NCBI GenBank assembly: GCA_017613535.1
Contig: JAGADO010000100.1
Span: 1 to 38,388 of the forward strand
Direction of reading: 5' to 3'
DNA from: Clostridia bacterium
Lineage (GTDB): Bacteria > Bacillota > Clostridia > UBA1212 > UBA1255
DNA: 38,388 nucleotides
Shown here: positions 1-38,388 of the stretch, piece after piece
Layout: each line of letters opens with the position of its first letter
Position numbering within the stretch: the first letter of the stretch is position 1
Position numbers and translations under genes: made by a program
The notes under the pieces: model-generated
The model's database searches: none
Told to the model about the DNA's origin: nothing
The model's input: only the letters and a program-made list of their open reading frames with translations

Positions 1-2
1 CG

Positions 3-1184
3 GGGTATATAAAAGACACTTACGGCGATAACTACCTGCCGTCATCGAGGCGCGTGTTCAAAAATAAAAATGCCGCTCAGGACGCACATGAAGCGATCCG
101 TCCGACTCACATCGATTTCACGCCCGAGAAGATCAGAGCGAAACTGACAAACGACCAGTACAGGCTTTATAAACTGATTTATGACAGATTTATCGCGAGC
201 CAGATGGCTGACGCGGTATACGAAGTGTGCAACGTCGATATCGCTGCCGGCAGCAGTCTGTTCAAGGCGGTCGGTTCCGTTCCTGTATTTCCGGGATATA
301 CGAAAGTGTACGAAGAAAAGCAGGATACCGAAAGCGAAGACGCTGTGAAATTGCCGCCGCTTTCCGAAGGGGAGAAGCTTGACCTTGACGGCATAAATGC
401 AGAACAGCGTTTTACGCAGCCCCCGAGCAGATACACCGAAGCGTCGCTTATCAAGACGCTCACCGAATACGGCGTCGGAAGGCCAAGTACGTACGCGCAG
501 ATCATTTCCGTCGTATTCACGCGCGACTATGTGATACGCGAGAAAAAACTGCTTGTCCCGACAGAACTCGGAAAGACGGTTAACAAGTACCTGAATACGG
601 CGTTCCCGAATATCGTTGATGTCTCATTTACGGCTGGCATCGAGGAAGAACTTGATAAGATCGCTCAGGGAGAAAAACAGTGGTCCGGCGTCATAAGCGA
701 CTTCTACGGAGACTTTTCGAAGGAACTAAAGAGCGCGCTTGATGAGACGGAACGTATGAAAGTTCCCGACGAAGTCAGCGACGTCGTTTGCGAAAAGTGC
801 GGCCGCCTGATGGTGTATAAACAGGGACGGTTCGGAAAATTCCTCGCATGCCCCGGATATCCGCAGTGCAAAAATACGAAGAATATCGTCGAAAACGTCG
901 GCGTTAACTGCCCCGATTGCGGAAGCCCCCTCGTTTATCACAAGAGCAAGGCCGGAAAGAAATATATAGGCTGCAGCGGTTACCCTGAGTGCAAATTCAT
1001 ATCCTGGAACGTGCCCACGGGCGAAAAGTGTCCCAAGTGCGGAAAACATCTCGAATACGCTTTTGCGAAAAACGGCAGGCGCTTCGTAAGCTGCAGCAAT
1101 AAAGAGTGTGATTACAAGTCGTACGGCAGGAAAAAGAACTCCGGAACTGCGGAAAACCAGGCGGGGACAGATAAAAAGGACTGA
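3..1184 (+). CDS. topA: DNA topoisomerase I, C-terminal part (5' end outside window)
   Basis: Type IA topoisomerase, which relaxes negative supercoils by a single-strand break and passage. The frame is open from base 3 (GYIKDTYGDNYLPSS), so the gene begins before the window; the GTG at 54 is internal. The block KNAAQDAHEAIRPT and the later YTEASLIKTLTEYGVGRPST are hallmark TopA motifs. The catalytic tyrosine region normally lies just upstream of this point and is not in the window. The C-terminus carries three Cys4 zinc-ribbon repeats, at about 790-880, 909-1000 and 1027-1120, each starting CxxC and ending in a C-x(3-5)-C pair. A short Lys/Gly/Asn-rich tail follows. The stop is 5 bases before trmFO, an arrangement common in Bacillota. 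Confidence 0.97.
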   Translation, partial: GYIKDTYGDNYLPSSRRVFKNKNAAQDAHEAIRPTHIDFTPEKIRAKLTNDQYRLYKLIYDRFIASQMADAVYEVCNVDIAAGSSLFKAVGSVPVFPGYTKVYEEKQDTESEDAVKLPPLSEGEKLDLDGINAEQRFTQPPSRYTEASLIKTLTEYGVGRPSTYAQIISVVFTRDYVIREKKLLVPTELGKTVNKYLNTAFPNIVDVSFTAGIEEELDKIAQGEKQWSGVISDFYGDFSKELKSALDETERMKVPDEVSDVVCEKCGRLMVYKQGRFGKFLACPGYPQCKNTKNIVENVGVNCPDCGSPLVYHKSKAGKKYIGCSGYPECKFISWNVPTGEKCPKCGKHLEYAFAKNGRRFVSCSNKECDYKSYGRKKNSGTAENQAGTDKKD

Positions 1185-1189
1185 AATCG

Positions 1190-2560
1190 ATGGCTGTTTA
1201 TATTGTCGGAGGCGGATTCGCCGGCTGCGAGGCTGCGTACCAGCTCTCTGTAAGAGGCATCCGGGTAAAGCTTATCGACATGAAACCTATAAAGTTTTCA
1301 CCGGCTCATCACAGCAGGCTGCTTTGCGAACTGGTGTGCAGCAATTCTTTCAAATCGTCCGATGTTAACACGGCATCAGGCCTGCTTAAGGAGGAAATGC
1401 GCACGCTCGGTTCGCTTATTTTATCATGCGCCGATAAAAGCACCGTACCTGCGGGAGGAGCGCTCGCCGTTGACCGCGAACTGTTCTCGCGCCTTGTCAC
1501 GGAAAAACTGACAGAGAGCGGAAACGTGGAAGTGGTAAGCGAAGTAGTCGGCGGAATAGGAGAAATAGCGTGCAGGCCTGACGCGGAAGCCGTGATAATC
1601 GCCACCGGACCGCTCACGGACGAAGCGCTTTCGCTCGATATTATAAGGAGACTCGGAGAAGACTCGCTGAGCTTTTTTGACGCGGCGGCGCCGCTCGTAT
1701 TTAAAAACAGCATTAATTTCGAAAAAGCATTCTACGCATCCAGGTACGGAAAAGGCGATTCCGACTACATAAACTGCCCTATGAACGAAGCGGAATACGC
1801 CGCGTTTTACAAAGAACTCATAAATGCGGAATGCGCCGAAGTAAAGGATTTCGATTCCGGATGCGTTTATGAAGGCTGCATGCCCGTTGAAGTAATGGCC
1901 GGGAGAGGCTTCGACACGCTCAGGTACGGGCCGATGAAACCGGTGGGCATAACAGATCCGCGCACAGGAGAACGATTCTTTGCCGTTGTCCAGCTGAGGC
2001 GCGACGACGTCAGCGATACGCTGTACAATATAGTCGGATTCCAGACGAGGCTGAAATTCGGGGAGCAGAAGCGTGTGTTCGGCATGATTCCGGGCCTCGA
2101 AAACGCCGAGTTTGCCAGATACGGCGTAATGCATAAAAACACGTACATAAAATCGCCTGGCGTGCTCGATCAGACGTTCAGAGTGACCGGAAGATCGGCA
2201 GGAGATGACATAAACGTGCCGCTCTATTTCGCGGGACAGATCACGGGCGTGGAAGGGTACATCGAATCGGCGTCATCCGGATTGATCGCAGGTATAAACG
2301 CATACTGCACGCTAAAAAAATTGCCCCCGTTCGTGACCGGTGCGGGAACGCAGACCGGAGCCCTCGCCGCGTACGTGTCGAACTACGGGGGAGCGGATTT
2401 TCAGCCGATGGGCGCAAACTACGGGATAATGAATCCGGTATTGCCTGAAAACGCCGGAAAGGCGATCATTCGCGATAAAAAGCGAAAAAAAGGATTGATT
2501 TCAAATAGCGCTTTAGATATACTTAAACAAACAAAAGCAGATAGGAGTGACTTATTTTGA
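1190..2560 (+). CDS. trmFO: Methylenetetrahydrofolate-dependent tRNA (uracil-54-C5) methyltransferase TrmFO
   Basis: FAD/folate enzyme that makes ribothymidine at position 54 of tRNA, using methylene-tetrahydrofolate and a reduced pyridine nucleotide. The N-terminal dinucleotide-binding motif VGGGFAGCEAA is at residues 6-16. Family motifs HHSRLLCELVCSNSFKS (about 40-56) and EGCMPVEVMAGRG (about 228-240) are intact. They carry C50 and C230, which match the two cysteines implicated in catalysis in the Bacillus enzyme. The C-terminal GQITGVEGYIESASSGL block is also present. At 456 residues the length is normal. A ribosome site AAAGGA lies about 9 bases before the ATG. Its stop codon overlaps the TTG start of the rhamnosidase gene, implying translational coupling with a catabolic enzyme, which is unusual. 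Confidence 0.97.
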   Translation: MAVYIVGGGFAGCEAAYQLSVRGIRVKLIDMKPIKFSPAHHSRLLCELVCSNSFKSSDVNTASGLLKEEMRTLGSLILSCADKSTVPAGGALAVDRELFSRLVTEKLTESGNVEVVSEVVGGIGEIACRPDAEAVIIATGPLTDEALSLDIIRRLGEDSLSFFDAAAPLVFKNSINFEKAFYASRYGKGDSDYINCPMNEAEYAAFYKELINAECAEVKDFDSGCVYEGCMPVEVMAGRGFDTLRYGPMKPVGITDPRTGERFFAVVQLRRDDVSDTLYNIVGFQTRLKFGEQKRVFGMIPGLENAEFARYGVMHKNTYIKSPGVLDQTFRVTGRSAGDDINVPLYFAGQITGVEGYIESASSGLIAGINAYCTLKKLPPFVTGAGTQTGALAAYVSNYGGADFQPMGANYGIMNPVLPENAGKAIIRDKKRKKGLISNSALDILKQTKADRSDLF

Positions 2561-5094
2561 ATCAGCAGTCTGACAAGAAGTTTTTGAACAGTATGTGGAT
2601 CACTGTAAATGACAGCCTCATCGCAGAAAAAAGGTCCGAGATCGGCAACGCATGGGACAGGTCTAAACCGATGGATCGCTACAGCGACCTCGAAGAAGGC
2701 CCCGGCCTGCCCGTTTTCCGCAAGAAATTCGGCTCTGCTTCCAATAAACCGGTAAAATGCGTTATTTACGCTACCGCGCTCGGAAATTTCGAACTGTTCA
2801 TGAACGGACAGCGCGTCGGTAAAAAAACGGGCTCGAGCATAAAATTCGACGAACTCAAACCGGGATGGACAGACTATTCGAAACGCACTCTTTACTATAC
2901 ATACAACCTCACGCCGTTCCTTTCCGAAAGCGGCGTAAACTGCATCATCGCGCCGGTATCGAACGGCTGGTACCAGGGCAGGATCTCGTTCAACACCTAC
3001 GGCACACATAAGATCGCGTTCAATGCGGTGCTCGAGATCACGTACGAAGACGGCAGCATTAAAACGGTCACTACCGGAACAGACTGGGACGTTAATATTA
3101 TCGGTCCCGTGCTCACCGCAGATATATGGGACGGAGAAGTATACGACGCAACACGCACTTCATTTGAAGCATTGTCCGAACCCGGAAAGCGTTCTGCCGG
3201 CTGGGTGAACGCAGAGAAATACGAAGACTTTGCAGGAATCGTCACTAAAAACGTTGGCCCGTCCATCAGAGTCCGCCGCATTAACATGAAACCGTTAACT
3301 CTCACGCGCTACAGCGACGTTGACACCACCGGCGAGACGGATTTCGGAAAGATCATTGTCAGCGAAACCATTAAAAACCCCGGAGCTGTCACGCTTAAAA
3401 AAGGCGAGAAGTTCATATACGATATGGGCCAGAATATGGTCGGATGGGTCAATTTCACCGTCAGCGGTAAAAAGGGCACGCGCCTCATCTCCAGATACGC
3501 CGAGATGCTCAACGACTCCGGCCTTCTGAGCAGGGGCAACGACGGTCCGGAAGGTTCCATCTACACCGCTAACTACCGTTCCGCAAAAGCGCGCGGCACG
3601 TACATCCTGGGCGGAGGCGAAGCTTCGTACCATCCGATGTTCACGTTCTACGGCTTCAGATATATCGAACTCTCAGCAGACGCTGACGTGGAGATCAAAG
3701 CCCTCAAGGCGGACGTCGTAGGTTCCGACACGCGCGAGACCGGCTCGATCGTAACATCGTCCAAAGACGTGAACAAGCTTATCTCCAACATCCTCTGGGG
3801 ACAGCGCGGAAACTACCTGAGCATCCCCACTGACTGCCCGCAGCGCGACGAACGCCTTGGCTGGACGGGAGACACGCAGATATTCTGCGGCACAGCGGCG
3901 TACAACGCAAACGTACTCGGATTCTTCCGCAAATGGCTCGTTGACGCGGCAGACAGCCAGAGCCCCGCAGGTGCTTTCTCGGACGTTATCCCGAGAGTCC
4001 GCGTAGTGGGAGAGGGCAACGCCGCATGGGGCGATGCGCCGATCATTGTCGCATACACGATGTACCGCATGTTCGGAGACGTAAAGATCGTTAAAGACAC
4101 TTATCCGTCCCTCGTAAAATATATGGATTATTTGTTCCAGTTCGGCTACAACGGCCCGAACCCCGCATACGGCGACTGGCTCGCATACGAACCCACAGAG
4201 AACCGCTACATCTGTATCTGCTACTACGCATACGACGCGATACTGATGGAAAAACTCTCGAACATCCTTGGGAAAACACGTAAAGCAGCATCTTACCGAA
4301 AGCTTTACACGCGCATCCGCACATACTTCAGAAAAACGTACATGAAAAACGGAAAGCTTACGCAGACGTCCCAGACGGCATACCTGCTCGCACTTCGTTT
4401 CGGACTCCTGCCCGAACGCTACGCCGAAAAATGTAAGAAGATCCTCGCAAAGAAGATCAGGGACAACGGCTACCGCCTGAGCACCGGCTTCGTCGGCACC
4501 GGCATCCTGAACATGTCCCTCAGCGAGTTCGGCATGGACAATCTCGCATACTCGCTCCTTCTCCAGACCGAGAATCCGTCCTGGCTCTACAGCGTATATC
4601 AGGGCGCGACGACGATCTGGGAACGCTGGAATTCGTACACGCTCGACAGGGGATTCGGAGACGTAGGCATGAACTCGTTCAACCACTACGCGTACGGTTC
4701 TATCCAGGAATGGATGTACAAATACATGCTCGGGATCGATAACGACGAATCCGACCCCGGTTTCCGCCACATCATATTAAGACCCACACCCGACACCAGA
4801 ACGGCGAAAGAAATGCCCAAAGGTCAGGAACACATCACGTGGGTCCGCGGACACTACGACTCGGTCGCAGGAGATATCGCCGCATCGTGGTCAATTGAAA
4901 ACGACGCGTTCACGTACAGCGTTTCCATCCCCGAAGGCGCATATGCGACGCTCTACCTGCCAATATTTGACGAAAACGCCGCAACGATCACGTGCAACGG
5001 CACCGTCAGCCCCGTTTCTTCGTTCGAAAGAGAGAGCAATAAACTGCGCATCGACCTCGCGTACGGCAAATACACATTCGTTGTAATGAGATAA
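2557..5094 (+). CDS. Alpha-L-rhamnosidase, GH78 family, cytoplasmic
   Basis: Inverting glycosidase predicted to release L-rhamnose from oligosaccharides or glycosides. At 845 residues it shows the usual GH78 order: N-terminal beta domains with the GWYQGR block (about residue 140), a concanavalin-like domain, an (alpha/alpha)6 barrel and a C-terminal beta domain. The signature DCPQRDERLGWTGD is at 426-439. D426, E432 and D439 correspond to the acidic triad of characterised GH78 enzymes, with E432 as the expected general acid. A second conserved acid, E689, sits in GATTIWERW, followed by SFNHYAYGSIQEWMY. There is no signal peptide. The start is TTG overlapping the trmFO stop (TTGA), preceded by AGGAG at about 2542. 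Coupling to topA-trmFO suggests constitutive co-transcription, which is inference. Confidence 0.93.
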   Translation: MNQQSDKKFLNSMWITVNDSLIAEKRSEIGNAWDRSKPMDRYSDLEEGPGLPVFRKKFGSASNKPVKCVIYATALGNFELFMNGQRVGKKTGSSIKFDELKPGWTDYSKRTLYYTYNLTPFLSESGVNCIIAPVSNGWYQGRISFNTYGTHKIAFNAVLEITYEDGSIKTVTTGTDWDVNIIGPVLTADIWDGEVYDATRTSFEALSEPGKRSAGWVNAEKYEDFAGIVTKNVGPSIRVRRINMKPLTLTRYSDVDTTGETDFGKIIVSETIKNPGAVTLKKGEKFIYDMGQNMVGWVNFTVSGKKGTRLISRYAEMLNDSGLLSRGNDGPEGSIYTANYRSAKARGTYILGGGEASYHPMFTFYGFRYIELSADADVEIKALKADVVGSDTRETGSIVTSSKDVNKLISNILWGQRGNYLSIPTDCPQRDERLGWTGDTQIFCGTAAYNANVLGFFRKWLVDAADSQSPAGAFSDVIPRVRVVGEGNAAWGDAPIIVAYTMYRMFGDVKIVKDTYPSLVKYMDYLFQFGYNGPNPAYGDWLAYEPTENRYICICYYAYDAILMEKLSNILGKTRKAASYRKLYTRIRTYFRKTYMKNGKLTQTSQTAYLLALRFGLLPERYAEKCKKILAKKIRDNGYRLSTGFVGTGILNMSLSEFGMDNLAYSLLLQTENPSWLYSVYQGATTIWERWNSYTLDRGFGDVGMNSFNHYAYGSIQEWMYKYMLGIDNDESDPGFRHIILRPTPDTRTAKEMPKGQEHITWVRGHYDSVAGDIAASWSIENDAFTYSVSIPEGAYATLYLPIFDENAATITCNGTVSPVSSFERESNKLRIDLAYGKYTFVVMR

Positions 5095-5115
5095 GGATTT
5101 CAAGAGGCTGGGCTT

Positions 5116-6099
5116 ATGAAAACAAAGCGCGGGTCAATCAATTATGACTTCCGCCGGACCGTGAGGGCCGCGGCGCTGCTGCTGGCGATATCTGTCTGTG
5201 CACTGATGTTCGGAGGCTGCGCGGGTCAGTCGTCCGGTTCGGCCGATCCGACGCACGGCACGGACAATGTCGTGATCACTCCGATCTCCGTTAACATCGG
5301 CGAAACGGCCAGACCTGATAACACCGCAGATAACGGAGGCGCGACAGGCAATCATACGAATACTCAGGCGCCCGAAAACGCAACTGCGACGCCTTCAAAC
5401 GGCGCCACGCCTTATTATGACCCGAACAGCCCGCTCGCCGGGATCATCATCTGCGTCGATGCGGGTCATCAGGACACAGGCATCACCGAAAAAGAGCCCT
5501 GCGCCCCCTGGGGACCGGAAGCGAACTCATCGGTGAATAATACGGTCATGAAGGCTAAGGCGACTTCGGGCACTTCGGGCGTCAGCACGAAGAAACCCGA
5601 ATATGCGGTAAACCTCGAGATCGCGCTCAAACTCAGAGATGCGCTCGAAGCGAAAGGCGCGACGGTTATTATGTCCCGCACGGACAATTCCTCCCGCCTC
5701 TCCAACCGCGACCGCGCTCTGATGGCGAACGAGAACAACTGCGTTCTAACTTTCAACATCCACTGCAACGGTTCGGATAATCAGTCGGTCTCAGGCATCG
5801 AACTGTACGTAAGAGGCAGCGGCGACAATACTTCCGAGTATGCCGCCCGGTCCAAAAACGAAGCGGCGCTCGGGCAGAAACTTCTTGACAAGCTCGCCGA
5901 ATCTACCGGCGCCAAGAAGCGCAGTGTTAACAAGAGCGACGCGTACACAGGCATCAACTGGCGCGACCACGCCACGTTCATCATCGAATGCGGATTTATG
6001 AGCAACCCCGATGAGGACGCAAATCTGAGCAATCCTGCCTACCAGGATAAGCTTGTCAGCGCTATCGTGCGCTTCACTATCGAGGACTTCAGGGGATGA
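5116..6099 (+). CDS. N-acetylmuramoyl-L-alanine amidase, Amidase_3 lipoprotein
   Basis: Zinc amidase that cleaves the bond between MurNAc and the peptide stem of peptidoglycan, acting outside the membrane. Residues 1-35 form a lipoprotein signal peptide ending in the lipobox FGGC (C35). A Ser/Thr/Asn-rich linker follows to about residue 105, then the Amidase_3 catalytic domain. The expected zinc ligands and catalytic acid are visible: H118 (VDAGH), E168 (NLEIAL), H216 (NIHCNG) and E291 (IIECGFMSN). An insertion at about 122-160 between the first His and Glu contains a Pro/Trp-Gly segment seen in some clostridial members. A GAGG ribosome site lies about 10 bases before the ATG. The stop overlaps the next lipoprotein gene by 4 bases, so both exported proteins are probably made together. 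Confidence 0.93.
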   Translation: MKTKRGSINYDFRRTVRAAALLLAISVCALMFGGCAGQSSGSADPTHGTDNVVITPISVNIGETARPDNTADNGGATGNHTNTQAPENATATPSNGATPYYDPNSPLAGIIICVDAGHQDTGITEKEPCAPWGPEANSSVNNTVMKAKATSGTSGVSTKKPEYAVNLEIALKLRDALEAKGATVIMSRTDNSSRLSNRDRALMANENNCVLTFNIHCNGSDNQSVSGIELYVRGSGDNTSEYAARSKNEAALGQKLLDKLAESTGAKKRSVNKSDAYTGINWRDHATFIIECGFMSNPDEDANLSNPAYQDKLVSAIVRFTIEDFRG

Positions 6100-6977
6100 G
6101 GAATCATAAAACGGCGGTAAAAGGCATTATTATGCGGCTTACCGCCGCTTTATTGTCGCTGACGGTGATCGCGGCTGCCGGAGGATGCGTGTTCTCCGGA
6201 GGGCCTGACCCGTCGTTTTCCGCCGCTCCGGAGACAGGCTCACCGGGAGCAGACGTAACGGCTGGTAATTACGACGCGAACGCGACTCCTCCGACTTCAG
6301 CGGAATCTCCGTCTCCGGAGCCTCAGGAGACTCCGATAGAGCTAACTGAAGAAGAGGCGGAATTCTGGAAAAAAGCAAACGGACTTATAGGGTATTACGA
6401 AGACGTTGCCCTCCGCTCCGAATACGGAGATGCTGACGGAAAAGTCCACAGATGGACGGAACCGGTCCGGTTTTACGCCGCGCCTTCTGCCGACCTCGAC
6501 AAATACGAAAACTACCTGAGAGCTGTTATTGACCGCCTGAACGCGGTAGAAGGTTTCCCGGGGATCGTGTTTGCGGACCGTGAGGAAGAAGCCGATCTGA
6601 CGCTCGAATTCGTGAGCGCGGAAAAGATGGGTGAGATCACGGGCTCCATCGGCGAGACGGCACTGGGTTACGCGGTGATATCGTGGTACAATAAAACAGG
6701 CAGGATCTTCAGCGGGAACATTTATATCGTCTGCGAAGAGGATTCGGCCGAAGAAGACATAAGGCACACTCTTCTGGAGGAAACGACGCAGGCGCTCGGG
6801 CTTATGAACGATTCGAATATGTATCCGGACAGCATCTTTTATCAGGGATATTCGACGGTCAGCGAGCTTTCGGAAGAGGATATGATACTGCTCAGGATAC
6901 ATTATTCCGGATATATTTCAGAGGGGATGGATGCTAATGCGGTTAAAGAGATCGCGGGGAGACTTGCCAATTCCTGA
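6096..6977 (+). CDS. DUF2927-like lipoprotein with a degenerate zinc-protease motif
   Basis: Predicted exported lipoprotein of unknown activity, 293 residues. The signal peptide ends at lipobox AGGC (C31). A Pro/Ser/Thr-rich spacer to about residue 85 precedes a folded domain. The C-terminal part contains LLEETTQALGLMNDS and SELSEEDMILLRIHY, which I associate with the DUF2927 family from memory. The motif at E228-D239 lines up with the metzincin-like pattern HExxHxxGxxHD, but the zinc-binding histidines are replaced by E228, Q232 and N238, while the general-base Glu (E229) and the Gly remain. It therefore looks like a protease fold that lost its metal. ATG 6096 overlaps the amidase stop; an alternative internal ATG is at 6132. 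Pairing with the amidase suggests a cell-envelope role. Confidence 0.7.
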   Translation: MRNHKTAVKGIIMRLTAALLSLTVIAAAGGCVFSGGPDPSFSAAPETGSPGADVTAGNYDANATPPTSAESPSPEPQETPIELTEEEAEFWKKANGLIGYYEDVALRSEYGDADGKVHRWTEPVRFYAAPSADLDKYENYLRAVIDRLNAVEGFPGIVFADREEEADLTLEFVSAEKMGEITGSIGETALGYAVISWYNKTGRIFSGNIYIVCEEDSAEEDIRHTLLEETTQALGLMNDSNMYPDSIFYQGYSTVSELSEEDMILLRIHYSGYISEGMDANAVKEIAGRLANS

Positions 6978-7082
6978 AAAATGTGGCAAAATATCCGGTC
7001 GTAAACTTACGCTGCACTTTAGTGCCGTCCGGTTTTACGGGCAGAATCGTATTTTTGCGGGCTGAAAGGGAACATAATCGAT

Positions 7083-8264
7083 ATGAACAGGAAATTATTT
7101 ACATCTGAATCTGTTACGGAAGGCCATCCGGATAAGATCTGCGACGCTATCGCAGACCGCATACTTGACGCAATTTTAGAGCAGGATCCGGAATCGAGGG
7201 TCGCGTGCGAGGTCACGGCGGCGACGGGTCAGATCATGATATTCGGTGAGATAACCACAAAAGCGATAGTGGATTATACGAAAATTGTCCGCGATACCGT
7301 TCGCGATATAGGATATACGGGCTCTGAAATGGGTTTTGACGCCGATACGTGCGCCGTTATTAATTGTCTCAACAGGCAGTCGCCGGATATCGCGATGGGC
7401 GTTGACGTCGCGCTCGAGAGCCGCGGAAAAGTCTGCGAAGAGGCTTGCGATGATGAGCTCTTAAAGCTCGGAGCAGGCGATCAGGGAATGATGTTCGGTT
7501 ACGCGTGCAACGAAACGCCTGAGCTCATGCCTCTTCCGATCAGCCTTGCTCACAAACTCACGCGCAGGCTTACCGAGGTGAGGAAGCAGGGGATACTCGG
7601 CTACCTCAGGCCTGACGGTAAGGCGCAGGTCTCGGTCGAATATGACGAGGACAACGTCCCTATGCGCATCGATACGGTCGTTGTGTCGAGCCAGCATGAC
7701 GAGTCTGTCGATATCGGTACGCTCAGGGCGGATATCGAAAAGTACGTGATAAGAGAAGCGATCCCTGCGGATATGATCGACGCCGGTACGAAGTTTTTCA
7801 TCAATCCTACCGGCCGTTTCGTGATAGGTGGTCCCTGCGGCGATTCAGGGCTGACAGGGAGAAAAATTATTGTCGACACGTACGGCGGAATGGGCAGGCA
7901 CGGCGGCGGAAGCTTCTCCGGAAAAGATCCGACGAAAGTTGACCGCTCGGCATGCTACATGGCCAGACATATTGCCAAGAGCGTCGTGGGAAGCGGCCTG
8001 GCTGACAGGGCCGAAGTGCAGATAGCGTATGCGATAGGCGTGGCGCATCCCGTTTCGGTCAGAATAGATACTTTCGGTACGGAAAACGTTCCCGTTCCTT
8101 CGATCGAGCGCGCGGTTAAGGAAAAGTTTGATCTTCGTCCCGGGGCGATCATCGAATATCTCGGGCTTAGGGAGCCGATCTATGCAAAAACTTCAAACTA
8201 CGGCCATTTCGGCAAGGAAAACTGCGGGCTTCGCTGGGAGGAGATCACCAGGCTGACTGTATGA
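7083..8264 (+). CDS. metK: S-adenosylmethionine synthetase
   Basis: Makes S-adenosylmethionine from methionine and ATP in the cytoplasm. The length of 393 residues is typical. Diagnostic motifs are intact: [21 protein letters not shown] near the N-terminus (ATP and metal binding), [16 protein letters not shown] in the middle, and the P-loop-like [16 protein letters not shown] in the C-terminal third. The start ATG has a GAAAGGGA ribosome site about 10 bases upstream. A 105-base gap separates it from the preceding lipoprotein. I see no S-box, SAM-II or other recognisable methionine riboswitch there, only short dyads such as GCACTTTAGTGC at about 7014-7025. The gene ends 12 bases from a convergent gene, with no obvious T-rich terminator between them. 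Confidence 0.98.
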
Positions 8265-8276
8265 GCGGTACGCCGT

Positions 8277-10757
8277 TCAGCGTCTCGCATGGACGGTGGA
8301 TTTACTGTTTCCTGAAGGACCGCCGATATTGACCGAGACCGCCTCTCCGTTCGGCAGCGGGATCTGGCCTGCAGCCTTAATAAGGGGCGTTGACAGCGGC
8401 TTGAAGTCGAAATCCGCGAAGCCGGGGCGCACCGGAGTGATCCCGAGCACGTATTTTCCGTAGAGGATAACGGGTATCGCGGACCAGCCGTGGCAGAGGC
8501 TTCCTGCGTCGTCGAACGCGGCGGGACCGTCAATGCGCTCCCAGAAAGATGTTGCCCCGTTAAACAGCATATAGCCCCATTTATCCGCAACATCGTCAAA
8601 CACGTACGGCGCGAATTTATCGCCGAGCCCCAGCAGGGCCTCATATTTGAAGATCGAATGGCTGAGCGTCACCGGAACGTAATGCTTCGGACCGCCCGGA
8701 ACTATCGATTCTGCCTCTTCCTCGTACCCTATAAGGTTCGGGCCTTTTCTGCCCGTCAGAATGTCGGCTACGCGTTCTTTAAACGCTTCCGGCACCGCTC
8801 CCGCGTACAGGGCAAGTGCGTGCGTCAGTTCGCTGTAATGGTATTTCCGTCCGTTCACAATATATGTGGCGTACGCGCCGCGTTCGCTGTTCCAGTACGC
8901 GTCGTGGAATGCGGAGATGACCGATTTATGCAGCATCTCGTACCATGAGAACTGCCTCCTGTAATCGTGCTCATCATCGGGTTCGTGGCGCCTTACGAGC
9001 CATGCGGCGAGTTTCGCAGCCGCGTCTAGAGCGAGAGCGTAGAAAAGGGTAAGAGGAGCGTCGGTATTGACCTCGCCCGCCTTTCTTAAGCCGGACATAG
9101 CAGAATTGTCCATCAGATCCGACCACTCGTAGAAATTCCAGGAGCCCGGCTCATAGTAAGGCCCGATCTGATCGCCGCTCTTCGAATGGACCCAGAAGCC
9201 GTGGATAAGCTTTTCAACGACGGGGAACATCTCAGCCGCGAACAGATAGTCTCCTGAATAAAGCACGTACTCGTAAAGTTCGACGATCCACATCATAGAG
9301 AACGACGGAATGTGCACCGCGACTTTAGCCGGAGCGCATAATTCAAGCTGTCCGTCAGGCCTGAGCCCCTGCCCGAGCAGCCTCAGGCTTGCCTTCGGAA
9401 AATCGTATTCACCGAATGAATAATACCCCGAAAGCATCTGATTACGCGAATCCATCGAATAAAGCGACTGCTCTCTCCACGGGCAGTCTTCATAATGCTC
9501 GTGCATACACAGTCTGAGCGTATCGAGACTCACGCGGTAGATCTTATTATGCAGCGAGTCGGACGACCTGAAACGGCAGACGTCTGTGAGAGGGTAGTCG
9601 GAGTTTTTAATGCCTGCGTAATATAGTTTGAAATCGAACGACGTCACGAACAGCTGCATATACCTGAGTCCGAGCCTCTTCGAATAATGTGTGAACCGCT
9701 GCCTTCCTCCCGCGCAAGTATAAACGCCCGTGAAGCATCTGCCTCCGATGAACGATCTTACGCGCAGGTCAACGAGATGTTCTCCGTAACCGACGTATAC
9801 TTTCGTGCCGGCAGGTGCGTCAATATCGATGTGGAAGTATCCCGCGCTTTCGCGTCCGAGGTCAATGACCGCGTATATCCCGTGGAAGTGTTTATCAGCC
9901 TGATATCTGAAATGAATGTATTTTTCCGGAAATTCTTCTCCGCCCGCCGGTATCTCCGGTGCCTGTGCCGAGTCGGAAATTTCACGAGCGTAGCGCTGGC
10001 TTAGAGACGCGTGCTGGAGCTTCTGAGCCGTTACGTGATCGTTTTCGTCGCTGTTTATCCTGAATAGTCCCTGCGTAGCTATCACAGCATGCGCAGGAGG
10101 CCCTATTTCGAGTTTTTTTATGGGGCGCGGATAGAGAGGTACCCTCGTGCGTTCGGCCGGTTTTAGGGGGAATTTCGTGAAGTACAGATCGAGCTTCGAT
10201 TCTGCGGCAGGGAAGTACGGCTTCAGGAAATTCATTTTCGAAGCGTCGTATTCAAATGCGTAACCGAGCTGCCCCGTCGTCATCTCCATATTTCCCGAAC
10301 GGTACGCTGGATTAAGCCTCCCGAGCGTTTTGGCGGAACTCTCCGTGACTGTTTTCGAACCGTTGTAAACGACGTAGCAGAAACCGGGCTCGCCGTGAAG
10401 ATATGTTGACGAATTCGTGCCCTGGTAATAGATCAGGAAACGAAGCGTATTCTCGCCTTCGCGCAGGAGGTCGGAAATATCGATCTCGTCGTAAACTTTC
10501 GCGTCGGGATAATCGGCAAACTGACCGCTGGCCGCGTAAACGCTGTTGACCCAGAGCACGTACTGCGAATCGGCGCTGATGCGGATAAGCATCTTATCGC
10601 CCGGGAAGAAAGAATTGACGTCACTGCCGTCTTTCGCACCCGCGGCCGCTCTCTGTCCGTCGCTTCCGCAGTCGAATACCACTTTGAAACTGTCGGTGAA
10701 ATCACCGTATGTATTAGGCGTGTTTTCGTCGCTGTTTACGAGCCAGATCCATTTCAT
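8277..10757 (-). CDS. GH78-family alpha-L-rhamnosidase-like protein, divergent
   Basis: Putative cytoplasmic glycosidase of 826 residues. The catalytic-barrel signature reads DCPWREQSLYSMD (424-436): D424, E429 and D436, the same 5- and 7-residue spacing as the acidic triad of the Bacillus RhaB enzyme. A later GATSFWER block supplies E740. The rest differs strongly from the two other GH78 proteins here: the usual NHYAYGS motif is replaced by GSLCHGWSAIP, and the N-terminal beta domain starts with MKWIWLVNSDEN. Substrate may therefore not be a simple rhamnoside. There is no signal peptide. The start codon overlaps the aminotransferase stop by 4 bases (ATGA), so it is the third gene of an lrp-aminotransferase operon. 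Family assignment is good; substrate is unknown. Confidence 0.82.
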   Translation of the reverse strand: MKWIWLVNSDENTPNTYGDFTDSFKVVFDCGSDGQRAAAGAKDGSDVNSFFPGDKMLIRISADSQYVLWVNSVYAASGQFADYPDAKVYDEIDISDLLREGENTLRFLIYYQGTNSSTYLHGEPGFCYVVYNGSKTVTESSAKTLGRLNPAYRSGNMEMTTGQLGYAFEYDASKMNFLKPYFPAAESKLDLYFTKFPLKPAERTRVPLYPRPIKKLEIGPPAHAVIATQGLFRINSDENDHVTAQKLQHASLSQRYAREISDSAQAPEIPAGGEEFPEKYIHFRYQADKHFHGIYAVIDLGRESAGYFHIDIDAPAGTKVYVGYGEHLVDLRVRSFIGGRCFTGVYTCAGGRQRFTHYSKRLGLRYMQLFVTSFDFKLYYAGIKNSDYPLTDVCRFRSSDSLHNKIYRVSLDTLRLCMHEHYEDCPWREQSLYSMDSRNQMLSGYYSFGEYDFPKASLRLLGQGLRPDGQLELCAPAKVAVHIPSFSMMWIVELYEYVLYSGDYLFAAEMFPVVEKLIHGFWVHSKSGDQIGPYYEPGSWNFYEWSDLMDNSAMSGLRKAGEVNTDAPLTLFYALALDAAAKLAAWLVRRHEPDDEHDYRRQFSWYEMLHKSVISAFHDAYWNSERGAYATYIVNGRKYHYSELTHALALYAGAVPEAFKERVADILTGRKGPNLIGYEEEAESIVPGGPKHYVPVTLSHSIFKYEALLGLGDKFAPYVFDDVADKWGYMLFNGATSFWERIDGPAAFDDAGSLCHGWSAIPVILYGKYVLGITPVRPGFADFDFKPLSTPLIKAAGQIPLPNGEAVSVNIGGPSGNSKSTVHARR

Positions 10758-11944
10758 AACCGATTCGCTCCTTTGCGTTTTTCGAGGAACCTTGCCACCC
10801 CTTCGAGTGCCTTCTTAATATGATCAGCTGAATATGCATACGACGCGCGCACGAAACCTTCTCCCGATTCTCCGAATGCGTTTCCGGGCACGAGCGCGAT
10901 CTTCTCTTCACTCAGGAGCTGTTCGCAGAAATCTTCCGATCCGAGGCCGGATGATGTGATATTCGGGAAGCAGTAGAGCGCTCCTTCGGGTTCGGTACAT
11001 TTGAGTCCGAGGTCGTTGAAGCCTTTCACGATCAGTCTGCGGCGGTAATTATATTCTCTGCGCATTTCTTCTATGTCTTCGTCTCCTGCCGAAAGTGCTT
11101 CGATGGCTGCGTACTGGCTCGCGGTAGGCGCACACATTATGGCGTACTGGTGGAGTTTGGTGAGCGCCGCGCAGACATGCTCCGGGGCGAGTGCGTATCC
11201 GAGCCTCCAGCCGGTCATTGCGTATGCTTTCGAAAAGCCGCTCACGATCACGGTGCGCTCTTTCATTCCGGGGAGAGAAGCAATCGATCTGTGCCTCTGG
11301 CCTGTATATGTGAGTTCTGCGTATATTTCGTCCGACAGGACAATAATTTTCGTGTCTCTTATGACTTCCGCGATCGCTTCGAGTTCGGCGCCCGTTAACG
11401 TCGATCCGGTCGGATTATTCGGGAACGGGAGGACAAGCAGTTTCGTCTTTTCTGTGATCGCTGCTTTAAGTGCCGCGGGGGTCAATTTAAATCCGTCTTC
11501 CTCTTTCAGCTGTATGTATACGGGTTTCGCGCCGCACAGTTTTGCGAGCGGTCCGTAGCATACGAAGCTGGGCTGTGGGACAATTACTTCGTCTCCCGGC
11601 TTTATGAACGCGCGCATGGCGAGGTCGATCGCTTCGGATCCGCCTACGGTTATAAGCACGTTTTTCTCCGTATATTCGAGCCCGAATCTGCGCTTCATAT
11701 AAACGGTCACTTCGCGCCTGAGCTCTGCCAGACCGGAATTCGCCGTGTACTGCGTCTTGCCTTTTTCAAGCGATCTGATTCCCGCGTTCCTTATGTGCCA
11801 CGGCGTGATGAAGTCAGGCTCGCCTATGCCGAGCGAGATGACGCCGTCTATTTTAGAGGCAATATCGAACAGCCTGCGGATACCTGACGGAGGCAGGGAA
11901 GTCAGCGTGTCATTTAGCTGCGTTTCTGGTCTGAATTCTTTCAA
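10754..11944 (-). CDS. PLP-dependent class I/II aminotransferase (aspartate/aromatic type)
   Basis: Transfers amino groups between amino and keto acids using pyridoxal phosphate. At 396 residues it is a fold-type I enzyme of the subfamily often annotated AspC or PatA. Visible motifs: GIGEPDFITPWHI near the N-terminus, PNNPTGS at about 175-181, SDEIYAEL with the pyridine-binding D205, and the PLP-lysine motif SGFSKAYAMTGWRLGYA with K239. The C-terminal FVRASYAYS segment carries the conserved substrate-carboxylate Arg. The exact amino acid cannot be assigned. It sits between an Lrp/AsnC regulator (overlap 11941-11944) and a GH78-like gene (overlap 10754-10757). Lrp plus aminotransferase is a common pairing in Bacillota; the glycosidase is the odd member. 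Confidence 0.93.
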   Translation of the reverse strand: MKEFRPETQLNDTLTSLPPSGIRRLFDIASKIDGVISLGIGEPDFITPWHIRNAGIRSLEKGKTQYTANSGLAELRREVTVYMKRRFGLEYTEKNVLITVGGSEAIDLAMRAFIKPGDEVIVPQPSFVCYGPLAKLCGAKPVYIQLKEEDGFKLTPAALKAAITEKTKLLVLPFPNNPTGSTLTGAELEAIAEVIRDTKIIVLSDEIYAELTYTGQRHRSIASLPGMKERTVIVSGFSKAYAMTGWRLGYALAPEHVCAALTKLHQYAIMCAPTASQYAAIEALSAGDEDIEEMRREYNYRRRLIVKGFNDLGLKCTEPEGALYCFPNITSSGLGSEDFCEQLLSEEKIALVPGNAFGESGEGFVRASYAYSADHIKKALEGVARFLEKRKGANRL

Positions 11945-12423
11945 AACAGCATCACCTGTCTGTCGTCGGTCTGTTTGCTTTCAAACATGATACCGTCTTC
12001 TTTGTATTTTTTGAGCACGAAGTGCGTGGCGGTGCTTACAACGGCTTCCATCGGGGCAAGCTTTTCGGCTACGAACAGGGCAACTTCGTTCAGGTTTTTT
12101 CCTTCGATCTGGAGCGCGAGGTCGTACGTGCCTGACATCAGATATACGCTTTTTACCTGGTCGTACTGGTAGAAGCGTTCTGCGATCTGGTCGAAGCCTC
12201 GTCCGAACTGAGGCGTCACTTTAAGCTCGATGAGTGCGGTGACAAGCTCTTTGGATGTCTTTCGCCAGTTGATCATCACTTTTTTTCCTACGATGATCCC
12301 TTCGGCTTTGAAGCGGTCGATCTGCGATCTGACCTCTTCCTCAGTCGTGTTCAGCATGACGGCAATATCTTTCGCCGTCAGTTCGCTGTCTTTATCCAAA
12401 AGTTCGAGAATTTCATTGTCCAT
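11941..12423 (-). CDS. Lrp/AsnC family transcriptional regulator
   Basis: DNA-binding regulator, 160 residues from the chosen start. An N-terminal winged helix (SELTAKDIAVMLNTTEEEVRSQIDRFKAEGIIVG) is followed by an RAM/AsnC ligand-sensing domain (about 65-145) containing the typical YLMSGTYDLALQIEG strand. I chose the ATG at 12423 because GGAGAG sits 8-9 bases upstream. An in-frame ATG at 12459 would add 12 residues, but its nearest GAGGG is about 15 bases away. It is the first gene of the operon with the aminotransferase. It probably senses an amino acid related to that enzyme's substrate and may control both its own operon and the divergent gene at 12611; this is inference from position. 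Confidence 0.9.
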   Translation of the reverse strand: MDNEILELLDKDSELTAKDIAVMLNTTEEEVRSQIDRFKAEGIIVGKKVMINWRKTSKELVTALIELKVTPQFGRGFDQIAERFYQYDQVKSVYLMSGTYDLALQIEGKNLNEVALFVAEKLAPMEAVVSTATHFVLKKYKEDGIMFESKQTDDRQVMLF

Positions 12424-12492
12424 AGCCGATCTCTCCGTATCTGAATTTGACCGCGGCATGATGATTTTTAAATACCCTCGCCGTCGCTTTTA

Positions 12493-12521
12493 ATTTTAAC
12501 ACATCGGGAAGCGTTTGTCAC
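12493..12521 (-). promoter_or_regulatory. Promoter of the lrp-aminotransferase-GH78 operon
   Basis: Read on the minus strand, GTGACA (12516-12521) is followed after exactly 17 bases by TAAAAT (12493-12498). Transcription would start near 12486, giving a leader of about 60 bases to the chosen start codon at 12423. It faces away from the promoter of the 12611 gene about 35 bases away. Confidence 0.65.
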
Positions 12522-12554
12522 TATCGGCTTTAGTTTTAAATCTTTGCTGAAATA

Positions 12555-12563
12555 TGATATAAT
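12555..12563 (+). promoter_or_regulatory. Extended -10 promoter for the 12611 gene
   Basis: TGATATAAT is a perfect extended -10 element (TGn plus TATAAT at 12558-12563). The -35 region 17 bases upstream (TTTAAA, 12535-12540) is poor, as is usual for extended -10 promoters. The expected start of transcription is about 12570, some 40 bases before the ATG. Confidence 0.6.
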
Positions 12564-12610
12564 TATAAACGACTTACGGCCGTACGCGGCTTTTTCGGGA
12601 GGACAAGCAA

Positions 12611-14221
12611 ATGAATAAACGTGTTATCAATATCGTTAATTTTGTCAGGGGCGTCGAGCCGAGGGAACCGGAGAAGGATCTGTTTCTGCCCGTCGTTGAG
12701 GAGCTTCGTGTGAACAGGCGTTTCGGCCTTAAAAGTACGGTGCTGCTTCAATATGACGCGATATTGAGAGATGACGTCGCGGGTTTTTTCAGTGAGGCCG
12801 CTCCGGATGTTGAGCTCGGGCTGTGGTTCGAGATGAACAGGCCGCTTACGGAGGCGGTCGGTATCGAATGGCGCGGCAGACCGGGGTACGACTGGGACTG
12901 GTTCGTGAATCCGGGGTTCCTTCCGGCGTACACGCTTGAGCAGAGGCGGGCGCTGATCGATGAGGCGTTCAGGCTGTTTAGAGAGAAGTTCGGATTTTGC
13001 CCGAAAGTGGCCGGTTCGTGGCTGCTTGATGCGTATTCGATGCAGTATATGAGCGAAAAGTACGGGCTTGATGCTATGTGCATATGCAGGGAACAATACG
13101 CCGTTGACGCGTACACGCTATGGGGCGGGTACTATACAGGCGGGTATTATCCGTCGCGGAATAACGCGCTCTGCCCGGCTGCCGACCGGGATAATGCTGT
13201 TTCGACTCCCGTGTTCAGGATGCTTGGCATTGACCCGATCTACGGGTACGACGAGGCCAAATATCCTACAGGTGTGTGGGGGTGCAATACCATGGAGCCT
13301 GTCTGGACGTCCGGTTCGGACAGACGGATAATGGAGTGGTACATGGACGTGTATTATAAATCGCCTTGCCTCTCATATTCGCACGCCACGACAGGGCAGG
13401 AAAACAGTTTCGGCTGGCCTTCTATTAAGGCGGGGTACGAGCTGCAGGCAGAACTGATATCGGAAATGGCTGGAAAAGGCGAGATAGACGTCGAAACGCT
13501 CGGTGAAACGGGCAGAGCGTTTAAAGAAGCGTATGACACGACTCCGTGCAACGCACTATGCGCTTTAAGCGACAGAACGGACAACGGCCTCAGGGCCGTC
13601 TGGTTCGACTCTCCTTTTTACCGCGCGGGACTGGTGCTCGAACCGGGAGGCAGACTGTATATACGCGACCTGAACATATTTGACCCGGAATATAAAGAGC
13701 GGTACCTTGACGAACCCTGCACGGCATGGGACGCAAGATACGACAATCTCCCCGTCGTTGATAACCGTCTGTGGTCTTCGGGCGGGATCGATTCGATGAT
13801 ATTGATCGCGGACAATGTAAATCCGGAAAGCTTTACAGTTTCCGAGAAAGATGACGAAACGCTCGTGCTCGGATTCGATGTCAATATCGCCGGATTTACG
13901 CAAAAATGTTCGGTTAGCTTTGAAAAGAGAGCTATCCGCTTTAACGGTCTTGATTCGATCGAATACCACCCGGGCATACCTGAAAAAGGGCAGCACGCAG
14001 AATACGACCGTGATGCAAACAAATTCGTACTGGATCATTTCGGATTCAGATATGAAGTCGCGATAAACGGCGCGAAAGCAGAAATGAAAACGGAATCCTC
14101 CGGAGACGGACAGAGAATAATAGCGCCGTTCTACAGATTATCGTCAGGCTCGGAAGAATTTTCCGTTTCGGGCTCGCTCTCTAAAACAGCTTCGGCCTCT
14201 TCATACTCCGTCTTCTTATGA
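12611..14221 (+). CDS. Unrecognised 536-residue cytoplasmic protein, possibly a carbohydrate-active (beta/alpha)-barrel
   Basis: No function is assigned. The ATG follows a strong GGGAGGACAAGCAA ribosome site. No signal peptide or membrane segment is visible. The first 330 residues are rich in Trp, Tyr and Gly: LLQYDAIL, LGLWFEMNRP, EWRGRPGYDWDWF, SWLLDAYSMQYMSEKYGLDA, YTLWGGYYTGGYYPS and FRMLGIDPIYGYDE. That pattern of acidic and aromatic residues at strand ends fits a deacetylase- or GH57-like barrel. I faintly recall similar blocks in Bacteroides DUF3863-type proteins, but cannot confirm it. From about residue 345 a beta-rich domain follows. Its last 91 bases overlap the convergent membrane XRE gene. 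Surroundings rich in glycosidases support a role in glycan metabolism, by inference only. Confidence 0.75.
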   Translation: MNKRVINIVNFVRGVEPREPEKDLFLPVVEELRVNRRFGLKSTVLLQYDAILRDDVAGFFSEAAPDVELGLWFEMNRPLTEAVGIEWRGRPGYDWDWFVNPGFLPAYTLEQRRALIDEAFRLFREKFGFCPKVAGSWLLDAYSMQYMSEKYGLDAMCICREQYAVDAYTLWGGYYTGGYYPSRNNALCPAADRDNAVSTPVFRMLGIDPIYGYDEAKYPTGVWGCNTMEPVWTSGSDRRIMEWYMDVYYKSPCLSYSHATTGQENSFGWPSIKAGYELQAELISEMAGKGEIDVETLGETGRAFKEAYDTTPCNALCALSDRTDNGLRAVWFDSPFYRAGLVLEPGGRLYIRDLNIFDPEYKERYLDEPCTAWDARYDNLPVVDNRLWSSGGIDSMILIADNVNPESFTVSEKDDETLVLGFDVNIAGFTQKCSVSFEKRAIRFNGLDSIEYHPGIPEKGQHAEYDRDANKFVLDHFGFRYEVAINGAKAEMKTESSGDGQRIIAPFYRLSSGSEEFSVSGSLSKTASASSYSVFL

Positions 14222-14826
14222 CGGCCGGGGATATGGATCCTTGACCAGAAATAGATGATAGCCTGGCCGGGAATGCCCAGTATTAATATGTACCAGACCG
14301 GAACAGAATACATCTGAAGCAGTATGCATATCGCGAGCAGGGAAGACCACATCAGCAATGAAATGATGAGGAAATTCCTTTTGCGCTTGAACCAGAGAGA
14401 ATTAAGCACGAGCCATATAATAAAGGTGGCGGGAAGCGCGAAAACGAAGCAGAGAAGGTTCTTCGCGGAAGGAACCGTCGCATGCAGAATGACGAACACG
14501 AGCGTAGCGATGAGCCATATAAGCACGACGCATATAGCTATGATGAATTTCCTGTTCGTGATACGTCTTCTCAGGCGGCTGATGCCCCCGTCCGTTTTCG
14601 AAAAGAAACTTCTGTGCTCTTTGGTGAAAAGATAATCAACGGATACGCCGAACATATCAGCTATATGCTTAAGAACGACTGCATCCGGAATGGATTCGCC
14701 ACGTTCCCACTTTGAAATAGCCTTATCCGTATAATTCAGCTTTTCGGCCAGCTCTGCCTGTGTCATTCCTTTTGAACGGCGCAGCTGGGAAATATTATTC
14801 GCAATGATCTGTTTATAGTCTTCCAT
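14131..14826 (-). CDS. XRE-family helix-turn-helix regulator with C-terminal membrane domain
   Basis: Predicted membrane-tethered transcription regulator, 231 residues. The HTH_3 domain spans about 5-60 (QLRRSKGMTQAELAEKLNYTDKAISKWERGESIPD). A basic linker leads to four hydrophobic segments at about residues 95-200, then an acidic Glu-rich tail. HTH domains fused to small membrane domains are common in Clostridia and may sense the envelope state. The chosen start is ATG 14826, which begins the canonical MEDYKQIIANNISQLR. A TTG at 14850 would add 8 residues and has a slightly better purine stretch upstream, so the start is uncertain. The 3' end overlaps the convergent 12611 gene by 91 bases. 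Confidence 0.88.
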   Translation of the reverse strand: MEDYKQIIANNISQLRRSKGMTQAELAEKLNYTDKAISKWERGESIPDAVVLKHIADMFGVSVDYLFTKEHRSFFSKTDGGISRLRRRITNRKFIIAICVVLIWLIATLVFVILHATVPSAKNLLCFVFALPATFIIWLVLNSLWFKRKRNFLIISLLMWSSLLAICILLQMYSVPVWYILILGIPGQAIIYFWSRIHIPGRHKKTEYEEAEAVLESEPETENSSEPDDNL

Positions 14827-14889
14827 GTTTATATCGTCCCGGACGGTCAATCAAATTATCTCTTCAGCCCCTGTTTGAAGGCAATGGCA

Positions 14890-14918
14890 AGTATAGCATC
14901 AAAACGCAGATATTTCAA
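14890..14918 (-). promoter_or_regulatory. Promoter of the membrane XRE regulator
   Basis: On the minus strand TTGAAA (14913-14918), a 17-base spacer and TATACT (14890-14895) form a strong promoter, helped by TGC directly before the -10. The start point would be near 14883, about 57 bases ahead of the ATG at 14826. Confidence 0.7.
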
Positions 14919-14954
14919 GCGCAAAAATTCTTAAAAACAAATATTTTTAAAAAA

Positions 14955-15013
14955 TCTACTGCCGGTTTACATGCGGTAGAATAATTCTCTACCGGTAGAA
15001 TTTACTGTAGAAA
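14955..15013. promoter_or_regulatory. Cluster of TCTAC...GTAGA dyads between divergent genes
   Basis: Three related dyads lie between the XRE and fakB promoters. The central one is the perfect 12-base palindrome TCTACCGGTAGA (14988-14999). To its left, TCTACTGC (14955-14962) pairs imperfectly with GCGGTAGA (14973-14980). To its right is TTTACTGTAGAAA (15001-15013). They look like operator half-sites for a dimeric regulator, the neighbouring XRE protein being the obvious candidate. The region 14851-15106 contains only this cluster, the two promoters and AT-rich sequence. Confidence 0.5.
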
Positions 15014-15032
15014 GCAGAACCGGAACAGTTTA

Positions 15033-15061
15033 TTGCCATTTTTTAATTAAATAATTATATT
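15033..15061 (+). promoter_or_regulatory. Promoter of fakB-fakA
   Basis: TTGCCA (15033-15038), a 17-base AT-rich spacer and TATATT (15056-15061). It lies about 45 bases before the DegV/FakB start and about 20 bases downstream of the TCTAC dyad cluster. Confidence 0.55.
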
Positions 15062-15106
15062 AAAACCGGACGGGAGAGTTCCCGGACTGAGACCAGGGAG
15101 GAAATT

Positions 15107-15976
15107 ATGGATCCGTACGTTCTTTTTACCGACCTTTCTTGTGATATCGAAACAAAGCTCCTTGACGAATGGGGCATTAAATACGTTTCACTCAAGCACC
15201 ATTTTACGGATGATCAGGAGAATGAATACGATAACATATCGTACCCTGTCGTTCGGTTTTATGAAGAAGTCAGGGGAGGAAGAGTCTCGAAAACATCCGC
15301 CGTTGACGTCGATACATTCGTTAACAGGTTCAAAGAAATACTTGATTCGGGAAAAGATATCCTTTATCTCGCGTTCTCGTCAGGACTCAGCAGTACATAC
15401 GCTAATGCTGTGATTGCCGCGCGCGGGATCGAAGGAGATTATCCGGACAGAAGAATACTGATCTCCGACACGCGTTCCGCCTCTGCCGGAATGGGACTTC
15501 TTCTTTATCTTACGCTTGAAAAAGTGCGCGGCGGTGCATCTATAGATGAGGCGTACGCTTTTGCGGAAGAACAGAAATTCCACATTTGCCACTGGTTCAC
15601 CGTCGGAGACCTCAAGTACCTCAGGCGCGGCGGAAGGGTAAGCGCTGCGGCTGCGTTCTTCGGAGGAGTGCTCGGTATCAAACCGGTGCTTCATATGGAC
15701 GATCCGGGCCACCTTATCCCAGTCACGAAAGTAAAAGGCAGAAAAAACTCTTTAATTAAAATGGCAGATAAATACGGGGAACTCAGCATAGATCCGAAAA
15801 GCGGAAAAGTGTTCATTTCCCACGGAGATTGCATTGACGACGCGAACGAACTGGCGGCAATGCTGAAAGAGCGGTACGGCGCGGATGTTGACCTTATCAC
15901 ATACGTCGGACCAGTCATCGGCGCTCATTCCGGCCCGGGTACTCTCGCACTTTTCTTCCTCGGAAGAGAAAGATAA
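15107..15976 (+). CDS. fakB: DegV-family fatty acid-binding protein (FakB-type)
   Basis: Cytoplasmic fatty-acid carrier of 289 residues, expected to present fatty acids to the kinase FakA, yielding acyl-phosphate for phospholipid synthesis. DegV hallmarks: the N-terminal TDLSCDIE strand, the SKTSAVDVDTF motif at about 65, LAFSSGLSSTY at about 90 (the loop that contacts the fatty acid head group), SDTRSASAGMG at about 120, and the mid-domain LKYLRRGGRVSAAAAFFGGVLGIKPVL. The C-terminal GPVIGAHSGPGTLALFF is also canonical. A GGGAGG ribosome site precedes the ATG. It is followed after 36 bases by a DAK2-domain gene, so the pair probably forms one fatty-acid kinase unit. The gene symbol rests on family and neighbour, not on tested activity. 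Confidence 0.92.
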   Translation: MDPYVLFTDLSCDIETKLLDEWGIKYVSLKHHFTDDQENEYDNISYPVVRFYEEVRGGRVSKTSAVDVDTFVNRFKEILDSGKDILYLAFSSGLSSTYANAVIAARGIEGDYPDRRILISDTRSASAGMGLLLYLTLEKVRGGASIDEAYAFAEEQKFHICHWFTVGDLKYLRRGGRVSAAAAFFGGVLGIKPVLHMDDPGHLIPVTKVKGRKNSLIKMADKYGELSIDPKSGKVFISHGDCIDDANELAAMLKERYGADVDLITYVGPVIGAHSGPGTLALFFLGRER

Positions 15977-16012
15977 CAATTCACAAATTACCTTTTCCGG
16001 AGGTCGTTTATA

Positions 16013-17803
16013 ATGAATTACAAAAGCGAAAAACTGCTGAACGGCGAAATTTACGGCTGGATGCTCAAGTGCGCCGCTTGCGAACTGAAATTTCATATTA
16101 AGGATGTTAATGATTTAAATGTTTTTCCCGTTCCGGACGGCGATACGGGGGACAATATGTGGCGTACGATCAACGGCGGTGTCAATGCGCTTGCGACGTG
16201 CAAGACGGAGGACCTTCCGGACGCGGTCGTTACGTCCAGCAAAGGCATGATTTTCAAAGCGAGGGGCAATTCCGGCGTTATCCTTTCTCAGTTCTTTAAA
16301 GGAATCACGCTCGTATTGTCCGGATCCGACAGCGCCGATGCGGCGAAGCTGATCGAAGCACTCAGGAGCGGCGTTAAACACTCGTACGCGGCAGTGTTAA
16401 ACCCTATGGAAGGCACGATATTGACCGTCGCCAGAGAATCAGCGGAATATGCCGCAAAAAACGTAAAAAAAGACGCACCTTTATCCGAACTTTTCGCGAA
16501 ACTTCTCACCGGAATGAAGAATTCGCTCAAACGAACACCCGAACTGCTGCCCGTGCTTAAACAGGCCGGAGTGATAGACAGCGGAGGCGCCGGACTGTAC
16601 TATATTGCCGCCGGCTTTTCCAGAGCGCTGAATGAAGACGTAGAAAAAACAAAGGCGCACTACGGCATTCAAGCGAATCTGGTTGACGGCGAGCCCGACC
16701 AGCACTCTCACGCAGACAACGTAAACGTCGATCTCTTTACGGCCGATGACGTTATGAAATACGGCTACTGCACCGAACTGCTCATCCGCCTCCAGAACTC
16801 CAGGACGGATATCGAATCGTTCGACGATGACGCCGTACGAAGATTCCTCTCCGAAGCAGGAGACTCCGTTGTCTACTTCAGAAGCGAATCGCTCGTAAAA
16901 CTGCATGTTCACACGTTCGATCCGGAACGAGTAATGAGTTATATGCATAATTTCGGAGAATTCCTCAAGATCAAGATCGAAAATATGACGCTCGAGCACA
17001 CTGACAACGATTCTCCCGTGGCGCTTATCGATCTGGCTTCCGATAGGATTGAGCAGTCCGAAGGAAGGCGTCGCGGGTCAGGTTCGGAACTTATGGATGA
17101 GTTCGGGCTCGGTCAGGAGGAGTATCCCGAAAAGAAATTCTTCGGAACGGTAGCCGTTTGCGCCGGCAGCGGATTTGCCGAAACGTTCAAAGCGATGGGG
17201 TGCGACGCGCTCGTTTCAGGAGGCCAGTCGATGAACCCATCCACGCAGGATTTTATTGACGCATTCAAAAACGTAAACGCCGAACATATTATCGTTTTCC
17301 CGAACAATAAAAACATCGTGCTTTCTGCGCGCCAGGCCGCCGATCTGTACACGGACGCAGCCGTGCACGTGGTGGAGACGTCAGACCTCGGTCAGGGCTA
17401 CGTAGGCTTGTCCGCTATCTATCCTGACGAAACAGATATCGACTCTATAATCGCCTCGATCGAAGAAGCTGTATCGTCGTCAAGTTCCGGCGCCGTTTCG
17501 AATGCTGTGAAGAGCGGAAATTTCGACGGTGTGGCCGTTTCGGAAGGGGATTTCATCGGATTCATCGGTAAAAAAATAATCTCGTCCGAGCAGGACGTCG
17601 TAAGCGCGGCAATGCTTTTAACTGACCGTCTCATCGCTTCGTCCGAAAGCGGCAGCATTATCACGTGCTTCACCGGCCGCGACACCGACAGCTTCGAAAA
17701 CAGCATACTCGAGAAGGCAATAGCTGAAAAATATCCCGATACTGAAGTTTTCTTCACATCGGGAGGCCAGGAAGTCTATTCGTACATATTAGTTGCCGAC
17801 TGA
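16013..17803 (+). CDS. fakA: DAK2-domain fatty acid kinase (FakA/YloV-type)
   Basis: ATP-dependent kinase that phosphorylates FakB-bound fatty acids. At 596 residues it is a little longer than most family members (about 550). The N-terminal DAK2 domain (about 1-205) has NVFPVPDGDTGDNMWRTI (Asp residues for Mg-ATP), SSKGMIFKARGNSGVILSQFFKG and NPMEGTILTVARESAEYA. A central domain (about 230-330) and a DegV-like C-terminal domain (about 370-596), with ECVSGGQSMNPST-like and VFPNNKNIVLSA blocks, follow. The spacer around 335-375 is polar and probably accounts for the extra length. A CCGGAGG ribosome site lies 9 bases before the ATG. The gene ends 6 bases from a convergent gene. Confidence 0.93.
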   Translation: MNYKSEKLLNGEIYGWMLKCAACELKFHIKDVNDLNVFPVPDGDTGDNMWRTINGGVNALATCKTEDLPDAVVTSSKGMIFKARGNSGVILSQFFKGITLVLSGSDSADAAKLIEALRSGVKHSYAAVLNPMEGTILTVARESAEYAAKNVKKDAPLSELFAKLLTGMKNSLKRTPELLPVLKQAGVIDSGGAGLYYIAAGFSRALNEDVEKTKAHYGIQANLVDGEPDQHSHADNVNVDLFTADDVMKYGYCTELLIRLQNSRTDIESFDDDAVRRFLSEAGDSVVYFRSESLVKLHVHTFDPERVMSYMHNFGEFLKIKIENMTLEHTDNDSPVALIDLASDRIEQSEGRRRGSGSELMDEFGLGQEEYPEKKFFGTVAVCAGSGFAETFKAMGCDALVSGGQSMNPSTQDFIDAFKNVNAEHIIVFPNNKNIVLSARQAADLYTDAAVHVVETSDLGQGYVGLSAIYPDETDIDSIIASIEEAVSSSSSGAVSNAVKSGNFDGVAVSEGDFIGFIGKKIISSEQDVVSAAMLLTDRLIASSESGSIITCFTGRDTDSFENSILEKAIAEKYPDTEVFFTSGGQEVYSYILVAD

Positions 17804-17809
17804 TCAAAA

Positions 17810-18781
17810 TCAAGCAAGAAACATAATATCAGCGTTTCTAAGATAATTGTCCGAAACAAGACCGTTAAGCTCAAAAGCGATGGCCTGAAGCGTCCCGATC
17901 ATATCACCGGGCTCATCAGGCACGCGCTTCGATATGCCGTATTTATCGCCGCACAGCTCGATCAGCTTCGACGAAACATCGAAAAGGAGGCATGTAAGCG
18001 CTTCTTCGGCAGGATCGCCGCTGTCAAAACTAACGTTTGCCAGACTGTTAAGAGTTTCGGTCAATTCACTTCCGGCGGGCAGGTCGCGTATTCCACGAAG
18101 CAGCCACTTCATATAAGGGCTGAAGCGGTCGTTGACAATATACACGCATTTCGCCGCATCACGCACGAACTCCGCCAAAAACAGTCTTGCAGCGCCGTTT
18201 TCGCCGCGCTTTAACATTCTGGGGACGTTGTACCATCCGCTTTGCGAAAGGCCGAAAAACAGCCCTGCAAGCCTCTTTTTTTTGATATCGTCAGGCATAT
18301 CGGAAAGAACGGCGCGTATCGACGAAAAAAGGCCGTAATTATCTTCAAAAACATACCCGTTAAGCGCTTCGCAGAGGGCAGATTCAGATATCTCAGCCCA
18401 GCCGATCAGATCGGAGGGGACAATGCCTCCCGGAACGTATCGGGAGTAAAATTCATTGATACCGATCACGCCTCTGCGCCTCATACCGCCGTAGGAAGCG
18501 ATCTTATTTCTCGAAAAACCAATAAACTCTGCGGGCAATCCGGCGTATGCGCGCTCCAGAGCAAATACCTGCCTGGAATCCAGCTTGTCCTCAGGATAAA
18601 AAACGCAAAAACCGGGCTCAAAATCATGATCCCGGGATAACTCGTCGTCGAACCCGTAGCACTCAGACCCGGGACCCGCCAGACCGAAACACAAAAAAGG
18701 GAACAGCTCCGGAAATTTTTGCGAAAAAACCGGGCGGCCGCAGGTTTCGAAATATTCTCTTGAAAGCTCAGATCCGTTCAT
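17810..18781 (-). CDS. DUF4037 protein with nucleotidyltransferase-like N-terminus
   Basis: 323 residues, last gene of the pot operon. The motif GPGSECYGFDDELSRDHDFEPG (about 36-57) matches the polymerase-beta-type nucleotidyltransferase pattern GS plus spaced acidic residues; D45/D46 and D51/D53 are candidate metal ligands. The C-terminal two thirds is helical and typical of the DUF4037 group. Target unknown; aminoglycoside- or small-molecule-adenylating activity is possible but untested. I chose the ATG at 18781 (MNGSELSREYF) because GGAGAG lies about 11 bases upstream; a longer open frame to 18892 runs inside the preceding gene. It overlaps the TPR gene by 14 bases, so translation is probably coupled. 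Confidence 0.85.
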   Translation of the reverse strand: MNGSELSREYFETCGRPVFSQKFPELFPFLCFGLAGPGSECYGFDDELSRDHDFEPGFCVFYPEDKLDSRQVFALERAYAGLPAEFIGFSRNKIASYGGMRRRGVIGINEFYSRYVPGGIVPSDLIGWAEISESALCEALNGYVFEDNYGLFSSIRAVLSDMPDDIKKKRLAGLFFGLSQSGWYNVPRMLKRGENGAARLFLAEFVRDAAKCVYIVNDRFSPYMKWLLRGIRDLPAGSELTETLNSLANVSFDSGDPAEEALTCLLFDVSSKLIELCGDKYGISKRVPDEPGDMIGTLQAIAFELNGLVSDNYLRNADIMFLA

Positions 18782-19517
18782 ATTTTTTGTTGATCTCTCC
18801 GGCCTCTTCTGAAAGCTCTTTTTCGTATATGAAATAACCGTAAAATCCGAAAACCGGAGCGCACTTTTCGCACACGAAAGCGTAATATGCATCTCTCGGT
18901 ATAGAGGGGTCGATTATCAGTTCGTATGCTTTTTCGATGCAGCTGTCAATGGCTTCGGAGTTTTCCGCCTCTTCCAGGTCGCAAATATTCAGCCAGGTTA
19001 TTGCCCGGTCAAGTGCCGTTTCGCTGCCGAAAGGTTCCTGTACCGATATTGCCGCATCAAAAGCGCTCCTGGCCTCATCGACCCTGCCCAGCTCCGCCAG
19101 AGCAAGCCCCATGTTGTTGTACAGGCCCCCGTAGCGCACGTCATCCGGCTCCAACTTACGATCGTAAATCGACCTGCACCTCTCATAAAGGGGGAGTGCC
19201 CGCTCCGGTTCGCCGAATGCTTTATAAACGGTAGCCGCGTTTAAACAGGTGGTGGCGAAGAACACGGTATTGCAAAAATCATTGTCCGAACCGTATCCTT
19301 CTATCGCCGCCTGGGCATAGCGCCTTGCAGACTCTTCGCTGCCGCCGCGCCTGTAAAACCCCATAAGCTCATTCAGCACAGTAAGGCGTGCGGCCTTGTC
19401 GCCACACGCCTCAGCCTCGCCGAGCCAGTATTTCAGATGGGCCTCGGCAGCAGAATAATCTTTAGCAGCGAGCAGCCTGTCGAGCCTGCCCAGCACCCTG
19501 TCTATCTCAATCTTCAT
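18768..19517 (-). CDS. Tetratricopeptide repeat protein
   Basis: 249 residues built of TPR-like helix pairs. Clear units include CLNAATVYKAFGEPERALPLYERCRSIYD (about 90-120), NNMGLALAELGRVDEARSAFDAAISVQE (about 130-160) and an N-terminal repeat around DYSAAEAHLKYWLGEAEACGD. No signal peptide or enzyme motif. It overlaps potD by 11 bases upstream and the DUF4037 gene by 14 bases downstream. I have seen TPR and DUF4037 genes side by side in clostridial genomes, so a partner or scaffold for the nucleotidyltransferase-like protein is plausible (inference). There is only a weak ribosome site (AGGT) directly before the ATG, consistent with coupling to potD translation. Confidence 0.85.
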   Translation of the reverse strand: MKIEIDRVLGRLDRLLAAKDYSAAEAHLKYWLGEAEACGDKAARLTVLNELMGFYRRGGSEESARRYAQAAIEGYGSDNDFCNTVFFATTCLNAATVYKAFGEPERALPLYERCRSIYDRKLEPDDVRYGGLYNNMGLALAELGRVDEARSAFDAAISVQEPFGSETALDRAITWLNICDLEEAENSEAIDSCIEKAYELIIDPSIPRDAYYAFVCEKCAPVFGFYGYFIYEKELSEEAGEINKKYERI

Positions 19518-20742
19518 ACCTGAGTTTGTCGCGCTTCTTCTTGCGGATCACAAAGAATATAACAGCACCCAGAGCTGCGACCGCCAGCACGACCAGCAGG
19601 ATCCACCAGAGGTTCGAGGAGGAACTGTCATTGTCGTCAGTAAGACGGAACGTCTCCCATACTCTGTTGTACGTCTCCATCACCGAAGGATCGAGAGCGA
19701 TAAATTCTTTTGTGTTCGTAAGGTCTTCGTCGGAGGGGTTATACACTATGTCGTCTTTATAGCCTTCTCCAAGCTCTTCCATAGCCTCGGTCTGGGGCGT
19801 GGAATAACCGATATATTCAGCGTTCTTTACAGCAATGTCTGTCCTGCACATGAAATTTATGAACAGGTGAGCACCTTCCACATTTTTGGAAGACGTGGGT
19901 ATTACCATACTGTCGATCCATCTGTTTGACCCTTCGTTAGGTATCACGTATCCCAGGTCGTGCTCGCTCTCGCTCATTATCGCGTAGGCATCGCCGGAAT
20001 AATGGACGCACATAGCGTAATTGCCACGGATCATAGGATCCTTTATGTCGTCCATACCGTAGAGGGCCACAAGCTTCTTCTGATCTTCCAGAAGCTTTCC
20101 GGCTGCTTCGATCTTTTCGGGATCCGTGCAGTTGATTTCCTCAAGTCCGTACAGCTTAATGAGGGCGATCGCCATCGTATCGCGAATGGAATCAAGCATA
20201 AGGATATCGCCCTTGTACTTTTCATTCCACAGATCGTCCCAGCTGTCTATAACATCATCGCCGGTCTTCTCTTTGTTGTAAATGATACCGAGGGTGCCCC
20301 ACATATAGGGAACGGTATATTTAGCATCCGGATCGAAGGTCGTTACTTTAAGATTATCCCTGATCTTGTCATAATTGGTGATCTTGCTGTAGTCGATCTC
20401 GATGAGCCTGTTTTCGCTGATCAGTTTTGAGATCATGTAGTCGGACGGGATCAGTACGTCGTAGGGAGTGTTCGTGCTGACCAGCTTCTGATACATCGTT
20501 TCGTTTGTGTCGAACGTATCATATACGACTTTGTACTGCGGATACTCTTTTTCAAACTCTTTGATCGTACCCGGGTCAATATAGTCGCCCCAGTTAAAAA
20601 CGTAGATTTTTTCCTTCGCGGTACATCCGGAAAGTCCGGCTGTGAGTCCCGCGGCAAGGACAAGCGTCAATACAAGGCATACTATCCTGGTGAAATTGAC
20701 GATGCGGCCTGTACGGCCTGAAGATTTTTTGAAAAAGCTCAT
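19507..20742 (-). CDS. potD: Spermidine/putrescine-binding lipoprotein of ABC transporter, with added C-terminal membrane anchor
   Basis: Extracellular polyamine-binding component, 411 residues. The signal peptide ends at lipobox LSGC (C40). The mature domain starts with the PotD hallmark IYVFNWGDYIDPGTIKEFE and contains YDVLIPSDYMISKL, VPYMWGTLGIIYN and GSNRWIDSMVIPTSSKN. Oddity: after the normal end near residue 368, a Ser-rich linker and a hydrophobic helix (WWILLVVLAVAALGAVIFF, about 378-396) followed by RKKKR are added, so the protein may be anchored at both ends. I chose the ATG at 20742, preceded by GAGGAGG at 8 bases; the frame open to 20898 runs inside potC. Substrate could be spermidine, putrescine or a related polyamine. 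Confidence 0.93.
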   Translation of the reverse strand: MSFFKKSSGRTGRIVNFTRIVCLVLTLVLAAGLTAGLSGCTAKEKIYVFNWGDYIDPGTIKEFEKEYPQYKVVYDTFDTNETMYQKLVSTNTPYDVLIPSDYMISKLISENRLIEIDYSKITNYDKIRDNLKVTTFDPDAKYTVPYMWGTLGIIYNKEKTGDDVIDSWDDLWNEKYKGDILMLDSIRDTMAIALIKLYGLEEINCTDPEKIEAAGKLLEDQKKLVALYGMDDIKDPMIRGNYAMCVHYSGDAYAIMSESEHDLGYVIPNEGSNRWIDSMVIPTSSKNVEGAHLFINFMCRTDIAVKNAEYIGYSTPQTEAMEELGEGYKDDIVYNPSDEDLTNTKEFIALDPSVMETYNRVWETFRLTDDNDSSSSNLWWILLVVLAVAALGAVIFFVIRKKKRDKLRYED

Positions 20743-20756
20743 TTTAATTGACCTCC

Positions 20757-21623
20757 TCACGCAACCTGAGTTTTCTTCTTTTTCATTGCCGGCTTGAAAT
20801 TCACGAACAGCAGAATGATAAACACGGCGATGAAGAGCAGCGTTGACAACGCATTTACCGCAAGGGGAATGGTTTTCTTCGTCATCGAGTTTATGCATAC
20901 CGACAGCGTCATGAAATCGGAGCCGGAAGTAAAGTAGCTTATAATGAAATCGTCCAGCGAAAGTGTAAACGCCAGCAGTGCACCGGAAATAACGCCGGGC
21001 AGGATCTCCGGGAAGATAACTTTCCTGAAGGCCAGAGCGGGGGAGGCGCCAAGGTCAAGGGCGGCCTCGTACGTGCTCTTGTTCAGCTGCCTGATCTTCG
21101 GAAGTACGGACATTGTCACGTAAGGCACGTTAAACATTACGTGGGCAATTAGCAGCGTTACGAATCCCAGCGGTATCGAAATAAACACGAAGAACAGCAG
21201 AAGCGATATTCCGGTAACGATATCCGCATTTAGCATCGGTATATTAAGGGTTTTCAGCACGGCGTTCTTTTTGAACGGTGACAATTTAGAAATCACGAAG
21301 GCTGCATACGTTCCGATCAGCGTCGAAATTACGGATGCGATGAGGGCAACGATCAGCGTGTTCCTAAGCGCGTTCAGCAGGTCCGTCTGTTCGCCCAGTT
21401 CTCTATAGTGCACCAGCGAAAAGCCGGAGAAAACTGCACGGGTATTTCCGGAGTTGAACGAGAAAAGGATAAGCACGACGATAGGCGCATACAGGAAGAT
21501 CATCGTAAGTATGACGTAGATCGCTTTTTCAATTTTGCATTTCTCCCTGAAGGCCGATATTATCAGATAGATCAGCGAGAAAAAGAAGGCACATGCTAAA
21601 GTTACGAGTATAACCATTTTCAT
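20757..21623 (-). CDS. potC: Polyamine ABC transporter permease PotC
   Basis: Integral membrane permease of 288 residues with six predicted membrane segments. The cytoplasmic EAA loop reads STYEAALDLGASPALAFRKVIFPEILPG (about 195-222), which contacts the ATPase PotA. N-terminal LYLIISAF and FLYAPIVVLILFSFNSGN are typical of PotC/PotI. It overlaps potB by 4 bases and ends 14 bases before potD. A basic tail (KPAMKKKKTQVA) ends the protein. Confidence 0.95.
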   Translation of the reverse strand: MKMVILVTLACAFFFSLIYLIISAFREKCKIEKAIYVILTMIFLYAPIVVLILFSFNSGNTRAVFSGFSLVHYRELGEQTDLLNALRNTLIVALIASVISTLIGTYAAFVISKLSPFKKNAVLKTLNIPMLNADIVTGISLLLFFVFISIPLGFVTLLIAHVMFNVPYVTMSVLPKIRQLNKSTYEAALDLGASPALAFRKVIFPEILPGVISGALLAFTLSLDDFIISYFTSGSDFMTLSVCINSMTKKTIPLAVNALSTLLFIAVFIILLFVNFKPAMKKKKTQVA

Positions 21624-22465
21624 AACGTCATCCCTCCCGCCGATTCGTCATCTTTATCGATGAGATTGAATATTGACATGCTTATGAACACGATGATCAT
21701 AAGTATGAAGGAAAGCGCGCCTCCGTCCGGGTCAACGCCGTCTGCAGAGGCATTTGAGACGAATTTATATTCTATCAGCTTGCCTATGGTCCATACGTTG
21801 TTGGCCATGAGCTGGGGAATTACGAAGGTGGTCACGCAGGGCACGAAAACCATCGTGATGCCGGATACTATTCCGGGTACCGTAAGCGGAAGAACGACTC
21901 CCTTGAAAACATGATATGAATTTCCGCCAAGATCCTGGGCGGCTTCTATGAGGCTTTTGTCGATCTTCATCATAGACGTGTATATCGGCAGCACCAGGAA
22001 AGGAAGGAAGTTGTATACCATACCTATAATAATTGCCGCCTTAGTGCCCTTCAGCATTGTCCCGCCGAACAGCGCGGAAAGCTTGGTGACGATCCCTTCT
22101 TCGTCGATAAGCGAAAGCATTGCGTACGTTCTGATGATGAAGTTCATCCACATGGGAAGGAGCAGGAGCATAGACAGAAAGCCGCGCATTTTATCGCTGA
22201 GCCTGGAAAGAATGTACGCCAGAGGATAACCGATCAAAAGGCAGATCACAGTCGAAACAAGCGCATACAGCAGCGAGTCTTTGAGAGCTCTGAGGTAGTC
22301 CTGATTAGTGATGACATTCTTCAGATGCTCGAGGGTGAAATGCACACCGTCGGGCCTGAACTCGAATACCGCGTACACCAGTATCATCAGGAGGGGTACG
22401 ATGGTAAACATCAGTATCCAGATGTAAAGCGGTATATTTTTAAGAACTTTAGTTACCTTGGTCAT
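21620..22465 (-). CDS. potB: Polyamine ABC transporter permease PotB
   Basis: Membrane permease of 281 residues, partner of PotC. Six predicted membrane helices are present. The EAA loop reads [32 protein letters not shown] (about 170-201). The N-terminal [23 protein letters not shown] helix matches PotB/PotH proteins. The start ATG lies inside the 3' end of potA (17-base overlap) and the end overlaps potC by 4 bases, so the transporter genes are translationally coupled in order A-B-C-D. Confidence 0.95.
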
Positions 22466-23879
22466 CGATTTCCACTACCTCCTCCCGTTTGCGGATACGG
22501 ATGGATTCTTCAGGAATGTGAAGGTAAACCGTCTGTCCCACTTTTACTTTATCGTAGGTATGCACCAGGATCGAAAGGTCTTCGCATTTCACGGTGATCT
22601 CGTAATCGTCGCCTTTGTAGCGGAAAGTCTCCACTTCGCCCTTTAAGATGTTGTCGCCGTCCTCCGGCTCCTCCGCAGGCTTTTCGGCGAGAATGTCGAT
22701 GTCCTGGGGAAGGATGTAAACGTTGACCGTCTCCTCATCCTCGAACTCGCTGGCATTGGCGTTGCCGGGTTTGTAGCGGACGTTCACAGGACCGATGTCC
22801 ACCATATTGTCCTCCAGCACCCATCCGGTGAGGATGTTGTAGGGGATCTTCATTATCTGGATGTCGAAGGGCTTGATGTTCATGCCGATCTCGGTGCCCG
22901 GTTCGGTCATTTCGGTGGAGTGGATCTTCCAGCGGAAACCGTCGGTGGAAGTCACGATCATCTCGTAATGTACGCCCTTGAACAGCGTGGACTCTACTGT
23001 GCCCTTAAGCATTCCGTCTTCCGGAGCGACTACCCGGATATCCTCGGGCCTTATAACAACGTCAACATCTTCGTCCTTCTCGAAGCCCTTGTCCGCACAT
23101 TTGAACTGGCGGCCTGCGAACTCGCACAGGTAGTCCTTCAGCATCACGCCGGACAATATATTGCTGTCGCCTATGAAGCGGGCAACGAATGCATTGACCG
23201 GCTCGTTATATATGTCGGTGGGCTTTCCGATCTGCTGGATGACGCCCTGGTTCATGACGACGATGGTGTCTGACATTGTCAGCGCTTCTTCCTGGTCGTG
23301 CGTGACGTAAATGAACGTGATGCCCGTCTTGCGCTGAAGTGCCTTGAGTTCGACCTGCATCTCTTTTCTGAGTTTGAGGTCAAGCGCTCCGAGGGGCTCG
23401 TCGAGGAGCAGCACTTCGGGCTCGTTTACGATCGCGCGGGCAATGGCGATCCTCTGCTGCTGGCCTCCCGAGAGCGAGTCCGGTTTGCGGCGTTCGAAGC
23501 CGGACAATTCGACAAGTTCGAGCGCTGCTTTTACCTTCTTTTTGATCTCCTGCTCAGAGAACTTTTTGATTTTGAGGCCGAAGGCAATATTTTCGTATAT
23601 GTTCATGTTGGGGAAGAGGGAATACTTCTGGAAAACCGTATTCACTTTTCTCTTATAAGGCGGAAGGTCTGTGATGTCCTCGCCGTTGAAGAACACTTTT
23701 CCGGAGTCCGGCTTTTCGAAACCGCTGATTATGCGCAGCGTCGTCGTTTTTCCGCAGCCTGACGGACCCAGGAGAGTGAGAAACTCGTTCTGCCTGATGT
23801 ACAGCGAAAGGTCTTTGATGACTTCATTATCGCCGTAGCTCTTTGTTATGTTGTACAGGTCAATGATGTGATGGGACAT
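22449..23879 (-). CDS. potA: Polyamine ABC transporter ATPase PotA with duplicated TOBE region
   Basis: ATP-hydrolysing subunit energising polyamine uptake. The nucleotide-binding domain (1-235) has Walker [10 protein letters not shown] (38-46), Q-loop VFQKYSLFP, signature LSGGQQQR (136-143), Walker [13 protein letters not shown] (156-167) and the switch His in VTHD. At 476 residues it is about 100 longer than usual. The extra length is a second copy of the regulatory tail: residues about 272-344 (DVVIRPEDI to FDIQIMK) resemble about 384-464 ([10 protein letters not shown] to ESIRIRK), with [17 protein letters not shown] matching [17 protein letters not shown]. The cupin-XRE gene lies 39 bases upstream. 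Confidence 0.94.
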
Positions 23880-23918
23880 ATATTTTCCTCCTGTCGCCTT
23901 ATATGTAAAAGCGCTTTT

Positions 23919-24467
23919 TTAAAAACTTGGCGGTGCCGAGATCCACAGCACCCTGGCCGGTTTTCCCGACCTGTTTTCAAGGTAGTGTTCTTTATCCGGG
24001 GAGTAGTAGAAGCATTCGTCCTTTTTAGCTTTCACGCATTTGTCTCCGATGTGGACAAGCACCGTTCCCGACAGCACGTATCCGAATTCTTCTCCGCTGT
24101 GCGGGTCGTCTTCGGGCGATCTTCCTCCGGGGGCAAGCTCGAGTATTATCGGTTCCATGTTGTTTTTCTGGCTGTTCGGCACGATCCACGTTATGCGGTG
24201 TCCTTCTTCCTGCGCGTCTTTTTCGAAATAATCGTCTTTTGTGAAAACGATCTTTTCCTCAGGTTTTACACTGAAAAACGACTGCACGTCCGTGCCTAAA
24301 CATTCGAGAATATCGACAAGCGTGGCAATAGAAGGTGACGTCTGGTCGCGTTCGAGCTGTGAGATAAAACCTTTTGAAAGCTCGCATCTGTCTGCAAGTT
24401 CTTCCTGCGTGAGCCCGTTGGTTATGCGAAGTTCCTTTATCCTTTTACCCAAAGCAAGAGCGTTCAT
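23919..24467 (-). CDS. Cupin-domain XRE regulator of the pot operon (PuuR-like)
   Basis: 182-residue regulator. The HTH domain covers about 1-62 (KRIKELRITNGLTQEELADRCELSKGFISQLERDQTSPS). A linker leads to a cupin domain (about 105-180) with PHSGEEFGYVLSGTVLVHIGDKCVKAKKDECFYYSPDKEHYLEN. This layout matches PuuR and related proteins that sense polyamines or similar ligands. The ATG at 24467 has an AAGGTGGG ribosome site about 6-12 bases upstream; the frame open to 24602 crosses the promoter, so it is not used. Being first gene of the potABCD operon with an operator directly in front argues for autoregulated control of polyamine uptake. Confidence 0.9.
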   Translation of the reverse strand: MNALALGKRIKELRITNGLTQEELADRCELSKGFISQLERDQTSPSIATLVDILECLGTDVQSFFSVKPEEKIVFTKDDYFEKDAQEEGHRITWIVPNSQKNNMEPIILELAPGGRSPEDDPHSGEEFGYVLSGTVLVHIGDKCVKAKKDECFYYSPDKEHYLENRSGKPARVLWISAPPSF

Positions 24468-24486
24468 GTTCGTCCCACCTTCTAAG

Positions 24487-24514
24487 TAAACTAAAAGTTT
24501 AGAATTGCTAAACT
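24487..24514 (-). promoter_or_regulatory. Three-half-site operator in the cupin-XRE/pot leader
   Basis: AGTTTAG (24496-24502), 5 bases and CTAAACT (24508-24514) form a perfect 7-base inverted repeat. The AGTTTA half also pairs with TAAACT (24487-24492) across 3 bases. The three half-sites sit right after the predicted transcription start (about 24517), where a bound repressor would block the operon. The most likely ligand is the cupin-XRE protein encoded next. Confidence 0.65.
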
Positions 24515-24523
24515 CCGGAGCGT

Positions 24524-24551
24524 ATTGTATCACAACCTGCGAGGATGTCAA
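24524..24551 (-). promoter_or_regulatory. Promoter of the cupin-XRE/potABCD operon
   Basis: On the minus strand TTGACA (24546-24551), 16 bases and TACAAT (24524-24529), with TGA directly before the -10 making an extended element. It is divergent from the GH36 promoter; the two -35 boxes are separated by the GGCAAAT repeat tract. Confidence 0.75.
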
Positions 24552-24568
24552 GATATATTTTTTAATAA

Positions 24569-24620
24569 TTGCAAATGGCAAATTGCAAATGGGAAGTGGC
24601 AAGTGGCAAATGGCAAATGG
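24569..24620 (+). repeat. GGCAAAT/GCAAATGG repeat tract between divergent promoters
   Basis: Short direct repeats of GCAAATGG at 24571, 24585, 24606 and 24613, plus variants GGAAGTGG and GCAAGTGG. The last three copies have a 7-base period (GGCAAGT, GGCAAAT, GGCAAAT). The tract ends exactly at the -35 box of the GH36 promoter. Related sequence in opposite orientation occurs at 26974-27003 and 28722-28750. Confidence 0.75.
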
Positions 24621-24650
24621 TTGAATTGCCTGCGTGTTCCTTGCTATAAT
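24621..24650 (+). promoter_or_regulatory. Promoter of the GH36-like gene
   Basis: TTGAAT (24621-24626), an 18-base spacer and TATAAT (24645-24650), preceded by TGC as an extended -10. The start would be near 24657, leaving a leader of about 80 bases. This excludes the in-frame TTG at 24650 as the start codon. Confidence 0.75.
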
Positions 24651-24736
24651 TGGCGCGGATGACAGAACAGGAGGTTCGTCGAGATTCAGAACCCGAAAAG
24701 GCTATATATGGCCGGATAAAAAGCAGGAGGACCGGA

Positions 24737-26428
24737 ATGATCGAATATGTTGACGGCGGGCGGAAAATAAGCCCGGTATTGTCGGATGGCGGAATTGAAA
24801 TATACAGGCTCGAGGGGGCCGGTACATATAAGTGGACCGAGGAACTGAAGGGCGTGTTTTACACGTGGGCGCCTCTCGGGGGGCGCGATCACAGCATCAG
24901 GCAGTGGTTCTTCCCGAATTCGTGCGAAGCGATGTACCAGTTCGGCGCGCCGCTCATGGCGACGGTTGACGCAGACGAAAACAACCGTGTCACGGCGGCA
25001 TTGTCGGACTCGGTATCGAGATCGAAAATAAGCGTGTGCGTTGACGACCTCAACCAGAAAGACGAGATAATTTTCACCGTTAATATAGAGAACAGCTCGA
25101 GGCTCCGGCGAGGCGGGGAAGTGCTGCTGAGGATCGACAGGCGGGAAATACTTTATTGCCGCGCGATCAGCGACGCGGGCGAATGGATGCGGTCGTTTCT
25201 CCCGGGCGGGCAGGTGCGCGTGCCGGACAACGCCGAGCTTCCTCTTTATTCGTCGTGGTACAATTTCCACCAGGAGCCCGACGGAGCGCTGCTCGAAAAA
25301 GAGCTTGAACTCGCCGCAAAAATGGGGTTCAAAACATTCATCCTTGACGACGGCTGGCAATTCGAGGGCGAGAATACGGGCGATTATTATAAGTGCGGCG
25401 ACTGGAGCGTTGCCAGGGACAAATTCCCTGATTTCAGGCGCTTTTGCGACCGCGTCCACGGCTTCGGCATCAGGATGCTGATGTGGTTCCCGGTGCCTTT
25501 CGCGGGTTACGCGACGGAGGATTACAGGCGGCTGAAGGACAAGATGGCTTATAACAATGATGCTTTCCGTGCGGGCGTGCTTGACATCCGCTACCCCGAG
25601 ATCAGGGCGTACATTTCGGGCATATACGAGCGCTTCGTGAGGGAGTACGGGATCGACGGGCTGAAGCTCGATTTTATTGACGCGTTCCGGGCCGATCCGT
25701 CAATCATCGCGCCGTTTGCTGAAGGGATGGATACCGAAAGCCTTGATGACGCCGCGGTCATACTGATGGACGAAATTTACGCAAAATTGACGGCGATCGA
25801 CCCCGATTTTCTGTTCGAGTTCCGTCAATGCTATATCGGCGCCGCTATCGTTAACCGCTGCAATATGCTGAGGGTCGCCGACTGTGCCGCGGATTCCTCC
25901 ACGAACCGCGTCGGTATTGCCGCTCTTCGCATGGTCAACGGCGGTACGGCTATCCATTCTGATATGCTTTTGTGGGGCAGGCGCGAGTCTCCTCTTAACT
26001 GTGCCCGCCAGCTTATGAACATTATGTTTTCCGTGCCTCAGATCTCCGTGCGCCTGACCGGGATCGGCAGCGATCAGCTCGCGGTCCTTTCTCATTTCGT
26101 GCGTTACTGGACCGAGAACCGCGCTGTCCTTCTTCATGGTGTTTTTTCTGCGCTTCATCCTGATTTCGGCTATTCCGTGATGCGTTCCGAGACCGCCGAC
26201 AAACGCATTTCGGTCCTCAGTGCCGAGCCTTTGTTCGCCCCCTGCGGCAAGCCCGAGGATGTTTTTAATAACACTTCTTTCGATTACGTCGTTTCGGCCG
26301 GCGGAGCCTGCTTCGGGTACGAGGTTTTTGATATGGTGGGCAATCTCCTTTCGTCCGGTGTTTCGGGGCCGGCTGCCGAGAAGCTCGCGGTGCCCAGGGG
26401 CGGGATGCTGAGGGTCAAGGGGAGTTAG
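24737..26428 (+). CDS. GH36-like alpha-galactosidase, cytoplasmic
   Basis: Retaining glycosidase of the GH36 / clan GH-D type, 563 residues, probably acting on alpha-galactosides or alpha-N-acetylgalactosaminides. The barrel starts with SSWYNFHQEPDGALLEKELELAAKMGFKTFILDDGWQ, typical of GH36. The likely nucleophile is D312 in GLKLDFIDAF, and the acid/base is D382 or D386 in VADCAADSSTNRVG. The protein is shorter than the usual 700-750-residue GH36 enzymes because its N-terminal beta-sandwich is reduced. There is no signal peptide. The ATG at 24737 has AGGAGG 7 bases upstream; longer starts are excluded by the promoter. Exact substrate is uncertain. Confidence 0.87.
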   Translation: MIEYVDGGRKISPVLSDGGIEIYRLEGAGTYKWTEELKGVFYTWAPLGGRDHSIRQWFFPNSCEAMYQFGAPLMATVDADENNRVTAALSDSVSRSKISVCVDDLNQKDEIIFTVNIENSSRLRRGGEVLLRIDRREILYCRAISDAGEWMRSFLPGGQVRVPDNAELPLYSSWYNFHQEPDGALLEKELELAAKMGFKTFILDDGWQFEGENTGDYYKCGDWSVARDKFPDFRRFCDRVHGFGIRMLMWFPVPFAGYATEDYRRLKDKMAYNNDAFRAGVLDIRYPEIRAYISGIYERFVREYGIDGLKLDFIDAFRADPSIIAPFAEGMDTESLDDAAVILMDEIYAKLTAIDPDFLFEFRQCYIGAAIVNRCNMLRVADCAADSSTNRVGIAALRMVNGGTAIHSDMLLWGRRESPLNCARQLMNIMFSVPQISVRLTGIGSDQLAVLSHFVRYWTENRAVLLHGVFSALHPDFGYSVMRSETADKRISVLSAEPLFAPCGKPEDVFNNTSFDYVVSAGGACFGYEVFDMVGNLLSSGVSGPAAEKLAVPRGGMLRVKGS

Positions 26429-26434
26429 TTGCGT

Positions 26435-26952
26435 ATGGCAAAGAGATTCGGCGCCATTTTGAGGTTTCAGGACGCCGCCACCTCATCCTTGATCACGGGG
26501 CTCTGCTTCTTTTAGGCCTTTTTTGCTTGTGTGACCCAGCAAACCAGAGAAATCCGGATTTTGCTGGGTACGTTGGCGCTGTCTCCATTAAATCGACTGG
26601 CAATTCTTTGACCGAAAAACCCAGCAATTTTAAATTATCAAAAGATTGCTGGGTATGAAGGCGCCGTCTTTTGGCAGAAAAGTGGTCAAAGCTCTGCTCC
26701 TTCGGAACGTTTTGACGAATTTTGAACCCAGCAAATTTAAAAAACTTAAAGACTGCTGGGTAAAAGCCGAAGACTTTTCTGAAAAAATGAGCGAGCCAGG
26801 GCAAGGTTGAACCCAGCAAATCTTAAAAAGCGTTATTTTGCTGGGTAAATTAAACGCACCTGGCCCGAAAAATGGGCGATTCAGGTGCGAACTTTTGAAG
26901 AATGAGGTGGCGGCGCCCTGCTGACTCAAATGGCGCCGGATCTTTTTTCCAT
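26435..26952. mobile_element. 518-bp element with long terminal inverted repeats and internal hairpins (MITE-like or structured RNA)
   Basis: The left end (26435-26490) and the reverse complement of the right end (26897-26952) align over about 56 bases with one gap and roughly ten mismatches. Shared blocks are ATGG, GGCGCCATTT and CGCCGCCACCTCAT. The trinucleotide CGT flanks both ends (26432-26434 and 26953-26955), which could be a target duplication or chance. Inside are four 36-nt hairpins (26534-26846) and a nested hairpin, CGCACCT (26855-26861) with AGGTGCG (26883-26889). There is no plausible coding sequence: minus-strand open frames here are repeat-driven and lack ribosome sites. It fills most of the 667-base gap between the GH36 gene and the next gene. 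Either a non-autonomous transposable element or a large structured RNA read through from the GH36 transcript would fit. Confidence 0.65.
26534..26846. repeat. Four 36-nt hairpins with ACCCAGCAAA/TTTGCTGGGT arms
   Basis: Hairpins at 26534-26569, 26619-26654, 26726-26761 and 26811-26846. Each is exactly 36 nt, with arms of 8-10 bases and a loop of about 16 bases. Linkers are 49, 71 and 49 bases, so starts are spaced 85, 107 and 85. In hairpin 2 both arms change together (AAT/ATT instead of AAA/TTT), a compensatory change that preserves pairing. Loops differ between copies. The linkers after hairpins 1-3 are recognisably related (GGCGCTGTCT, GGCGCCGTCT, GCCGAAGACT), so the module is hairpin plus linker repeated four times. 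Confidence 0.85.
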
Positions 26953-26973
26953 CGTGGTAAAAAAGGAGGTATA

Positions 26974-27003
26974 GCCATTTGCAATTTTACATTTGCCATT
27001 TCC
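26974..27003 (-). repeat. GGCAAAT-type repeat upstream of a promoter
   Basis: ATTTGC, ATTTGCC and GCCATTTGCAATTTTAC-type sequence, the reverse complement of the tract at 24569-24620. It ends 9 bases before the -35 box of the surface-protein promoter. Confidence 0.65.
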
Positions 27004-27012
27004 AAAAACCGA

Positions 27013-27042
27013 TTGACACCCGTCCGCGGCGTATTGTACAAT
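27013..27042 (+). promoter_or_regulatory. Promoter of the duplicated-domain surface protein
   Basis: TTGACA (27013-27018), an 18-base spacer and TACAAT (27037-27042). Transcription would start near 27049, about 47 bases before the ATG. It lies outside the inverted-repeat element that ends at 26952. Confidence 0.75.
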
Positions 27043-27095
27043 TTCACCAGCAGGATGCTGAATATCCGCAAAAAAAGAGAGGTGCGAAGACTAAA

Positions 27096-28499
27096 ATGAA
27101 AAAAATTGCAGCCGCCATAGTGGCGCTAATGATGCTCATTTCAATGTTCAGCGTATTGACGATCTCGGCAGAAGACGGGCCGCCCGAAGTCGACGAATCG
27201 ACAGTCAGGGCCTATCCGTACTCGACCGAAAGCGGCATTGACCCGTCCGTCTGGCTCAACACATTTGACGAAGAAGGAGTCTGCAAAGGAACAGATTACG
27301 TAATATTTAACATCGCGGCACCGATCAAGGCCATCGGCCTCCCCGTGATCTACGCGGGCAAAGCTGAAAATGATCAGGACGCTTCTGTCAGGTACGAGCT
27401 CTTCAAATGGGACACCGACGCGGCCAAAACGCTCGCAGGTACGCCTGTGTTCACGCAGGAGGTATATTACGACGGAGACCACAAAGACCAGTCTCACCTG
27501 GTGCTTGATGCGGTACAGCCTGCCGGACAATACCTTTTCAAGATCAGCCAGATCACCGATCTCAATGATGCGCCCGGCGTCGGACACTACGCCGTGCTGC
27601 CCATCTCCGAGATGCTTTTCGGAGACACCAGGATCGAATACGACGCAAAAGGACCGTTCGCATTTTATGTTGACTGCGAAAAAACAGAAGGCGTGAGCGA
27701 TTTCTTCCTTACCCTCGAAGGCAAAAGCGCAGAGATCGTTGTCAAGGCCGAGAAGACCGTCATTGCCAGGAACGGCGACTCGCCTCACGAGATCAATGAA
27801 TACGGTATCGTCACCCCCGAAGTGCCTGCGGGCATGGTTATGTACACGCTGTCGCTTACCGCCGCACCCACGTGGTCAAACAGAAACGGCGACTCTGACG
27901 TTGAGTTTAATGTGTACAAATGGACGGGCGATTATGAAGAGAGCGTTGCCGGCCGTGTGATCGCATCCGGCGAGATACTTGACCACGCCGATAACTCCAA
28001 CCTTACTTTAAAGTTCGGCATCGCGCTCCGCTACGGCTACAGGTACCTGATCGTCATCGAGAAGTCGAACGACGGCAAGATCGGTTACTGGGAAGGTGTT
28101 CCCGATGCACCCGAGGGCTGGGAGTTTTATGAATTCGGATCCGAACTCGAATTCACTCCTTCGCTCCGAGTCTCCTACGCCGAAGTCGGCGACCTCGGCC
28201 CCGAGCCTACCGAAGAGCCTACGAAGGAACCCACCGAAGTTCCCGCAACTCCCGAGGCCACCGAAGTACCCGCGACCGACGTTCCCGTTGTGACCGACAA
28301 ACCCGCTGCTACCGATGCTCCCGTTGCTACCGATGCTCCCGTAGTTACCGAAAACAGCGGTTCTGAAGATAACAAGGACAATGACAAGGATAAGCCCAAG
28401 GGCAATAACGTTCTTCCTATCGTTATTGCGGTTGTCTGCGGTGTCATCGTTCTGGCCAGCGTGATAGTCATCATCGCCACCAAGAAAAAGAAGAAGTGA
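27096..28499 (+). CDS. Secreted, membrane-anchored surface protein with two related beta domains; function unknown
   Basis: 467 residues. An N-terminal signal peptide (about 1-26, cleavage after ISA) and a C-terminal hydrophobic helix plus KKKKK tail place it on the cell surface anchored by its C-terminus. No LPxTG sorting motif is visible. Two domains share a pattern: the first (about 35-185) has ELFKWDTDAAKTLAGTPVFTQE and later AGQYLFKI; the second (about 235-370) has NVYKWTGDYEESVAGRVIASGE and later YRYLIVI. Both look like jelly-roll ligand-binding modules. A Pro/Thr/Glu-rich stalk of TEEPTKEPTEVPAT-type repeats (about 375-420) separates them from the membrane. A GAGAGGTG ribosome site precedes the ATG at 27096; the longer frame from 26979 crosses the promoter. 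Glycan binding is possible, by inference from neighbours. Confidence 0.88.
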   Translation: MKKIAAAIVALMMLISMFSVLTISAEDGPPEVDESTVRAYPYSTESGIDPSVWLNTFDEEGVCKGTDYVIFNIAAPIKAIGLPVIYAGKAENDQDASVRYELFKWDTDAAKTLAGTPVFTQEVYYDGDHKDQSHLVLDAVQPAGQYLFKISQITDLNDAPGVGHYAVLPISEMLFGDTRIEYDAKGPFAFYVDCEKTEGVSDFFLTLEGKSAEIVVKAEKTVIARNGDSPHEINEYGIVTPEVPAGMVMYTLSLTAAPTWSNRNGDSDVEFNVYKWTGDYEESVAGRVIASGEILDHADNSNLTLKFGIALRYGYRYLIVIEKSNDGKIGYWEGVPDAPEGWEFYEFGSELEFTPSLRVSYAEVGDLGPEPTEEPTKEPTEVPATPEATEVPATDVPVVTDKPAATDAPVATDAPVVTENSGSEDNKDNDKDKPKGNNVLPIVIAVVCGVIVLASVIVIIATKKKKK

Positions 28500-28554
28500 C
28501 AATGGCGGCAATCCCGCTGCCTCGGCCATCTAATGTTTTAATTAAACACTTAAG

Positions 28555-28584
28555 CCGCCCGGCATCCGTTCGGGCGGTTTTTTT
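28555..28584 (+). terminator. Rho-independent terminator of the surface-protein gene
   Basis: CCGCCCG (28555-28561) and CGGGCGG (28571-28577) form a 7-bp GC stem with a 9-base loop, followed by seven Ts. The gene-free stretch 28500-28819 holds this terminator, a 26-base direct repeat pair, a GGCAAAT-type repeat and the next promoter. Confidence 0.9.
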
Positions 28585-28592
28585 CATCCGGA

Positions 28593-28646
28593 TGGAACGG
28601 GGGACAGTGGCGGGTTTCGGTGGAACGGGGGACAGTGGCGGGTTTC
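28593..28646. repeat. Direct repeat pair, 26 bases with 28-base period
   Basis: TGGAACGGGGGACAGTGGCG plus GGTTTC occurs at 28593-28618 and again, identically, at 28621-28646. No function recognised; its GGGGGACAGT core is unlike the flanking sequence. Confidence 0.85.
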
Positions 28647-28721
28647 AGCCGTTTGACCGAAATGCGGATTTTCAGTTGTTATCGCATAAGACCCGAAATT
28701 CGTGTCATCATCCGGTTCGCT

Positions 28722-28750
28722 CATTTGCAACTTGCCATTTGCAATTTCAC
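28722..28750 (-). repeat. GGCAAAT-type repeat overlapping a promoter
   Basis: CATTTGCAACTTGCCATTTG-type sequence, same family and orientation as 26974-27003. It covers the -35 box of the cupin-XRE promoter at 28739-28766. Confidence 0.65.
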
Positions 28751-28766
28751 AATATAGATGTATAAT
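28739..28766 (+). promoter_or_regulatory. Promoter of the cupin-XRE / lipoprotein / GH78 operon
   Basis: TTGCAA (28739-28744), 16 bases and TATAAT (28761-28766). Transcription would start near 28773, about 47 bases before the ATG at 28820. Confidence 0.6.
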
Positions 28767-28819
28767 TAGTTATCGAACAGTATTGCCTTCGGGGCGTGCT
28801 TTACAAGGGAGGGGACCGC

Positions 28820-29362
28820 ATGGACAGAGAAATGGGCGAACGCATAAAAGACCTGAGAGAAATTGCCGAGATCAGCATCGAAGAAGCGGCAAAAGGAACG
28901 GGGATAAGCGCGGAACTGCTTAAGAAATACGAAAACGGAGAACTTGACGTACCGATGGGCGAACTCTCGGACATTGCCAAATTCTACAACGTAGAAATGA
29001 CGGATCTGTTGTCAGGCGGCGGACCGATGCTCCACACGTTCAGCTTCGTAAAAAACGGACGCGGCATCAATATCGAACGCGGAAACCGGTACAAATATCA
29101 GCACCTCGCATATAACTTCGCCGGAAGGATCGCAGAACCGTTCCTTGTGACCGTTGACAGCGCGCCCGACGAAGAAATACACCTCAACCGCCACGAAGGG
29201 CAGGAATTCAACTACTGCGTCGAAGGAAAACTCATGATCGTCGTTGACGGGCAGGAATGCATAATGGAACCGGGCGACTCGCTATACTTCGACTCGATGG
29301 CACCGCACGGCATGAAATCGCTTGACGGAAAACCCGCGAAATTCCTGGCAATACTGCTTTGA
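28820..29362 (+). CDS. Cupin-domain XRE transcriptional regulator
   Basis: 180-residue regulator. The HTH_3 domain is at about 4-58 (GERIKDLREIAEISIEEAAKGTGISAELLKKYENGELDVPMGELSDIAKFYN); the cupin is at about 105-175 with EIHLNRHEGQEFNYCVEGKLMIVVDGQECIMEPGDSLYFDSMAPHG. The His and Glu residues in HLNRHEGQEFNY could bind a metal. The start ATG at 28820 follows GGGAGGGG; a GTG at 28796 is in frame but lies within the leader. It leads an apparent operon with a 1008-residue lipoprotein and a GH78 rhamnosidase and probably regulates them in response to a sugar or related ligand (inference). It is only distantly similar to the cupin-XRE protein at 23919-24467. Confidence 0.9.
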   Translation: MDREMGERIKDLREIAEISIEEAAKGTGISAELLKKYENGELDVPMGELSDIAKFYNVEMTDLLSGGGPMLHTFSFVKNGRGINIERGNRYKYQHLAYNFAGRIAEPFLVTVDSAPDEEIHLNRHEGQEFNYCVEGKLMIVVDGQECIMEPGDSLYFDSMAPHGMKSLDGKPAKFLAILL

Positions 29363-29432
29363 CCGGACGCCGGACAGCCGGTCGGCCGGGCAATCGGGCG
29401 TGAGGACGCAGGAGGACACAGGGGGACATAAA

Positions 29433-32400
29433 ATGTTAGAATCAAAAAGATCCGACCGGACGAGCATCCGGATCAGAAGAGCAGCACTGGCCGCATTGAC
29501 CGCGCTGCTCTTTTGCGCACTTTTTTTCAGCGCATGCAATAAAGAAAACGGCAGCGAAGGCCCGGACGACGGAGAAACCAGCGCATTGCCCACGGAAAGA
29601 CCGACGGAGGTACCCATGAGAGACATATCAGGCGACACGCCGCTTGCCGACTCGCTCGTATACGCGAGCCGCATGGCCAACGAGGTCCAGACATTCTTCA
29701 CCGACCCCGAACGCCAAAACTTCACGCTCTCGAACTCGGAGACCAAATTCGAAATAAACCTCGCGGGAAAGGGCGAGCGCGGCATCACATATTTCGGCGA
29801 CTACTACGGAAACAAATACTTCGAAAACTCGATGGACATGTACGCGATCGACGCGACAGGCGCCGAATGGTCCGACAGATATTCGCCTTCAAACGGCCGC
29901 CAGAACACATTCAGACTCGGGTACTACTACACCGAAGCGCACATCTTTGACCTGCGCCTAGGCCGCTCTTCCGACAGCAATATAGCCGTCTCAGCCAGCC
30001 GAACGATAGAGATCCCGGACGGAAAATACAGCGAACACAACGCAGCCGGACAATACGAAGACGGTAAGCTCATATACACTGTCCTGAACTTCGACGACCC
30101 GTATCTGGGCTTCAAACTGAGCGAAAACGTGCCTCAGGACGAGGTCAACGCGATACGCGTAAAGATCATTGCCGCCGTCCAGACGAACGCACAGATATAT
30201 TACTACGACACCGATTCGAAAGGCTTCAACGGAAACCAGTACGCGTCGTTCAACGTCACAGGCGGCGGAACAGAAAACACGTACGTTATCCCGCTCGACC
30301 AGTTAAACGGAGACCTCGCAGGCATACGCTTCGACCTGAACGGCGAAGAAGGCGATAAATTCACGATCACGTGCATCGAAGCCGTAAAGACAGGCGGCAC
30401 GCTCGACATACGCACCGACCGAACGTACCACATCTATTCGGACAAGCTACACCAGGCGTTCAGATTCGTTGCCAACGTCGCGACAGATAACGTTAAAGAG
30501 TACGGCGTGATCTGGAAAGTGGCTGCGGACAATGTCGATAAGCTTCAGATCAGGGACGCGGGAGGTACACACGCGGACATAAACGGAATTGACAGCGCGA
30601 CCGTCGAATACGTGGCGTTCCACATTAAGGACAACGGCACGGTGGGCATCATCATTCCGTCGAAAGACAGCGGCTCCGAACGCGTCACGGTCGAACTGAA
30701 AGACGGAACGTACATTGTCCGGCAGGCCGCGGATTCCAAAAAGGCGCTTAAAAAAGGTGGAGATTACACGATAGCGAACAGGCTCTACAACGATAAAACG
30801 GACGGATTCGATGCGATCGACCGTGAGGCGAGGCTCGAAAGAAATCCGCTTACCAATATGGAGATCGGTGAAACGAGCTCCAAAACGACGTTTGCGGGGT
30901 ACAATCATGTTAAGGGCTGTTACGTGTTTACGAAGACCGGCACGGATTTCAACAACGCATATAAAGAAAAGCGCAGAAATAAATATTACTACTCCGACGT
31001 CACTGTTACGGGCGACAGCGAAGACCGCAAGATCTATCTTGACTTCCGCGCCTCCAGCGGCTCGCTCGAATGCGCCGCGCTGCTTGACGAGAACAAACTG
31101 ATGGTACCGATGCCTATCGAAGTATGCAAGAATTTCGAAGGCGAATTTGAAGAACCGTTCTACGATCCGAAAGACAAGCAGTACGGAGACAGCATTTTCC
31201 CGCTTTCCGTAAAACCCGGCGAAACACTCAAATTCACGGAACTCCACCTGTACCAGAACTGGGGCGTATTTCCGCTCAAACAGATATCTTCGATACAGTT
31301 CTTCATCGGTTACTACCACATGTCAACGGGCGTCACCGAATCCAACTGTATCGCGCCTTATTACGTGTACGGCAAGGACGGCTGGACACTTCCTGATTTC
31401 CGCGGTTGCAGCGGCGAAATGTGGAGTACGCAGCCTCAGTTCACGTCCGTCGGTATCCACAAATGGCTGTCGTTCACAGGCCAGGATGGCACCACTTACC
31501 AGAGCGAATACACGGGCACGAACCTTAAGTCATACGGCCCCACATACGCCGATATCGACTACAGCTACATCTCGGACGAAGGCTCGTACAAATACACTCT
31601 GCGCCACGTTGAATTTCCGCAGAACGACGAAAACCGCACGTACTACACGATCTCCGTCGAATTTCTGAAAGACCTCACCGTAAACGATTTCAAAAACACA
31701 TTCACGCTGCTCCAGTGTAACAGCCGCGACAATAATTTCCGCTATTTCGCGTACCTTGACGAGAGCGGAAACGAGCAGTCCGTCGTGCTTCCTCTCGAAG
31801 GAAAGAAGTCCGTGACGTACGGCCTTAACAAGGGCAGTTTCTACTACTGCATCTATGATGCGAAGGGCAAGAGCGGCACAGATATTATGAACTACGCGCT
31901 CATCCTGCGCTCGGCCGAGATCACGGTAGGGGGCAAGGCGCTCGATGCAAGATTCGCCGTCAGGTATTCGTTTAACGGAAAGCTGGATAACCTCGCTCTG
32001 ACTCTCGACGAGGACAAGCTTTCGTTCAAGAAGGGCGATACGATGACGCTTAACGTCATCCTGCTTCCTTTCGGCGATAAGACAGAGAAGGGTGCATACC
32101 ACGCCCGTTACGTCTACGAGGATTCGGTGCTTCATCCGGTGAGCGTTACGGCCGCTCTTGGCACCGTGATTCCGGATACGTACATCCCGAGAGTTGAGGC
32201 TGTGGGCAACGCCGCTGAGTTTACCGTTTCCGGTTCCCGCAACCGCAATACCGTTGTCGTGTCCGGTTTTGACATCTTGGCAAGACCGAAGATATACGTT
32301 AAAAACGGTTCTGAACTGACAGAGTATGTGTACAATGTGGAGGAGTATGACGGTTATCAGGTGTCGCTTTCGCCTGACGGAACGTACGAATATTCGTTCG

Positions 32401-32459
32401 TGTACGAGATCGCGGATCCCGCAGATTCCATCACGTTCAGGGTAGAGGTTTCGAGATAA
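29433..32459 (+). CDS. Large lipoprotein of unknown function, likely glycan-associated
   Basis: 1008 residues. The signal peptide ends at lipobox FSAC, followed by a Glu/Asp/Thr-rich spacer, so the protein is exported and lipid-anchored. The body is strand-rich. A segment at about 190-320 (NFDDPYLGFKLSENVP, QIYYYDTDSKGF, YVIPLDQLNGDLAGIRFDLNGE) resembles beta-sandwich modules that bind carbohydrate. The middle and C-terminal parts contain many Tyr/Trp/Asn residues and no enzyme signature I recognise. The ATG at 29433 has GGGGG 7 bases upstream. It lies 70 bases after a cupin-XRE gene and 34 bases before a GH78 gene, so a role in binding or initial attack on the polysaccharide later handled by the rhamnosidase is likely but unproven. 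Confidence 0.85.
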   Translation: MLESKRSDRTSIRIRRAALAALTALLFCALFFSACNKENGSEGPDDGETSALPTERPTEVPMRDISGDTPLADSLVYASRMANEVQTFFTDPERQNFTLSNSETKFEINLAGKGERGITYFGDYYGNKYFENSMDMYAIDATGAEWSDRYSPSNGRQNTFRLGYYYTEAHIFDLRLGRSSDSNIAVSASRTIEIPDGKYSEHNAAGQYEDGKLIYTVLNFDDPYLGFKLSENVPQDEVNAIRVKIIAAVQTNAQIYYYDTDSKGFNGNQYASFNVTGGGTENTYVIPLDQLNGDLAGIRFDLNGEEGDKFTITCIEAVKTGGTLDIRTDRTYHIYSDKLHQAFRFVANVATDNVKEYGVIWKVAADNVDKLQIRDAGGTHADINGIDSATVEYVAFHIKDNGTVGIIIPSKDSGSERVTVELKDGTYIVRQAADSKKALKKGGDYTIANRLYNDKTDGFDAIDREARLERNPLTNMEIGETSSKTTFAGYNHVKGCYVFTKTGTDFNNAYKEKRRNKYYYSDVTVTGDSEDRKIYLDFRASSGSLECAALLDENKLMVPMPIEVCKNFEGEFEEPFYDPKDKQYGDSIFPLSVKPGETLKFTELHLYQNWGVFPLKQISSIQFFIGYYHMSTGVTESNCIAPYYVYGKDGWTLPDFRGCSGEMWSTQPQFTSVGIHKWLSFTGQDGTTYQSEYTGTNLKSYGPTYADIDYSYISDEGSYKYTLRHVEFPQNDENRTYYTISVEFLKDLTVNDFKNTFTLLQCNSRDNNFRYFAYLDESGNEQSVVLPLEGKKSVTYGLNKGSFYYCIYDAKGKSGTDIMNYALILRSAEITVGGKALDARFAVRYSFNGKLDNLALTLDEDKLSFKKGDTMTLNVILLPFGDKTEKGAYHARYVYEDSVLHPVSVTAALGTVIPDTYIPRVEAVGNAAEFTVSGSRNRNTVVVSGFDILARPKIYVKNGSELTEYVYNVEEYDGYQVSLSPDGTYEYSFVYEIADPADSITFRVEVSR

Positions 32460-32493
32460 AAGCGCTGAAATAGTGCGAAAAGAGGTATATAAA

Positions 32494-35127
32494 ATGCTGA
32501 AAATCACTGAAATACTGCTTGACGGTACACCGCTCGAAAAGACGGCCAGGTACCGCCTGACTTCGCTGCGTCATCCCGTTTTCGGCTGGAGGGCCGAGAG
32601 CGATAAAGGCGACAATCACGCTGTATCGTTCCGCCTGACCGTATCGTCACTTGACGGCCTGATCTGGGATTCGGGCGAGCGAAAAGGCGATATCAGATGC
32701 AGGTATACAGGGCCGGAATTGCCCGCATTCACCGAACTTTACGTGCATGTCGAGATCACCGACGTGTACGGCGAAACGGCCGAACGCGACGAATGGTTCT
32801 ACAGCTTCGCATCATTGACCGGGCCCGATTTTCCGTGGATAAAAGCTGAAAACACAACAAAGCGCAGACCTGTTAAATTCACTAAAAAACTTACGCTGGG
32901 CGAAGTCCCTGAGCACGCGATGGCGCTGTATTGCGGCATCGGTTACGCTACTTTTTACGTGAACGGCATCCGCATCAGCGGGGCGCGGCTGGACCCCGAA
33001 TTCACCGATTTCAGCAAGCGCTGCGGGTACGTGTTCGAGGAAGGCTTCGAGTCGCTGCTGAGGGAGGGTGACAACGAAATTTCGTTCGTCGTTGCCGACG
33101 GCTACCGTAATTTCGACAGTCCGTTCCTGATCGGCGAGCTGGGCTTCCCGCGCCCTCGTTTTGACGGCGACAATATGCTCAGTGCTAAGCTTGTTTTGTC
33201 CGGTTCGCACGGTTCCGAAACTACCGTGCTGACAGGCGAGGGCTGGCAATGGTCTTATACGAATATCGTTTCTTCTAGCGTCTACGACGGCGAGACGTAC
33301 GATGCCCGGATCGGTGCGGACGGTGCCGGGTCCGAGCTCTTCGATGCGGTGGTTTGCGACCGTCCGTGCGAGAAAGCGGAGGTAATGACGATACCGCCCG
33401 TAACGGCGCAGGAAGTGTATAAACCCGTGGATTTATTCACTGTCAGATCGGCAGGCGGGAACGGTCCTGAAAACGGCTCAGGCACGCTTTCGGACGTCGA
33501 ATACGTCGTAGACTTCGGGCAGAATATTGCCGGCGTCGCGCGCCTGATCCTTCCCGCTGATCCGGAGCCCGGAAGAACGATAACACTGCGTTTTTCGGAA
33601 GTGCTTGACGACGATTTCAGACTGTACACGGCGCCTCTTCGCAAGGCTTTAGCGACTGACGTTTACGTGTGCGCTGGCGACGGAAACGACGGTGATTTCT
33701 GGCAGCCTGAGTATACTTATCACGGCTTCCGCTACTGCTCTGTTTCGGGTTACGGCGACGTGCTCACGGCCGATAAGATCATGGCGGTCGCGCTTTATAC
33801 CGACCTCAATGCGAACGGCGATTTCCGCTGCGGCAGCCCCGCTTTAAACGCGCTTCATAAGGCGTGCGTGCAGACCGAAAAAGCAAATATTCATTCGATA
33901 TTCACTGATTGCCCTCAGCGTGACGAACGCATGGGCTGGATGAACGACGCCACCGTACGCTTCGAAGAAACGCCTTACAACTTTGAAATCGACCGCATGT
34001 ATCCGAAGGTCGTTGACGACATCTGCGACGCGCAGGACGAGGCGGGAAGGATAACGTGCACCGCGCCGTTTGTCATCGGTTCACGCCCGGCCGACCCGGT
34101 TTGTTCGTCGTTCCTTGTCGCCGGTTACGAATATTTTGCGCGCACGGGTGACGTTTCGTTCGTCTCCGCGCATTACGATAACTGGCGCCGCTGGGAAGAG
34201 TTTTTGCTGTCGCGCTCTGTGAATTTTATCGTCGATTATTCATATTACGGCGACTGGGCAGGTCCGGCGATCAGCTGCAATTCGATGGAGGATGCGCGCT
34301 CTGCGTCAACGCCCGGTATCCTGATGTCTACCGGTTTTTCGTACCTCAACTGCGTGCTGCTCGCCCGATTCGCAGGTGCGCTCGGCCTGACCGGCGACGT
34401 GGGCAAGTGGCTTAATCTGAGCCGCGAGATCCGCAGTGCTTTTCTGGCCAGGTGGTTTGATGCTGATTCGGGCAAGGTCGCTACCGGTTCACAGGGCTGC
34501 CAGACGTTTGCTCTGAAGCTCGGCCTGGTGCCTCCGGAGTGCCGCGCCAAGGCGTTCGACGTGCTCGTGCGCGACGTTTCTGACAACGGCTTTAAGCTGA
34601 CGACGGGGAACCTGAATTCGCGCTATATTTTCGACGTTCTGACCGAGTCGGGTTCGGTGGATGCGGCAATGCGTATCTTGCTCGATGAGTCTTATCCGGG
34701 CTACGGTTTCATGCTTGAGAACGGCGCGACAACGATCTGGGAGCGTTTTGAGCTTAAGAAAGATCCGGGCATGAATTCGCACAACCACCCGATGTACGCG
34801 AGCGTCGATCGCTGGTTTTACGCATATATTCTCGGCATAAGAGCTGATGATTCATCGCTGGATCCCGTCAACTGCAGCAAGTCCGGTTCCGCCCTTAAGT
34901 CCGACCTTTGCGGCCGCAGCTATGTCGTGAAGCCGTATTTCCCCGAGGGACTGCTGAGTGCCCAGGGCTGGTTTATGACTCCTGCGGGCAAGCTTTCCGT
35001 GCGCTGGAGGCGTTCTTATGGCAAGACTCAGCTTTCTGTGAGCGTGCCTTTCGGTGCCTGGTGCCTGATCGAGGCGGGGCCCGTCAACGAGCACGTCGGT
35101 TCCGGGGAGCATGTGTATATCTTTTGA
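32494..35127 (+). CDS. Alpha-L-rhamnosidase, GH78 family, cytoplasmic
   Basis: 877 residues from ATG 32494, which has AAAGAGG about 8 bases upstream; a GTG at 32473 is in frame but lies before this ribosome site. The GH78 layout is complete: N-terminal beta domains, YVVDFGQNIAGVARL, DCPQRDERMGWMND (D472, E478, D485: the conserved acidic triad with E478 as expected general acid), NGATTIWERF (E750), and a C-terminal beta domain. The block NHPMYASVDRWFYAYILGI replaces the more usual NHYAYGSIQEWMY. There is no signal peptide, so it acts on imported substrates. It is the last gene of the cupin-XRE and lipoprotein operon. Sequence differs clearly from the GH78 at 2557, so substrate preference may differ. 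Confidence 0.93.
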   Translation: MLKITEILLDGTPLEKTARYRLTSLRHPVFGWRAESDKGDNHAVSFRLTVSSLDGLIWDSGERKGDIRCRYTGPELPAFTELYVHVEITDVYGETAERDEWFYSFASLTGPDFPWIKAENTTKRRPVKFTKKLTLGEVPEHAMALYCGIGYATFYVNGIRISGARLDPEFTDFSKRCGYVFEEGFESLLREGDNEISFVVADGYRNFDSPFLIGELGFPRPRFDGDNMLSAKLVLSGSHGSETTVLTGEGWQWSYTNIVSSSVYDGETYDARIGADGAGSELFDAVVCDRPCEKAEVMTIPPVTAQEVYKPVDLFTVRSAGGNGPENGSGTLSDVEYVVDFGQNIAGVARLILPADPEPGRTITLRFSEVLDDDFRLYTAPLRKALATDVYVCAGDGNDGDFWQPEYTYHGFRYCSVSGYGDVLTADKIMAVALYTDLNANGDFRCGSPALNALHKACVQTEKANIHSIFTDCPQRDERMGWMNDATVRFEETPYNFEIDRMYPKVVDDICDAQDEAGRITCTAPFVIGSRPADPVCSSFLVAGYEYFARTGDVSFVSAHYDNWRRWEEFLLSRSVNFIVDYSYYGDWAGPAISCNSMEDARSASTPGILMSTGFSYLNCVLLARFAGALGLTGDVGKWLNLSREIRSAFLARWFDADSGKVATGSQGCQTFALKLGLVPPECRAKAFDVLVRDVSDNGFKLTTGNLNSRYIFDVLTESGSVDAAMRILLDESYPGYGFMLENGATTIWERFELKKDPGMNSHNHPMYASVDRWFYAYILGIRADDSSLDPVNCSKSGSALKSDLCGRSYVVKPYFPEGLLSAQGWFMTPAGKLSVRWRRSYGKTQLSVSVPFGAWCLIEAGPVNEHVGSGEHVYIF

Positions 35128-35163
35128 TTTGATTCCTTGCTGATTATTTGAGTATATGGAGGT

Positions 35164-35541
35164 ATACGGCCACATTTCGTATCTTCGGCGATTGTGGCCG
35201 TATGAATTGGATACGGCGCACGGCCACAAACGTAGATTTCCTTAAATGCGGCCGTGCTTAAGCGGGGCGGTATACGGCCACATTCCGCCTTTTCATCGAT
35301 TGTGGCCGTATGAATTGGACACGACGCACGGCCACAAACGGAGATTTCCTTAAATGCGGCCGTGCTTTTACTTGGAGGTATACGGCCACATTCCGCCTTC
35401 TCATCGATTGTGGCCGTATGAATTAGACACGACGCACGGCCACAAACGAAGATTTTCTTAAATGCGGCCGTGCTTAAGCTTGGAGGTATACGGCCACATT
35501 TCGTATCTTCGGCGATTGTGGCCGTATGGATCGGGCTCAGC
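35164..35541. repeat. Hairpin array 1: seven 40-nt hairpins at 54-bp period
   Basis: Alternating hairpin A (ATACGGCCACA, 18-base loop, TGTGGCCGTAT) and hairpin B (GCACGGCCACA, 18-base loop, TGCGGCCGTGC), separated by 14-base linkers; 54 + 54 = 108 bases per AB unit. Hairpins start at 35164, 35218, 35272, 35326, 35380, 35434 and 35488. B hairpins here have one internal A/C mismatch that is absent in array 2. Linkers after A1-A3 are GAATTGGATACGGC or GAATT(G/A)GACACGAC; the linker after A4 (35528-35541) is GGATCGGGCTCAGC, the array-2 type. The array stops exactly where the next B hairpin should begin. The gap 35128-35536 holds nothing else; the final linker supplies the stop codon of the RluA-type gene. 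Confidence 0.95.
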
Positions 35542-36220
35542 ACTCCGTTCCTTGCTCAATAGCGTATGCGAAAGGGATCTCAAACCTCATCTTTTCTCCG
35601 TTGACCGGGTGCGGAAACAAAAGGGAAGTCGCCGCCAGGGCGATGGGAGGGTAATTGTCCGCCGCGCCGTATTTCCGGTCGCCTAAGACAGGCATCCCGC
35701 GTGACGCGAACTGCACACGGATCTGATGCGTGCGGCCGGTCTCCAGGCGAATGCGCACATGCGAAATCAGGGAATTGACACCGGCGCCCGGAACAGGCAC
35801 GGTTTCGATTGTCCGGTAATTCAGCACGGCGCGCTTCACACCCTTGCGCTCGCGCTTCACAACGAACACCTTGGACGAACGCGTATCGCGAAACAGCAGA
35901 TCCTCGAGCTTGCCCTCGGGTTCATCCGGCACACCGTGGACCCATGCATCGTATTCCTTATCGAACAGGCCGTTGGCGACCGAGGCGCTGAGGGCGGCAG
36001 CGGCGCTCTTCGTGAGGGCGTAAACCATGATGCCCTCGGTATCACGGTCAAGGCGGTGGACGGGGAAGATTTCGTTGACGTGCAGCGCGTCGAGAAGAAG
36101 CGCGGGGAAGGAGCGGTCGGAACCGGGCGAGAGCTCGCTGAGAAAGCCGCGGGGCTTGACGGCGACAATAATCGCGCTGTCGCGGTGGAGAATATTTAAA
36201 TTCGCGTTATCCGTTGACAT
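35537..36220 (-). CDS. RluA-family pseudouridine synthase
   Basis: Converts specific uridines to pseudouridine in rRNA or tRNA. At 227 residues it is a short form lacking the N-terminal S4 domain. The catalytic motif HRLDRDTEG carries D58. The family blocks VVAVKPRGFLS-like N-terminus, LETGRTHQIRVQFASRGMPVLGDRKYG and SLLFPHPVNGEKMRFEIP are intact. Which RNA position is modified cannot be told. The ribosome site GGAGGGACGGAA precedes ATG 36220, and the start codon overlaps the -35 box of the divergent tRNA-Leu promoter. The stop codon TGA (35537-35539) and last Cys codon lie in or beside the terminal linker of hairpin array 1, so the array abuts the reading frame. Confidence 0.93.
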   Translation of the reverse strand: MSTDNANLNILHRDSAIIVAVKPRGFLSELSPGSDRSFPALLLDALHVNEIFPVHRLDRDTEGIMVYALTKSAAAALSASVANGLFDKEYDAWVHGVPDEPEGKLEDLLFRDTRSSKVFVVKRERKGVKRAVLNYRTIETVPVPGAGVNSLISHVRIRLETGRTHQIRVQFASRGMPVLGDRKYGAADNYPPIALAATSLLFPHPVNGEKMRFEIPFAYAIEQGTEC

Positions 36221-36243
36221 TTCCGTCCCTCCGGGTGTAAAAT
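36214..36243 (+). promoter_or_regulatory. Promoter of tRNA-Leu
   Basis: TTGACA (36214-36219), an 18-base spacer and TAAAAT (36238-36243). Transcription would begin about 36250, a few bases before the tRNA. The -35 box overlaps the RluA-type start codon on the other strand. Confidence 0.75.
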
Positions 36244-36253
36244 AATCAGCGAT

Positions 36254-36338
36254 GCTGATGTGGCGAAATCGGCAGACGCAATGGACTTAAAATCCATCGG
36301 ACCTAAAATCCGTACCGGTTCAAGTCCGGTCATCAGCA
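36254..36338 (+). tRNA. tRNA-Leu, anticodon UAA
   Basis: 85 nt. Acceptor stem GCTGATG (36254-36260) pairs with CATCAGC (36331-36337), then discriminator A. D-loop GGCAGACGC, anticodon stem ATGGA / TCCAT around loop CTTAAAA (anticodon TAA), a long variable arm CGGACCTAAAATCCG typical of class II tRNA, and a GGTTCAAGTCC T-arm. CCA is not encoded. It reads UUA (and UUG by wobble). Confidence 0.96.
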
Positions 36339-37486
36339 CTCCCGGCGGGACTCGAGCCCGCCGGTTTTTTATTGCCGCGGTCCCGCCTGATCTTCAAAAA
36401 CAGCCTTACGGTCCGGATGCCATCCTTTTCGTTGACAACGCCCCGCCCGTCCGGCCCGGGATCCACCAGCTTGAATCCGGCTTTCAAATAAAAATCCAGA
36501 GCAGTCGGCTCGGCATTGACCGTCAAGCCGCCCGCCTCGCTCATTGACGCCGCCATTTCCACGAGCCGCGTGGCGATGCCTTTTCTGCGGTATTTTTCGT
36601 CAACAAACAACAGCGATATATGCGTTTTTTCGTTGTTTACGGCCAATACTCCGACGGTGCGGCCTCTGACGTCGTCAACGGCTTCGATGTACCGGAAGGT
36701 GGGGAAGATGCGCGCGCTTTCGAGGAAACCCGCGAACGTGGCCTTGCCCTCATCGCTGTAGTGCGGCGCGAGCGACCAGTCAAACACGTTTTTTACGAAC
36801 TCCAGCTGCGGCGCCGGATCTGCGTCTTCCGCTAAAACCCTGTAAACGATGCGCGAATGCTCCTTGTTCACATTGTACGGCGTCCCTCCGCGTTTGCACG
36901 ATTCGAACACGAAATAACCGCCTTCCGCCTCCTTGACCCTGACTCCTCCGAACACAGCGGTCAACTTATTTTTGTACCATTCGAGCCTTTTCGTGACCAT
37001 GAAAAGCTGTCCGCCGATACGAAGGTGCGCAAAAGCCCCTTCGATGAATTTCTTCGCGACCGCGAAGTCTGTGTGGTACGGCGGGTTGGACAATATCTTG
37101 CTGAAGTCTTTTCGTTCGATAGCGTCAAATCCGTCCGAAACGGTCGCCTGCGTGCGGCTGAGTTCTTCCTCCGTGAGGTTTCGTTCTGCGTTTTCGCGCG
37201 CCGTTTCGACCGCCTGCGGGTCAACGTCCGTCATTACTACCTGCGCGCCCCTGACCGCGGCTGTGAGCCCGACAACGCCCGTTCCGCACCCCAGATCGAG
37301 TACCACGTCTTCGCCCGAAATCTCGCACGCGTCAAGCATCGCCGCGGTGCCTCTGTCAACGTCTTTGGGGGAGAAGAGGGCAGGGGTGCTTTTGATATTC
37401 AGCACGCGTTTTGTATCTGATCCATCCTTACATTCGATGCTGTAAGTGTATGTGAATGTGTTTCTGTTCGTGTTTCCGTCGTTCAT
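36320..37486 (-). CDS. Fusion of RsmC-like methyltransferase and GNAT acetyltransferase domains
   Basis: 388 residues, two enzyme domains. Residues about 25-205 are an MTS/RsmC-type methyltransferase: SAM motif VLDLGCGTGVVGL (62-74), acidic TDVDP after strand 2, and the catalytic NPPYH (134-138), a motif of enzymes methylating an exocyclic amino group, such as guanine N2 in 16S rRNA. Residues about 225-368 are a GNAT domain with the acetyl-CoA loop DEKYRRKGIATRL (296-308) and the late FYLKAGFKL. A link to ribosome modification is plausible. The tail (about 372-388) is encoded by the tRNA terminator and the tRNA 3' half on the opposite strand, so the last residues may be unimportant. The ribosome site is weak (CAGGA); it follows the XRE gene by 18 bases. 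Confidence 0.88.
   Translation of the reverse strand: MNDGNTNRNTFTYTYSIECKDGSDTKRVLNIKSTPALFSPKDVDRGTAAMLDACEISGEDVVLDLGCGTGVVGLTAAVRGAQVVMTDVDPQAVETARENAERNLTEEELSRTQATVSDGFDAIERKDFSKILSNPPYHTDFAVAKKFIEGAFAHLRIGGQLFMVTKRLEWYKNKLTAVFGGVRVKEAEGGYFVFESCKRGGTPYNVNKEHSRIVYRVLAEDADPAPQLEFVKNVFDWSLAPHYSDEGKATFAGFLESARIFPTFRYIEAVDDVRGRTVGVLAVNNEKTHISLLFVDEKYRRKGIATRLVEMAASMSEAGGLTVNAEPTALDFYLKAGFKLVDPGPDGRGVVNEKDGIRTVRLFLKIRRDRGNKKPAGSSPAGSADDRT
36342..36370 (+). terminator. Terminator of tRNA-Leu
   Basis: CCGGCGGG (36342-36349) and CCCGCCGG (36357-36364) form a perfect 8-bp stem with a 7-base loop, followed by six Ts. It lies inside the last codons of the convergent methyltransferase-GNAT frame. 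Confidence 0.93.
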
Positions 37487-37504
37487 GGTGTAATTAAATC
37501 CTGC

Positions 37505-37861
37505 TTACCTGTCTTGAAGTTTTGCAACAAGCGTGTGATCCTGGCTGATCAGATAGATGAGATTTCGCGCGGTGGGGGAATGGTTTGACTTTCCGGTTTC
37601 CCATGCTTCGACAGTCCTGGTCGAAACTCCGAGCACATACGCGAACGACTTTTGCGTCAGATTCAGGCACTTTCTCGTCGCGGCAACGTTCACGTCTGGC
37701 AGGCTTCTTTTTCGTGCGTATGTCGCTGCTCTGGCTGTGCCTTTTTCGTACGCAAGCGCTTCCTCAAGCCCTGACATGACGCTGGAAAAGAGGTCAACAC
37801 CTTCAAAGTTTTTCTCGATTTCTTTCTCAGAAAGACTGCTGCTAAATTTTGCTTTGGACAT
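37505..37861 (-). CDS. XRE/HigA-like antitoxin-type regulator, no toxin partner seen
   Basis: 118 residues. The C-terminal HTH (about 58-110) reads VNVAATRKCLNLTQKSFAYVLGVSTRTVEAWETGKSNHSPTARNL, close to NadS/HigA-2-type antitoxins, with the conserved RKRSLPDVNVAATR lead-in. Such genes normally follow a RelE/HigB-type toxin gene, but upstream there are only 29 bases, a promoter and the hairpin array. The antitoxin therefore appears orphaned. A GGAG ribosome site precedes the ATG. It is probably co-transcribed with the methyltransferase-GNAT gene and autoregulated via the palindrome in its promoter. Confidence 0.88.
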   Translation of the reverse strand: MSKAKFSSSLSEKEIEKNFEGVDLFSSVMSGLEEALAYEKGTARAATYARKRSLPDVNVAATRKCLNLTQKSFAYVLGVSTRTVEAWETGKSNHSPTARNLIYLISQDHTLVAKLQDR

Positions 37862-37890
37862 GAATGTTACTCCTTGGTTTTTGTGACAAA

Positions 37891-37919
37891 ATTATATACG
37901 ATTTTATCGTACATGTCAA
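37891..37919 (-). promoter_or_regulatory. Consensus promoter with palindromic operator in its spacer
   Basis: On the minus strand TTGACA (37914-37919), exactly 17 bases and TATAAT (37891-37896), both perfect consensus. The spacer contains the palindrome TACGAT-AAA-ATCGTA (37897-37911), well placed for an autorepressor such as the adjacent XRE protein. Start of transcription near 37884. Confidence 0.9.
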
Positions 37920-37925
37920 TTCCTT

Positions 37926-38388
37926 CAGGCTGTGCTTTAACTCAGTGGTATACGGCCACATTCCGCTTTTCCGCTGATTGCGGCCGTATGGATCGGACTC
38001 GGCGCACGGCCACAAAAGGCGATATACTTAAATGTGGCCGTGCTTTCATTCGGCGGAATACGGCCACATTCCGACTTTTCATCGATTGTGGCCGTATGGA
38101 TCGGGCTCAGCGCACGGCTACAAACGGCGATATACTCAGATGTGGCCGTGCTTAACAGGAGATGGATACGGCCACATTCATCCTTTTCATCGATTGTGGC
38201 CGTATGAATCGGGCTCAGCGCACGGCCACAAACGTCGATATACTCAAATGTGGCCGTGCTTAACAGCGGCGGTATACGGCCACATTCCGCCTTTTCATCT
38301 ATTGTGGCCGTATGGATCGGGCTCAGCGCACGGCCACAAACGTCGATATACTCAGATGTGGCCGTGCTTAACAGGAGATGGATACGGC
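37926..38388. repeat. Hairpin array 2: same 54-bp-period repeat, runs off the window
   Basis: It begins with a decayed right arm of hairpin B (37926-37936, 8 of 11 bases matching) and a 14-base linker. Then A hairpins start at 37951, 38059, 38166 and 38274, with B hairpins between, and the next A begins at 38382. Linkers are of the GGATCGGGCTCAGC type; one base is missing at 38100, giving one 107-base unit. B arms here read GCACGGCCACA / TGTGGCCGTGC and pair fully, apart from one copy with a C-to-T change (GCACGGCTACA, 38115) that still allows G-U pairing. Same orientation as array 1. Apart from the promoter, 37862-38388 holds no gene. Confidence 0.95.

Follow-up and report, generated by a model that had tools for sequence, protein, structure and literature searches.

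Large structured bacterial RNAs such as OLE, GOLLD, and ROOL have a long closing stem and several hairpins. Many bacteria carry small palindromic repeats, which raise the questions of how they move and why their palindromes stay perfect. BOX elements of Streptococcus are built as boxA-boxBn-boxC, and their mobilization in trans has been proposed (PMC3049150). REP and REPIN sequences are GTAG- or CGTC-tagged palindromes associated with RAYT genes (PMC3733652, PMC3116915), the REP (GTAG/CGTC) having a stem of 5 to 13 bp, usually a short loop, and an unpaired tag (PMC3733652). Here, we report a 518-bp element in the genome of a Clostridia bacterium that is probably a non-autonomous, non-coding mobile DNA repeat, in which palindromic ends (T/T') enclose a hairpin array. 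On this reading it belongs to a genus-wide superfamily, inserted between genes, mostly near gene 5' ends, and amplified separately in each genome.

Architecture of the element

The element lies on contig C93, within a window (the whole stretch of DNA analysed) of 38,388 nucleotides, between a GH36/melibiase-like gene and a gene with its own promoter-like site. Its long inverted ends enclose four near-identical hairpins (positions 26435 to 26952), as follows:

26435-26490, + strand: left terminal inverted repeat (TIR), module T, which is in turn a short palindrome (GGCGCC...GACGCC)
26534-26569, + strand: hairpin H1, 36 nt, ACCCAGCAA-N18-TTGCTGGGT
26570-26618, + strand: linker 1, type A, with GGCGCTGTCTCC at 26575-26586
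26619-26654, + strand: hairpin H2, 36 nt, inner pair altered on both arms
26655-26725, + strand: linker 2, type A, with GGCGCCGTCTTT at 26660-26671
26726-26761, + strand: hairpin H3, 36 nt
26762-26810, + strand: linker 3, type B, with AAAATGAGCGAG at 26784-26795
26811-26846, + strand: hairpin H4, 36 nt
26847-26897, + strand: linker 4, type B, with AAAATGGGCGAT at 26869-26880
26855-26889, + strand: fifth, weaker hairpin CGCACCTG...CAGGTGCG inside linker 4
26898-26952, + strand: right TIR, module T'; repeated homology goes on to ~26970
27013-27042, + strand: promoter of the next gene, sigma-70-like (TTGACA-18-TACAAT); it lies downstream and does not belong to the element

The ends pair over 56 nt, as the initial annotation had it, and aligned as a single helix they give 46 Watson-Crick pairs, 3 G-U pairs, 2 A-C and 4 other mismatches, and 1 gap (outer part, 26435-26459/26928-26952, 25 nt, 88%; inner part, 26458-26490/26898-26930, 33 nt, 82%). 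Coordinates bear out its four 36-nt hairpins, which start at 26534, 26619, 26726, and 26811 (spacing, 85, 107, and 85), and the paired arm change that it had noticed is that of H2 (CAAT/ATTG versus CAAA/TTTG in H1 and H4); its tally holds for these four and omitted the weaker fifth. A GGTCAAAGCTCTGCTC-like stretch in linker 2 is kept in all copies. Folded as RNA, a check that it had proposed, the element reached −222.2 kcal/mol, far better than shuffles (z = −11; 0/100 as good). No evident open reading frame belongs to the 518-bp element. The CGT triplet reported at both ends is present (26432-26434 and 26953-26955), but it is not a target-site duplication, because homology to other copies, whose flanks differ, extends across the right-hand CGT to ~26970; no target-site duplication was found for the element. 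Degenerate TTTGCCATTTGCAATTTGC repeats lie at 26965-27005 and also flank the element in many copies.

Dispersed copies, insertion sites, and the genus-wide family

The element is dispersed in its genome. When the host assembly (2.66 Mb in 177 contigs, 82% complete) was searched with BLAST, contig C86 yielded a nearly full copy at 87% identity; C125, C26, C54, C28, C113, and C61 yielded hairpin-core copies at 73 to 81% identity; and C46 and C65 yielded solo end modules. The hairpin core has at least seven further copies in the same genome (73 to 87% identical). Several solo or tandem T modules occur on other contigs, and T is thus found without the array. Hairpin spacing is near constant despite 13 to 27% divergence among copies: 85-107-85 recurs to within 1 nt in five other four-hairpin copies (C86, C125, C26, C54, and C61), and C113 has 84-116-85. 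Two copies, those on C26 and C54, bear the left end together with H1 at each end, inverted, instead of a right end, and C26 also carries tandem 63-bp solo T palindromes. Tandem T-like palindromic units without hairpins were seen on contig C26 (~63 bp; locus L028, 2497-2660) and in a same-genus genome, G004 (~53 bp; locus L216, 224-420). TIRs of 56 nt are present in C93 and likewise in C86 and C125, and are unclear for several sister arrays; clear TIRs are not seen on some arrays, and the mobile unit is therefore not sharply delimited. Array counts are lower bounds. The genomes are mostly fragmented assemblies, and several arrays end at contig ends.

Insertion is lineage specific. The C86 copy lies between a melibiase-like and a LytR-CpsA-Psr gene, 752 bp apart in the host, and in G003, G004, G005, and G006 the two genes are neighbors with no element between them (~40 to 180 bp; distances read from alignments). 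Because four of four relatives keeping the gene pair lack the element, the C86 copy is an insertion, and it includes the flanking TTTGCCATTTG repeats. In G003, an array separates two divergent genes, a nifS-like class-V aminotransferase and an Rrf2-like regulator (identified by reading its sequence); G005 and G002 lack this array, and G004 lacks another sister array. The GH36 locus (C93 copy) was unusable for this comparison, as downstream gene order differs in G002, the relative examined. The MITE-like reading offered by the initial annotation is therefore supported by dispersed copies, long TIRs, the lack of an evident open reading frame, and orthologous sites without the element; of the two signs it had proposed to look for in the flanks, a 3-bp duplication was not found, and empty sites were (for the C86 copy and for two sister arrays).

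The architecture is shared across species. BLAST with the element gave no match in 57 relatives, and none was found in viral contigs, phages, or plasmids; a covariance model of H3-linker-H4 recovered arrays in G003 and G001, of the same genus, and a further model, based on 17 sequences from three species, recovered arrays in five of seven genomes of the genus, the host's included. In the alignment of the 17 sequences, 89% of cells pair, with a covariation score of 0.29 versus 0.13 for shuffles (0/500) and ≤0.08 when slid; covariation alone is not proof, because the structure was drawn from the same sequences. G003 has 52 exact matches to the motif AAAATGAGCGAG, which is blind to the stems; the host genome and G002 have 8 each, and each of the other 242 sampled genomes of the class has 0 to 4. 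The stem-based model saw nothing in G002, and arrays with unrelated stems (AAACGCCC...GGGCGTTT) were found there at AAAATGAGCGAG sites; in G006, where only the stem-based model was used, no arrays were seen. Related arrays, with palindromes at a ~84-bp period and linkers sharing motifs, are present in all same-genus genomes sampled except one. Each genome has its own amplified subfamilies, and copy number varies greatly between species. Further copies and compensatory changes, both searches set out by the initial annotation, were thus found in the host genome and its same-genus relatives, and no Rfam family matches the element above its gathering threshold. Weak covariance-model matches outside the genus (G012 and G024) were not counted as family (the G012 site is without linker motifs), and 10 matches in unrelated phyla from a pattern scan of GTDB r220 were judged to be chance (rough expectation, a few).

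Linkers are conserved, and stems are exchanged. Of 77 linkers, 61 carry a motif resembling GGGCGCCTTCTC (motif A) or AAAATGAGCGAG (motif B) (expected, 3.2; maximum of 200 shuffles, 9). The commonest step between hairpins is 84 to 86 bp (83 in G002) irrespective of stem. Many arrays carry A-type linkers first and B-type last, an order that recurs with unrelated stems; together with the constant unit length, it hints at a function beyond parasitism. Helical phasing of the spacings (84 = 8 × 10.5) was suggestive, but no claim is made because the copies are not independent. Arms are alike within arrays (identity, 0.90) and less alike between them (0.68; random, 0.45), where stems are often unrelated. 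The stem types were ACCCAGCAA, TCATAGCAAA, TCATAGAGAA, GTCTAGCAAA, AGACATACCA, GTCTAACAAAA, GTTCAACGA, TTCAACAGAA, ATTACCGCCTG, AAACGCCC, and TAAGACAA, some clearly related to each other and others not. Stems alternate as X-Y-X-Y in some G003 arrays (clear in L221 and L225; in L223, with a weaker first member). Beside one gene, 97% identical between G001 and G005, stand the unrelated stems AGACATACCA and ATTACCGCCTG, which may reflect replacement in place or two independent insertions. That gene is of unknown family (with its arrays, G005:C86 ~12010-12420 and G001:C265 20822-21030).

Mobilization and rival explanations

If the element is a mobile repeat, it would be moved in trans by an enzyme encoded elsewhere, which may recognize extruded hairpins, the T ends, or both. 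The likeness of stems within one array could come from recombination or template switching among its hairpins, from selection to match, or from the need to fit a single shared binding partner. As a tentative possibility, rather improbable, selection would keep the stems of one array matched (either all alike or in X-Y-X-Y order), making the array an exchangeable "password" with linkers and unit length fixed and a new kind of element, in which movement or function depends on pairing between hairpins or on a partner specific to the array.

RAYT genes (PF01797) occur in five of the seven genomes, and the flanks examined carry GGGGGACAG-type palindromes or nothing array-like; G004 has many arrays and no RAYT match (genome 70% complete). 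RAYT was rejected as the mobilizer, its flanks bearing other palindromes and not arrays. By inspection, no transposase was evident beside the solo-T matches on C25, C46, C65, C145, and C70. Elsewhere in the window, a partial copy of a palindromic repeat of ~130 bp, M3 (GCGAAGCCGAGTAGACAGTTAAGAATTTCG...CGAAATTCGTACTGTCACTCGGTTCGC), lies at 28650-28733, beside tandem GGAACGGGGGACAGTGGCGGGTTTC units at ~28590-28650, and similar GGGGGACAG palindromes flank RAYT genes of the genus. M3 has about ten or more copies in the host genome, some directly beside T modules, and an M3-like repeat adjoins an array in G001.

The initial annotation had also raised an ornate non-coding RNA. In such a structured RNA, the transcribed element would have its ends as a closing stem, its hairpins as arms, and its linkers as conserved unpaired motifs. 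The very stable fold (z = −11) favors it, and conserved linkers with covarying stems, here seen across the genus, are the usual look of an RNA family. Tolerance of G-U on one strand, the other sign sought beside covariation, was not seen. Among 135 hairpins, chosen for near-perfect arms, 1,182 of 1,215 stem pairs were Watson-Crick (97.3%; G-T, 4; A-C, 11; other, 18), a pattern that very young palindromes would also give, and in the end stems, G-U and A-C were equal (11 versus 12 and 30 versus 31). Because G-U should be tolerated on the strand of a functional RNA, the lack of a G-U excess points to upkeep as double-stranded or hairpin DNA, and the pairing looks to be kept at the DNA level, not as RNA. 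Array orientation relative to neighboring genes speaks against an RNA too (8:4 in tandem contexts, not significant; a bias that was strong in a first crude count fell to this in tandem contexts, which alone are informative), as do the position of the next gene's promoter downstream of the array, the lack of a clear promoter for the array itself, the lack of an Rfam match, and the great differences in copy number between species. No terminator-like site was found in 26380-27110. We consider a structured RNA unlikely.

Two further explanations place the element in DNA. A dimeric DNA-binding protein could bind the palindromes, which would be phased at ~8 helical turns and act in cis on the adjacent promoter (in regulation or chromosome organization). 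Dyad symmetry held with Watson-Crick precision on both strands agrees with this, as does a unit length of mostly 83 to 86 bp whatever the stem, and 45 arrays abut gene 5' ends more often than 3' ends (48 contacts to 23), although this preference may only mirror where insertions are tolerated. Several unrelated stems coexist in one genome, however, so that one protein reading all of them is unlikely; relatives keep the genes without the array; and the neighbors are mostly functionally unrelated (20 proteins scanned, mostly of unrelated families or of none, with no partner gene or defense system evident among them). We regard a cis-acting array as doubtful. Segmental duplication and drift of an immobile tandem repeat, its palindromes kept by replication slippage or template switching alone, would fit the mosaic structure, the tandem T units, and the inverted duplication of T plus H1 in the C26 and C54 copies, and template switching makes perfect palindromes. 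Against it, copies stand in unrelated gene contexts without co-duplicated flanks, sites are empty in relatives, and A-type linkers again precede B-type ones in arrays whose stems are unrelated, leaving it very unlikely. A mobile DNA repeat is thus the reading we prefer.

Comparison with known systems

The element fits the MITE/BOX kind of mobile palindromic repeat. The arrays form a natural series in which linkers are conserved and unit length is fixed while stems are freely exchanged, and stem, linkers, and period are therefore separately testable; the series could lead to the mobilizing enzyme.

Like OLE, GOLLD, and ROOL, the element has a long closing stem and several hairpins, but it is repeated many times in a genome, its stems show no excess of wobble pairs, the sequence gives no hint of transcription, and no Rfam family matches it. 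MITEs (such as Correia elements and RUP) are likewise short, non-coding, and multicopy, with long TIRs and empty sites; here, in contrast, there is an internal hairpin array, TIRs are unclear on some members, no target duplication was found, and no cognate transposase was evident beside the solo-T matches inspected. With REP/REPIN sequences the element shares dispersed extragenic palindromes, lineage-specific families, and hairpin-forming DNA. It differs in its loops of ~16 to 18 nt, in lacking an unpaired GTAG/CGTC tag (CGTC stands at the stem foot of some arrays only, and is paired), in its ordered arrays of 2 to 6 with conserved linkers, and in that RAYT genes of array-bearing genomes are flanked by other palindromes.

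BOX is also a modular intergenic repeat, with end modules that form a stem, a variable tandem inner array, and clusters with other repeats, and its A-Bn-C layout is found here as T-[hairpin unit]n-T'. Unlike those of BOX, the inner modules are palindromes, with stems matching within an array and differing between arrays, and the unit is ~84 bp with conserved linkers; no insertion sequence with similar ends was found. Conserved linkers with exchangeable, array-specific stems were not found in the open-licence literature searched, which is weak evidence of absence. New here are the conserved linkers and the array-wide turnover of stems; the layout itself is related to the BOX and REP families.
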